Shown piece after piece: positions 1-50,799 of a DNA stretch of 50,799 nucleotides; positions within the stretch are counted from its first letter, which is position 1, and each line of letters starts with the position of its first letter. The DNA lies in NCBI GenBank assembly GCA_030147525.1, contig JASBVF010000018.1:1-50799 (forward strand), in the 5' to 3' direction. The notes beneath the pieces were generated by a model that saw nothing but the letters and a program-made list of their open reading frames with translations, had not been told where the DNA came from and did not search any database. The translations under genes and the position numbers were made by a program. The stretch is from Bacteroidota bacterium (GTDB lineage: Bacteria > Bacteroidota > Bacteroidia > Chitinophagales > Saprospiraceae).

Positions 1-127
1 TGTTTATGTGTTCGGGGAAATTCCGCCGGTTTTGTTTGTAAAATTGTATCCCGCTCCGCCGCAACGAACGCAACGCATTGATATGCAAATCGTTGCATGC
101 GTCATGCCTTTGTCGTGACTCAAATTC

Positions 128-213
128 AGACCACCTCTCTCCCCCTCTCACCCTCTCACTCTCTCACTCTCTCACTCTCTCACCCTCTCACCCTCTCACC
201 CTCTCACCCTCTA
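128..213. repeat. CTCTCACC-type simple-sequence tract at the left edge
   Basis: A tract of tandem CTCTCACT and CTCTCACCC units runs up to, and includes the last base pairs of, the stop codon of the minus-strand transporter gene (stop read from 211-213). The short plus-strand frames across this tract are low-complexity Ser/Leu/Pro-rich strings and are not genes. Bases 1-127 show nothing I recognise. Confidence 0.8.
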
Positions 214-2583
214 ATACTTCCTCGCCGCATTCACGAAGAGGATGTTTCCATTCAATTCATAGTTTTCAAAGACAGCTTTGCCACTGTGTTTCACGGCCTC
301 ACTGCGGAAGCCGATGATGCTGAGGTCGGCGTCTTCTGATTTTTCCTTGACGATGGTGCGAAAGTCGATGTCGGTGCGCTGTTTGATGAAGGTGATGTTT
401 TTACCGGCAATCGGCAGGTTTCCTGACTCGGTCATGTCGAGCAGTCTGCGGGTATCGGCCTCCATGTTTTCTTCCGGATAGACGGCGAAGACTCTGATTT
501 CGCCCCGCTTCCAATCCTTGTGACTGGCAATGATGTTGGCCAGCAATACCATGTGGTTGGCATTTTCAAAATCGGCGGCCGTGAGCCAGACGTGTATCTG
601 TTGTTTTAACCCAAAACCCCGCTGGGAACTTGATAAAATAACCACGTCAAAATCCACCGCACGTATAAGGGTGTAATTGTCCACGATGTCGGGGAGGTTG
701 TCGGGTTGTATCTTGGAAAACTCAAACAGCAAAAGATTATTTTCCGTGCCGGCCATGCCGGGCAGTTGTATCACCTGGGCAATACTCGACGTGTAGGAAG
801 GGCTGATGAGCGAGTCCACGTAAATATTACTTCTGCTGGTTTCCGCCATTTTAATCAGCCGGTCCTTGCACTTTTTGGCGTCCTGGCTGCTTTGCCGGGA
901 GAGGTAGCCTTTGGTCAGGTGGATGTATGTGCCAAAGCCGTATTTGTGCGCTATCCACCGCAGCATGTCGAACACCCCGATCCGGGAGAAGGATGCCTCC
1001 GAAATAGCCACGGCTGAAGGCCGCCAGCTGCGGGATTGTTCCTTTTCGGCTTTTTGTAAAAACACCTGGATCTGACGGCTGAGCTGGAAAATGACGCCCT
1101 GGAAGATGAGCGCAATGCTTTTTTTATCCTGGTTGTAGTGACTGATAACAAAGTACAATCCAACCATCATGACGACAGAAACGAAGGCATAGCCGGCATT
1201 CATAAAAAACATCAACCCAAAACAGGACAACGCTCCGAACAATGAAATAAACCACCGTGACCGGAATTTCGGCCGGTACGAAGGGTCGGCGGCAAAGTGG
1301 TTGAGGAAGGAAATCAGGCATAGCGAGCCGTAAGTCACCATGAAAAACATGGATATAATCTGTGCAACAATGTCCAATGCGCCCATGAGGATGAACGCAG
1401 CAGCGATCAGAATAGTAACCACCGAGGCATTGAAAGGCTCATCGGAGCGGCCTTTGCCCAGCGAGAGCCATGCGTTGATGCGGGGCGTCGGGAAAATGCG
1501 GTCCCGGGCGATGGCCTGCAGGGTACGGGGCGCTACCATGATGGAGCCAAGCGCAGAGGAGATGGTTGCGGCAGCAAGCCCGAGCGGAATAAGCCACCAA
1601 CCCTGCCACGCAATGTCCGCCATGACGAGCCTGGAAGTGTCGGCGAGGTCTTGAGGGCTGGCGGAGACTGTGAGTTTGTAAGCAATAAATACATAGACGA
1701 TCATACCCGTCAGCGTGCCGGCCATGGTGCCGAGTGGGAGGGATTTGCCGGGATCACGCAGGTCGCCGGAGAGCCCCACACCGGCGGTCATGCCCGTGAA
1801 AGCCGGGAAGATGATGGCGAAAACCGTGAAAAACCCAATTGGTATCATTGGGTTTACCGGGCTGGTGTCTGTGTTTTTGGGTTCGAGTATTGTTTCGTTC
1901 GGTCTGCCGGCGGTAGTATCCGAAGCATTGGATGGGGGCGTGGTTTCAATAAAAACAGAGTCATCGCCGGTATTGGCATCGTACACGGTGGCAATGGGGT
2001 CGAAGTCGTGTGTTGCGTCGTAATTTGTTTCACCTAAAAAAAAAGCCAGCAGGGAAATGGCCAATGTAGCCACGACCACATACAGCGCCTTGACGCCAAG
2101 ATCGGCACCCTTGGTGAGCATGATGTAGGTAAGTACGAGCAAGGCCGGAATGCCGACGGTTTGTTTTTGATCCAACACCCAAATGAGCCAGCCGGGCAGG
2201 TCGAAGTTTGTTTTAAAAAAACTAAAAAGGGGTGTGAAGGCCTCCGCAAATGCCATGATATAAAACGCCACGCTGATGCCCTGCGAAAGATATAGCGCAA
2301 TGCCAATGGTGGAGCCGATGACCAACCCAAAGGATCGGGATATGATGAAATATTCGCCGCCGCCTTCTACTTTCTGGTTGGTCGCTATTTCGGCGATGGC
2401 CATGGCGGTGGGGATGGTGACGGCATGGCCGATGAGGATGATGGCGATGGTGCCAAGGAATCCGACCGTTCCGACTGCAAATCCGAATCGGAGGAACATG
2501 ATCGCTCCAAGGATGGTAGAGATCGCCGTGAAAAACACGGGGGCGGTGCCGAATTTGCGTATTTCCTGCTTCAGATTTGCCAT
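211..2583 (-). CDS. SLC12-like (cation-chloride cotransporter family) APC permease
   Basis: A 790-residue membrane transporter of the amino acid-polyamine-organocation superfamily. The N-terminal half has about 12 hydrophobic segments, beginning with a broken-helix type TM1 (STILGAIMFLRFGFAVG, about residues 22-38) that resembles the first helix of eukaryotic Na-K-Cl cotransporters. The C-terminal 300 residues are soluble and resemble the cytosolic SLC12 C-domain (motifs IHVWLTAADFENANHMVLLA and KRGEIRVFAVYPEE). A polar extramembrane loop of about 60 residues lies near residues 190-250. Bacterial members of this group are poorly characterised, so the substrate (ions, possibly amino acids) is not known. 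The ATG at 2583 begins MANLKQEIRKFG and is preceded by a TCAAACCCC-type tract. The gene stands alone. Confidence 0.85.
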   Translation of the reverse strand: MANLKQEIRKFGTAPVFFTAISTILGAIMFLRFGFAVGTVGFLGTIAIILIGHAVTIPTAMAIAEIATNQKVEGGGEYFIISRSFGLVIGSTIGIALYLSQGISVAFYIMAFAEAFTPLFSFFKTNFDLPGWLIWVLDQKQTVGIPALLVLTYIMLTKGADLGVKALYVVVATLAISLLAFFLGETNYDATHDFDPIATVYDANTGDDSVFIETTPPSNASDTTAGRPNETILEPKNTDTSPVNPMIPIGFFTVFAIIFPAFTGMTAGVGLSGDLRDPGKSLPLGTMAGTLTGMIVYVFIAYKLTVSASPQDLADTSRLVMADIAWQGWWLIPLGLAAATISSALGSIMVAPRTLQAIARDRIFPTPRINAWLSLGKGRSDEPFNASVVTILIAAAFILMGALDIVAQIISMFFMVTYGSLCLISFLNHFAADPSYRPKFRSRWFISLFGALSCFGLMFFMNAGYAFVSVVMMVGLYFVISHYNQDKKSIALIFQGVIFQLSRQIQVFLQKAEKEQSRSWRPSAVAISEASFSRIGVFDMLRWIAHKYGFGTYIHLTKGYLSRQSSQDAKKCKDRLIKMAETSRSNIYVDSLISPSYTSSIAQVIQLPGMAGTENNLLLFEFSKIQPDNLPDIVDNYTLIRAVDFDVVILSSSQRGFGLKQQIHVWLTAADFENANHMVLLANIIASHKDWKRGEIRVFAVYPEENMEADTRRLLDMTESGNLPIAGKNITFIKQRTDIDFRTIVKEKSEDADLSIIGFRSEAVKHSGKAVFENYELNGNILFVNAARKY

Positions 2584-2586
2584 GGC

Positions 2587-2650
2587 TTGGGTTTGAGTTG
2601 TTTGATTTGTTTGAGGGGTTTGATTTGTTTGAGGGGTTTGAGGGGAGGGG
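2587..2650. repeat. TTTGAGGGG/TTTGATTTG simple-sequence tract
   Basis: Tandem TTTGATTTG and TTTGAGGGG nonamers lie directly upstream of the transporter start codon. The tract is the reverse complement of the longer TCAAACCCC tract at 27547-27663, so the same simple-sequence family occurs twice in the window in opposite orientations. Confidence 0.8.
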
Positions 2651-2754
2651 TGAAATAAATATCATTTGACGCCAATGTAGGGATTGTCCGGGAATTTTAA
2701 AATAAGATTTATCAAAGGCTGAGTTGCGTTTTTTGGATTAAAAAAAAACGGCCG

Positions 2755-2788
2755 TTGACGGTCCGCCCATTGACTCTTTTTACATTAG
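2755..2788 (+). promoter_or_regulatory. possible Bacteroidota promoter of the HEAT-like gene
   Basis: TTGAC at 2755 and TACATTAG at 2781-2788 (one mismatch to TAnnTTTG) are 23 bp apart and end 25 bp before the ATG at 2814. The position is plausible but the match is imperfect. Confidence 0.35.
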
Positions 2789-2813
2789 CGAAATAAAAAC
2801 GCATGGATTAACT

Positions 2814-3338
2814 ATGGATTTGCGAAGCGAAATCTCCCAACGTTTTGGCCGGACTAAGGCGCAGTGGCTGGCTCATTACATCGTGCAGGATGAAGCCCGT
2901 TTTGCTGAATTGATCGGCTACGTGCTGGGCGGGGAGGAGGAGTTGAAATACGCCGGCTGGCTGATCAGCCACTGCATGCACATCGACCCCGGCATCATCC
3001 GGCCGCATCTGGGGCCGCTGATCCATCATCTTGCAGAACCCGGCGTGTCTGACAGTACGGTGAGGAGCATCGTGAAAGCGCTTGCGGAATCGGATATTCC
3101 CCCGGAGCTGCAAGGCTATGCGCTGCAACACTGTTTCGATTTGTTAATCGACCCGAAGCAGACGGTGGCCATTCAGGTGCATGCGATGCAGACGGTGTTT
3201 AACCTTTCTCAAAATGAACCGGACCTCTTGCGTGAGCTTCAGCTGGTCATCGAAGCGGGCATGGAAAACGGGACGGCAGCTTACCGGTCACGAGGGAGGA
3301 AGTTGTTGAAAGGGATCGGGAAAATACTGGGCGCTTAG
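2814..3338 (+). CDS. small HEAT/ARM-repeat-like protein of unknown function
   Basis: A 174-residue, probably all-helical cytosolic protein. I see repeated amphipathic helix pairs: IIRPHLGPLIHHL, VRSIVKALAES, LQGYALQHCFDLLI and IQVHAMQTVFNLSQNEPDLL. This pattern is typical of HEAT-like scaffolds. No catalytic motif or signal peptide is visible. An ATG at 2803 is followed by a stop two codons later, so the start is the ATG at 2814. The gene is divergent from the transporter and lies just before array A. HEAT-like proteins of this size are common in Bacteroidota; the role is not known. Confidence 0.7.
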   Translation: MDLRSEISQRFGRTKAQWLAHYIVQDEARFAELIGYVLGGEEELKYAGWLISHCMHIDPGIIRPHLGPLIHHLAEPGVSDSTVRSIVKALAESDIPPELQGYALQHCFDLLIDPKQTVAIQVHAMQTVFNLSQNEPDLLRELQLVIEAGMENGTAAYRSRGRKLLKGIGKILGA

Positions 3339-3478
3339 CGACAGGGGAATGCCCTCATGACGTTTTGGTTTGAATGGATCAATGACAAGTATTGCCGGTA
3401 AACACAAGAATAAGGGCCAGGTATGACTAATTCAATCAGGAATAAAGATGAACCTGTTTAGTAATTTCAGGAATAAAT

Positions 3479-3574
3479 TGAACCGTTGTTATCTTCGTCC
3501 AGGAAGAAGGATAATTCTTGTAATTCTCAACTCTTAATTACTGCAAAATCTGTAAGGTTTTTTTAGGAAAGTAC
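3479..3574 (+). other. conserved 96-bp leader of 21-bp array A
   Basis: This 96-bp segment aligns without gaps to 22880-22975 (about 84 of 96 identical by hand count). Best conserved are the left end (TGAACCG, then ATCTTCGT, then CAGGAAGAAGGA) and the right end (CTCTTAATTAC, GCAAAATCTGTAAGG, a run of seven T, AGGAA, GTAC). It has no start codon in frame with the array. In both copies the tandem array starts within one base of the terminal GTAC. Confidence 0.85.
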
Positions 3575-3575
3575 G

Positions 3576-3876
3576 GATAATGTCAGTCAGGCTGATGATA
3601 ATGTCAGTCAGGCTGATGATAATGTTTATCAGGCTGATGATAATGTTTATCAGGCTGATGATAATGTTTGTCAGGCTGATGATAATGTTTGTCAGATCGA
3701 TGATAATGTTTGTCAGGCTGATGATAATGTTTATCAGGCTGATGATAATATTTGTCAGGCTGATGATAATGTTTGTCAGGCCGATGATAATGTTTGTCAG
3801 GCTGATGATAATGTTTGTCAGATCGATGATAATGTTTGTCAGGCCGATGATAATGTTTGTCAGGCCGATGATAATG
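3576..3876 (+). repeat. 21-bp tandem array A (14 full units plus 7 bp)
   Basis: Fourteen uninterrupted 21-bp units start at 3576, 3597, 3618 and so on to 3849, with a 7-bp remnant GATAATG at 3870. The unit begins GATAATGTTTGT and ends CAGGCTGAT. Variation is confined to a few columns: GTCAGT, GTTTAT, GTTTGT or ATTTGT in the middle, and GGCTGAT, GGCCGAT or GATCGAT at the end. The period is a multiple of three and stop-free, so a 115-codon repeat frame (heptapeptide M-F-V-R-L-M-I) spans it. I do not read this as a protein, because the matched array B is open on the other strand relative to its leader. Confidence 0.95.
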
Positions 3877-3962
3877 GGAACCGGCCCGGTAGATTACGGG
3901 TCAATTTTCAGGGAACGACTGCTGTAAAAACCTTGTAAATAATCTTTTAAAACAAAATCAAT

Positions 3963-4439
3963 ATGTCAAGAACAGAATTTGCCGCCAATCGGGTACGGGA
4001 AGTGCTGCTGAATGGCCGTTGGATCGCCAACACTAATTTTAAAGACCAGATCGAGGATCTGACCCTGGATCAGGCTGTTCAAAAAGTCGGAAACCTGAAC
4101 ACTATCGCCCTGCTCGTTTTTCACATCAATTATTACGTCGGGGGAGTTCTCAACGTCTTCAAAGGCGGAGACCTGGAAATCCGGGACAAGTACAGCTTCG
4201 ACATGCCGCCTGTGCAGTCGGAGGATGATTGGAACAAATTGAAGAATGAATTTTTCTCAAATGCCGAGGAATTCGCCCGCCACGTGGAAATGATGTCTGA
4301 TGAAAAACTGGACGAGCCTTTTGTCGATGAAAAATACGGGACTTACCTGCGCAACATCGAAGGCATCATCGAGCATAGCTACTACCACCTCGGGCAGGTT
4401 TCTTTGCTGAAAAAGATGATACTGGAAAAAAGGGCTTGA
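3963..4439 (+). CDS. DinB-like four-helix-bundle protein (DUF1572-type)
   Basis: A 158-residue protein with the DinB-superfamily layout of a four-helix bundle with widely spaced histidines: H in LLVFHINYYVGG (about residue 55), then H in GIIEHSYYHLGQ and the following H near the C-terminus. These would form the metal-binding triad usual in the family. Members include putative metal-dependent hydrolases and thiol-S-transferases, but most are uncharacterised. The ATG at 3963 lies 87 bp after array A, so the array occupies the 5' region of this gene and could affect its expression. The gene is convergent with the M14 peptidase. Confidence 0.8.
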   Translation: MSRTEFAANRVREVLLNGRWIANTNFKDQIEDLTLDQAVQKVGNLNTIALLVFHINYYVGGVLNVFKGGDLEIRDKYSFDMPPVQSEDDWNKLKNEFFSNAEEFARHVEMMSDEKLDEPFVDEKYGTYLRNIEGIIEHSYYHLGQVSLLKKMILEKRA

Positions 4440-4492
4440 GATGGATGCGTCTTTCGGCCGCCGGTTGTGCCTTAGCGGCGTCGATCGAACCG

Positions 4493-6163
4493 TCAGGGAA
4501 AATGAAGCAACCAACCGGTCGTTTCAATACCGTTTTTACGCAACCTGACGAGATAAATGCCCGCCGGTTGTCCCGAAAGATCCAGTTCGGCACGCCGTCC
4601 GCCCGTTATTGTTTTCGTTAAAACAATCCTGCCGTAGCGGTCAAAGGCTTCGACGACGGCCGGAGGCGGCGCCTGTTCCCATTCCACCGTAAAAAAACGG
4701 CGGCCGGGATTGGGGTAAATCTTCAGGTCTGCCTTGCTGTCTGCTTTGTCATTTACAGTGGTCGGCGGGGTGAAATCCACGCCCTGGCTCCATTCGCAAC
4801 CGTTGGCGTCGCTGATGAGCAGCGAGTAAAAACCCGGCGCCGGATGCAGCAAAAGCGCCGAAGAATCAACCCCCGAAGGTCCTTCCCACATGAAAGTGTA
4901 CGGCGGCAGACCGCCCGTGGGCCAAGCGGCGAGGCTGGTGTCCGTTTGAAGTATTTCACCGGAAAGCAAAGAGGTCGTATCGGCCACGGCAGCAAAACCT
5001 TTTGCCAGGGAAGCACCGGCGCTTCGCATGTTGGCGATGGTGATGCGGTTGTCGCCCGAGAAGCCCATGGGTTCGGTGGTGGGCTCGAAGGTAAAAGCGA
5101 TGGCGCCGAAGGTTTTCCTGAACCAGTTAGCGGCGGTTTTTCCGGTGGTGACGCCGTTGCCCTGGATGAAATTTTGAAAAAGGGTTTGTCCGTTTGGGGC
5201 GCTGTTATCCGACTGGCTGACGGATTGCACGTAGGCAGCCGCCTGTTGAATCTGCCAGGCAGGCACCGGCGAGGCATCGGTGTAGCCCCACCAGTAATAT
5301 TTCAGGTTGTTGCCGGGGTTGGCGTGTATATCGACCGACCAGTCCACTTTCCCGCCGGTTTCTTCCATGATCACGGGGCGGATGCTGTCGCTCTCCGGCG
5401 TATGGCTCACCACCAGCGAATCTTCCCAACTCCGGTTGATATCCTGCCCGAAGATATTCTGCCCGCTGCCGTTGAACACCCCGTCGGGGTTGAGCATCGG
5501 ATAGATAAAAAACCGGAATCTGCTCCGCAAAACCTCCGCCAGGCTGTCCGTGGCCGTCAGCAGGTAATTGGTCAGACCTTCGATGAAATAACCGTTGATG
5601 TGTTCGATCGGATGCTGCCGGGCGGTGATGACGACGTGCTGTTTGTAGCAATCGGCTACCGTGGTATCGGTGATCTCGTATCCATAAATATTGCGGCCCT
5701 GCGGCGAAGTGGTTTTTACGTTCAAATTCACCAGGTGAGGGCTGCCGTCAATCGTATCGAGGTACGCCTGAAGGTCGCTGTAGGTGTACGGGAACCAGTA
5801 GGCCAGGTAAACCGTGTCCCCGCTGAACGGCTGCTCATTGGTGAAATGATAGTAACTGAAGGGGCTGGCCTTGTAAGCCGTATCGAAAAAATGCCACGCC
5901 GTATCCCCTTCATACCGGTACACCATGTGATGGTAAGGCCGGAGCTGGTAACCCAGCGAATCGTAGATCTTGAAAAGTGGCTGCTCGCCTTCGGCGCCGG
6001 TCAGCCGGGCGTGAAGGTTGATGGCGGGCCAGAGTACATAGGCTCCGCTGTCGGCATAAACAGTGTCCAGCCTTCCGTTTTCAAAAGAAGCATCGAACAC
6101 GGGCTGGGCAACAGTTGTCCAGCCCGTGACCGAGAGAAGCAGTAGCATCAGGAGTCTTGTCAT
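4493..6163 (-). CDS. secreted M14-family zinc carboxypeptidase with T9SS sorting domain
   Basis: A 556-residue exported metallopeptidase. Residues 1-20 form a signal peptide ending VAQ. A beta-rich N-domain precedes the M14 catalytic domain. Zinc ligands are H184 and E187 in ARQHPIE and H280 in VDIHAN. N243-R244 in DINRSW bind the substrate carboxylate, and E360 in AFTFE is the probable catalytic base. The HPxE form and the N-domain resemble the cytosolic-carboxypeptidase-like M14 branch. After about residue 400 comes a short Ig/SprB-like segment (DTSLAAWPTGGLPPYTFMWE), then a T9SS type A sorting domain from about 478 (LKIYPNPGRRFFTVEWE to the end). Known biology of such domains suggests export by the type IX system and surface anchoring or release. 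Protein or peptide degradation is the likely role. Confidence 0.88.
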   Translation of the reverse strand: MTRLLMLLLLSVTGWTTVAQPVFDASFENGRLDTVYADSGAYVLWPAINLHARLTGAEGEQPLFKIYDSLGYQLRPYHHMVYRYEGDTAWHFFDTAYKASPFSYYHFTNEQPFSGDTVYLAYWFPYTYSDLQAYLDTIDGSPHLVNLNVKTTSPQGRNIYGYEITDTTVADCYKQHVVITARQHPIEHINGYFIEGLTNYLLTATDSLAEVLRSRFRFFIYPMLNPDGVFNGSGQNIFGQDINRSWEDSLVVSHTPESDSIRPVIMEETGGKVDWSVDIHANPGNNLKYYWWGYTDASPVPAWQIQQAAAYVQSVSQSDNSAPNGQTLFQNFIQGNGVTTGKTAANWFRKTFGAIAFTFEPTTEPMGFSGDNRITIANMRSAGASLAKGFAAVADTTSLLSGEILQTDTSLAAWPTGGLPPYTFMWEGPSGVDSSALLLHPAPGFYSLLISDANGCEWSQGVDFTPPTTVNDKADSKADLKIYPNPGRRFFTVEWEQAPPPAVVEAFDRYGRIVLTKTITGGRRAELDLSGQPAGIYLVRLRKNGIETTGWLLHFP

Positions 6164-6252
6164 GCGTCGGTTTTTTCAATGTTTTACCGGCAAGGCGGGG
6201 ATTTTGTTTCGGTAAAAATAGCGGGCACATCCTGTGCAAAGGAACTTTGAGC

Positions 6253-6687
6253 TTAAGCAGCTTCTGCCAGCGACTTGACGGCCTGGTTCATCCGGATGAA
6301 ATTCTGGCGGGTTTCTTCCCCGATCTTTTTCAGGATCATGCCACTGAGGATGCCGGAGAAGTTCTCCCCGTGGATCAGGTTTACCTGTCCGGGGGCGGTT
6401 TCTTCTATTTTGAAATAATGATGCCCGTCGAACAAGCCCCGGAACCACAGCGAGCCCAGCCAATCGAAGTACTCATTGGGTTTTACGGTGAGTATTTTTG
6501 GGCGGAAGGTCATGGTGGAGTCTCCGTTTTTCATGGTGTTCTCCAGGCGGGCGCCGGGTGCGACGGCGCCTTTGCTTTTCACGAGGAAAGGATTCCATGT
6601 TTCAAAAGCTTCCAGGTTGGTCAGAATGCTCCAGACTTTCTCTTTCGGAGCGTTGATGATGATTTCGGTTCTGATGTTTGATTGCAT
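6253..6687 (-). CDS. SRPBCC-family (polyketide cyclase/START-like) protein
   Basis: A 144-residue SRPBCC-fold protein. It begins with IRTEIIINAPKEKVWSIL, the classic first strand and helix of this family, followed by FETWNPF, and ends with a long C-terminal helix (EETRQNFIRMNQAVKSLAEA). The fold encloses a hydrophobic ligand pocket; Bacteroidota members are mostly annotated only as SRPBCC domain-containing. An in-frame ATG nine codons further upstream (6714) is possible. I prefer 6687 because conserved sequence starts there and a CATCTTTG box (one mismatch to TAnnTTTG) at 6713-6720 would otherwise overlap the gene. Confidence 0.8.
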   Translation of the reverse strand: MQSNIRTEIIINAPKEKVWSILTNLEAFETWNPFLVKSKGAVAPGARLENTMKNGDSTMTFRPKILTVKPNEYFDWLGSLWFRGLFDGHHYFKIEETAPGQVNLIHGENFSGILSGMILKKIGEETRQNFIRMNQAVKSLAEAA

Positions 6688-6802
6688 CTTTTTTTGATTT
6701 TGTTGATGATGCAAAGATGCGGGCGGCAGGAGGGCGTTTCCATTAACAATTGTAAAGAAATGGCGGGAGTGGATATTTTAAAACCACATTTTTTAAAACA
6801 CT

Positions 6803-6981
6803 AACATGAGTCATCCCGAATTTTGATAACATTTTAGCCCCAGCGGGGCGGCAATCGATTGATGACCGCCCCGCTGGGGCTCCATTTTTTATTATCTGGT
6901 CATTTTACTACAAACATAGCCGCCCCTCCGGGGCTCTTTTGACCCTAATACACAACTAAAAAATTCGGGATGACTCATGTT
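6803..6981. mobile_element. MITE-like palindromic element 1 (22-bp terminal inverted repeats)
   Basis: A 179-bp non-coding element between the SRPBCC and S41 genes. Its ends are perfect inverted repeats: AACATGAGTCATCCCGAATT at the left and its complement ending GATGACTCATGTT at 6960-6981. Inside are AGCCCCAGCGGGGCGG and its complement CCGCCCCGCTGGGGCT, which form a strong hairpin at 6835-6882, and a segment CTACAAACATAGCCGCCC. The same internal modules occur in element 2 at 16912-17136 within different outer ends. No transposase is encoded. Confidence 0.75.
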
Positions 6982-6993
6982 TGTTGTTGCCTG

Positions 6994-7024
6994 CGTTTAC
7001 TAAACTTTTAAAGTTTAGTAAACG
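6994..7024. repeat. perfect 15-bp-arm palindrome
   Basis: CGTTTACTAAACTTT, one T, then its exact complement AAAGTTTAGTAAACG. It lies 24 bp beyond the stop codon of the S41 peptidase. There is no T-tract after it on either strand, so it is not a standard terminator; it could be a 3'-end hairpin or a protein-binding site. Confidence 0.7.
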
Positions 7025-7047
7025 TAAACCTTACAGCCGCCCTGCCA

Positions 7048-8403
7048 TTATCTTTCCTTTTTCAAATGCTTCATCGCCGCTTCGAGCGCTTCATCCCGGC
7101 CTTGCCGAAGGCCTTCGATGGTATCTTTTACCGTAAAATCCGGCGGGATGCCGACGCCCATGAACTCCCGGCCATCAGGGAAAACGTCCCGTTTGGAACA
7201 AACGAAAGCGCCGCCGCCGCCGGGCAGTGAAAAGAAGACAGGCTGTCCGGTGCTGCCGCCGGTCGTTTCACCGAAAACAGGTCCCCGCCCGATGTGGGTG
7301 AAAGCGACGGTGAAATCTTCCGCAGCCGAGTAAGTTTTCGGACCGATCAGCAGGGCGACCGGCTTGGTGTAGGGGTTGGGTTTGAAAGGTTTCCAGTCGT
7401 ACAGGTTGGAGGAAAGGCTCTCCGGTTCTCCCCAGGCCCTGCCGGTGGGGAAGTAGTGGCGGAGGTAGCTTTTCGACTGCATGAACGGCTCGGTGACCAG
7501 GCGTCCCAGTATCTGGTAACCATTATCGCTGTTGCCGCCGCCGTTCAGCCGCACGTCGATGATGAGGGCGTCGGTGGCGGATATTTCAGCAAAAAGACTG
7601 TCGAACTGCTCCACGATGCGGGGATCGTTGAAAGATTTGAGCTGGAGATACCCGATGTTGCCGGGCAGCACCTCAAATTCCAGCAACCCGAACCGGGGCT
7701 CGAATATCTTGCTGGCTGTCTGACGGGGCAGCGTGTGGGTGGATTTTTGACCCTTTGCATCCCGCACGGTGATGGTGACGGACTGATCAGCCTTGCCGGC
7801 AAACAGGTTGAACGAATACAACCTTGCAAGGCTGTCCTGCGGCGTATGGTAAAAAACGTAAGGGCTGACATTCTTGCGGATGTAGTCTTGTATCGGCATG
7901 CCGTTCACGCTTTCAACGATGGCCCCGACGGGCACGGCCGCCCAGGGCTGTTCTTTAGTGAAAACCTTCCAGACGACCGGCTGGCCTTCCACCCATTTCA
8001 GCATGACCGGAACGTTGGCGAAAACGCTGTCGAACATTTCACGGGGAGCCATGACCTGGCTGTGACCGTCCTTCAGTTCACGGATGAAAGTGCCCAGCGT
8101 GCGATAATATTCGAGGATGCTGTTGGTGTTTTTGACTTTGGGAATGTAAGCGAGGTAGAGGCTGTCCCAATCGAGGGAAGGGATTTGATCGAAATTGGCG
8201 AAGTTGTATTTGGCTTCCGCCCAGCAGATGCTGAGGCCCTGAAGTTTTTCGGCTTCGGTCAGGTCTGTTTTGAAAGGAAAAGTCTTGTTCCAGCGCTCGG
8301 AGTAGTGTTTTACGTAGTTGGTAGAATCGAAGTAAACAGGCTGGCCAAACGTCAGAACATGGCCGGCAAACATGAAGGTCAAAATGAAGAGCAGATTTTT
8401 CAT
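7048..8403 (-). CDS. exported S41-family (tail-specific/tricorn-like) peptidase
   Basis: A 451-residue serine peptidase with a signal peptide (residues 1-20, ending TFG before QPVYF). An N-terminal helical region is followed by a degenerate PDZ-like segment (VPVGAIVESVNGMPIQDYI, about 157-175) and the S41 catalytic core. The motifs are DGHS at 112-115 (H114), GYLQLKSF at 251-258, IIDVRLNGGGN at 281-291, the nucleophile S359 in TYSAAEDF, and E380 in FGETTGGS. A Ser-His-Glu arrangement is therefore likely. S41 enzymes of this group cleave peptides in the periplasm or at the surface. The gene is monocistronic and its promoter-like site is at 8463-8492. Confidence 0.85.
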   Translation of the reverse strand: MKNLLFILTFMFAGHVLTFGQPVYFDSTNYVKHYSERWNKTFPFKTDLTEAEKLQGLSICWAEAKYNFANFDQIPSLDWDSLYLAYIPKVKNTNSILEYYRTLGTFIRELKDGHSQVMAPREMFDSVFANVPVMLKWVEGQPVVWKVFTKEQPWAAVPVGAIVESVNGMPIQDYIRKNVSPYVFYHTPQDSLARLYSFNLFAGKADQSVTITVRDAKGQKSTHTLPRQTASKIFEPRFGLLEFEVLPGNIGYLQLKSFNDPRIVEQFDSLFAEISATDALIIDVRLNGGGNSDNGYQILGRLVTEPFMQSKSYLRHYFPTGRAWGEPESLSSNLYDWKPFKPNPYTKPVALLIGPKTYSAAEDFTVAFTHIGRGPVFGETTGGSTGQPVFFSLPGGGGAFVCSKRDVFPDGREFMGVGIPPDFTVKDTIEGLRQGRDEALEAAMKHLKKER

Positions 8404-8462
8404 GTGTAAAATTGTTTTTGTGAAATTGCTCGGACGAGCGGCCCCGCCTTCCCGGTTACAAC

Positions 8463-8492
8463 CAAAAATAAATTTTATTCCAACCTTTCAAA
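8463..8492 (-). promoter_or_regulatory. Bacteroidota-type promoter of the S41 peptidase gene
   Basis: On the minus strand TTTG (8489-8492), an 18-bp spacer and TATTTTTG (8463-8470) match the TTTG/TAnnTTTG consensus exactly. The predicted transcript would start about 50 nt before the ATG at 8403. Confidence 0.55.
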
Positions 8493-8662
8493 GTGTTCTG
8501 TCTTTCAGCGTGCGGTAGCGAATGGTTGCAGCTTCAATGATTCATGATTGTTAAGGATCGGGCGACGTTTAAAAATCAAAAATCTGAAATCATGTAATCT
8601 GCAATCTTAAATCAAAAGCCATCAATACTTGTACCTGCATGCAGTAGCTCCCCTCTCACCTC

Positions 8663-8770
8663 TTTATACCTAAAGTAGGCCGGTTTGCGAGTAGGCCGGT
8701 AGGCAAACAGACTGATTTTCAATTGTTTAAAGCCGTCCATTTTCGCAAACCACTTTACTTCGGGTATAAA
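8663..8770. mobile_element. AGTAGGC-containing MITE-like element, copy 1
   Basis: A 108-bp element with imperfect 15-bp inverted ends (TTTATACCTAAAGTA at the left, TACTTCGGGTATAAA at the right). Inside are AGTAGGCCGG-type tandem units, then GACTGATTTTCAATTGTTTA and CGCAAACCACTTTACTTCG. A second full copy is at 50494-50600 and a partial inverted copy at 47805-47862. It occupies most of the otherwise empty 8404-8884 interval. Confidence 0.75.
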
Positions 8771-8884
8771 CAGTTAATTCTTCCCTGAATACCAGCAAAT
8801 TTTCAACCGGATGTCGTTACATTGGCGGCTGTTTGCCGGAGGCGGACCCTCCGCATCATTATTTCACCAAATAAATGCACTGCC

Positions 8885-10666
8885 ATGAGCAACGAAAAGC
8901 CACCGCTACCACAGAACGACACCGACTCCTTTTTTCAAAACAAAGTCATCGGACACCCGGCCGGGTTGTTTGTGCTCTTTTTTACCGAAATGTGGGAGCG
9001 TTTCTCTTTCTACGGCATGCGGGCCTTGCTCGTGCTGTTCCTCACTGCCACGCTGATGGACGGCGGCTGGGCCTGGACCCGGGAGCAGGCGATGGCGTTG
9101 TTCGGCTCCTACGTGGGACTGGTGTACCTGTCCACCATGATGGGCGGTTATTTTGCGGATAAAAAAATCGGTTACCGCTATGCAGTGCTGATCGGCGCCC
9201 TGCTGATGACGCTGGGCCATGCCTTCATGGCGATGGAGACGCAGCTGACGATTTACCTGGGCCTGATTTCGCTGGTCTTCGGCAATGGTTTTTTCAAACC
9301 CAACATGGTGTCGATCATCTCAGCCATGTACAAAAACCACCCGGAAAAGAAGGATGGCGCCTACACGATATTTTACATGGGCGTGAATGCGGGGGCTTTC
9401 TTTGGCATCCTGCTATGTGGTTATCTGGGTGAAAAAGTGGGCTGGAGCTGGGGCTTCGGGCTTGCCGGTATCTTTATGTTTTTTGGGTTGATGCAGTTTT
9501 GGCTGGCGCAAAATATATTCGGCGACATCGGGCTGAAGCCGGTGAAAAAAGACGCCGCTGCCGTAGCGGAATCAGAAACGGACGACCAGGGCGGCAAGCT
9601 AAACCCCTTCAGTTGGGTGCAGATGGCGCTCATCGGGGTGATGATCGTGCTGGGGCTGGTTTGGATCATTTTTGAGCCGGCCAAGATCATTTCCAACGGC
9701 AGCGTGGATATTTTCAACTTCACGGTGATGGGGCTTTCCGGCAATAATTTTACCATCCTGCTGGCGCTGGCGATGTTCATCGGGCTGCTGGTTTACCGGC
9801 TTTCACAATACTCCGTGGTGACCCGTGACCGGATGATTGCGGTGACATTCTTCGCTTTTCTGGTCATCTTTTTCTGGGCAATATTCGAGCAGTCGCCCGG
9901 TACGCTGACGATCTTTGCCAGGGACTACACCGACCGGGTGCTGGAAGGCGGCGCAGGCACGACCTTCAAGGTCGTCAACGCCATGATGACCCTCATCCCG
10001 CTGGGCATCATCACCTGGGTGTTGAGCCGGTTGTTTAAGCAGACGTTTAAAAACTATGCAGCCGCCAATCTTTTTCTGGGGGCCAGTTTCGTCATCATCT
10101 GGGGCATCGCTTTCTGGATGCTGTCCAACCAGTTTTCACAGGAAACACTGGAGGTGCCTGCTTCGTGGTTTTCGACGCTGAACTCCCTGTTCATCATCAC
10201 CCTGGCGCCTTTGTTTTCAAAATGGTGGGAAAGCAAATACAATCCACCGGCAAACATGAAATACGGCATCGGCATGGCTTTTCTGGGCATCGGCATGGCC
10301 TTCGTGGCTTTTGGCGCCAACTCCATCGAGCCGGGGGCCCAAACAGCTTCGGTCAGCATGATCTGGTTGATTTTGGTGTACCTGTTTCATACGATGGGCG
10401 AGCTGTGTATTTCACCCGTGGGTCTGTCGTATGTGAGCAAGCTCGTGCCTCCCCGCATGATTGCCGTGATGTTCGGCATCTGGTACCTGGCGGTGGCCAT
10501 TGGTATGAAAAGTGCAGCCAAGTTTGGTGAAAACGTGGACCGGATCGCCGACGAAAAAGGCATCAGTTACTTTTTCTGGATCCTGACAGCGGTGTCGTTT
10601 GGTATGGCAGTGATAGCGGTAGCTTTTGCACCGTTGATCAGGAAGAAGATGCACGGCGTGCGGTAA
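8885..10666 (+). CDS. POT/PTR2-family proton-dependent oligopeptide transporter
   Basis: A 593-residue inner-membrane peptide:H+ symporter of the major facilitator superfamily. The first helix carries the family signature ExxER (E35, E38, R39 in FFTEMWERFSFYGMRALL), which couples proton movement to peptide binding. The second PTR2 signature region is GFFKPNMVSIISAMY. About 14 hydrophobic helices are visible, as usual for bacterial POT proteins. The ATG at 8885 (MSNEKPPLPQ) is preferred to an in-frame TTG at 8822, whose extra 21 residues are not family-like. It plausibly imports di- and tripeptides made by the secreted peptidases encoded nearby. Confidence 0.93.
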   Translation: MSNEKPPLPQNDTDSFFQNKVIGHPAGLFVLFFTEMWERFSFYGMRALLVLFLTATLMDGGWAWTREQAMALFGSYVGLVYLSTMMGGYFADKKIGYRYAVLIGALLMTLGHAFMAMETQLTIYLGLISLVFGNGFFKPNMVSIISAMYKNHPEKKDGAYTIFYMGVNAGAFFGILLCGYLGEKVGWSWGFGLAGIFMFFGLMQFWLAQNIFGDIGLKPVKKDAAAVAESETDDQGGKLNPFSWVQMALIGVMIVLGLVWIIFEPAKIISNGSVDIFNFTVMGLSGNNFTILLALAMFIGLLVYRLSQYSVVTRDRMIAVTFFAFLVIFFWAIFEQSPGTLTIFARDYTDRVLEGGAGTTFKVVNAMMTLIPLGIITWVLSRLFKQTFKNYAAANLFLGASFVIIWGIAFWMLSNQFSQETLEVPASWFSTLNSLFIITLAPLFSKWWESKYNPPANMKYGIGMAFLGIGMAFVAFGANSIEPGAQTASVSMIWLILVYLFHTMGELCISPVGLSYVSKLVPPRMIAVMFGIWYLAVAIGMKSAAKFGENVDRIADEKGISYFFWILTAVSFGMAVIAVAFAPLIRKKMHGVR

Positions 10667-10753
10667 GAAGGGTGGGGGAGTCCGGCCATTGCTTGGGAGG
10701 TTTGATTAAATTTACGGCCTGCCCGTTACTTTCATGTTGACCAACCAAAGCAG

Positions 10754-11524
10754 ATGATCAAGTTTTACAGAAAAATCAGACAAAAATTAATTGCTGAAAA
10801 AAAGATCGGCAACTACCTGCTCTATGCCATCGGGGAAATTATTCTGGTGGTCATCGGAATCCTGATTGCGCTGGCCATCAACGACAACCATGAGCAAGGT
10901 ACGATCCGGAAGAAAGAACAGGTTTACCTGGCCGGTTTGAGAAGTGAATTTGAAACCAGCAGGTTGAAGTTGCAGAATTTGACGGAGGTCAATAAAACCA
11001 GCCTGGATGGAGCCCGGAAAATAATGGAATTTGTGTCGGATGAAAATGCGGTTCCGGATGAAAAACAGTTTGCGGAATTGCTGTACAATACCTTCGCTTT
11101 CGATGTGTCTTTCAATCCGAACAACTCCCTTTTGAATGAAATGATCAATTCCGGGAGCTTAAAGGACATTTCAAATACGGAATTGAGGAAACACCTGACC
11201 AACTGGTTGTCGACCATGGAAGATATCGCCAAGCAGGAACAGGAACTTGCGATGCAGCGTGAAAAGGTCCTCGCCATGTTCCAGTCCAGCGACAACAGTA
11301 TCCGCACGATTCTGGACCTGACGGGTGTGTATGTGCAGGAGTTGGGTCTGCCGGCAAGAAAAAACCACATCAGCAATTTGAACCTGCTGACATCGACGGA
11401 ATTTGAAAATAATGTTTTGATGTTCATGCTGGCCATCCTCTCCACGGAAGATGCGCACTACCAACCGCTGATGAAGGATTTGAACGCCATTCTGGCATTG
11501 ATCGATGCTGAAATAGTAAAGTAG
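10754..11524 (+). CDS. DUF6090 family membrane protein
   Basis: A 256-residue protein with the DUF6090 N-terminus: a basic amphipathic start (MIKFYRKIRQKLIAEKKIG), then the motif YAIGEIILVVIGILIALAIN, which is the single transmembrane helix (about residues 24-43). The rest is an extracytoplasmic helical region. The family is abundant in marine and sludge Bacteroidota and its function is unknown. Where I recall most members continuing with NNWNE after the helix, this one reads INDNHEQG. A weak promoter-like pair (TTTG at 10701, TACTTTCA at 10728) lies just upstream. Confidence 0.8.
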   Translation: MIKFYRKIRQKLIAEKKIGNYLLYAIGEIILVVIGILIALAINDNHEQGTIRKKEQVYLAGLRSEFETSRLKLQNLTEVNKTSLDGARKIMEFVSDENAVPDEKQFAELLYNTFAFDVSFNPNNSLLNEMINSGSLKDISNTELRKHLTNWLSTMEDIAKQEQELAMQREKVLAMFQSSDNSIRTILDLTGVYVQELGLPARKNHISNLNLLTSTEFENNVLMFMLAILSTEDAHYQPLMKDLNAILALIDAEIVK

Positions 11525-11580
11525 GAAGCGGTTGCTTTGTCAGGCTGTTTTCTGACAGGAAATCAGTCCGGATAAACTCC

Positions 11581-12294
11581 TTAGCTGCCCGCCGTTTCCT
11601 CGCCAGCCAGGCGTGCTTTCCGTTCCTTTTTTTGTTCATTGTTGCTCTCGTAGAGGCAGTAGTTTTCGTATTTCGCCTTGTCAATATTATCCCAGATATC
11701 CTTTCCGATGTTGCAAAGTACGACCAGCTCATCGTAGATTTCATTCCCGTAATCCACCCGTCGCTCCACGCCGATGTCCCGGTCGGCGATGCGGTCCTGC
11801 TGGAGGTTGACGGCATTTTCAAACTCCTGCGTAGCTGTTGAGATTTTGCTGATAATCCGTTCGTTCACCCCTACGTCATCCAGAAAGTCGATCTGCTGCC
11901 GGGCTACCCGGATAACCCTTCGGCCGCAGAAGATCAGTTGCGCATCGGTCATGTCGCCCAGCTTGGTGGCGCCGAACTTCCGGTAGCGGCCGGTGCGGTT
12001 GTTGTATTTCAGGGCCACCCGTGTCATCAGGCTTCGGATGGCAGCCTTTAGTTTTTCCGCCGCTTTGTATTTTTTTTCCGTTAAAATCATTTGATCGCCC
12101 AGCAGTTCGTCGTCGTCGGGCAGCTCCTTGAACCGGTCGCACATGGCCTTGAATTTCTTCAGGCGCTCCAGGTCATAACCATATTGGTCAAACTGTTCCA
12201 GGTCCCGGTGGGCATAGCGGATGCGTTCGATGCATTGCAGGTAGAGGTCGGCGTCGGGGAAGTTGTGTTTCCGGTGGGTATCTTGCTTTTTCAT
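11581..12294 (-). CDS. conserved-looking hypothetical protein, 237 aa
   Basis: I do not recognise this family. The protein is soluble, very hydrophilic and probably largely helical, rich in Arg, Lys, Asp and Glu. It has no signal peptide or transmembrane segment. Charged stretches such as LQCIERIRYAHRDLEQFDQY, RVIRVARQQIDFLDD and FENAVNLQQDRIADRDIGVE suggest helical bundles or short coiled coils. There is a good promoter-like site at 12312-12343, so it is probably expressed. It is convergent with the DUF6090 gene, 56 bp away. Confidence 0.7.
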   Translation of the reverse strand: MKKQDTHRKHNFPDADLYLQCIERIRYAHRDLEQFDQYGYDLERLKKFKAMCDRFKELPDDDELLGDQMILTEKKYKAAEKLKAAIRSLMTRVALKYNNRTGRYRKFGATKLGDMTDAQLIFCGRRVIRVARQQIDFLDDVGVNERIISKISTATQEFENAVNLQQDRIADRDIGVERRVDYGNEIYDELVVLCNIGKDIWDNIDKAKYENYCLYESNNEQKKERKARLAGEETAGS

Positions 12295-12311
12295 TGATTA
12301 TCAATTTTTTA

Positions 12312-12343
12312 CAAAAGTAGGGTAGCTATTGTTTAAAAACAAA
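12312..12343 (-). promoter_or_regulatory. Bacteroidota-type promoter of the 237-aa gene
   Basis: On the minus strand TTTG (12340-12343), a 20-bp spacer and TACTTTTG (12312-12319) match TTTG/TAnnTTTG exactly. The predicted start of transcription is about 10 nt before the ATG, giving a very short leader. The remaining intergenic bases to 12541 show nothing recognisable. Confidence 0.6.
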
Positions 12344-12541
12344 TCATTGAATAATAAAAACATCCTGGTTTGGTAATTTTATTTTATGTTACTCATTCAG
12401 CATTTTCCCAACCATATTATGGTAAAAAAAGTAAAAGAAAATATGGGACAGGGGCGGCCAAAATCAGGCGCTCCGCATTTCAAAATCAAAAAATGAAGGA
12501 AAAAACGGTTAGAAAAGAGGGAAGGGTAGGGCAGGAAGGCT

Positions 12542-13735
12542 TCAACCCGCCCGCTTTGCCTTTTCCCAAACCACGGATTGGCGGCCGGCAACCAGGCGGA
12601 AGAAGCCCCGGTACATGGCCCAGTTCATCAGGCAGAAATAGTAGGGAATGAAGAACGCTTTGATTTTTAGCTGTTTGCGTTCGAAAAGATAACCAAGGTA
12701 GGCAAAGGCATAAAAAGCTATCTGCAAGGCAAGCAATATCTGGTAAACGGGACCGGCTTCGATGGCAAGCGAGACATTGATCAAAAAAATAAGCGGCAAG
12801 GCCAGCGGCGCCAGCGTCCAGCGAAGTACCCGGTGGGAAATGTATTGAAATGAAAGCAGCCCGTAGCGGAAAGGATTGAGCAGGCTGCGCAATCGCCAGG
12901 CGGTTTGCAAACCACCGGCAGCGATGCGGACTTTCCGTTTCATTTCCTCGCCGATGGAGGCGCTGGAGCTTTCCACAGCGTAGGCTTCCGGTTCGTAGGC
13001 CAGCCGGAAACCTCGCATGGCGATGCCCATCGTCATCACAAAATCCTCGATGAGCGTGTCGGCGGGTACGTGCCGGTATTCGGAAGTACGAATGGCAAAC
13101 AGCTCGCCGGCTGCGCCAATGACGGAGTTGAGCTCGGAATCCCATTTTTTCAGGGTGGATTCATATTTCCAGTAAATGCCTTCCCCTGCGCCGGTCGCCT
13201 CGTCTGCCTCGTTCATGGCGATGCGTTTTTCACCGGCAACGGCGCCCACATTCGGGTCGGCGAAATGTCGGACTATCTGGCGAATGGCAGCCGGGTTCAC
13301 ATCCGTATTGGCATCGGTGAAAATGGTGACGGGCGTTTCCACGTAGGCCATGACCCGCTCGACGGCAGCAATTTTCCCCTTGCGTTCAGGACTGTGAAAC
13401 AGGCGGATTTGCTGGTTTTCGGATCTTGGGAAACTTTCAACGATCTCCGGCGTCCGGTCGTTGGAGCCGTCGGTTACAAACCAGAAACTGATCTTGTTTT
13501 TCGGATAATCGAAGGCCAGGCAGTTGCGGATTTTATCCTCGATGTAGTCCTGCTCGTTGTAGGCAGCAACGATGAAGGTGACTTCCGGAAGGCTGGCTTC
13601 GTCGTAGCCGGGTTCGGTTTTTTTACCAAAAATCCGCTTGATTTTAACCAAAAAAAACAGCAGCAAGCCGTACCCCAGGTAGGCGTAAAAGACAACGAAG
13701 ATGAGGAGCCAAAAAATGAGTTTCCAGGTATCCAT
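12542..13735 (-). CDS. membrane-bound GT2 family glycosyltransferase
   Basis: A 397-residue processive-type glycosyltransferase. It has one N-terminal transmembrane helix (about 7-29), a cytosolic GT-A catalytic domain, and three C-terminal membrane helices (about 300-375). Visible motifs are FIVAAYNEQDYIEDKI (54-69), VTDGSNDRTPEIV (87-99, nucleotide binding), the metal-binding DANTD (141-145) that stands in for DxD, and LIEDFVMTM, the acceptor-side ED motif. A degenerate RRW-like position is not obvious. This domain order resembles enzymes that make exopolysaccharide or poly-N-acetylglucosamine, but no polysaccharide cluster surrounds it, so the product is unknown. Confidence 0.88.
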   Translation of the reverse strand: MDTWKLIFWLLIFVVFYAYLGYGLLLFFLVKIKRIFGKKTEPGYDEASLPEVTFIVAAYNEQDYIEDKIRNCLAFDYPKNKISFWFVTDGSNDRTPEIVESFPRSENQQIRLFHSPERKGKIAAVERVMAYVETPVTIFTDANTDVNPAAIRQIVRHFADPNVGAVAGEKRIAMNEADEATGAGEGIYWKYESTLKKWDSELNSVIGAAGELFAIRTSEYRHVPADTLIEDFVMTMGIAMRGFRLAYEPEAYAVESSSASIGEEMKRKVRIAAGGLQTAWRLRSLLNPFRYGLLSFQYISHRVLRWTLAPLALPLIFLINVSLAIEAGPVYQILLALQIAFYAFAYLGYLFERKQLKIKAFFIPYYFCLMNWAMYRGFFRLVAGRQSVVWEKAKRAG

Positions 13736-13812
13736 GAGGCGGCAAAGAAAGTGCTTTTCCGATGAGATTCAAAGCGATTTTGCCCATGGAACGGCAATTT
13801 GTAAGCCAGATT

Positions 13813-15078
13813 TTAAATCAGAAATTCAAACAGCAGGCTGCTGTCGTTGAGGGTTTGGTAGCTGATGCCGTGTTGCTCCATGCGTTCGAGCAGGTGTTCG
13901 TAGTCTTCCCGCTCTTTCACCTGGATACCGACCATGGCGGGGCCGGATTCCCGGTTGTGTTTTTTGGTGTATTCAAAATGCGTGATGTCGTCGCTGGGGC
14001 CGAGTACGGAGTTGAGGAAATCCCGCAGTGCGCCCGCCCGTTGCGGGAAACGGATGATGAAATAGTGTTTCAGCCCTTCGTAGAGCAGGGAGCGTTCCTT
14101 GATTTCTTCCGTCCGTGCGATGTCGTTGTTACTGCCACTGACGACGCAGACGACTGTTTTACCCTTGATTTTTTCTTTGTGAAAATCGAGGGCTGCAATG
14201 CTGAGCGCTCCTGCCGGTTCGGCCACGATGCCTTCCTCGTTGTAAAGTTGCAGGATCGAGGAACAGACTTTGCCTTCCGGCACCAGCGTCATTTCATCGA
14301 TTACCTGCCGGCAAATGTCAAACGTCAGGTCGCCCACCTGTTTCACCGCTGCGCCATCCACGAAGCTGTCGATGGTGTGGAGCTGGACGACTTTTCCTTC
14401 CTTCAGCGACCGGTGCATGGCCGGTGCGCCGGACGGCTCCACGCCAATAACTTTTGTTTTGGGGCTGAGTTGTTTGAAAAAACTACCCACTCCTGAAATC
14501 AATCCGCCGCCGCCAACCGGCAGAAACAGAAAGTCAACGGCTTCGGGGCAGTCTTCGAGGATCTCCGGCCCCACGGTTCCCTGGCCTTCGATCACCAGCG
14601 GGTCGTTGAACGGCGGAACGAACACCTTGCCTTCGGTTTCCACCACTTTCATTGCTTCGGCGGAAGCATCGTCGAAGGTGTCGCCTGCGAGGACGACCTC
14701 CACGTTGTCACCGCCGAACAGTTTTACCTTTTTTACCTTCTGCGTCGGGGTGACCACGGGCATGAAAATTTTACCCTGAATACCCAGTTTCATGCAGGCA
14801 AAAGCCACGCCCTGCGCATGGTTGCCAGCGCTGGCGCACACGACGCCCTTCGCACGGTCGGCCTCCGAAAGCGATGCAATTTTATTGTACGCCCCCCTGA
14901 TTTTGTAGGAACGAACGACTTGCAGGTCTTCCCGTTTCAGGTAAACATTGCAGCCGTATTTATCCGACAAATTGCGATTGAGTTGCAGCGGTGTGCGTTC
15001 AACGATGCCCTTCAGGAGCATGGTCGCTTTGTAAATATTGCCGACGGAGGCGGTGGTATGTTGCAGGGATGCAGTCAT
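13813..15078 (-). CDS. ilvA: threonine ammonia-lyase (threonine dehydratase)
   Basis: A 421-residue fold-type II PLP enzyme that deaminates L-threonine to 2-oxobutanoate, the first committed step to isoleucine. The PLP lysine is K59 in VRSYKIRGAYNK, the substrate-loop SAGNHAQGVAF follows, and the phosphate-binding glycine loop is PVGGGGLISG (about 190). A single ACT-like regulatory domain (LKHYFIIRFPQRAGALRDFL, about 330-421) follows, so feedback control by isoleucine is likely. This is the short one-domain form, in contrast to the two-domain enzyme of E. coli. It is the last gene of the ilv cluster, 95 bp after ilvC. Confidence 0.95.
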   Translation of the reverse strand: MTASLQHTTASVGNIYKATMLLKGIVERTPLQLNRNLSDKYGCNVYLKREDLQVVRSYKIRGAYNKIASLSEADRAKGVVCASAGNHAQGVAFACMKLGIQGKIFMPVVTPTQKVKKVKLFGGDNVEVVLAGDTFDDASAEAMKVVETEGKVFVPPFNDPLVIEGQGTVGPEILEDCPEAVDFLFLPVGGGGLISGVGSFFKQLSPKTKVIGVEPSGAPAMHRSLKEGKVVQLHTIDSFVDGAAVKQVGDLTFDICRQVIDEMTLVPEGKVCSSILQLYNEEGIVAEPAGALSIAALDFHKEKIKGKTVVCVVSGSNNDIARTEEIKERSLLYEGLKHYFIIRFPQRAGALRDFLNSVLGPSDDITHFEYTKKHNRESGPAMVGIQVKEREDYEHLLERMEQHGISYQTLNDSSLLFEFLI

Positions 15079-15079
15079 T

Positions 15080-15173
15080 GTTGGTGAATTGGTAAATTAG
15101 TGAATTAGTGAATTAGTGAATTGGTCAGCGTCCCGCCTAATTCACCAATTTACTAATTCACCAGTTTACTAAA
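15080..15173. repeat. TTAGTGAA tract with inverted arm between ilvC and ilvA
   Basis: GTGAATTA-type octamers at 15080-15124 are followed by a complementary arm (AATTCACCAATTTACTAATT and on) at 15139-15173 that abuts the ilvC stop codon. Roughly 22 of 24 positions can pair, so ilvC-ilvA messenger RNA could form a long AU-rich hairpin here. Confidence 0.75.
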
Positions 15174-16238
15174 TCAAGCCTCGACGGCCGCCTCCTGCCT
15201 TTCCGGGCGCAGGCTGCGAACGACTTTGCCGGTTTGCCACATTTCGCTGTCACGGAGTTCTTTCAACTCGGCTTCCAGTTTCACCCGGTAGTCGGGCTGG
15301 CTGTTGCTGTCGATGGAGCGCTGGGCTTCCTTGCCGGTGGCTACGCTGTCGTAGAGTTCCTCGAAAACGGGAGCGACGGCGTCCCGGAATTTATTTTTCC
15401 AATCCAAAGCGCCACGCTGGGCAGTGGTGGAGCAGTTAGCGTACATCCAGTCCATGCCGTTTTCAGCGACGAGCGGCATGAGACTTTGCGTCAATTCCTC
15501 CACCGTTTCGTTGAAAGCCTCGCTGGGGGAGTGGCCCCGCTGGCGCAACACGTTGTACTGCGCTTCGAAGATGCCCTGGATGGCGCCCATGAGCGTGCCA
15601 CGCTCTCCCGTCAGGTCGCTGTACACTTCTTTTTTGAAATCTGTTTCAAACAGGTAACCCGAACCGATGCCGATGCCCAGCGCAACCACCCGCTCGTAAG
15701 CCTTGCCGGTCGCATCCTGGAAGATGGCGTAGCTCGAATTCAGTCCTTTGCCTTCGAGGAACATGCGGCGGAGGCTGGTGCCGGAACCCTTCGGCGCAAC
15801 GAGAATCACATCCACGCCGGGAGGAGGTACGATGCCTGTTCTTTCCTTGTAAGTCACGGCAAAACCGTGCGAAAAGTAGAGCGCCTTGCCGGGTGTCAGG
15901 TGTTTTTTCACCGTTTCCCACTGTGAAATTTGAGCAGCATCGGAGAGCAGGTACTGGATGATGGTTCCCTGCTTGCAGGCTTCCTCGATGGGGAACAGCG
16001 TTTCACCCGGCACGAAGCCGTCGTTCACAGCCTTGTCCCAGCTTTTTGAGTTTTGGCGCTGGCCAACGATCACGTTGAAGCCGTTGTCCCGCAAATTCAG
16101 CGCCTGGCCGGGGCCTTGCACGCCGTAGCCGATGATGGCGATGGTCTCATTTTTTAAAATATCCTGTGCTTTTGCAAGTGGAAATTCTTCCCGTGTTGCG
16201 ACGTTTTCTTCCACGCCGCCGAAGTTCATTTTTGCCAT
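15174..16238 (-). CDS. ilvC: ketol-acid reductoisomerase, fungal-like class I form
   Basis: A 354-residue enzyme that isomerises and reduces 2-acetolactate or 2-aceto-2-hydroxybutanoate with NADPH and Mg2+. The Rossmann loop is IIGYGVQGPGQALNLRDNG (35-53). Catalytic residues visible are H124 in FSHGFAV, K150 in APKGSG, and metal ligands D208 and E212 in YSDLTGERGTLMG. The C-domain stretch SPSEAFNETVEELTQSL and CSTTAQRGALDW is close to yeast Ilv5, unlike the usual short bacterial class I enzyme or the long class II enzyme. This form is known in Bacteroidota. It follows ilvN by 92 bp in the same operon. Confidence 0.95.
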   Translation of the reverse strand: MAKMNFGGVEENVATREEFPLAKAQDILKNETIAIIGYGVQGPGQALNLRDNGFNVIVGQRQNSKSWDKAVNDGFVPGETLFPIEEACKQGTIIQYLLSDAAQISQWETVKKHLTPGKALYFSHGFAVTYKERTGIVPPPGVDVILVAPKGSGTSLRRMFLEGKGLNSSYAIFQDATGKAYERVVALGIGIGSGYLFETDFKKEVYSDLTGERGTLMGAIQGIFEAQYNVLRQRGHSPSEAFNETVEELTQSLMPLVAENGMDWMYANCSTTAQRGALDWKNKFRDAVAPVFEELYDSVATGKEAQRSIDSNSQPDYRVKLEAELKELRDSEMWQTGKVVRSLRPERQEAAVEA

Positions 16239-16330
16239 GATTTTATTATTAAAATTTAAAGACTGGAAAAACTAATACTGGCATTAAAACAGCAGTGCCG
16301 TTCCAATCACCAATCACCAGTTACCAATCA

Positions 16331-16870
16331 CTAATTCACCATTTCCATTTCAATTGATTGCAAATAAGTATTCAACCGTTCCATCGGTTTCACGATAGCC
16401 ACCCGGCCGGAGCGCACGAATTCATAAATCCCGGTTTTGCGAAGCTCTTCGAGCAGAGCCTCTGTTTCCTCCTGGTGACCGGTTTTTTCGATCACGATGT
16501 ACTGCGGCTCGATTTCAAGGATGCGGGCGTTGTGTTTACGGATCAATACTTCCAGGCTGGTGCCGTTGTGAAACGCCGTGACCGGTACTTTGTACAGTGC
16601 CACTTCCTGGAAAACCACTTCTTCAGCTTCGTAATAAAATGCCTTCACCACGTCCACCTGCTTGTCGAGTTGCGCTACGAGGACTTCGACCATGTGGTGC
16701 GTCACATTCACCACAATCGTAAAACGGTGGATACCCGGAATGGACGATTGCGAAACCGTCAGGCTCTCGATGTTGATGTGCCTGCGAGTGAAAACGGCGG
16801 CTACCCGGGCCAGCAAGCCCGTTTGGTTTTCAGTAAAAACCGTGATGGTGTATTCCTTCTTCTCTGCCAT
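16331..16870 (-). CDS. ilvN: acetolactate synthase small (regulatory) subunit
   Basis: A 179-residue ACT-domain regulatory subunit that binds the large subunit IlvB and gives it valine sensitivity. The ACT domain spans about residues 6-80 (YTITVFTENQTGLLARVAAV and INIESLTVSQS), followed by an ALS_SS C-domain with the second ferredoxin-like fold (VFQEVALYKVP to the end). The length is usual for the family. It is separated from ilvB by 275 bp that contain MITE-like element 2, an unusually long gap for a pair normally translated close together. Confidence 0.93.
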   Translation of the reverse strand: MAEKKEYTITVFTENQTGLLARVAAVFTRRHINIESLTVSQSSIPGIHRFTIVVNVTHHMVEVLVAQLDKQVDVVKAFYYEAEEVVFQEVALYKVPVTAFHNGTSLEVLIRKHNARILEIEPQYIVIEKTGHQEETEALLEELRKTGIYEFVRSGRVAIVKPMERLNTYLQSIEMEMVN

Positions 16871-16911
16871 TGCTTTATTTTTTACTATTAGCTGTTGGCT
16901 TTTAGCTATTG

Positions 16912-17136
16912 ATGCGAATAACGGGTTAATTTGTATAAAAAGCCCCAGCGGGGCGACCCTGTTTGTAGATTATTGGTTCTCTCCCTTCTTTTAAGCCCCA
17001 GCGGGGCGATGAAGAAAGGAAGAAAATCGTCAACATTCCGCCCCGCTGGGGCTTAATCAATGGCTTTGGATGACGTTCTACAAACATACCCGCCCTTCCA
17101 GGGCTAAAAGGTCCCATTTTAACCCGTTATTCGCAT
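16912..17136. mobile_element. MITE-like palindromic element 2, between ilvB and ilvN
   Basis: A 225-bp non-coding element with perfect 18-bp inverted ends (ATGCGAATAACGGGTTAA at 16912-16929 and its complement at 17119-17136). Inside are two direct AGCCCCAGCGGGGCGA units, one inverted CCGCCCCGCTGGGGCT, and paired segments around TTTGTAGA and TCTACAAACATACCCGCCC. These inner modules match element 1 (6803-6981), but the outer inverted repeats do not. A short minus-strand frame across it (16926-17117) is not a gene. Confidence 0.8.
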
Positions 17137-17145
17137 TATTGGCAA

Positions 17146-18927
17146 TTAGCCAGCAACCTGTTTAGGTTCTAAAATAATCTCATCCACTGCACAGCCGGAC
17201 GGTACCATCGGGAAGACGTTTTCCTCCTGCATCACTTTGACATGAAGCAGGTAGGGGCCGTCATGTGCCAACATTTCAGCGATGCCGGCCTGCAATTCTT
17301 CCGGTTTTGAAATGGTTTTTCCGGCTACGCCGAAACCCTCGGCTATTTTCACAAAATCAGGATTCTGCAAGGCCACGGAAGAGTAGCGGCGATCGAAAAA
17401 CAACTGCTGCCACTGCCGCACCATGCCGAGGAAGTTGTTGTCGAGCAAGACGATTTTGACGCCCACATTCCACTGTGCACACATGCCCAATTCCTGGATC
17501 GTCATTTGAAATCCGCCATCGCCGATGAAAGCGACGACTTCTTTTTCAGGGCGGGCCATCTTGGCGCCAAAGGCCGCCGGCAATCCGAAGCCCATCGTTC
17601 CTGCACCGCCGGAAGATACCCACTGATTCGTACCCTCGTATTCGTAGTAGCGGGCGGCGACCATCTGATGCTGTCCCACGTCGGTGGCGACGATGGCCTG
17701 TCCTTTGGTTTGATTGGAAACTTCCCGTACCACCATACCCATTTTGATCTGGCCATCGGCGGAGGGTTGCATGTCTTTTGAAATGACTTTTTCGTACTCC
17801 TCCCGTTCGCAGGCTTTAAATTCAGCGATCCATTCCGGGTAGGTTTTTTCCTCGACGAGTGGAAGCAGTTTTTCAAGCGCCTTCTTCGCATCGGAATGGA
17901 TGGGCGCATGGGCGAACACGTTTTTATTGATCTCCGACTTGTCGATTTCGATGTGGATGACCTTGGCCTGTTTGGCGTAACGGCTCAGGTTACCCGTCAC
18001 CCGGTCGTCGAAGCGCATGCCGATGGCGATGAGCACATCGCATTCGTTTTGCTTCATGTTGGGGCCGTAGTTGCCGTGCATGCCGAGCATGCCCATGTTC
18101 AGCGGATGTTTGGTCGGCAGGTTGGAAAGACCGTGCAGGGTGCAGCCGAAGGGGATGCCGGTTTTTTCAACAAAAGCCTGAAAAACCTCCTGCGCATGGG
18201 CGATCTGTATGCCGTGCCCGGCCAGGATGAACGGTTTTTTTGCCCCGTTGATCAGGTCGGCGGCAGCTTGCAGCGAGGCGGCTGTTGGCTTTGGATTGGG
18301 GTGATAACTACGGATCACCGGCTTTTTTTCATAAAAGAAATCCAGCTTTTCCAGCTGTGCATTTTTAGCAATATCAATTACCACGGGGCCGGGTTTGCCG
18401 CTGTTGGCCACGTAAAACGCTTTGGCAAAAACCGCCGGAATTTCGGACGCTTTCGTGATCTGGTAGTTCCACTTCGTAACGGGCAGGGTCGTGTTAATGA
18501 CGTCTGTTTCCTGAAATGCATCGGACCCCAGCAAATGAGCCGCAACTTGCCCGGTGATGCAAACCAGCGGCGTAGAGTCGAGAATGGCATCGGCCAGTCC
18601 GGTGAGCAGATTCATGGCGCCGGGGCCGGAGGTGGCCATGCAAACGCCGGTTTTACGCACGACCCTCGCATAGCCTTCAGCGGCGTGAATGGCGCCCTGC
18701 TCATGGCGGGGCAGAATGTGGCGAAGCCGGTCCTGGTAGTGGTACAAAGCATCGTAAACGGGCATGATAGCGCCGCCGGGATAGCCAAAAATCGTATCGA
18801 CTCCCTCCTCAAGCAGGCAACGGAGTACCGCTTCGGCGCCGGTGATCGTTTCCGTTTTGACAGCCTGGACGGCAGTCCCGTTCTGGCCGGCTTTCTTTTC
18901 GATGCTTTTTGAAATATTATCTACCAT
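17146..18927 (-). CDS. ilvB: acetolactate synthase large (catalytic) subunit
   Basis: A 593-residue thiamine-diphosphate enzyme that condenses two pyruvates, or pyruvate with 2-oxobutanoate. The N-domain shows [20 protein letters not shown] (40-59) and the catalytic glutamate E76 in [15 protein letters not shown]. The central FAD/nucleotide domain follows. The ThDP-Mg motif is [20 protein letters not shown], ending in the NN pair of [14 protein letters not shown]. The arrangement is complete. It starts 27 bp after ilvD and is the second gene of the ilv operon. Confidence 0.96.
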
Positions 18928-18954
18928 GTTATTGATATTCAGTGAGTAAATCCT

Positions 18955-20631
18955 TTAAAATTCGTCTGTTACGCACCCCTCGCTGGCGGAAGAAACCGTG
19001 CGTGCATATTTTTTTAAAATACCTGAAATAGCCTGAACAGGCGGCTTCCAATCTTTACGCCTGCGCTCGATTTCCGCAGCGTCCAGTTTGGCTTCGATCA
19101 AATTCCGGTCAGCATCGATGGTGATTTCATCGCCATCTTTCAGCAGGGCGATCAGTCCGCCTGTTTGCGCTTCGGGCGTGATGTGCCCGACTACGAAACC
19201 GTGCGTTCCCCCGCTGAAACGGCCATCAGTGATCAGTGCCACGGACTTACCCAGGCCTTCACCCATCAGGGCGGAGGTCGGTTTCAACATTTCCGGCATG
19301 CCGGGGCCTCCTTTCGGGCCGCAGTAGCGAATGACGACGACGTCGCCCGATTCAATTTTCTTATTGGAAATAGCGTCATTGGCCGCCTGCTCGCTGTCGA
19401 AAACCTTGGCTTTGCCGGTGAAACGCATGCCTTCCTTGCCGGTAATTTTAGCCACGGCTCCCTGCTCGGCAAGGTTGCCGTACAAAATCTGAATGTGCCC
19501 GGATGCCTTGATCGGCTGGCTGAAAGGCTTGATAATATCCTGGTTTTCCGCCAGTGCGGGGGATTCGGCGAGGTTTTCAGCCAGGGTTTTACCCGTCACC
19601 GTCATGCAATCGCCGTGCAGGTAGCCGTTTTCCAACAATAATTTCATGACGGCAGGCACGCCGCCTACGTCGTAGAGGTCTTCCATCACGTATTTGCCGC
19701 TTGGCTTCAGGTCGGCAATGAAAGGCGTGCGGTCGCTGATCTTTTGAAAATCATCAATGCTTAGTGGCACGTTTACGGCCTTGGCCATAGCGATCAGGTG
19801 CATGACAGCATTGGTCGATCCACCGAGAATGGTGATGAGCGTGATGGCATTTTCAAACGACTTCCGGGTCATGATGTCCCGTGGTTTCAGGTCGTTTTCG
19901 AGGAGGAAGCGCATGGCCTTGCCGATGCGTTCGCATTCCAGCTTTTTAGCGTCGCTGTTGGCGGGGATGGAAGAGTTGTTGGGCAAAGACATGCCCAGCG
20001 CTTCAATCGCTGAGGCCATGGTATTGGCGGTGTACATGCCGCCGCAGGCGCCGGGGCCGGGGCAGGCATTTTTCACCACCGCTTTAAAATCTTCGGGTGT
20101 AATGTTACCGGCGATCTTTTGCCCCAGGGCTTCAAAGGCCGAAACGATGTCAAGTTTTTGGTTAGCGTGGCAGCCGGGGCTGATGGTTCCGCCGTACACG
20201 ATCAGGGAGGGGCGGTTCAACCTTCCGAGGGCCATCATGGCGCCGGGCATATTTTTATCGCAGCCTACGATGGCCACAATGCCGTCGTACCACTGGGCAG
20301 ATGCCACCGTTTCGATGCTGTCGGCGATGATATCACGGGATGGAAGGGAGAAACGCATGCCGTCCGTGCCCATGGAAATACCGTCGCTGACGCCGATGGT
20401 GTGGAAGATCAACCCTACCAGTTCTTCGTCCCAAACGCCTTTCTTGATTTCTTTTGCCAGGTCGTTGAGGTGCATGTTGCAAGGGTTTCCTTCCCAGCCG
20501 GTGCTGACGATGCCGACCTGTGCTTTGTTCAAATCCTGTTCAGTCAGGCCGATGCCGTAGAGCATGGCCTGTGCGGCAGGCTGTGTTTCGTCCTGCGTGA
20601 TACGTCTGCTGTATTTATTCAGTTTTGTCAT
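18955..20631 (-). CDS. ilvD: dihydroxy-acid dehydratase
   Basis: A 558-residue IlvD/Edd-family iron-sulfur dehydratase, acting third in valine and isoleucine synthesis. Probable cluster cysteines are C51 (GNPCNMH), C124 (VGCDKNMPG) and C196 ([10 protein letters not shown]). K126 next to C124 is the usual carbamylated Mg-binding lysine, and the C-terminal [16 protein letters not shown] motif is present. The spacing fits the [2Fe-2S] type. I use the ATG at 20631; an in-frame TTG at 20655 adds eight residues without family support. It is the first gene of ilvDBNCA and diverges from marR; no clear promoter box is visible for it. Confidence 0.95.
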
Positions 20632-20903
20632 GAATAGTTTTGCGGCAATTGCCAAGAGTCTAAAAATTTGATCGTAAATGAATTAATTTGGCGATGAATT
20701 TGGCTGTCCGGGGCAGAGAACGATTTTTGTGCAATGGCCGTTTTTTGAAATAAAAATTCAAAATAACCATTAATATAAATTCAAATATCTGTCCAAATAC
20801 AGCAGTAAAGTTGTGAACTTTTAAAAGCAGAAACCATTTCTCCGGACGAAGAGTAATTCCAAAAAAAGTAAATTTTACACTATCCAAATGTGAAACAATT
20901 CCA

Positions 20904-20932
20904 TTGACAAGTCCTGAATAACAATATATTTG
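20904..20932 (+). promoter_or_regulatory. Bacteroidota-type promoter of the marR-like gene
   Basis: TTG (20904-20906), an 18-bp spacer and a perfect TATATTTG box (20925-20932) lie about 45 bp before the ATG at 20978. It sits in the 346-bp interval between the divergent ilvD and marR-like genes, where MarR-type autoregulation would be expected. Confidence 0.55.
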
Positions 20933-20977
20933 CGACCCTTTGTCATTCGGTACAATCAAAATGTAATTGTATTCCCT

Positions 20978-21430
20978 ATGAAAATTGAAGATGAAATCAA
21001 ACAAGGCGCTTTCAAGACCCAACACCTTAAAACACATGTAAATCTGCTCTACACGGCTGGTTGGGCCGGGTTGAAGATCACCCATGTTCTCAAGCCTTTT
21101 AAAGTTACCCTCCAGCAGTTTAACCTGCTCAGAATCCTGCGGGGGAAAAAAGGCGAGCCCGCCAGCATCAAAGAACTCACCGAGCGCATGCTCGACAAAT
21201 CTTCCAACGCCTCCCGCCTGGTCGATAAGCTGATCCTTAAAAAACTGGTGGTCAAAAGCCCCTGCGACGAGGACAACAGAAGGGTAGAGGTCGTCATCAC
21301 CCCCGACGGGCTTGAGCTGGTCAACCGGGCTTCCGTCGCCGTGGAAAGCGAAATCCAGTCCATGTTCAGCACGCTTTCCGACGAAGAGGCCCGGCGGCTG
21401 AATGAACTGCTGGATAAGGCGAGGGGGTAG
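20978..21430 (+). CDS. MarR-family transcriptional regulator
   Basis: A 150-residue winged-helix DNA-binding protein. Helix-turn-helix and wing are visible in ASIKELTERMLDKSSNASRL and VDKLILKKLVVKSPCDEDNR (recognition helix plus the D-x-R wing motif, about residues 62-105). Flanking helices make the dimerisation interface. The ATG at 20978 gives MKIEDEIKQG; an upstream in-frame start at 20930 would place the promoter box inside the gene. It lies upstream of a yceI-like gene in the same direction. A MarR-YceI pairing recurs in Bacteroidota, so control of yceI is a reasonable inference. Confidence 0.9.
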   Translation: MKIEDEIKQGAFKTQHLKTHVNLLYTAGWAGLKITHVLKPFKVTLQQFNLLRILRGKKGEPASIKELTERMLDKSSNASRLVDKLILKKLVVKSPCDEDNRRVEVVITPDGLELVNRASVAVESEIQSMFSTLSDEEARRLNELLDKARG

Positions 21431-21433
21431 GTT

Positions 21434-21572
21434 GGGAATTGGGAATTAGGAATTAGGAATTAGTCTTCGCCTGTTTTGCAATAAACTTGTCATTGCCGCA
21501 GGCAACCTGCAACGTCATAAGGGCAGTGCCCATCACCAGTCACCCATCACCAATCACCAATCACCAATTCCA
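21434..21572. repeat. GGAATTA and ATCACCA simple-sequence tracts
   Basis: Immediately after the marR-like stop codon there are GGAATTG/GGAATTA heptamers (about 21434-21464). A second tract of CATCACCAGTCACC and ATCACCA heptamers runs at about 21528-21572. A related ATCACCA tract lies between ilvC and ilvN at 16296-16340. Confidence 0.7.
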
Positions 21573-21686
21573 ACAATCTAAAAGTTTTGTTAAACATTCC
21601 TACCGGCAAACCTTTGGAGTGGTTTTGTGTTTGCAACTCGTGTATCTACATCTTTTTTATCATCAAACTAAAATTTAAGATCATTT

Positions 21687-22298
21687 ATGAAAAAATTGAC
21701 ACAACTCTCCGCACTCATTCTGGGGCTGATTGCCTTCACCGGAATGTCATTCACCACCAATCCCGGCGAAAACACTTCCGTAGGCGTTGACACTGCCAAC
21801 AGCTCTATTCAGTGGAAAGGCTACAAGGTGACAGGCGAGCACTACGGCGTCGTAAATCTCAAAAACGGCAACCTGGCCTTTGACGACAACGGCATGCTGA
21901 CCGGCGGTTCTTTCGATATCGATATGAACACCATTACGGTGCTGGACCTGACCGGCGGCGGCAAAGGCAAACTGGAAGGCCACCTGAAATCTGCTGACTT
22001 TTTCGGCGTAGATAAGTATCCAACCGCTAAGTTCGTTATCACCAAAGTGGTATCAAGAGGTAAGCCCGGCGAATATAAAATCGTTGGCAACCTGACGATC
22101 AAGGAAACCACCAAAGAAATTAAATTCGATGCCAACCTGAAAGAAGAGGCAGGCAAGATCACCGCCACTGCCGATGTCCGCATCGACCGTTCTGACTATG
22201 ATGTTCGCTACGGTAGCGGCAGCTTTTTCGACGGCCTTGGCGACAAGACCATTTACGACGAGTTTGATCTGAGCATCAAACTGGTAGCATCCAAGTAA
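21687..22298 (+). CDS. exported YceI-family lipid-binding-like protein
   Basis: A 203-residue protein with a signal peptide (MKKLTQLSALILGLIAFTGM, cleaved near residue 23) and one YceI domain, an extended beta-barrel of lipocalin type. Typical features are NSSIQWKGYKV near the start of the mature chain, LEGHLKSADFFGVDKYPTAK in the middle and LTIKETTKEI later. YceI barrels bind polyisoprenoid or fatty-acid ligands in the periplasm, and some respond to stress; the ligand here is unknown. It is followed by a strong terminator. It probably forms one regulatory unit with the upstream marR-like gene, although 256 bp separate them. Confidence 0.92.
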   Translation: MKKLTQLSALILGLIAFTGMSFTTNPGENTSVGVDTANSSIQWKGYKVTGEHYGVVNLKNGNLAFDDNGMLTGGSFDIDMNTITVLDLTGGGKGKLEGHLKSADFFGVDKYPTAKFVITKVVSRGKPGEYKIVGNLTIKETTKEIKFDANLKEEAGKITATADVRIDRSDYDVRYGSGSFFDGLGDKTIYDEFDLSIKLVASK

Positions 22299-22299
22299 G

Positions 22300-22336
22300 G
22301 ATGTTGAGTTGGGTTGAGAGGGTTGAGAAGGGTTGA
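22300..22336. repeat. GGTTGAGA simple-sequence tract
   Basis: Tandem TTGAGTTGGG and TTGAGAGGG-type units begin two bases after the YceI stop codon. It is one of several short-unit tracts in the window that touch a stop codon. Confidence 0.65.
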
Positions 22337-22392
22337 TATCGTAAGCCTTTCTCAGCTTTCAAAACTCTCTCTGAAATAAACACAAAAACGCT

Positions 22393-22428
22393 AAAGGCGG
22401 CCTTCTTTGGAGGCCGCCTTTTTTTTTT
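22393..22428 (+). terminator. rho-independent terminator of yceI
   Basis: A perfect 9-bp stem (AAGGCGGCC ... GGCCGCCTT), a 9-nt loop, and a run of ten T. It is the clearest terminator in the window. Confidence 0.93.
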
Positions 22429-22507
22429 AGAAGTTTTATCCGTCAATAAGTTCCGAATGCCCGTTGGGCCAAGTCTTTCCTCTTCATATCGACGTACTTT
22501 CCCATGT

Positions 22508-22567
22508 GCTGGCATAAGTTTCTGACCTTTAGTCTTCTGTCAAGCACGTTTTTAACGTGCGAAAACC
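22508..22567. repeat. 60-bp double-hairpin dispersed repeat, left copy
   Basis: It aligns to 27472-27531 in the same orientation with about 51 of 60 bases identical and no gaps. It contains two stem-loops: a partly degenerate AAGTTTCTGACCTTT palindrome, which is perfect in the right copy, and a perfect GCACGTT-TTT-AACGTGC hairpin. The two copies bracket the repeat-rich island carrying the TPR and EAD11 genes. Confidence 0.75.
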
Positions 22568-22712
22568 ATCCTGCTTTTTGCAGCATTGAGGCAAATAATC
22601 AAATGCGTTCGTTACAATTCCATGAGAAACGCAATGTACTGCCGGCTTATTGAAATCGAGAAATTAAGATGCGCTGTTTGAAGGGTAAATTTCTGAAATT
22701 TTTAAAATTTCG

Positions 22713-22841
22713 GAGGGCCGTCCCCTTTTCATCCTGCAAGGAACTGTTCCGTCATGAGGGCCGTCCCCTTTTCATCCCGTAGGGAACTGTTCCGTCATGA
22801 GGGCCGTCCCCTTTTCATCCCGTAGGGAACTGTTCCGTCAT
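22713..22841. repeat. three tandem 43-bp units
   Basis: Units start at 22713, 22756 and 22799. Each begins GAGGGCCGTCCCCTTTTCAT and ends GGAACTGTTCCGTCAT; units two and three are identical to each other, and unit one differs at three positions. Each unit holds the palindromes CCCGTAGGG (a degenerate version in unit one) and GGAACTGTTCC. Immediately upstream, GAAATTTTTAAAATTTC is itself palindromic. The array ends 38 bp before the leader of array B. Confidence 0.9.
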
Positions 22842-22879
22842 GATAGACTGGAAATCAAAGCCACGCAAACGTAAAACAA

Positions 22880-22975
22880 TGAACCGCTGTCATCTTCGTT
22901 CAGGAAGAAGGAAATTACCTGTAATCCTTATCTCTTAATTACCGCAAAATCTGTAAGGTTTTTTTAGGAAGGTAC
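22880..22975 (+). other. conserved 96-bp leader of 21-bp array B
   Basis: The second copy of the leader described at 3479-3574, of identical length and without gaps. Differences are scattered, mostly transitions, and are densest in the middle third. The terminal run of seven T followed by AGGAAGGTAC is nearly unchanged. Array B begins at the next base. Confidence 0.85.
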
Positions 22976-23253
22976 ACTATTCACTCCGAGACCGATACTA
23001 TTCACTCCGAGACCAATACTATTCACTCCGAGACCAATACTATTCACTCCGAGACCGATACTATTCACTCCGAGACCGATACTATTCACTCCGAGACCGA
23101 TACTATTCACTCCAAGATCGATACTATTCACTCCAAGATCGATACTATTCACTCCGAGATCAAAACTATTCACTCCAAGACCAATACTATTCACTCCGAG
23201 ACCGATACTATTCACTCCAAGATCAAAACTATTCACGCCAAGACCGATACTAT
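22976..23253 (+). repeat. 21-bp tandem array B (13 full units plus 5 bp)
   Basis: Thirteen contiguous units start at 22976, 22997 and so on to 23228, with a 5-bp remnant ACTAT at 23249. The unit begins ACTATTCACTCC and ends GAGACCGAT. Variants are confined to the second half: GAGACCGAT, GAGACCAAT, AAGATCGAT, GAGATCAAA, AAGACCAAT, AAGATCAAA and AAGACCGAT. The unit shares its period and the AGATCGAT-like 3' end with array A, but its first 12-13 nt are different. A minus-strand repeat frame (I-G-L-G-V-N-S heptapeptides, 22964-23293) runs towards the leader and is not taken as a gene. Confidence 0.95.
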
Positions 23254-23295
23254 CTGATTGAATATCCGTTAGAACAAAGCAGAGGAGACCCATTA

Positions 23296-23465
23296 CCGCT
23301 GCGCTAAACGCTTGCTCAAACTGTGGGATGAATTAAAAGACAAAAGCTGATGTTAGTTTTTGAAATGATAGACTCAGTTTGAGCAAGAGTTGAGCGCAGC
23401 GGCTCTTGCGGTGATTATAGCAGACTTGGCGCAAGAGCCGCTGCGCTCAACGCTTGCTCAAACTG
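23296..23465. repeat. long inverted repeat with an extra direct copy of one arm
   Basis: Arms 23375-23410 (starting CAGTTTGAGCAAGAGTTGAG) and 23430-23465 (ending AACGCTTGCTCAAACTG) are 36 bp each with one mismatch and a 19-bp loop, which would give a very stable hairpin. A third, direct copy of the right arm lies at 23296-23326 (CCGCTGCGCTAAACGCTTGC). The element ends 46 bp beyond the stop codon of the TPR gene and could block read-through between it and array B. Confidence 0.85.
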
Positions 23466-23510
23466 TGGTTATTGGTCGCCATAAATTTAAACTGGCACCA
23501 TCGTTCATGC

Positions 23511-25958
23511 TCACTCCTGCAAGCGTTTTTTGATTTTAGTCAGGTCATTATGGGTAAAACCTTGTTCTTCCAATGCCTGCAAATTATTTAATAAAACGAC
23601 TTTAAATGTACTGTCGCCATCTGGTAAATCCTTTAATTCCAGGTAGATCTTTTCCGCTTTTTTATATTTTCCCTGAAATAACAACGCAGGCGCCAAATAG
23701 CTCTTGATCCACACTATGCCGCCGTCAATTTCCAGTCCCCGGTTGGCGGCTTGCTCTGCCTTTTTAAACTCGCCACCGTACACATAATACCAGCTTAAAT
23801 TGCCATAGGCTTCGGCTGCATAAGTCCGGAGTTGTGCATGGCCCGGGTAGTTCGCCAAAGCAGGCTCCAGTATTTTTACTATTTCTTCCTGGGCACTGAC
23901 GATTAGTTGAATGTCGGATTCAACCTGGGTCTTTTCTTCGAACGGGACACATTTGTTGATTTCCTGCTGCACCAGCAGGTCTTCCCGGGTAAGATTGGTA
24001 AAATAGGTCTCGAAGTAGTTGATATCTCCTTGTAACCGCTGGAATTGAGGCATTTCCGGGTCTATGTTGGTCAAAACTTCTTTCGCTTTCGACAACCATT
24101 CGAGAGCTTCTTCTTTGTATTTCAGGTCGAGTTCTTCTGCAGCCATGTTTTTTTTCAGGAATACCAGGTTCAAAATGGTACTGCACAACACCGGAGCGTA
24201 TCGCCGGGGCGTTCTTTTGGTCAGGGTTCTCCGGATGTCAATCACATTCAGATAGGATGCTTCCGCTTTTTGAAACTCCTTTTTGAGGACATAGATCCTG
24301 GCGAGGTTAAAATGAGTTCTGGCAAGCATACTTTCAAAACGGACCGGGTTCTCTGTTGCGAGTTGTTGCAGGATGTCCAGTGATTGCAGGAGCGCTTCTT
24401 CGGCCCGGGGAAGCTCTGAGCTGAAATTGCTCAGCATAGTCCCGATACTACCCTGGATGCTCGCCAGGTTCTGTTTGTACTGCAAGGGATTTTTCTTCGC
24501 CAGTATTGAAAAAATGTTGTAAGCCTCCTCAAAATGATATTCCGCTTTAGAAAAGTTCTTTTGCCGGGCATATACCACACCTATCAAACGATGGGTAACC
24601 GCCAAACTGCTGCGGTAAAATGCATCTTTTTCGGCAAGCCTGCTAAATATTTCAAGCGCCCTGAAACCGGTCTCCTCCGCTTTATCAGGATCGTTCAGGT
24701 CCTGGAAAATACCGGCCTGGACAAGCAGTAGCTCGGCCAGTTCCTTCTCGTAACGTTCGGGGTTTTTGTTGGCCAGGTCAGAATAGGCCTCCAACGCCTG
24801 GGTGGCATGCATTTTTGCCTTGGCAAAATCATTCAAGTCCTGTTGCATACGGGCCTGTTCTTCATTTACCCTGGCCTGAAAGTAGCTAAAGGTCTCGGGT
24901 TGCTCTTTCCTTAAGGGTTCGATAATTTGGGTGGCTTGTTCATAGAGGGCTTCCACTTTTTCAAAATCATCCTCATAGGTGTACTGAACTCCTAAACTGA
25001 TAACAATCTCTGCCTTTGTGGCCGGAGTGGTAGCCAGGTCAAGGGCTTGCTGATAATATTTAATAGCCCTTTTTTGTTGGGTAATTTTATCGCAATAGGC
25101 CGCCAATTCTAAAACATTCTCAATATTGGTGCTGTCTGCCTCCACTGCTTTAAGGTAGTTTTTGTAGGCGGCTGCGTACTGTCCGTCACTGATACAAAAC
25201 CTCGCTTTAATCATGTAGTTTTCAATACTTTGCCGGAAGGCACTATCTGCCTTCACCAGTTTTTCTTCAAGCCTGCCAATCTCCGCTTTCGCCTCCTTGA
25301 AGTTATTGTCCAATGTAGTGTCATCCAAAACGACGAGGGCTGCTTTTACATCACCATCCTTAAATTTTTCGTAAGCCTCTTTTGCAAGGTTGGATGCCTG
25401 GTCCAGGTCAACGGTTGCGAGTTGTTTGGCCAGGGTTTCGGCCTGCGTAATCAATTTTTCTTTCTCCTCTTGCAGGGTACCGATTTGCTCCAGCAACACA
25501 TCCCGCTCCTTATCATCCTGCCCAAGTGTCGCCAAACGGGTGTTGATATCCTTCAGTTCTTTGCGGTAGTTGGCATTGGTGTTATCGACGATGATATTGT
25601 AATAGGCAAGGGCTTGTTTATTGCGTTGCCCCTGTTTGGCCATGATGATAAAAACCAGGTCGTCGGGATTTTGCCGGATGACACAGCGTTCCAGTTCCCG
25701 GCCATTGATGAGTTCATAACCGTCCAGCTGTACCATGATGCTCACGGAGGCGCCGGGTCTTTTACCATTGAAAGTCAGCTCATACATCCCACTGCTGTTG
25801 GAGTACACGGAGCCGGAACCGAAGGCACTAATCTGTACATTAGCAAGGGGTTTGGAACCGCTGTTTTGGAGTTTGACAATGCCCCTTATCTGGTTGTTTT
25901 GGGCGATGCCATAAGTCCATAAAACGGTGATGCACAACAGTAATAAGATATTTTTCAT
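23511..25958 (-). CDS. exported TPR protein with N-terminal carboxypeptidase-regulatory-like domain
   Basis: An 815-residue protein. Residues 1-20 are a signal peptide (ending GIAQ). Next comes a carboxypeptidase-regulatory-like beta-sandwich (about 22-110: NQIRGIVKLQNSGSKPLANV, SSGMYELTF, then GYELI). A coiled-coil stretch (about 130-200, KDINTRLATLGQ onward) is followed by a long series of tetratricopeptide repeats, for example AAYKNYLKAVEAD, AIKYYQQALDLA and KAEYHFEEAYNIF. No enzymatic domain is visible; a binding or scaffold role is likely. It begins 5 bp after the EAD11 gene, so the two are surely co-transcribed, and both carry a beta-sandwich of the same type. Confidence 0.85.
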   Translation of the reverse strand: MKNILLLLCITVLWTYGIAQNNQIRGIVKLQNSGSKPLANVQISAFGSGSVYSNSSGMYELTFNGKRPGASVSIMVQLDGYELINGRELERCVIRQNPDDLVFIIMAKQGQRNKQALAYYNIIVDNTNANYRKELKDINTRLATLGQDDKERDVLLEQIGTLQEEKEKLITQAETLAKQLATVDLDQASNLAKEAYEKFKDGDVKAALVVLDDTTLDNNFKEAKAEIGRLEEKLVKADSAFRQSIENYMIKARFCISDGQYAAAYKNYLKAVEADSTNIENVLELAAYCDKITQQKRAIKYYQQALDLATTPATKAEIVISLGVQYTYEDDFEKVEALYEQATQIIEPLRKEQPETFSYFQARVNEEQARMQQDLNDFAKAKMHATQALEAYSDLANKNPERYEKELAELLLVQAGIFQDLNDPDKAEETGFRALEIFSRLAEKDAFYRSSLAVTHRLIGVVYARQKNFSKAEYHFEEAYNIFSILAKKNPLQYKQNLASIQGSIGTMLSNFSSELPRAEEALLQSLDILQQLATENPVRFESMLARTHFNLARIYVLKKEFQKAEASYLNVIDIRRTLTKRTPRRYAPVLCSTILNLVFLKKNMAAEELDLKYKEEALEWLSKAKEVLTNIDPEMPQFQRLQGDINYFETYFTNLTREDLLVQQEINKCVPFEEKTQVESDIQLIVSAQEEIVKILEPALANYPGHAQLRTYAAEAYGNLSWYYVYGGEFKKAEQAANRGLEIDGGIVWIKSYLAPALLFQGKYKKAEKIYLELKDLPDGDSTFKVVLLNNLQALEEQGFTHNDLTKIKKRLQE

Positions 25959-25963
25959 AGAGG

Positions 25964-26881
25964 TTATTTTTGTTTCAAACGGAACTCAGCTGAGGTTCCC
26001 GGATAATAGAATTCCCGCTTGGTTTCAAATCCTTCTTTCTGAAAACTCAGATCATATTTTTCCTGAACCTGATCTGCTTCCATGGTAAAAGAGAAGCGCC
26101 CGAGGCTATCAGTTGAAACTGAAAATTCATTTTGAATCAACACGGTTACATTCGCAATGCCGACCGATCCATCCATTCTTTTCACGATGCCTTTTATTTG
26201 CCGCTTTTCATCATCTGGCTTGATCTCAAAATAGATGGGTTTACCCTCCCATTTGAAATTCAATACTGGCGCCGCAGCCTTGTAGCCTTCTGCCTTGACC
26301 GCTATGGGCAATAATTCACCTTTAAATTTTGCAGGTATTTCGTTGAATACCGTTCTTCCTTTTTCACCAATCTTAGCCCACCTTCTATCTCCGTCGAGAT
26401 CAACCAACAACTCACCTTCGTTTTCCAGCAAATAGTCTTGCTGTCCCTTTGGGCCATGAACATAAATTGTGAGCTGACCTGAGTCAGTTCCGGACGTTGC
26501 CAGGATATCGGGCAGGTTGAGCGCCATCGTCAATATACCAATGACCACCACTGCTCCGGCCAGGTATTTCCACCAATTCCTACGTAATCCTGTTGTTGTT
26601 AAATCTCCTGAATCGTTTTGCCTTGCGGATGGTTGGAAAGGAATCTTATCAATCAGTTCTAATAAACTCTGGTTGATTCTTGCCGATGAAATGTTGATTT
26701 CGTCGAAAGACATGGTGCCGGCTCGCTGCGCTTTCTCCAGCTTATCAAAACGGGCCGATTGTAAAATCAAGGCTTCGACTGCCTGCTGATCGCCTGCTTT
26801 TTCTGCCAGGGACATCAGTTCTTCCGTAACCAAACGGACTTCATTTTGGGCCAGCAGTTTTCTTAACTTTTGCTTTGGCAT
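25964..26881 (-). CDS. EAD11-type adaptor fused to a transmembrane helix and an extracytoplasmic beta-sandwich
   Basis: A 305-residue protein with a clear three-part design. Residues 4-80 match the effector-associated domain 11 pattern as I remember it (LRKLLAQNEV, LILQSARFDKLEK, INQSLLELID). EADs are small helical adaptors described in prokaryotic conflict and signalling systems, where matching EADs bring effectors together. A transmembrane helix follows at about 105-122 (WWKYLAGAVVVIGILTMALN). The extracytoplasmic part ends in a carboxypeptidase-regulatory-like domain (KGIVKRMDGSVGIANVTVLI, 230-300). The EAD should therefore face the cytoplasm. The ATG at 26881 is chosen over an in-frame TTG at 26887. 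Base composition is visibly richer in A+T than in the ilv genes. The function is inferred only from domains. Confidence 0.8.
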   Translation of the reverse strand: MPKQKLRKLLAQNEVRLVTEELMSLAEKAGDQQAVEALILQSARFDKLEKAQRAGTMSFDEINISSARINQSLLELIDKIPFQPSARQNDSGDLTTTGLRRNWWKYLAGAVVVIGILTMALNLPDILATSGTDSGQLTIYVHGPKGQQDYLLENEGELLVDLDGDRRWAKIGEKGRTVFNEIPAKFKGELLPIAVKAEGYKAAAPVLNFKWEGKPIYFEIKPDDEKRQIKGIVKRMDGSVGIANVTVLIQNEFSVSTDSLGRFSFTMEADQVQEKYDLSFQKEGFETKREFYYPGTSAEFRLKQK

Positions 26882-27118
26882 GCACAATTAGATTGGGTGA
26901 TTAATGATTACCAGAAAAGGATGATATCCAATAGTCAGGAGATGACTGCGCTGTGTTTGCTTTCCTGCAGCGCTCTGTAGAATGGCAAAATAGGAAGAAT
27001 GACTCCAAAAGCTGAAAAAATCGGTAACTTTCTTGCAAAAGCCAGGATGATCTTGCAGAAGCCGTCTCAGCTAATTTGCATGCTATATTTTAAATATTTA
27101 ACCCCGCTCGCCCCAAGT

Positions 27119-27310
27119 TTTCCATTGAAAAATACTTCTGCTCCTACCGGTGTTCCACCGGCACTTCTGCGAGCTATAATCAGGGATACACATTTCTTTG
27201 GCATGAAAAGCAATGCCTGAGATGTTGGAAAAAAGGTTTGAGTTTCAAAAGACAGGCGGAGAAATGCCGGTGGAACACCGGCAGGAGCAGAAATGGTTTT
27301 TCAATGGAAA
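27119..27310. mobile_element. MITE-like element with ~50-bp imperfect inverted ends
   Basis: The left end (TTTTCCATTGAAAAATACTT, then TCCTACCGGTGTTCCACCGG) at about 27119-27170 is complementary, with a few mismatches, to the right end (GCCGGTGGAACACCGGCAGG, then GGTTTTTCAATGGAAAG) at about 27262-27311. Each arm also has an inner CCGGTG-TTC-CACCGG palindrome. The ~90-bp centre has no coding sense. It lies between the EAD11 gene and ndh. Confidence 0.75.
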
Positions 27311-27348
27311 GAAAGTGGGCCAGCGGTTTAATCCTAAATACCAAAATG

Positions 27349-27453
27349 GCTTCAAAATGATTTTGGGGGCACTTCGATATTCCGAAGTGGCTTCGAAATG
27401 AATTTGGAAGCAGTTCGATATTCTGAAGTGGCTTCGGAAGGGTTTTGGAGGCC
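27349..27453. repeat. two and a half tandem 41-bp units
   Basis: Units at 27349-27389 and 27390-27430 and a partial one at 27431-27453. Each begins GCTTC and carries an ACTTCGATATTCCGAAGTG-type palindrome at its end. They are diverged (about 80% alike by eye). Confidence 0.75.
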
Positions 27454-27471
27454 ATATTATCTACCCTGCAT

Positions 27472-27531
27472 GCTGGCTAAAGTTTCTGAACTTTAGCCTT
27501 CTATTGAGCACATTTTTAACGTGCGTAAACC
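27472..27531. repeat. 60-bp double-hairpin dispersed repeat, right copy
   Basis: A direct copy of 22508-22567. Here the first palindrome is perfect (CTAAAGTT-TCTG-AACTTTAG); the second reads GCACATTTTTAACGTGC. Confidence 0.75.
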
Positions 27532-27546
27532 CCGGGCCGGCGGAAA

Positions 27547-27663
27547 GCACTTCAAACAAATCAAACCCCTCAAACCCCTCAAACAAATCAAACCCCTCAA
27601 ACCCCTCAAACCCCTCAAACAAATCAAACCCTTCAAACCCCTCAAACCCCTCAAACAAATCCT
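27547..27663. repeat. TCAAACCCC/TCAAACAAA simple-sequence tract
   Basis: About thirteen nonamer units of TCAAACCCC with interspersed TCAAACAAA run right up to the stop codon of ndh (27662-27664). The tract is the complement of the one at 2587-2650. The proline/asparagine/serine frames across it are artefacts. Confidence 0.85.
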
Positions 27664-28939
27664 ACCCCTTCAACCTCGGCCGGATAATCAACCGCAGCGA
27701 CTGGTCGTAGGTGAAATAATTCCAGACCCAGTTGAGGAAAACAAAAATCTTGTTTTTAAAACCGATCAGTTGCATCAGATGAACAAACAACCAGATGTAC
27801 CAGGCAAAAGCGCCGTGTGTTTGCCACCAGGATAAATCCACAACGGCCTTGTTGCGGCCAATGGTGGCCATGGCGCCCAAATCCTTGTACGAAAAAGGAT
27901 GAAGCGGTTGTTTTTTGAGTATTGCAATAAAATTATCGGCCAGGTTATCAGCCTGTTGAATGGCGACCTGTGCGACCTGCGGGTGTCCATCAGGGTAGGA
28001 CTCTTCCGTCATGAGGGCGATGTCGCCGATGGCGAAAATTTCATCAAAACCCTCCACCTGGTTAAAACGGTTCACCTTGATGCGGTTACCCCTGGTATAC
28101 ACTTCATCCGGCAGGCCGGGGATGCTGCTACCTTTGACGCCGGCAGCCCAGATAACTTTTCTGGCTTCCAGTTTGCTGCCGTCTTTCATGAGCAGAAACT
28201 CGCCGTCGTAGTCAATCACCCTGGCTCCCAGCTGCACCTTCACGCCGAGGCCGGTCAGGTATTCCAGCGCTGCATCGGAGGCTTTCTGCGACATGCCCTG
28301 CAAAAGGCAGGCGCCGCCCTGAATCAGATGGATGTCGATTTCGTCGCAGTTCAGCTCAGGGTAGTCTTTTGGTAAAACGTGTTTTTTCATTTCCGCCAAA
28401 GCTCCTGCCACCTCCACGCCGGTCGGCCCTCCGCCGACGATGACGATGTCGAGGAAAGGCTGTCGCTCCTCGTATTCGGCGGCTGAGAGAGCGTTTTCAT
28501 AATCTTTGAACAACTCGTTGCGCAGGTACAGTGCCTCTGACACCGATTTCATCGGAATGACATTGTCAGCGATTTTTTCATTGCCGAAATAATTGGTGTC
28601 CGCTCCGGTGGCCAGCACGAGGTGATCGAAGTTGAGTACGCCCAGCGTGGTATTCAGCTGTTTTTTGACCGTGTTGATGCTGATGACTTCCGTGACCCGG
28701 ATGTATACATTTTTGTTTTTCTGAAACATCTTCCGCAGCGGATAAACGATGGAGCTGGGCTCAAGGCCGGCCGTGGCCACCTGGTAGAGCAGCGGCTGAA
28801 ACTGATGGTAGTTGTTTTTATCCACCAAAATGATGAGATAGCCTGACTTTCGTAATCTTCTCGCCAGTCTCAGGCCGGCAAAACCGCCTCCGATAATGAC
28901 GACCCGTTGCTGGTTAGTTTCAGGAATGTTGATGCGCAT
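27662..28939 (-). CDS. ndh: type II NADH:quinone oxidoreductase
   Basis: A 425-residue membrane-associated flavoprotein that passes electrons from NADH to quinone without pumping protons. The FAD loop is VVIIGGGFAGLRLARRL (13-29), followed by NYHQFQPLLYQVATAGLEPS. The NAD loop is IVIVGGGPTGVEVAGALAEM (about 165-184), and the second FAD-binding motif is IFAIGDIALM. The C-terminal aromatic/hydrophobic segment (FAWYIWLFVHLMQLIGFKNK) is typical of the membrane anchor in Bacteroidota homologues. The start is the ATG at 28939; an ORF extension upstream to 29014 runs into the terminator region and is not used. Confidence 0.93.
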   Translation of the reverse strand: MRINIPETNQQRVVIIGGGFAGLRLARRLRKSGYLIILVDKNNYHQFQPLLYQVATAGLEPSSIVYPLRKMFQKNKNVYIRVTEVISINTVKKQLNTTLGVLNFDHLVLATGADTNYFGNEKIADNVIPMKSVSEALYLRNELFKDYENALSAAEYEERQPFLDIVIVGGGPTGVEVAGALAEMKKHVLPKDYPELNCDEIDIHLIQGGACLLQGMSQKASDAALEYLTGLGVKVQLGARVIDYDGEFLLMKDGSKLEARKVIWAAGVKGSSIPGLPDEVYTRGNRIKVNRFNQVEGFDEIFAIGDIALMTEESYPDGHPQVAQVAIQQADNLADNFIAILKKQPLHPFSYKDLGAMATIGRNKAVVDLSWWQTHGAFAWYIWLFVHLMQLIGFKNKIFVFLNWVWNYFTYDQSLRLIIRPRLKG

Positions 28940-28983
28940 GTGTTGAGTTGTTTGATGAAAGACGCCCGAAGGGCCTGCTACAA

Positions 28984-29021
28984 AGAAAAAGAGGTTTGGG
29001 GAAAGTACCCCCAAACCTCTC
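28984..29021 (-). terminator. rho-independent terminator of the S8 protease gene
   Basis: Read on the minus strand: AGAGGTTTGGGG, a short loop, then CCCCAAACCTC, then a TTTTTC tail. It starts 26 bp after the stop codon at 29047. Confidence 0.85.
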
Positions 29022-29046
29022 TGTGTTTTATGGAATGTGGCCCATT

Positions 29047-32000
29047 TTATTCAATCATGGTTTTCAAAACCTTGAAACCATCCTCGCTGTGAATTTTAAC
29101 AAAATACAAACCGGTAGCAAGGCCGGGCACATCGAAGCGTACCGTTGTCAGGCCGTTGTTCGTGTTAACCTGCTGCTGTTGGTGAACGACGCCACGCACG
29201 TCCATCAGGTCGATCCACAGGTGTTCGTTCCGGTCGTTTTCAATCAAAAGATTGAAGTTGCCACGGTTCGGGTTGGGCGACAGGGCCACTCCGAGGCGTT
29301 GTCCCAGTTCGTTCAGTCCACTGACCACCACATCCACCTCGGCTTCGAAAGTGGCAGAGCCACAATCATTGGTCGCCATCAGGGAAACGGTGTAAACGGC
29401 CGTGGAGTCGTAGGTGTAAACCGGGTTTTCACTGAGAGCGAAAGCCTGGTTGCCAAAATCCCAGAAGTAAGTGACGCCGTTTTGGGTTGTATTGGTAAAA
29501 GTGACGGTACTTCCATCGACCACGTAGGTGAATTCAGGCTTTGGCAGCGGGTTCACGTTGATGTCCTGCGTGAACGTGCTTTCACCGGCGGCATTGCTCA
29601 CGGTCAGACTGATGGTGAGCGCTCCCGCTTCGTTGAAAGTAACGGAGCCCGGATCGCTGCTGGTAGAAGTGGCAGGCGAAGCGCCGGCGCCAAATTCCCA
29701 GGCGTAGGTTGCCAGTTCGCCGGTTGAAGTGTTGGTGATGGAAATAGCTTCCTCTTCGCAGATTTCGGTAGCGGAAAGTTCAAAACCGGCATCGGGTGGC
29801 ATAATATTGAACACATTGATATTGTCGAGATAAAGCGAGTTGCCGTAACCGTTGATGCATACGAACTTGATCACGATTTTATTATCAACGTAAGCTGAAA
29901 GGTCGATGGATTCCTTGCGCCACTGGTTGGCGTTGTTGGGTGAAAAATTGGACGTTGCCGTCCCCGCAGTGGCGAGCTCGTCTTTGAATTTCTCATAAAC
30001 CGTTTCAGAGAAAGTAGCGCCGCAGTCGGTGGAGATATCGACACGAAGGCCGTCAAACCAGGTATTATTATAGTAAGCATAAGCCAGGTCGAACGTCAGG
30101 AATGGAGAAACTGCTCCTTCAAGGTCGATCGGAACTACCAGCACGGCATCTTCCTCGCCTTCGGTGTCGTACACAAAGTTATTCATGTACAAGGCAGTTG
30201 TCTGCGTACCGGATGCGCCGGTTACTGTCCGGTCGGCCCAGGTCATCTGACCATCCGGGTTGTAAATCGTGTAAAAAGCCGGTGGAAAAACAGGCCCTTC
30301 AAACTCTTCGCTGTAATTCAACGGCTCTCCGTCGCCCGGATAGATGGAGAGGCTCATGGTCTGTTCGAGTCCATCGTTGAAGGCTGCAAAGTCGTTGGGC
30401 AGTGCGGTGTAAGCTTCCAGGGTATAATCGCCCGACTGAGCAGTATTCAGCAAAGTATTAAACGTGTAGGTGATGGAAGTGCCCGGATCGAGCGTGCCGG
30501 GAATCATTTCCACGACAGGGGGATCGTTGTTGAAAACATAAGCTACAGGCAAATCCGTCAGCGGATCAGAACCGTTGTTTTTTACGGTAACGATGACCGG
30601 GGCTTCGAAGCTTCCGCAACCTGCAATGCTACCGGCGCTGGGCGACTCGATGGTGAGCAGGGTAGCGTCGAGCTGCTGGATGCAATCGAGCAGACCTTCA
30701 TTGTAAAGCACGGCAATGGAACGCTCGCTGCGGATGCCGTCTGTACCGATGGTTTTCACTGCAAACCAATGGTCGAGCGTTGGATTGTTGTCGATGGTAG
30801 GAATTTCAATTTCCGTTTCTGAGACGATGCCTACCGGTTCCATGTACTTGTCGCCGAGGCGGTACACTTCGTAAGTGACGGTATCGCTGGCTGCGGAAAT
30901 GTCTACGGCATCCCAGGTTATTTTCAAATAATCGGGGCAAGCCTGGGCAACCTTCACGTTGGCAGGTCTTGGCGCAATGGCGAACACCTCGTCGCTTTCA
31001 TCGCTTTCCATGCCTCTCGTTACCCTGATTTTTGCTTTGCCGGTAACTTCGTTTGGCACGGTCCAGTCACGCATGCGGATATTGCCGCTGACGGAGGCGA
31101 TCAGATTCCAGGTCGTTCCGCCGTCGGTGGAGTATTCGACTTCCTGGTTACCGGTGTTGCCGTGTGTGTCCCAGTGCAGGCGGACTGTTTCGCCGGGGGC
31201 AAAAGCTTCGCCGCCAACGGGATGGGTCACTGTTATTTCAGCCGTGCGGAATTCCCAGGTGACGAAATAATCGTGAGAGCCAAAGGGTAGTTCTTTGCCA
31301 TTCACATGCAGGATGTACTCACCGCCGGCCGGGTTTTCGATGGAGATCTGCTCCATGTTGTTGAGTGTGTCCACGCCTTTTGTTGCGGGAGCATCCAGAT
31401 TCGCCGGGTTGGGCGTCGGGTCGAGCAGCCAAGGCAGGTGAATGCTGGTGTCAGGCGCCGTCATGTGAATGTCGAGGTCGTTGATGAGAGCTTTGGTCGT
31501 CATGACGGATGCTTCCGGGTCCATCCAGTACACCATGATTCTGGCTTGCAGCACATTGTCCGGAATGTTGAAGGTGTGGGTGTTGGTTAAACCGGCATCG
31601 ACCGAGCTTTTAAAATAGCGCTGCTCTTCCAGCGTCAGTGCAGCCCTATAGGAGTTCACGTGGCCCCAGCCGAATTTATAATCCGGGCCGACATTGCCGA
31701 GGTCGTTAGCCGTGTTGAGCAGAATGGTTTTCAGCAAAGCTGCTTCCGCTACTTCGCCCCCGTTGAGGTCCTGGTACGCCTGGTGAAGCTGTGCCGTGAT
31801 GCCTGCGATGCCAGGTGCTGCTGCGGAAGTACCGCCGAAAACCTGGTAAGTGTTATCCTCGTCGGTTGAAACCTGATCGGTGCCATGTGCTGAGATGTCG
31901 GGTTTTAGGCGGCCATCATGTGCCGGGCCACGGCTGCTGGAAGGGGTAAGCGTTCCGTCTCCGTTCAGGTTTGCGGTAGCGATGGCGTTTTTTGCCTGCT

Positions 32001-33138
32001 TGTGACCTCCGGTGATATTGCCCCACTGATTGCCTGCACCATAGCCGCAACTGGAGTTGTTGGAGTTTCCTGCTGAAAATACGTGCATCAACGTTGGGTT
32101 GTTGTAAAGCTGCTGGTCAACTGTTTCCGTGATTTCAGTATAGCCGGCGTTGCAGCCGTTGCTATAAGATGAATTGGTGACCAGCACATCATGATCGGTG
32201 TGCAGCATCATGGTTTCATCCAAAAAATCTGCTTCGTAGTTGAGGATGTACAAAAACGAACCGGCAGCCATACCCCGGTTCCAGGGGTCGAGGTTGCCGG
32301 CGCCGCCCATGATACCGCCGACGCCGTCGCCGTGACTGCCTGCCTGCGGCTCAACGAATGAATTGTCGATACGGCCCTGAAAGTCGATGTGAGGCCCCAC
32401 GAATCCGTCATCCCGTACGCAGATGTTGATGCCTTCGCCGGTGTACTGACGGCCGCCAGGGAATTGCGCATCAATCACGTTGGAACGGTGAAGCGAGCGC
32501 CCGATGATATCGTCCTTGACATCCGGCGGAGGCACAAGTTCGAGGAAGGCAACGTACGGCAAAGAGGCGAGTTCCTGCACTTTTTCGACGGGCACGCTGG
32601 CACGCAGGAAGTTGTTTACGCCGTTGTTTCTCAGTACCTGAATTCCGTCTGCTTCGCAATAGCGCAGAATGTTTTCGTGCTTCAGGTCTTTGTAAAACTT
32701 CAACATGACGAGCACGTTGTTTTTTTGCAGTGCCCAGTCTGGGAAGTTGGAATAGCGAATGTCTTTGGACATTTTCAGTCCCGGTTCGATGGACTGAATG
32801 GAGCGGACGCCGAAAGATTCGAGTTGATGTACATCAAAACCGGTGGAGATGGAAGCGACGTAGGTCTTGTTTGGAATGTATTCCAGCAGTTTAACGCCCT
32901 GCTGTTCCATAGACTGGATGGCAGCTTTGCCGGGCAGTTCATAAAACTGCAACATGCGGTAGAATTGCCCTTCCATCATTTCATCGCTGCCGATCGTGGC
33001 GTTTTGGGCGTAGTCTCTGATATTCTCCGGGAAATAAGTCGTTCCGCTGTGCAGCAAAACGGCGTAATTGTTCTGTGCTGACAAGCTTGCTGACAGGCAT
33101 AGCAGTAGCATTAAAATTGGGTACAGTGTTCTTTTCAT
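29047..33138 (-). CDS. large secreted subtilisin-like (S8) protease with T9SS sorting domain
   Basis: A 1363-residue multidomain protein. Residues 1-21 are a signal peptide (LSLSA/Q region). An N-terminal prodomain-like region reaches about 230. The S8 domain has D243/D244 in CVRDDGFVG, H269 in GSHGDGVGG, the oxyanion N358 in SAGNSNNSS, and S438 in GGTSAAAPGIAG. A beta-rich P-like domain follows (about 500-620), then fibronectin/Ig-like modules. A MAM/jelly-roll-like domain (EEFEGPVFPPAFYTIYNPDG to SLYLDNINV) comes next, two PKD domains (TYAWEFGAG and TYFWDFGNQ) and a T9SS type A sorting domain (LSPNPNRGNFNLLIENDRNE to the end). It should be secreted and bound to the cell surface. Degradation of extracellular protein is the likely role. 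Confidence 0.93.
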   Translation of the reverse strand: MKRTLYPILMLLLCLSASLSAQNNYAVLLHSGTTYFPENIRDYAQNATIGSDEMMEGQFYRMLQFYELPGKAAIQSMEQQGVKLLEYIPNKTYVASISTGFDVHQLESFGVRSIQSIEPGLKMSKDIRYSNFPDWALQKNNVLVMLKFYKDLKHENILRYCEADGIQVLRNNGVNNFLRASVPVEKVQELASLPYVAFLELVPPPDVKDDIIGRSLHRSNVIDAQFPGGRQYTGEGINICVRDDGFVGPHIDFQGRIDNSFVEPQAGSHGDGVGGIMGGAGNLDPWNRGMAAGSFLYILNYEADFLDETMMLHTDHDVLVTNSSYSNGCNAGYTEITETVDQQLYNNPTLMHVFSAGNSNNSSCGYGAGNQWGNITGGHKQAKNAIATANLNGDGTLTPSSSRGPAHDGRLKPDISAHGTDQVSTDEDNTYQVFGGTSAAAPGIAGITAQLHQAYQDLNGGEVAEAALLKTILLNTANDLGNVGPDYKFGWGHVNSYRAALTLEEQRYFKSSVDAGLTNTHTFNIPDNVLQARIMVYWMDPEASVMTTKALINDLDIHMTAPDTSIHLPWLLDPTPNPANLDAPATKGVDTLNNMEQISIENPAGGEYILHVNGKELPFGSHDYFVTWEFRTAEITVTHPVGGEAFAPGETVRLHWDTHGNTGNQEVEYSTDGGTTWNLIASVSGNIRMRDWTVPNEVTGKAKIRVTRGMESDESDEVFAIAPRPANVKVAQACPDYLKITWDAVDISAASDTVTYEVYRLGDKYMEPVGIVSETEIEIPTIDNNPTLDHWFAVKTIGTDGIRSERSIAVLYNEGLLDCIQQLDATLLTIESPSAGSIAGCGSFEAPVIVTVKNNGSDPLTDLPVAYVFNNDPPVVEMIPGTLDPGTSITYTFNTLLNTAQSGDYTLEAYTALPNDFAAFNDGLEQTMSLSIYPGDGEPLNYSEEFEGPVFPPAFYTIYNPDGQMTWADRTVTGASGTQTTALYMNNFVYDTEGEEDAVLVVPIDLEGAVSPFLTFDLAYAYYNNTWFDGLRVDISTDCGATFSETVYEKFKDELATAGTATSNFSPNNANQWRKESIDLSAYVDNKIVIKFVCINGYGNSLYLDNINVFNIMPPDAGFELSATEICEEEAISITNTSTGELATYAWEFGAGASPATSTSSDPGSVTFNEAGALTISLTVSNAAGESTFTQDINVNPLPKPEFTYVVDGSTVTFTNTTQNGVTYFWDFGNQAFALSENPVYTYDSTAVYTVSLMATNDCGSATFEAEVDVVVSGLNELGQRLGVALSPNPNRGNFNLLIENDRNEHLWIDLMDVRGVVHQQQQVNTNNGLTTVRFDVPGLATGLYFVKIHSEDGFKVLKTMIE

Positions 33139-33657
33139 ACTTTTTCCGGTGTTTAATACAAATTTGTTGGTTAGAAAATGGATGGTTGGATGGTTGGATG
33201 GTTTTGTGGTTTCTTCGTGTAACGCTAAAACCTCAAAATCTCAATACCTTCAAAAGCATCCATTTATTCGGTGCGCTAAAGCTACGGACGCAATTTTTTA
33301 TGGCAAAATCTGCTGTCGGGTTAATTCAAATTATATGCAGGGAAGTAGGCTGCAAGACGAAAACGGGGCGGCGGGAGGCAGGATTTCGGGTTTGGGCGCT
33401 CTGTTTCTGCTTCGATGGACGAGCGTACAACCATCTCAGATTCATGAACAGTTTAATGCGAAGACGAGGAAAATGAGATTCAAAAATTACTAACTTTGGC
33501 AGGACTTTCCGGAAAGCTTAGTTTTTCAAAGTAAAGTTTCCTTTTTTCGTTTTACGCTACGACGCAGCGCTCGCAACGGCTTAATTTCCTCAGCTTTGTA
33601 AATGCTGCATCACAGCGGACAAAGTATTCTGAATACGCTCAAAAAAAACACCTCACC
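33139..33657. other. intergenic region without recognised features
   Basis: Only a short GGATGGTT octamer tract (33178-33206) stands out. The small plus-strand frames at 33068-33493 start inside the protease gene and have no family-like sequence. I see no RNA gene or clear promoter. Confidence 0.6.
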
Positions 33658-34086
33658 ATGTTTGATAAAATAAAAGACACCATCGTCATGGCCGGAGAAT
33701 CGCTCAAAGAACAAGCCTCCAACCTGGGCGATGCCGCCAAAGAAAAAGGATATCAGCTGATCGAACAATGGATCAGCACCCTGCCGAAGCTGGAGGCTTA
33801 CGGCTTCAAAACCACTTATTTTGCCTTCAATCTGTCCATAAACCCCATGCTTGAAGTGGAAATGCAAAGCACTGCTGCCGCCTTTCCGATGGGGCGGGTG
33901 CAGGCCATTCTGGAAGAAAACAAGGGGAAAACCTCGCCCGTTAATCTCGTTTTCACTACCCTGAAAACTACGATTCAGCTCCATGAAAGAGCGAGGATAG
34001 CACCGATTGACCCACTGACGATAAAAATCCGGGTTAAGTTGTCTCCTGAAATCCGTGTGTCTTACGGAGATCCTATTCTGGAATAA
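33658..34086 (+). CDS. unrecognised 142-aa protein, amphipathic N-terminus
   Basis: I do not recognise this family. The first 35 residues (MFDKIKDTIVMAGESLKEQA) look like an amphipathic helix of the kind found in stress or membrane-associated CsbD/YtxH-like proteins. The rest is predicted alpha/beta with FAFNLSINPMLEVEMQST and a strand-rich end (IKIRVKLSPEIRVSYGDPIL). There is no signal peptide. It lies 83 bp upstream of, and in the same direction as, the penicillin-acylase-family gene, so co-transcription is possible. Confidence 0.65.
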   Translation: MFDKIKDTIVMAGESLKEQASNLGDAAKEKGYQLIEQWISTLPKLEAYGFKTTYFAFNLSINPMLEVEMQSTAAAFPMGRVQAILEENKGKTSPVNLVFTTLKTTIQLHERARIAPIDPLTIKIRVKLSPEIRVSYGDPILE

Positions 34087-34169
34087 ATCTGCAACCATAT
34101 TTTAAATAAAACACCCCGCCGGAGGCTAAAACCGAAGCGGTTCAAACTTCAAAGCATTGCTCACCGTCC

Positions 34170-36617
34170 ATGAAAATTGTTAAATTTCTTCTTGCATTGC
34201 TCCTCACCACCGGAGCCGTTTACATGCTCAACAAGCCAATTTCGCTGAAAGGCGATTCGGGTAAAAAAGATACCAACATCCCGCCTTTGGGGCCTTTCTT
34301 CAGCCCCTTTACCGGTTTCTGGCAAAATGCCGATCCCGTCAATGGTTTTTCATCACAAAAGATCGAAGTGGCTGAGATGAAAGGCAAGGTGAAGATTCAG
34401 ATTGATGAAAGGATGGTTCCCCATGTTTTTGCTGAAAACATGGAAGATGTGTGCTTTGCCCAGGGGTATATCGTCGCTAAAAACCGGCTCTGGCAAATGG
34501 ACATGATCTCCCGGCTATCAGGCGGCAGGCTGGCCGAGGTGCTCGGAAGGGATTTGCTGCCCAATGACCAGCTGCAGCGCCGCCGGGGCATGGTGACCGG
34601 AGCGGAAAATGCCGTCAAGGCCTGGCAAAAGAACCCCGAATCCTACCGTTACATTGAAGCTTATGTGGCAGGTGTGAACGCCTATATCAACCAGTTAAAA
34701 CCAAAGGACTATCCCCTCGAATTCAAGCTGCTCAACTACCAGCCTGAACAGTGGTCGGTGCTGAAAACAGCTTTGGTAAAAAAATACATGGATATGACGC
34801 TCTGCTTCGGTGAAGACGATCTCGAAGCGACCAACGCCCTGCAGCTGTTTGGCCCTGAAATGTTTAAAAAACTTTACCCTGAATACAACCCGAAGCAATC
34901 GCCGGTCATTCCTTCCGGCACGAAATGGGCGTTCGAGCCGGCGCCTGTGAAGGAGATAACGGAAGTTCAGGAGGCTGTAGGCCTGATTCGTCATAAAGTT
35001 TATGAGAAAGAACGGGAGTTGGTCGGCAGCAACAACTGGGCAGTGTCGGGCAGCAAAACCAAATCCGGCCATCCGATTTTGTGCAATGATCCGCATTTGC
35101 AGTTATCCCTGCCTTCCATCTGGTTCGAAGTGCAGTTGCAGGCGCCACAGACGAATGCCTATGGCGTTTGCGTGCCCGGCATTCCCGGCATTCTGATCGG
35201 TTTTAACGACTACATCGCCTGGGGAGAGACCAATGTCGGGCATGATGTACTGGACTGGTACAAAATTAACTGGACCGACGAAGCTAAAACTTCCTACCAG
35301 TTTGACGGTAGCGTGAAAACCGTTGAAACGGTCGTGAACGCCTTCAAAGTGAAAGGGGAGGAGGAACCCGTGCTGGATACGGTGAAATGGACCGTTTGGG
35401 GGCCTGTCGTCTATGAATCGGATGAAAAACCCTGGAACGACCTCGCCATGCACTGGATCGGCCACATGGAACCCAATCCGCAGGATATTAACACCTTCCT
35501 GGGGTTAAACTTGGGAAGGGGTTACGATGATTACAGCCGGGCATTGCAATTCTACGATTACCCGGCACAGAATTTTGTTTATGCTTCAAAAAACGGTGAC
35601 GTGGCCATCACGGTCAACGGCAAATTCCCGTTCAAGGCAAAAGAACAGGGCCGCTTCGTGCAAAATGGCGATGGCCCCAAGCAGGCCTGGGAGGGCTGGA
35701 TTCCACGGCCACATGTGCCAAGTATTAAAAACCCGGCCCGTGGTTTTGTCGCCTCCGCCAATCAACATTCCACCGACCCGTCCTATCCCTACTATTACAA
35801 CAGTACGCACTTCGACCACTTCCGTGGCCGCTACCTTGCCGGGCAACTGAACGCTATGGACAGTATTACCGTAGAGGATATGATGAAACTGCAAAACAGC
35901 AATTTCAGCATTCAGGCATCAGAAGGCCTGGCAGCTTTGTTACCGCTGGTCGATACTGCCCGGCTGAACACCGACCAGATTGAAGTGCTGAAACGCATGC
36001 AAGCATGGGATTTCAACTTTGACAAGGATAAGGCCGAGCCGGTTATTTTTGTGAAATGGTGGAGCCGCTTTTACCAAATGACCTTCGATGAAGTGCTGGT
36101 GTGGAGGGACTCGCTTCCGATGCTCATGCCCGAAAACTGGCGGCTCATCGAGCTGGCATCAGATACGCCCGGCGATCTGATTTTTGATCTTAAAAACACA
36201 CCCGAAAGAGAAACCGCCGCAAATATTGCCACCAATTCTTTCACGGCGACGGTGGACAGCCTTGCCGCAGACCTGGCAAAACCTGACTTTAACTGGGCCA
36301 ATGAAAAAAAGACCTCCATTTATCACCTCGCCCGTATTCCTGCCTTTTCCCGGATGAACCTCGACGTTGGCGGTTACCGCCAGGCGTTGAATGCCATTTC
36401 GGAAACCCACGGCCCCTCCTGGAGGATGGTGGTCGAGTTAGGTGATGAGGTGAAAGCATGGGGTGTTTTCCCGGGTGGCCAATCGGGTAACCCCGGCAGT
36501 ATTTTCTACGATACCGGCCTGGAAAAGTGGCTTTACGGTGAGTATAACGAGTTATTTTTCATGAAAAACGCTGATGACAACCGGCAACCGGTGTTGTATT
36601 CGATTGAAATCAATTGA
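34170..36617 (+). CDS. penicillin acylase (S45) family N-terminal nucleophile hydrolase
   Basis: An 815-residue exported Ntn-hydrolase precursor. The N-terminal hydrophobic segment (KIVKFLLALLLTTGAVYML) is a signal peptide or anchor. The alpha chain carries AQGYIVAKNRLWQMDMISRL (97-116), typical of S45. Autocatalytic cleavage is expected before S287 in LVGSNNWAVSGSKT, making S287 the beta-chain nucleophile. HPILCNDPHLQL and PGIPGILIGFNDYIAWGETN follow as in quorum-quenching and cephalosporin acylases. Such enzymes cleave amide bonds of beta-lactams or acyl-homoserine lactones; the substrate cannot be told from sequence. The length is usual for the family. Confidence 0.92.
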   Translation: MKIVKFLLALLLTTGAVYMLNKPISLKGDSGKKDTNIPPLGPFFSPFTGFWQNADPVNGFSSQKIEVAEMKGKVKIQIDERMVPHVFAENMEDVCFAQGYIVAKNRLWQMDMISRLSGGRLAEVLGRDLLPNDQLQRRRGMVTGAENAVKAWQKNPESYRYIEAYVAGVNAYINQLKPKDYPLEFKLLNYQPEQWSVLKTALVKKYMDMTLCFGEDDLEATNALQLFGPEMFKKLYPEYNPKQSPVIPSGTKWAFEPAPVKEITEVQEAVGLIRHKVYEKERELVGSNNWAVSGSKTKSGHPILCNDPHLQLSLPSIWFEVQLQAPQTNAYGVCVPGIPGILIGFNDYIAWGETNVGHDVLDWYKINWTDEAKTSYQFDGSVKTVETVVNAFKVKGEEEPVLDTVKWTVWGPVVYESDEKPWNDLAMHWIGHMEPNPQDINTFLGLNLGRGYDDYSRALQFYDYPAQNFVYASKNGDVAITVNGKFPFKAKEQGRFVQNGDGPKQAWEGWIPRPHVPSIKNPARGFVASANQHSTDPSYPYYYNSTHFDHFRGRYLAGQLNAMDSITVEDMMKLQNSNFSIQASEGLAALLPLVDTARLNTDQIEVLKRMQAWDFNFDKDKAEPVIFVKWWSRFYQMTFDEVLVWRDSLPMLMPENWRLIELASDTPGDLIFDLKNTPERETAANIATNSFTATVDSLAADLAKPDFNWANEKKTSIYHLARIPAFSRMNLDVGGYRQALNAISETHGPSWRMVVELGDEVKAWGVFPGGQSGNPGSIFYDTGLEKWLYGEYNELFFMKNADDNRQPVLYSIEIN

Positions 36618-36787
36618 CTATGACAAAATAATCAGCACATCAATTTTTCGGGTGAAACAGACTTCTGGTGCTTTTGTCTTCTCCGGGAGTCGATCGGATA
36701 GAAAAAATCTTTTCATCCTAAAAAATGGAGGAGCGAGTCAGGTAGAACCCAAAATGAAATGTAGATTCACGACATAAATCTCGATAC

Positions 36788-37159
36788 ATGAAAAAGTTAG
36801 GATTGCAGGCTGTTCTTATCCTTGTTGGAGGGTTCATTGCCCATCAATTTTTGCCTTTTTGGTCGATAGCCGTAGTTGCAGGCTTCGCCGGGCTTTTGTT
36901 CAAATATGAAAACAGCGGGGCTAGTTTTGTTGCCGGGTTGTTGGCAGCCACACTTTTGTGGACCGGGTATGCCTTATTCTTGAATAGTGGCAATGCCAGT
37001 ATGCTATCAACCAGCCTGGGCAAGTTGTTTTCCATGAGCGGGGCAAGCCTTATTTACGTATCCGGCGCCATCGGAGGGCTGCTGGGAGGACTTGGCGCCA
37101 TGACGGGAACGCTTGCCAGAAAAGTGTTTGAAAAGCCGGAAGTTGGGTTGGAAGCTTAG
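36788..37159 (+). CDS. small hydrophobic membrane protein, 123 aa
   Basis: Three to four transmembrane helices (VLILVGGFIAHQFLPFW, IAVVAGFAGLLF, SFVAGLLAATLLWTGYALFL and a glycine-rich SGAIGGLLGGLGAMTGTL). The C-terminus is short and charged. It resembles small membrane proteins common in Bacteroidota, without assigned function. It is convergent with the DUF5522 gene, 17 bp away. Confidence 0.7.
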   Translation: MKKLGLQAVLILVGGFIAHQFLPFWSIAVVAGFAGLLFKYENSGASFVAGLLAATLLWTGYALFLNSGNASMLSTSLGKLFSMSGASLIYVSGAIGGLLGGLGAMTGTLARKVFEKPEVGLEA

Positions 37160-37176
37160 TTTGCATTATGGCTTGG

Positions 37177-37386
37177 CTACTGGTTCTTTTTCTTCCTTTT
37201 AAAACCGTAGGGGCAATGTCTGCATCCGCTTTTGCAGCAGTAGCCCCGGTTTTTCAGGAATTTTTCAGTAAAAACCACGTAATCGTTTTCGATGTAGAAA
37301 TCGATGCCTTCCAATAGCTTTTTATGGGTTGGTTTGTTTTTATCCATCGGGAGGGTTTCGGGTTTGTGATGAATGAATGTTGACAA
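37177..37386 (-). CDS. DUF5522 family cysteine-rich small protein
   Basis: A 69-residue protein (56 residues if the internal ATG at 37347 is used, which fits the family better). It has the signature LLEGIDFYIENDYVVFTEKF then RGYCCKSGCRHCPYGF. The four cysteines plus a histidine in CC-x3-C-x2-C form a probable metal-binding knuckle. The family is widespread in Bacteroidota and found in some Proteobacteria; function unknown. Confidence 0.8.
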   Translation of the reverse strand: MSTFIHHKPETLPMDKNKPTHKKLLEGIDFYIENDYVVFTEKFLKNRGYCCKSGCRHCPYGFKRKKKNQ

Positions 37387-37473
37387 AAAGCTTCAAGGGC
37401 TAATATAATTGCCAATTTTCACCTTTCATACATCCCGGTTTTACGTTGCTCCAAGTCCAGTTTTATAAAAATC

Positions 37474-37509
37474 AAAAAACCTGTCGGATGGAGATACGAC
37501 AGGTTTTTT
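37474..37509 (-). terminator. rho-independent terminator of the DUF6580 gene
   Basis: AAAAAACCTGTCG, a 10-nt loop, CGACAGGTTTTTT. It is symmetrical, so it can act on both strands, and it lies 35 bp after the DUF6580 stop codon at 37544. Confidence 0.88.
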
Positions 37510-37543
37510 AATTTCAATTAACATTGAAGGAGCTTCGAATGAA

Positions 37544-38125
37544 TCAGGCGGTTTTCAGTACGAGCGAAGGATGTTGTTTTTTCACCCATTCAAAAACGCC
37601 GAATAGAAGCGAAACATAAAAAAGGTCTCCCGCCAGTGTATTCCAGAAAAATGGAATGGCTGCGACGAAACAGGTAACCAGTCCGGCGAACGTTTTAGCA
37701 TACATCGTTCCGCTCATCCAGACAAAAAAGTTGGACACGATGAAAAACAGCACGGAAGAGGAAAGGCTTGTCACCAGCAGGCGTGCCGGAGTGATCTTTT
37801 TCAGCAGAACAGTGCCAAGCACGACAATCAAGGCAAAGGACAGGTAAATCTCCCAGTTGGCAAACCAGGCAAACCCGTCGTAGTACATGGAGAAAAAGAG
37901 ATTGTCGATCAGGAGGTTGCTCATCCACAGGGCAAGAAACGGCACCAGGAAAGCCATGTATTTTTTAGAAAAATAAGCTGCTCCGAAAAGTGCGATACCA
38001 CCCAGCGGTGAAAAGTTAAACAAACCGGTAAGTCCAAAAGCGTGGGGAACAAGGCGGAAAAGAGCTACCAGAAAAATCACAAATGCGACGATAATCCAGC
38101 GGGTGTTAATTTTATGATCTGTCAT
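37544..38125 (-). CDS. DUF6580 family integral membrane protein
   Basis: A 193-residue membrane protein with about five or six helices. The family signature is FSPLGGIALFGAAYFSKKYM near residue 40 and FFWNTLAGDLFYVSLLFGVF near the C-terminus. The family resembles small substrate-binding (S) components of vitamin transporters, but this is an inference. The ATG at 38125 follows a promoter-like TATTTTTG box at 38153-38160; the 48-residue upstream ORF extension crosses a terminator hairpin and is rejected. Confidence 0.82.
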   Translation of the reverse strand: MTDHKINTRWIIVAFVIFLVALFRLVPHAFGLTGLFNFSPLGGIALFGAAYFSKKYMAFLVPFLALWMSNLLIDNLFFSMYYDGFAWFANWEIYLSFALIVVLGTVLLKKITPARLLVTSLSSSVLFFIVSNFFVWMSGTMYAKTFAGLVTCFVAAIPFFWNTLAGDLFYVSLLFGVFEWVKKQHPSLVLKTA

Positions 38126-38152
38126 TTTAAATTTTAATTTGTTATCGGGGCG

Positions 38153-38160
38153 CAAAAATA
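38153..38160 (-). promoter_or_regulatory. TAnnTTTG-type -7 box for the DUF6580 gene
   Basis: Perfect TATTTTTG on the minus strand, 28 bp before the ATG. No convincing -33 element is seen. Confidence 0.45.
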
Positions 38161-38210
38161 GGGCTATTTCATAAAACTCCACATTTTTCAGCGCACTCTG
38201 ATAAAGTTTG

Positions 38211-38244
38211 TAAAAAGAAAACCCTTGCTTTGTTAAGCAAGGGT
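38211..38244 (-). terminator. terminator hairpin in the DUF6580-2TM intergenic region
   Basis: On the minus strand ACCCTTGCTT, a 4-nt loop, AAGCAAGGGT, then TTTTCTTTTT. The nearest upstream minus-strand gene ends at 38482, about 240 bp away, so it may end that message or a separate small RNA. The rest of 38245-38481 shows no coding potential. Confidence 0.85.
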
Positions 38245-38481
38245 CTCTAACCCAAACAAATAACCACAAAAACTACTTGTTAAGATTGTCCCAAATTTAG
38301 GGGTTTCGACAAGAAAACACAAAAAAACAGGGCGAAATAATACAAAATATGTGACATAAAAATTTAATAGAAGTGTTGCTACTTCCCTGTCATTCAGCGG
38401 GCAGCCAATTATTTAGATAAAATCAGCGATGTTGGGTTTATTCTGAGAGCTTGTCCGCCAGCTGAAAATGGTTGGCAACCC

Positions 38482-38844
38482 TCACACGAGGTCTGAGTCA
38501 TCGTAGTTTTTCCGGAGCTCCTTCAATTCCATTTTTTCATCCGGAGTCAAATCCTTGCTTTCGCCTTTCATCCGATGAATTTCCTTATTGATTTCCCGGT
38601 CTTCCCATTCCTTGCTCAGGATACCGCTGCCGGGGAGCCCGAAGACTTTGAGGTAGTGAAACATCACGCCGATGCCCCAAAAAATGGCCACGGTCAATGG
38701 CATGAACGGCCGGCCCCTGAACAGTGCCATGATGAAGAATATCCCGTTGAAAATCAGGTAAAAATAGAGGTGCTTGTAAAATTTTGCTTTTTCGGCTACC
38801 CGCCGCCTGGCCTCCTGATAGATGTCTGGCTCGTTTTTTTTCAT
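38482..38844 (-). CDS. 2TM-domain protein (distal paralogue)
   Basis: A 120-residue protein of the 2TM family: a charged N-terminal helix (YQEARRRVAEKAKFYKHLYF), two membrane helices (about 28-42 and 47-63) and the conserved FGLPGSGILSKEWEDREI segment. In Bacteroidota such domains occur alone or fused to sensor kinases and regulators. It starts 3 bp after the upstream paralogue, and both share the C-terminal tail LKELRKNYDDS followed by three residues ending in V. Confidence 0.85.
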   Translation of the reverse strand: MKKNEPDIYQEARRRVAEKAKFYKHLYFYLIFNGIFFIMALFRGRPFMPLTVAIFWGIGVMFHYLKVFGLPGSGILSKEWEDREINKEIHRMKGESKDLTPDEKMELKELRKNYDDSDLV

Positions 38845-38847
38845 GTT

Positions 38848-39231
38848 TTATACAAATTCTGAATCATCGTAATTTTTGCGAAGCTCCTTTAATTCCAGCT
38901 CTTCCTTCTTGCCTGGCTTGCCCGGAATTTGCAGTACGGGGCCTTTTTCGGTTTCTTTCATTTTCTTCAGTTCGGAATCGAGCTGCCGGTCCTCCCATTC
39001 TTTGCTGAGGATGTCAAAGCCGGGAATGCCAAACACATCCACGTAGTGAAATGCGAGCCCGACGCCCCAGCCAAGGAAAGGAAAAATAAACCAAAAGTAA
39101 GAAGGTGACGTCACGAGGTTGAGCGCAAAAAGGAACATGTTGACGATGGCGAAAGCCATCAAATGCTGGTAAAATTCTTTTTTTGCTTTGACCCTCTTTT
39201 TCGCTTTTTGGATTTCGTCCTGCGTGTACAT
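38848..39231 (-). CDS. 2TM-domain protein (proximal paralogue)
   Basis: A 127-residue 2TM-family protein: IQKAKKRVKAKKEFYQHLMA, two membrane helices (about 25-40 and 46-62), FGIPGFDILSKEWEDRQL, then a basic linker and the tail LKELRKNYDDSEFV. It is a tandem duplicate of the next gene, with the membrane part about as similar as the tail. A 3-bp gap and same strand indicate one transcript. No partner kinase is encoded nearby. Confidence 0.85.
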   Translation of the reverse strand: MYTQDEIQKAKKRVKAKKEFYQHLMAFAIVNMFLFALNLVTSPSYFWFIFPFLGWGVGLAFHYVDVFGIPGFDILSKEWEDRQLDSELKKMKETEKGPVLQIPGKPGKKEELELKELRKNYDDSEFV

Positions 39232-39430
39232 GCAATGATAATTTTAGTGGTGCAATAAAGTTAAATCAATCTCAGGAATACAACTCTGTTAGATATACGG
39301 TTGTTTTTGGGCGATGGACAATTTGGGGTATTTCACGAAATTATTACGGATTATTGAAGTTTTTGAGGAGCAGGATTCATAATATTTGCCCTCGCAAAAC
39401 TAAGCCTTGAAAATAAAATATTTAAAGCGC

Positions 39431-41359
39431 ATGAGTCAAACTGCCGAAACAAAAATCGAGCTTCCGGGAAATCCGGACCTTCCCTCTTCTGAAAAGGAAA
39501 TTCGAAAATTGATGGAAAACCAAAGCGAAGGCCACAAATATTCCATCGAAGATTTCTTTCGACTTCCCGAAAAATCCCGCTACCAACTGTCTCCCGATGG
39601 GAAGCATTTCTCCTACCTCGGACCTTTCAATCGACGCCTTAATTTATTTGTGCAGGAAGCAACCGGCGGCAACGTTCGCCGCATCACTTCCGTGACCGAC
39701 CGAGATATTGCCTGGTATTTCTGGAAAAACAATACCCGCCTCGTTTTTGCAAAAGATGATGCCGGTGATGAAAACTTTCACCTCTACGCCGTGGATATCG
39801 ATGGAGAAAACCTCCAGGAGTTGACGCCATTTAAAGACGTGAGAATCGACCTGATTGATGACCTCGAAGATTTCGAAGATGAGATCATCATTTCGATGAA
39901 TAAAAATAACCCGCAGTTGTTTGAACCCTACCGCCTGAACATTAAAACCGGGGCGCTGGAGCAACTTGCCGAAAACACCAATCCGATGGAACCCATCGAC
40001 AGTTGGATGACTGACCACGAGGGCAAACTTCGCATTGCCTCCAAGGTCGTCGGTGGCACAAATACCACCCTGCTGTACCGGGAATCCGAAAATGAACCTT
40101 TCAAAGAGGTGCTGACCACGGATTTCCGGGAGGGCGTAGCGCCGGTGTTTTTTGATTTTGAAAACCCGGACCTCGTCTATGCGTCTTCCAATCTCAACCG
40201 TGACAAGCGGGTCATTGTGAAACTCAATATGAAAACCGGCGAGGAAGTGGGCGAACCTATTTTCACCCATCCGGATGTTGATGTTTCCAACATCGGCTAT
40301 TCCCGCAAGCGGAAAGTACCGACTGCCATCAGTTACCTGACCGACAAGCGGCACCTCCATTTCCTGGATGATGAAACACGCAGGATTTATGAAAGACTGG
40401 AGCAGGACCTGGCCGGCTACGAAATCGTACTGGTAGCCGACAACAAGGATGAGGACAAATTCATGGTGCGCACTTACAGCGATTGCTCCCTGGGCGCTTA
40501 CTATTTTTTCGATCAAAAGGCTGACACACTCACCAAAATCGCCGACGTGAGCCCATGGCTGGATGAAAAAGACATGTCGCCTATGAAACCGGTGCAGTTT
40601 AAAACCCGTGACGGACTTACCATCAACGGCTATCTTACTCTGCCGGTGAATGCAGGCGGTAAAAATCTGCCCGTCGTCATCAACCCTCATGGCGGACCCT
40701 GGGTTCGTGACACCTGGGGCTATAACTCCGAAGTGCAACTCCTGGCCAGCCGTGGCTACGCCGTGTTACAAATCAATTACCGTGGCAGTACCGGCTATGG
40801 CCGGAAATTCTGGGAAATCAGCTTCAAGCAGTGGGGCAAAAAAATGCAGGACGACATCACTGATGGCGTAAACTGGTTGATTGAGCAGGGTATCGCCGAC
40901 CCTCTGAGAGTGGCTATTTACGGTGGAAGTTATGGCGGATATGCCACGCTCGCCGGCGTTACCTTCACGCCGGAATTATATGCCTGTGCTATCGATTATG
41001 TGGGTGTTTCCAATCTTTTTACTTTCATGAATACCATTCCGCCCTACTGGAAACCTTACCTGGATATGATGTACGAGATGGTAGGGAACCCGGAAAAAGA
41101 CAAGGATGCCATGTACGAAGCATCTCCGATTTTTCACATCGATAAAATCAAAACGCCGCTGTTTGTCGTGCAGGGCGCTAACGACCCAAGGGTGAACATC
41201 GATGAAAGCGATCAGATTGTCAGCGCCCTGCGAAAGCATGGAGTTGACGTGCTTTACATGGTGAAATACGATGAAGGGCACGGTTTTCACAATGAGGAAA
41301 ACCGCTTTGAGTTTTATAAAGCCATGCTGGGTTTCCTGGACAAGTATCTGAAAAAGTGA
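39431..41359 (+). CDS. S9 family prolyl oligopeptidase-like serine peptidase
   Basis: A 642-residue peptidase with an N-terminal seven-bladed beta-propeller (about 45-380; blades such as SYLGPFNRRLNLFVQEATGG and FHLYAVDIDGENLQELTPF) and a C-terminal alpha/beta-hydrolase domain. The catalytic triad is S500 in YGGSYGGYAT, D585 in QGANDPRVN and H617 in DEGHGFHNE. No signal peptide is visible, so it probably acts on short peptides in the cytoplasm, like acylaminoacyl or dipeptidyl peptidases. The ATG at 39431 is chosen over an in-frame TTG at 39407. Confidence 0.93.
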   Translation: MSQTAETKIELPGNPDLPSSEKEIRKLMENQSEGHKYSIEDFFRLPEKSRYQLSPDGKHFSYLGPFNRRLNLFVQEATGGNVRRITSVTDRDIAWYFWKNNTRLVFAKDDAGDENFHLYAVDIDGENLQELTPFKDVRIDLIDDLEDFEDEIIISMNKNNPQLFEPYRLNIKTGALEQLAENTNPMEPIDSWMTDHEGKLRIASKVVGGTNTTLLYRESENEPFKEVLTTDFREGVAPVFFDFENPDLVYASSNLNRDKRVIVKLNMKTGEEVGEPIFTHPDVDVSNIGYSRKRKVPTAISYLTDKRHLHFLDDETRRIYERLEQDLAGYEIVLVADNKDEDKFMVRTYSDCSLGAYYFFDQKADTLTKIADVSPWLDEKDMSPMKPVQFKTRDGLTINGYLTLPVNAGGKNLPVVINPHGGPWVRDTWGYNSEVQLLASRGYAVLQINYRGSTGYGRKFWEISFKQWGKKMQDDITDGVNWLIEQGIADPLRVAIYGGSYGGYATLAGVTFTPELYACAIDYVGVSNLFTFMNTIPPYWKPYLDMMYEMVGNPEKDKDAMYEASPIFHIDKIKTPLFVVQGANDPRVNIDESDQIVSALRKHGVDVLYMVKYDEGHGFHNEENRFEFYKAMLGFLDKYLKK

Positions 41360-41433
41360 CAGTGCCGGCCTGTTTAAAATAGGTCACGTCACGTCAGTAA
41401 AATTTGCTGTCAGGCCTGTTTTATCATAAATAA

Positions 41434-41469
41434 AAACGCCGGCGGGGTCTCGTAACTTCGCCGGCGTTT
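41434..41469 (-). terminator. hairpin terminator between convergent S9 and HlyD genes
   Basis: An 11-bp perfect stem AAACGCCGGCG ... CGCCGGCGTTT with a 14-nt loop. On the minus strand it is followed by TTTTTATTTA, so it mainly serves the HlyD gene; on the plus strand the T-run is short. Confidence 0.75.
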
Positions 41470-41516
41470 CAATTCGTATTTTACTTTGTCTGTAAAGTTA
41501 TTTTCTCAGTTGAAAT

Positions 41517-42938
41517 TTAGTCCTCCGATTTAGCGTCTTTTTCTTTCTTTTTGTCCTTTTCTTCCCGTGCGACTTTGTCCCCTTCTTTCAGTTTTCTTGA
41601 AACCTCAGAGTATGGCCCGGTTACCACTTCCTCGCCTGCTTCAAGGCCTGAAACGATCTGGATGTAATCGTTGTCCTGAATGCCGGTTACCACTTCTTTC
41701 ATCTCAACGGTGTCAGCTTCGGTGAAGACAAAAACCACTTCCATGATTTCATCTCTGAAAGAACTTGGAGAGTCCTGGCTGACCTGTTTTGCCTTGGTGT
41801 CTCCTTCCTTCTTCTCACGATCACGGGTTGTGACGGCCTGGATGGGCACACTGACAACATTTTCGACTGTTTTGGTGTAAATTTCAACAGAAGCAGACAT
41901 GCCCGGGCGGAAAGGGTAGGGCTTGCCGGGCTTGATGAGGTCGGCATAAGATTCAGCGTCAATGTCGATGGTTACCACAAAGTTGGTGACCTGATCGGTG
42001 GTGAGGTTGACAACACCGGTACCGCTGGCACCGGTCATGACGTTTGCGGTGTGAGCAATTTCAACCACCTTACCTTTGAAGAGCCGGTCGAGGTAGGCAT
42101 CAATTTCGATATCGACCACTTGGCCGATAGCCATTCGTGGCAGGTCGTTTTCAGTCACTTCCACCTGCACTTCCATCTCCCGAAGGTCGGCGATGCGTAA
42201 AATCTCCGTACCTGCCATCATGGACGTACCAACCACCCGCTCGCCTTTTTCTACATTCAGTTTGGACACGATGCCGTCCATCGAAGCATAAATGGTAGTT
42301 CGTTTAAGGTTTGTGTTCAGCTCTTTCAGCGTTGCCTGGGCACTTTTTACCTGGAATTCAGAAGCACGGGCGCTTTGCTGCGCCGAGCGGATGTTGGCCT
42401 GTGCAGCCCGGAGGTTGGATTCCAGGGTGCGGACGTTGGTTTGTGACGCTTCAAAATCCTGCTCAGATATCACGCCCTCTTTGAAAAGTTTTTCATTCCT
42501 GCGGTGAATGTCTTTTGCATTGGCCAGTTGTGCGCTGATTTGTTCCATCTGAGCCGTGGAGGCTTCGATTTGCGACTGCGCATTTGCAACGGAAGATTTT
42601 GCACTGTTTACCCCGGCCTGTGCCCGTTCAACCTGTGAGTTGTAAGCTTCAGGGTCAACCCGGGCGAGGATTTGCCCGGCCGAAACGCTGTCGCCTTCTT
42701 TGATATAAAGTTCGACGATTTCACCGGAAACGTCCGAACTGATCTTAACTTCCGTTTTCGGAAAAACTTTCCCGCTCGCCTTGACGGTTTCACGGATGGT
42801 ACGCAATTCGGATTTTTCAGTTTGCACCTCAGTCCCTTGCTTACTGCCTTTTGCCTTGATTACTGCGGCAATGATAAGAATGGCGAATACGCCAAGCAGT
42901 ACGTAAATAAGGATATTTTTTCTCTTTTTAGTTGCCAT
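41517..42938 (-). CDS. HlyD/MacA-type periplasmic adaptor of an efflux system
   Basis: A 473-residue membrane-fusion protein. It has an N-terminal anchor helix (KNILIYVLLGVFAILIIAAV), a first biotinyl-lipoyl half (GEIVELYIKEGDSVSAGQIL), a long coiled-coil hairpin rich in Gln and Ala (about 90-190), the second lipoyl half (YASMDGIVSKLNVEKGERV), then beta-barrel and membrane-proximal domains. The C-terminus is unusually Lys/Glu-rich. It follows the TolC-like gene by 88 bp. Adaptors of this type bridge an ABC (MacB-like) or RND pump and TolC; no inner-membrane pump gene lies in the window. Confidence 0.92.
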   Translation of the reverse strand: MATKKRKNILIYVLLGVFAILIIAAVIKAKGSKQGTEVQTEKSELRTIRETVKASGKVFPKTEVKISSDVSGEIVELYIKEGDSVSAGQILARVDPEAYNSQVERAQAGVNSAKSSVANAQSQIEASTAQMEQISAQLANAKDIHRRNEKLFKEGVISEQDFEASQTNVRTLESNLRAAQANIRSAQQSARASEFQVKSAQATLKELNTNLKRTTIYASMDGIVSKLNVEKGERVVGTSMMAGTEILRIADLREMEVQVEVTENDLPRMAIGQVVDIEIDAYLDRLFKGKVVEIAHTANVMTGASGTGVVNLTTDQVTNFVVTIDIDAESYADLIKPGKPYPFRPGMSASVEIYTKTVENVVSVPIQAVTTRDREKKEGDTKAKQVSQDSPSSFRDEIMEVVFVFTEADTVEMKEVVTGIQDNDYIQIVSGLEAGEEVVTGPYSEVSRKLKEGDKVAREEKDKKKEKDAKSED

Positions 42939-43026
42939 GATGGATAATAAGATTTGGAGGTTTTGTGGCTTTTTGGTTTGATCATTCCGGGGCTATGAGT
43001 GGTATTCTAAACCCACTTCAAACCCT

Positions 43027-44475
43027 TTAATCCAGGGTGATTTCTCTGCCGAGGTAAAAGTCCAGTATTTTCAGGCGGAACAGGTAATCGTATTTTGCAA
43101 CGATCAGATTCGTCTGCGCAATATCGTAATTGTTTCTGGCTGTGAGCAGCTGCAAATTATTGATAGCGCCCAACTGGAATCTTTTTTCCGCATTTTCAAA
43201 AGCAATCTGTGCGGCTTCCGTCGCTCTTTCGCTGGCTTCCAGGATGCGGCGGCCTGCACGGGCATTGGCAATGGCAGCCTGCACGTCATTTTTCAATTGC
43301 TGTTTGGTCTGGTCGCTTTGCACTTTTGCATTTAAGATACCCACCTGCGCCCGCTGAATGTTGATCCTGTTGCGACCGTTGTTGTAAATTGGCACTTGCA
43401 GGCTTAATCCTATACTTTGTCCAAAATTCTGATCCAACTGATCGAAGAACGGGTTGTCTTTGAATGTGAATTCCTGCGATTGAAACTGGATTTCTTCCTC
43501 AACTCCGTTGAAAACGACTTTCTGCGTAATGAGCACATCGTTTACCTGGTCCACTACTTTTGCAGCGCTCGACCACCGGGTATCAATGCCGCCAAATGCG
43601 GAAAGGGTAGGCAACAGTGCACCTCTTGCGATATCCACATCCAGTTCGGCACTGCGCAGCCTCAGTTCGTTGGCCCTGATTTGCGGCTGCGTGCCAACGG
43701 CCGTATTGTAAACCTCACGGAAAGCCATTGCGTCCGGGTTGGCATCCGGCGGAATTACCACCTGCGGCCGTTCTACTTTAAACTCCGTTCCCGGCTCAAT
43801 CTGCATCAGCATCATCAGGTTCAGGTAGTTGATTTCAATTAAATTCCTGGATTGGGTAATGGACTGCTCGTCGTTGGCGATTTGCGCCAGCACATCGAGA
43901 CGGTCATTGACCGGAAGTGTTCCGGCCTGGATGAGTTTATCGGTTTGCTCCAACTGCTGCTGAGAGAGGTCCCGCCGCTTGATGGCATTTTCCAACTGCT
44001 CCTCCGCCATCAGTATTTGCAGATAGGCATTTGAGATGCTCAACGCAATGTTGTTGAATGAAGCGGCGGCATCTTCCTTAGCAGCCTGCAGGTCGATGGC
44101 GCTTTGTTTGATGCTGTTGTTGATCTGGCCTCCGGCGAAGATCGTCATGCCTACATTGACGCTGTAGTTGTTGAAGCTAATGGTTTGGTTGTCAAAGCTG
44201 TTCGTTGTCGGGTCGATGGTGCGGCCAAACTGCATACCACCCGAAGCTGATCCATTGACACTGGGCAGGCGTGACAGCCTGTTTTGCTTCGCTGTTAAAT
44301 CAGCGAGGTCGATACCGTAGCTTGCCTGTTTTAATGTGAGGCTGTTGGTTCGGGCATACTCGATGCACTTTTGAAGTGACCAGGTGTCTTGCGCCAGAAG
44401 TGTGACTGCCGTGAATCCGGCGAACAGCAAAGTGAAGAGAAGTCTAAAGTGGATAGTGGTTTTTCCAATCCTCAT
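43027..44475 (-). CDS. TolC-family outer-membrane efflux channel
   Basis: A 482-residue outer-membrane factor with a signal peptide (about 1-29, ending LLAQ) and two internally repeated helical-barrel halves, each with long helices rich in Gln, Asn and Ala: LQKCIEYARTNSLTLKQASY and LRSAELDVDIARGALLPTLS are the starts of each half. The trimer forms a channel across the outer membrane and periplasm. It is upstream of the HlyD-like adaptor and co-directional, so the two probably form one operon. Confidence 0.93.
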   Translation of the reverse strand: MRIGKTTIHFRLLFTLLFAGFTAVTLLAQDTWSLQKCIEYARTNSLTLKQASYGIDLADLTAKQNRLSRLPSVNGSASGGMQFGRTIDPTTNSFDNQTISFNNYSVNVGMTIFAGGQINNSIKQSAIDLQAAKEDAAASFNNIALSISNAYLQILMAEEQLENAIKRRDLSQQQLEQTDKLIQAGTLPVNDRLDVLAQIANDEQSITQSRNLIEINYLNLMMLMQIEPGTEFKVERPQVVIPPDANPDAMAFREVYNTAVGTQPQIRANELRLRSAELDVDIARGALLPTLSAFGGIDTRWSSAAKVVDQVNDVLITQKVVFNGVEEEIQFQSQEFTFKDNPFFDQLDQNFGQSIGLSLQVPIYNNGRNRINIQRAQVGILNAKVQSDQTKQQLKNDVQAAIANARAGRRILEASERATEAAQIAFENAEKRFQLGAINNLQLLTARNNYDIAQTNLIVAKYDYLFRLKILDFYLGREITLD

Positions 44476-44603
44476 GAGTCCGATTTTTTTATTGGTGAAG
44501 CAATATTAGTGCAGCCTTCCACGGTAAGGTGAAATAATTCTATCAATAGCTGCTGATTTTGGATAAAAGATTGGAAGGCTGGGTGGATTGAAGGCAAAGG
44601 TAA

Positions 44604-44643
44604 GCAGGATGAGGTTAAAAAATACATTGTCACCTCATCCTGC
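44604..44643 (-). terminator. hairpin after the 328-aa lipoprotein gene
   Basis: Perfect 12-bp arms GCAGGATGAGGT and ACCTCATCCTGC with a 16-nt loop, seven bases beyond the stop codon at 44650. The T-tract after it is poor (TTACCTTT), so termination may be partial. Confidence 0.55.
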
Positions 44644-44649
44644 ACTTGT

Positions 44650-45636
44650 CTAATTCTTTTTCATCCATTCGATGATTTCGGTATCTTTTTTAGCGGCAAT
44701 GTCAGCGGGCAAGTCTACTTTTTTCATTTTCTGCATGTCGATGCCGATGGGCCTGCTTTCGGTACCTCCGAGCAGCTCTTTCAGCACGAGGTAACGGTTG
44801 TTTCTGAAGGTTTTCGGGATGTTGGTTTCAATTCTGAGCGGCTTTTCAAACAGCGGATTGATTTTAAAAACCTGGCTGTCAGCATCATAAGACGGAATCA
44901 AAGCCTGCATGCCGTCGTCCTGGTCCAAAGATTTCAATAAAAACAGAGAATTGTAACGTATGCCTTTCTGAAGCTCAAACTCAGCAGCGGGAAGGACAGC
45001 TTTTGGTGCAGCCGGGTTGCTCAGGTCGTAAACAAATGGGCCCAGGCTTGCTGCATTGCCAATCAGGTAACTTTCCCAAACCTCCATGCGGGTGATGGTG
45101 CCGCTCGATGCATCGTCCACAAAACGCTCGTTGAGGAATTTGGGGATGAGCGGCCCGATCACCTTTTTAGTGGCCAGATCAAAAACCAGAAACTTATCGA
45201 AGCCTCTGATGGCGATCAGCTTGCTCACATTGTTATAGGTAATTTGCGAGAGGTAGTAAGGGAAATCAGCGCTGAAGTTGACCGGAAGTATTTCCCGGAA
45301 TATTTCCTTGCAATCGTTGCCGTCATACACGGACAGGATGCGGTGGCTTTCGCCAAGATCCGGGTCTTCGGTTTCTTTGTCGGCGGAAATGACGACGAGC
45401 ACATTTTCCTTGTTAGCCCAGAAAGTATTGCCTTCCAGCACTTTGCCTGCCAGGTCGCAATTTGGTTTGGAAGGCGCCGGTGTGGCAGGGTTTTCGGTGC
45501 CTGCGCCGCTGCTATCCGTCTGCGTGGTGTCGGAGGCCGGGGTTCCTCCGCTTTGATTTTGGGTATTGAAATCGCCTGTGCATGCGACCAGGGTAAGCAT
45601 CAGAAAAAAGAGGAAGGGTGAGCCTAAAGCTTTCAT
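44650..45636 (-). CDS. lipoprotein of unknown function, 328 aa
   Basis: It starts with a lipoprotein signal (FFLMLTLVACTGDF; the lipidated residue would be C19) and a Ser/Thr/Pro-rich linker (about 25-56) as in surface lipoproteins. The remainder is beta-rich with repeating strands such as NVLVVISADKE, LIAIRGFDKFLVFDLATKKV and YLVLKEL, consistent with a propeller-like fold. I do not recognise a named family. The gene is followed in the same direction by no close neighbour and preceded by a small membrane-protein gene. Confidence 0.75.
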   Translation of the reverse strand: MKALGSPFLFFLMLTLVACTGDFNTQNQSGGTPASDTTQTDSSGAGTENPATPAPSKPNCDLAGKVLEGNTFWANKENVLVVISADKETEDPDLGESHRILSVYDGNDCKEIFREILPVNFSADFPYYLSQITYNNVSKLIAIRGFDKFLVFDLATKKVIGPLIPKFLNERFVDDASSGTITRMEVWESYLIGNAASLGPFVYDLSNPAAPKAVLPAAEFELQKGIRYNSLFLLKSLDQDDGMQALIPSYDADSQVFKINPLFEKPLRIETNIPKTFRNNRYLVLKELLGGTESRPIGIDMQKMKKVDLPADIAAKKDTEIIEWMKKN

Positions 45637-45738
45637 GCTGTATTATTTTTTGCCGAAGGTAGGAATTTGTTGTGATTGGTGAAATTTTAGCGCAGCACGA
45701 ATCTTGTTTGTTCGAAACTTGACCGGGGGGCAAACTTT

Positions 45739-46197
45739 TTATTTTTTCCGTTTCCGGATGCGGGGTTGGTTCCACTCTTCCCGCTGAGCGAATTCAACGA
45801 TTTTCCGCATAAAACCAATCATGGAAAGGAAAACCAGGTAGCCGATCGTCAGTACGATGTAAATCCATTTGTAAGACCCGGCCTCATTCATGCTCAGAGA
45901 TGAAAAAAGGTAAGCAAAACCTCCTGCAGCTCCGGCCAGGCCAATGAAGCTGAGGATGGACCGGGTCCAGTATTTATCCATGTTGTCGGACTGAAGGCTC
46001 ATGATGGAATTGCCGGCAGCAAAAAACAAAATAAAAGAAGCGGCAATCGTCCACGGGAAGCGCTGTTCCACATCCATACCTGCGTAGCGGGCGAAGATGG
46101 CCCCGATGTTGAATACCAGTACTGCGGCCAGGATACCGGCGGCCTGCACGACCGGATTTTGGATTTTTACAAAAGATGAATCGGATGCTGTAGACAT
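45739..46197 (-). CDS. four-helix integral membrane protein, 152 aa
   Basis: Four hydrophobic helices (about 16-33, 47-64, 79-97 and 110-130), a polar N-terminus and a basic C-terminal tail (REEWNQPRIRKRKK), giving a likely cytoplasmic C-terminus. No conserved motif is recognised. It lies 55 bp after rimO on the same strand and may be read through from it. Confidence 0.7.
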   Translation of the reverse strand: MSTASDSSFVKIQNPVVQAAGILAAVLVFNIGAIFARYAGMDVEQRFPWTIAASFILFFAAGNSIMSLQSDNMDKYWTRSILSFIGLAGAAGGFAYLFSSLSMNEAGSYKWIYIVLTIGYLVFLSMIGFMRKIVEFAQREEWNQPRIRKRKK

Positions 46198-46252
46198 GAC
46201 TCAGGCATTTTAATAAAATGAAAAATCAGGGAAGCGAAGCGTTAAAGTACAG

Positions 46253-47566
46253 TCACTGCACCACCTCTCCAAACAAGTCGAACTCCGCTGCATCCGTGAT
46301 TTTCACTTCTGCAAAATCGCCGATCCGAACGAATTGATTTTTAGCTTCCACTAAAACTTCATTGTCAACTTCAGGGGAGTCAAATTCGGTGCGGCCAACG
46401 AAGTAGCCACCTTCCTTCCTGTCGAACAGGACTTTGAAGGTTTGGTTGACTTTTTCTTCGTTTTTCCGGTAGGAAATTTCCTGTTGGATTTCCATCAACC
46501 GGTTCGCACGTTCTGCTTTCACTTCGGCCGGAACGTCGTCTTCGAGGTCGTAAGCGCTTGTGTTTTCTTCGTGGGAATATTGAAACACGCCGAGCCGTTC
46601 AAACTCCATCTCCTGCACAAAATCGCAGAGCTCCTGGAATTCTTCTTCCGTTTCGCCCGGAAAACCGATGAGCATCGTGGTGCGTATGGCAATGCCGGGC
46701 GCACGTTCACGGGCTATTTTTATCAGTTCCGTTGTTTCTTCACGGGTAATCTGGCGCCGCATGCGCTCCAGTACGCCGTTGGAAGCGTGTTGCAAAGGGA
46801 TGTCAAGATAGTTACAAACCTTGGGTTGCCGTGCGATGACGTCAAATATTTCAACGGGAAACTTGCTGGGATAAGCATAGTGCAGGCGAATCCACTCAAT
46901 GCCTTCCACCTCGCAGAGTGCGTCGAGCAGGCGTGGCAGGTCTCTTTTTTTATAAATATCCAGTCCGTAGTAAGTCAGTTCCTGAGCGATGAGCATCAAT
47001 TCTTTCACACCACGCCGGGCCAGGCTCTGCGCTTCCGCCACCAACTGCTCGATTGGTTTTGAAACGTGTTTGCCCCGCATCAGCGGAATAGCGCAAAAGG
47101 AGCAGGTGCGGTTGCAGCCCTCCGAAATCTTGAGGTAAGCGTAATGGGGTGGGGTAGTGATGAGGCGCTCGCCGATCAGCTCGTGCTGATAATTGGCATT
47201 GAGCTTTGCCAGCAGTCCAGGCAGTTCCAGTGTGCCAAACCAGGCGTCCACTTCCGGAATCTCCCGTTCCAGGTCGTCACGGTAGCGCTGCGAGAGGCAA
47301 CCGGTGACGTAGAGCTTGTCGATGCCACCTTCCTCTTTCACGTTAGCGTATTCAAGGATGGTATCGATGCTTTCCTGCTTTGCCACGTCGATGAAGCCAC
47401 AGGTATTCACGATGACGATGTTGGCATCTTCGTCGTTGCTGTCATGCACCACGTCGTAGTCATTCGCCTTTAGCTGGGTGATGAGATTCTCGCTGTCCAC
47501 CAGGTTTTTGGAACAACCCAGTGTGATGACGTTTACTTTATCTTGCTTGATGGATTTTGTCTTCAT
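46253..47566 (-). CDS. rimO: ribosomal protein S12 methylthiotransferase
   Basis: A 437-residue radical-SAM enzyme that adds a methylthio group to the conserved aspartate of ribosomal protein S12. The N-terminal UPF0004 domain has the three cluster cysteines C18 (LGCSKN), C56 (NTCGF) and C90 (TGCLSQR). The radical-SAM cluster is C151, C155 and C158 in EGCNRTCSFCAIP. A C-terminal TRAM domain spans about 372-437. LGCSKNLVDSE at the N-terminus and the overall order distinguish RimO from MiaB. A terminator-like hairpin ends right at its start codon (see 47567-47592). Confidence 0.95.
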   Translation of the reverse strand: MKTKSIKQDKVNVITLGCSKNLVDSENLITQLKANDYDVVHDSNDEDANIVIVNTCGFIDVAKQESIDTILEYANVKEEGGIDKLYVTGCLSQRYRDDLEREIPEVDAWFGTLELPGLLAKLNANYQHELIGERLITTPPHYAYLKISEGCNRTCSFCAIPLMRGKHVSKPIEQLVAEAQSLARRGVKELMLIAQELTYYGLDIYKKRDLPRLLDALCEVEGIEWIRLHYAYPSKFPVEIFDVIARQPKVCNYLDIPLQHASNGVLERMRRQITREETTELIKIARERAPGIAIRTTMLIGFPGETEEEFQELCDFVQEMEFERLGVFQYSHEENTSAYDLEDDVPAEVKAERANRLMEIQQEISYRKNEEKVNQTFKVLFDRKEGGYFVGRTEFDSPEVDNEVLVEAKNQFVRIGDFAEVKITDAAEFDLFGEVVQ

Positions 47567-47592
47567 AAAAAAAACGGCAGGCTTTTACTGCC
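47567..47592 (-). promoter_or_regulatory. terminator-like hairpin and T8 run abutting the rimO start codon
   Basis: Minus strand: GCAGGC, a 7-nt loop AGTAAAA, GCCTGC, then CGTTTTTTTT and directly ATG. Further upstream, TAATTTTG at 47668-47675 (minus strand) is a perfect TAnnTTTG box, about 100 nt before the ATG. Together they look like a promoter, a short leader and an intrinsic terminator; alternatively the hairpin ends the upstream glpD message. Confidence 0.55.
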
Positions 47593-47804
47593 TGCATTTT
47601 GCTGTTTGCTGCAATCTTTTTTCTGCATTTCGAAACCCGGCCTTCTGCCGCCCGGATTTTGAGGGCGCAAAATTAGCAAGATTTGTGAGAGTGGCTATGG
47701 ATGTTGTGGATGCTATGATTTTTACCGGCGAGTCTGTTTGTTTTTTGAAAATCCCGGCTCTTACACATAAAGAAAAGTAGTTTGCCAAAAACCCCCGCTT
47801 TAGA

Positions 47805-47862
47805 CAACTGAAAATCAGCTTATTTGCCTACTCGCCTACAGACCTACCGGCCTACTTAATTT
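47805..47862. repeat. partial inverted copy of the AGTAGGC element
   Basis: On the minus strand it reads AGTAGGCCGGTAGGTCTGTA, GGCGAGTAGGC, then CTGATTTTCAGTTGTC, matching the inner part of the element at 8663-8770. It touches the stop codon of glpD at 47862. Confidence 0.7.
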
Positions 47863-49490
47863 CAAAAATTACGGAGCGCCTGCATCAGGCTCACCAGCTC
47901 CTGTCTTTCCGTTTCGTACTGCTTGTCCGACCATTTAAAAACCTGCTGAAACTCGTGGAGAACGGAGTCCAGGTAACGCTCCACGCTTTTGATATCAAAA
48001 TACAAGCGGCCGGTGCGGCGCTCGAAGAAGTCGGCAGGTTTCATCACCATTTCTTTGGCCAGGCAGTAGCTGAGTTCTGTTTTTATGACGGCCTCTTCTG
48101 GCGGCAAATCCAGAGCGGCCGCTTTGGTGATGATGTTGCGGGCTGCTTCACCGTAAGTTTCAACCAGGTAAAATGTGTAGTGCCGTGGCAGATCCATGTC
48201 TTTCACCCTTCGGGCAATGGACTGCTGAAAGTCTGCTACTTCCCTCGCATTTTTAAATGGATTAGCTGTAAGGGAGATGGTTGCAGTGTGGCAGGGTTTG
48301 TAGCTTTTACCATCATTCTCAGCAGATTTTTTGGCAACCAGATCGACGATGCGCTCGGCCATTTTACGGTAGCCGGTAAGTTTGCCGCCGGCGATGGAAA
48401 TCAGGCCGCTTTCGGATATGAAAATTTCATCCTTCCTCGACATTTCGCTGGCGGACTTGCCTTCTTCGAAAATCAGCGGGCGAAGACCTGCCCAGGTGCT
48501 TTCCACATCCTTTTTTGTCAGCCGGGCATCAGGAAACATCCGGTTGGCGCCATCCAGCAGGTAGGTCACATCCAGTTCATCGGCAAAAACATGGTTCGGG
48601 TCTCCGTGAAACGGGGTGTCCGTTGTTCCGATGTAGGTGGACCGGTGGCGGGGTATGGCAAAAAGCATCCGCCCGTCAGGCACGTCAAAATACACTGCAT
48701 GGCGAAGCGGTAGCCTTTCGTGCGCCACGACGATGTGAACGCCCTTTGAAAGGAACAATCGCTTGCCTTTCAGGGAGTGATCTTTCTTGCGGAGTTTGTC
48801 CACCCAGGGTCCGGCGGCGCTAACGATGTAGGCAGCGGAAATGTTAAATGTTTCTTCCGAAAATTTATCCTTGCAAATGGCAGCTTTCACCTTTCCGTTT
48901 TCATATTCGAAATCTATGGTTTCGAGGTAGTTGACGCACACGGCGCCATGGCGGTTGGCGGCTTTGATCAGTTCGACGGTCAGGCGGGAGTCGTCGGTGC
49001 GGTACTCGGCGTAAAGGCCGCCGCCCCGAAGGTCGTCAGCACGAAGCATGGGTTCCGTGGCCGCTGTTTGTTGTTTGGAGAGCATGCGCCGTTTGTCATC
49101 GCCTTTTACGCCGGCTAAAAAATCATAGACCCAAAGACCGATGGAGGTGGACAACTTGCCGAAAGTGCCGTTTTCAACAATGGGGAGCAGCATTTTCTCT
49201 GCCTTCACGAGGTGTGGAGCGAGTTTGTGAACGATAGCCCGTTCCCGGCCAACTTCCCGGACGAGGCCGATTTCGAATTGTTTGAGGTAGCGTAGCCCGC
49301 CGTGGATGAGCTTGGTGGATTTGCTGCTGGTGCCGGAGGCAAAGTCTCGTTTTTCGACCAGTGCAACTTTCATCCCTCTCGACGCTGCGTCCAAGGCAAT
49401 GCCTGCACCGGTGATACCCCCGCCGATGACCAGCAGGTCGAATTTTTCTGATTTTAGTGTTTGAAGAAATTGAGATCGTTGGGTGGTCAT
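47862..49490 (-). CDS. glpD: FAD-dependent glycerol-3-phosphate dehydrogenase
   Basis: A 542-residue quinone-reducing flavoenzyme oxidising sn-glycerol 3-phosphate to dihydroxyacetone phosphate at the membrane. The FAD loop is LLVIGGGITGAGIALDAASR (19-38), followed by the GlpD signature SSKSTKLIHGGLRYLKQFE. Further family motifs are TDDSRLTVELIKAANRHGA and YIGTTDTPFHGD, and a C-terminal helical domain is present. The ATG at 49490 (MTTQRSQF) is chosen; 44 upstream in-frame residues overlap the divergent kinase start and have no family support. Confidence 0.94.
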   Translation of the reverse strand: MTTQRSQFLQTLKSEKFDLLVIGGGITGAGIALDAASRGMKVALVEKRDFASGTSSKSTKLIHGGLRYLKQFEIGLVREVGRERAIVHKLAPHLVKAEKMLLPIVENGTFGKLSTSIGLWVYDFLAGVKGDDKRRMLSKQQTAATEPMLRADDLRGGGLYAEYRTDDSRLTVELIKAANRHGAVCVNYLETIDFEYENGKVKAAICKDKFSEETFNISAAYIVSAAGPWVDKLRKKDHSLKGKRLFLSKGVHIVVAHERLPLRHAVYFDVPDGRMLFAIPRHRSTYIGTTDTPFHGDPNHVFADELDVTYLLDGANRMFPDARLTKKDVESTWAGLRPLIFEEGKSASEMSRKDEIFISESGLISIAGGKLTGYRKMAERIVDLVAKKSAENDGKSYKPCHTATISLTANPFKNAREVADFQQSIARRVKDMDLPRHYTFYLVETYGEAARNIITKAAALDLPPEEAVIKTELSYCLAKEMVMKPADFFERRTGRLYFDIKSVERYLDSVLHEFQQVFKWSDKQYETERQELVSLMQALRNF

Positions 49491-49551
49491 AGGTTTTGAG
49501 TAATTTAACGGCCCGAAATAGCAGAACGTAAAACTACAACTCTTGTTTAAT

Positions 49552-50493
49552 ATGAATAGACAGCAAAAACGCCCTTTCGATATTCTCTGCGCCGGTGAAT
49601 TACTGATCGACCTGATCAGCACGGATTATGCAGAAACTTTTGATGAAGTCACCACCTTTCAACGCATTCAGGGCGGCAGCCCGGCCAACCTTTGCATGAA
49701 CATGGCCCGCCTGGGCAACAAAACCAAACTGGTGGCCAGCCTCGGCAATGATGACATGGGCCGTTTCCTCCGAAAAAGCGTTGAAAACCTGGGCGTTGAT
49801 TGCACGCACATCCGCCATGTCGACCTGCCAACTACGCTCGTCCTGGTTACGAGAACCAATAAAGTCGCCAATTTTGAAGCTTACCGCCTGGCGGACCGCA
49901 TGATTGCAGGCGACCAGTTCGACCCACTGTTTGCTGTTGAATACGCCGTTTTTCACACCACCTGCTTTGCCCTCAGTCTTGAACCGGCGAGAACCAACAT
50001 TCTCAACATGGCCAAACAGTTTCATCAGGCCGGCGGCCAGGTAAGCATCGACGTGAATTATGCCGGTAAAATATGGCCCGATCAGGCCGAAGCTCAAAAA
50101 ATAGTGGCCGCTTACTGCAACCTTGGCGCATTAATCAAGGTCAGTGAAGTGGACTGGGAGCGATTGTACAGTTCACCGCTGACCGATCAGGAAAAGGCGG
50201 TCCGGCATTTCCTCGATCTGGGTGCTGCGGCTGTTTGTGTGACAATGGGCAGCGAAGGGGCATTTGTCGCTTCGCAAACAGAAAGTCATTTTCTGCCGTC
50301 CCGACCCGTGCAGGTGGCGGATACCACCGGGGCAGGGGATGCTTTCTGGTCCGGTTTTCTAACGGCCTGGCTCGACGGGCATAGTCTGCTCGATTGTGCC
50401 AAAGCAGCCCGGCGCATGGCCGAAATCAAAATCGGTACTTTCGGAGTTTTGCCGGACACGGTGGAGCGGGAGATGATTTATGTTGACTTGTAG
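49552..50493 (+). CDS. PfkB-family sugar kinase (fructokinase-like)
   Basis: A 313-residue ribokinase-fold kinase. The N-terminal signature GGSPANLCMNMARLG (41-55) binds substrate. The C-terminal signature DTTGAGDAFWSGF has the anion-hole GAGD (260-263), with D263 the catalytic base. The fold is complete. The substrate may be fructose, 2-keto-3-deoxygluconate or 5-dehydro-2-deoxygluconate; sequence alone does not decide. The ATG at 49552 is chosen over an in-frame TTG at 49543. It is divergent from glpD with a 61-bp shared upstream region. Confidence 0.9.
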   Translation: MNRQQKRPFDILCAGELLIDLISTDYAETFDEVTTFQRIQGGSPANLCMNMARLGNKTKLVASLGNDDMGRFLRKSVENLGVDCTHIRHVDLPTTLVLVTRTNKVANFEAYRLADRMIAGDQFDPLFAVEYAVFHTTCFALSLEPARTNILNMAKQFHQAGGQVSIDVNYAGKIWPDQAEAQKIVAAYCNLGALIKVSEVDWERLYSSPLTDQEKAVRHFLDLGAAAVCVTMGSEGAFVASQTESHFLPSRPVQVADTTGAGDAFWSGFLTAWLDGHSLLDCAKAARRMAEIKIGTFGVLPDTVEREMIYVDL

Positions 50494-50600
50494 TTATACT
50501 TGAAGTAGGCAAGTAGGCAAGTAGGCAGGTAGGCAAGTAGACTGAATTTCAATTGTTAAAGGCCAGGCTTTCCCGCAAACCACTTTTCTTCGAGTATAAA
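50494..50600. mobile_element. AGTAGGC-containing MITE-like element, copy 2
   Basis: It begins on the first base after the kinase stop codon. Left end TTATACTTGAAGTA, five AAGTAGGC-type octamers, GACTGAATTTCAATTGTTAA, CGCAAACCACTTTTCTTCG and right end CGAGTATAAA. It matches the copy at 8663-8770 module by module. Bases 50601-50799 show nothing recognisable. Confidence 0.75.
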
Positions 50601-50799
50601 TTTACGGACAGGTGCTTTGCTGTGCGGCTGGTTTTCACTTAAAAACTCTCAATTTTTGAATAGACTTGTTGGGGCATAAGTAGCTGATTTTCAAGCGATG
50701 TTCAAGCTGAGTTTGTAATTCCAAAGACCAGCACAAATGCCGATTATTCTGTCAATAAAACGATCACATTTCATTCTCAGGGGATAGACAAGTACGTTA

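Follow-up and report, generated by a model that had tools for sequence, protein, structure and literature searches.

The window analysed here, a stretch of 50,799 nucleotides that forms contig C42 of a 7.08-Mb, 59-contig genome (G000), holds two copies of a 96-bp sequence, the leader, each followed by a tandem array of 21-bp units whose sequence differs between the two loci. The question raised by these loci is whether the leader seeds or maintains arrays of changing content, as the first-pass annotation had proposed, or whether leader and array are separate entities that have come to lie side by side.

Results

Two leader-array loci in the window

The two leader copies aligned without gaps over 96 bp at 88% identity (0.875, equal to the 84 of 96 positions counted in the first-pass annotation), and both were followed by uninterrupted arrays, starting immediately at the 22880 copy and one base past the leader at the 3479 copy (Table 1). 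The first 12-13 bases of the units (GATAATGTTTGTCAGGCTGAT and ACTATTCACTCCGAGACCGAT) were unrelated, with a faint likeness by eye at the unit end. The initial observation was thereby confirmed; its interpretation was partly supported. The genes adjoining the two arrays are ordinary-looking: DinB_2, YceI, a TPR protein and one with no Pfam match.

Table 1. Features of the two leader-array loci in the window
Feature	Position	Strand	Remarks
Leader copy, 96 bp	22880..22975	+	left edge shorter than in other copies
Core TCTGTAAGGTTTTTTTAGGAAGGTAC, most conserved part of the leader	22950..22975	+	ends at the fixed edge, toward the array
21-bp array, unit ACTATTCACTCCGAGACCGAT	22976..23253	+	TRF: period 21, 13.2 copies, 92% match, 0% indels
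Tail, also present at L004, which has units of this family elsewhere in the genome	23254..23297	+	
Upstream body of the leader element	3349..3478	+	absent from the 22880 copy; ~80% identity to L002
Second leader copy, 96 bp	3479..3574	+	
21-bp array, unit GATAATGTTTGTCAGGCTGAT	3576..3876	+	TRF: period 21, 14.3 copies, 92% match, 0% indels

Other features were seen around these loci. Three copies of a 43-bp unit (GAGGGCCGTCCCC...) at 22713-22843 end about 36 bp short of the leader, and at L003 a ~139-bp tandem array likewise abuts the leader from the upstream side. Imperfect inverted repeats (CAAGAGCCGCTGCGCTCAACGCTTGCTCAAACTG) lie directly beyond the array tail at 23295-23465, and 9-/18-bp repeats of the TCAAACCCC/TTTGAGGGG type occur at 27552-27669 of the window as well as in L041 (7829-7886) and L052 (5048-5137). 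A protein encoded at 25964-26887 contains Effector-associated domain 11 (EAD11, E 1.2e-18), which is associated with conflict systems.

The leader is a dispersed element with one fixed edge

Nine leader copies in the genome were returned consistently, whether the query was the 96-bp leader, a longer copy or a sequence model built from nine aligned copies. Two further places were added, L015 with a leader body and an altered core and L016 with a body fragment and an inverted core, giving 11 places with leader or core, a count that leaves out three weak leader matches (E 0.3-0.6; C57, C22 and C6). Beyond these places, no copy of the core was found in G000 at up to three mismatches. The leader stood as a defined repeated element, as first suggested, with its edge lying, at most copies, beside fixed-period arrays of differing units.

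The element extends over up to ~260 bp and includes the 26-bp core. Its right edge (AGGAAGGTAC) is constant, at GTAC in the best copies, and its left side is variable: relative to the core, the left edge lies at about -72 in L001, -98 in L003, -52 in L007 and between -198 and -234 in L002, L004, L005 and L006, and no left terminus could be defined from the copies compared. By eye, AGGAA-type motifs recur in the leader at a spacing of 31-32 bp, and in one RI_132 copy they appear again upstream of its core. A second core-like sequence is present ~220 bp upstream in L004, and a similar one was noted by eye upstream in L015. The inverted core is located 3' of the array in L008 and L015 and stands isolated and array-free in L016. 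At the flanks of L001, inspected by eye, no target-site duplication was evident, and no leader was noticed to be flanked on its two sides by array units, the arrangement expected from random insertion into an array.

Some copies are closely related to each other. The leaders of L002 and L003 are identical over 96 bp and 99.2% identical over 125 bp, and L001 and L004 have leader, array and tail in common, indicating that whole composites have been copied too. An origin of the leader from phages or plasmids was rejected, as a 217-bp leader region gave no phage or plasmid match and the core had no exact match in IMG/VR. The leader is apparently a non-coding, dispersed, MITE-like element.

Arrays of six unrelated unit families adjoin the leader

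At eight of the 11 places (L001-L007 and L015) an array of at least four 21-bp units was found within about 30 bp of the leader, and the remaining three had 2.3 units (L008), a degenerate array (L019) or no array (L016). The leader-associated units fall into six unrelated families, represented by L001 and L004, by L005 and L006, by L007 and L015, and by L002, L003 and L008 singly; ACTATTC units occur at two places only in the genome, and so do AAATACCC units. Under a rough model based on 17 arrays in 122,287 sampled noncoding bases, from contigs picked to include leader sites, the chance of such adjacency at eight or more of 11 places is ~3.7e-14, and at nine or more ~1.4e-16.

The prediction that a leader search would return many copies followed by 21-bp arrays of differing units was largely borne out. 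The observation named in the first-pass annotation as a refutation, a leader match with no 21-bp array, was made at one of the 11 places in this genome (L016), and also at L025 in RI_132 and at L211 in G368, the latter having a core with two mismatches. Two negative statements of the first-pass annotation stood as well: the arrays are not CRISPR, as their units are contiguous and have no spacers, and they do not represent simple microsatellite slippage.

Leader and array also occur apart

The proposed seeding or maintenance of arrays by the leader was not supported, since arrays exist that have no leader, some of them with the very same units, and since identical leaders adjoin unrelated, internally diverged arrays with no consistent polarity of growth. 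The arrays behind the identical L002 and L003 leaders have internal unit identities of 85% (4 units) and 83% (9 units); as these units have diverged by 15-17%, the arrays seem to predate the leader copies, although unit divergence would not date arrays made by an error-prone process. The GATAATG unit is direct to the leader in L005, inverted in L006 and leaderless at C32:44132-44387. From 5 bp beyond the leader edge to its end, the L003 array matches a sequence on C21 at 93.7% over 221 bp; with the ends of C56 and C15, 89 bp could be compared, at 97.8% identity. A different sequence stands there in place of the leader.

Arrays lacking a leader are common, and seven further ones were present in the sample. 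Among 14 leaderless arrays from three genomes, no leader-like core was present in the flanks; degenerate cores were likewise rejected (0/14 with leader-like scores), with L082 and L092 at the 2% background level and L041 at 5%. Units did not become consistently more or less diverged away from the leader (mean rho 0.07, 8 arrays), L001 being the one array of the eight with such a trend (rho 0.58, p 0.04).

A duplication was observed between L220 (C15:65900-67252) and L219 (the end of C56). The 247-bp duplicate (98.8%) comprises the start of a 217-aa gene together with the array start at another site, where the gene is truncated. Both C15 and C56 terminate within the array.

The core was found in few genomes of the family

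With up to three mismatches allowed, the core was found in six of 398 genomes of the family. Four of these belong to the 14 genomes of the genus, namely G000, UBA6168 (G219, also G150), RI_132 (G263, also G151) and G368 (two mismatches), and the two outside the genus, G144 and G236, each have three mismatches. The G144 match appeared to be due to chance, as did two more three-mismatch matches returned by a one-base-shorter core pattern in 150 genomes; L021 and the three-mismatch matches L027, L028 and L029 were also judged chance-looking by eye, and no 21-bp array follows them. In UBA6168 the core is followed by a degenerate 21-bp array. RI_132 has two cores, one followed by a degenerate 21-bp array and the other array-free and abutting a truncated DDE_Tnp_4 transposase (E 3.6e-9), and G368 has a core with no array. 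None of the 13 remaining genomes of the genus contained any of the six unit families sought there, five leader-associated and one leaderless.

The period of 21 bp is sharp

Periodicity was scored by a lag test at 21, 42 and 63, in which a region passes at 0.45. Within 1,241,686 bases of G000, 16 regions passed at period 21 and none at 19, 20, 22 or 23, other periods with passing regions being 14 (7), 28 (6) and 18 (4); L097:1399 scored 0.43, below the threshold. UBA6168 gave five period-21 regions in 275,613 bases, windows below 0.45 that looked coding by eye (L135:10831, L160:9004 and L161) being left out as arrays, and RI_132 gave two in 240,000 bases, again with none at 19, 20, 22 or 23 in either genome. 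G061, of the same genus and with no core, had a baseline of at least six regions at every period, with an excess at 14, 21 and 28, in a sample with runs of N in 6 of 32 stretches. Its period-21 matches were rejected as arrays, being mostly 7-bp microsatellites; one match, L117:7366-7579, is not a 7-bp microsatellite. Eight other genomes of the family (312,602 bases, small samples each) yielded three period-21 matches, two of them N-runs and one a microsatellite. Thus, a sharp period-21 peak was seen in all three exact-core genomes sampled, and the nine sampled genomes with no exact core had mainly microsatellites. This co-occurrence of core and arrays at genome level (3/3 vs 0/9 accepted) hints at a common cause.

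Within the eight leader-associated arrays (L001-L007 and L015), 60 distinct substitution alleles were counted and the main TRF rows had 0% indels; at the start of the L007 array a second, overlapping row had 25%. The decayed array L082 had 0% indels, L091 0-1%, and L056 and L041 3-5%. By eye, strand reversal part way within the array was seen in L056, L163 and L170; L163 (17475-17895, UBA6168) and L170 (157-569, RI_132) become their own reverse complement midway. Arrays of 41-bp units form a second period class (L064 15383-15609, L084 780-995 and window 27347-27449).

Coding, RNA structure and gene context

None of 24 arrays examined is located inside a larger predicted gene. The flanking genes, counted after leaving out ORFs confined to the array plus 150 bp, are convergent in seven cases, divergent in four, co-directional in 12 and undetermined in one, and a role as promoter or terminator was rejected on account of these mixed orientations. 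Predicted ORFs overlap four arrays (L092, L099, L137 and L179), and at L138 and L170 the overlap with an adjacent ORF is ~20 bp.

The arrays might encode heptapeptide repeats read toward the leader and ending in a peptide such as YLPKKTLQILR, as 21 is divisible by 3, frames are open through L002, L003 and L004 into the core, and treating units as independent gives a synonymous excess in some frames (p 4.1e-5 for L004, 4.5e-5 for L003 and 0.0014 for L001). However, tandem copies are not independent, and column permutation gave no codon-position pattern in 14 of 14 arrays (p 0.08 to 1.0), so that the synonymous count was rejected as a coding signal. Since, in addition, L001, L005, L006 and L007 have no open frame leading into the core, the 23-base core in the UBA6168 and RI_132 copies is identical even at third positions, and arrays are found in both orientations, coding appears very unlikely.

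That a transcribed array acts as structured RNA, or a DNA strand through long hairpins, is very unlikely as well, although two of four unit families fold strongly. The GATAATG strand had z-scores of -7.95 in L005 and -7.43 in L006 (other strands -2.11 and -0.22), the L003 array folded on both strands (-6.43 and -6.95), and some other arrays switch strand part way. Against this, the ACTATTC family (-0.23 and -1.18) and the AAATACCC family (L007 -1.12 and -0.05; L015 +3.26 and +1.35) folded no better than shuffles, and the folding strands of L005 and L006 are oppositely oriented to the leader. The leader itself has no fold (alignment -2.23 kcal/mol, 1/13 pairs compensated), and in Rfam none of 12 loci had a match at gathering score, the two matches with E below 0.1, both from L001 (E 0.064 and 0.071), falling far short of it. 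Palindromes were not enriched overall among 17 unit families (Fisher p 0.54), with L160 (p 0.01) and L099 (p 0.03) as outliers. The coding, palindrome and orientation tests leave the 21-bp step unexplained.

Discussion

Relation to known repeat elements

Among known elements, BrickBuilt of Porphyromonas gingivalis (PMC4596501) comes closest. Both BrickBuilt and the present elements are intergenic, occur in Bacteroidota and consist of a leader, a spacer-less array of short units and a tail, with many incomplete copies; both have predicted long stem-loops, and the host range is narrow in either case, BrickBuilt being reported there from P. gingivalis and P. gulae. A leader followed by spacer-less tandem repeats of at least four units was present at eight of our 11 places. 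IS5-type ends are reported for BrickBuilt in that text; here, a DDE_Tnp_4 remnant lies beside one core. In contrast to the single unit consensus across BrickBuilt loci, with 23-nt units and 0-6% indels, six unrelated families of 21-bp units with 0% TRF indels in the leader-associated main rows follow one leader here, and same-unit arrays also exist away from the leader. As to paired terminal inverted repeats, an inverted core was seen after the array in L008 and L015 and isolated in L016, and the left end is variable. As the single consensus and the paired ends are established for BrickBuilt alone, we think that the present elements are a variant of BrickBuilt rather than a member.

With BIME/REP mosaics and the IS that target them (PMC1525189; PMC2817692), likenesses are the intergenic mosaic modules and the mobile elements beside repeats; the present units differ in not being palindromic overall and in their strict tandem step of 21 bp. 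A second minisatellite-bearing MITE of P. gingivalis, MITEPgRS/464, has 41-nt tandem units as described in PMC4596501, and arrays of 41-43 bp occur in the present genome too. Differences lie in the unit length and in flanks that are themselves repetitive. A literature search, covering mostly papers outside subscription, found no description of the present elements.

Two modules or one

We hold, with about even confidence, that the loci are mosaic intergenic repeats built from two separately mobile modules, one being a MITE-like leader with its 26-bp core and one fixed edge, the other an apparently older 21-bp minisatellite cassette. The modules are together at eight of 11 places (nine with the 2.3-unit array) and yet are also found apart; the leader copies are dispersed, with a fixed right and variable left edges; identical leaders adjoin unrelated arrays, and the GATAATG family occurs in both orientations as well as leaderless. 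None of the 24 arrays examined lies inside a larger predicted gene, and the flanking genes are of mixed orientation. Neither a gene product nor a regulatory role would be required. The leader may be copied by a transposase in trans, possibly of IS5 type, an idea suggested by the RI_132 core that abuts a truncated DDE_Tnp_4. It may favour the edges of existing arrays, in favour of which we count that REP repeats are known IS targets (PMC1525189), or recombination at short homologies may join both modules. The arrays would arise and persist by slippage or unequal recombination, with some constraint that keeps them stepping by 21 bp, the length of two B-DNA turns. Several points count against two modules: no left terminus, paired terminal repeat, target-site duplication or autonomous partner could be established, the core and the arrays coincide at genome level, the strong folding of two unit families is not predicted, and a single element bounded by TIRs accounts better for the inverted core that follows the array in L008 and L015.

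Such a single element, possible though not probable, would be a composite MITE of the BrickBuilt type with a leader, an internal 21-bp array and the inverted core as right terminal repeat, the right end having been lost in most copies and the internal array turned over by recombination. The body and inverted core of L016, the composite common to L001 and L004 and the often incomplete leader-repeat-tail plan of BrickBuilt (PMC4596501) argue for it. Against it, only three of the 11 places have an inverted core, the body is situated outside what would be the left repeat, the flanks of 14 leaderless arrays contain no leader-like core, and identical leaders carry different units, which is not so in BrickBuilt. 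Alternatively, the leader could be an active signal at which adjacent DNA of whatever sequence is duplicated in 21-bp steps. The adjacency at eight to nine of 11 places, the six unrelated families, the strict step and the joint presence of core and arrays in the sampled genomes would all follow, but leaderless arrays, some with the same units, the lack of a consistent polarity, the inverted L006 unit and the array-free cores of L016, L025 and L211 make this unlikely. A bolder version is doubtful to the same degree: a trans-acting factor recognising the core would duplicate or maintain intergenic DNA of any sequence, in steps of exactly 21 bp or two helical turns, in part of one genus, with tens of arrays per genome, unrelated units and strand flips within arrays, the leader marking one class of sites. 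It is kept in view because of the association of core and arrays at genome level, the two folding families and the clean step.

If the reading as two modules is right, a single mobile leader and numerous unrelated minisatellite cassettes would be shuffled as modules in a genus of the Saprospiraceae, and the idea behind BrickBuilt, with its one fixed repeat, would be widened to a repeat that can be exchanged. The sharp 21-bp period, kept despite strong sequence decay, requires either a constraint on helical phase or copying in steps of fixed length.
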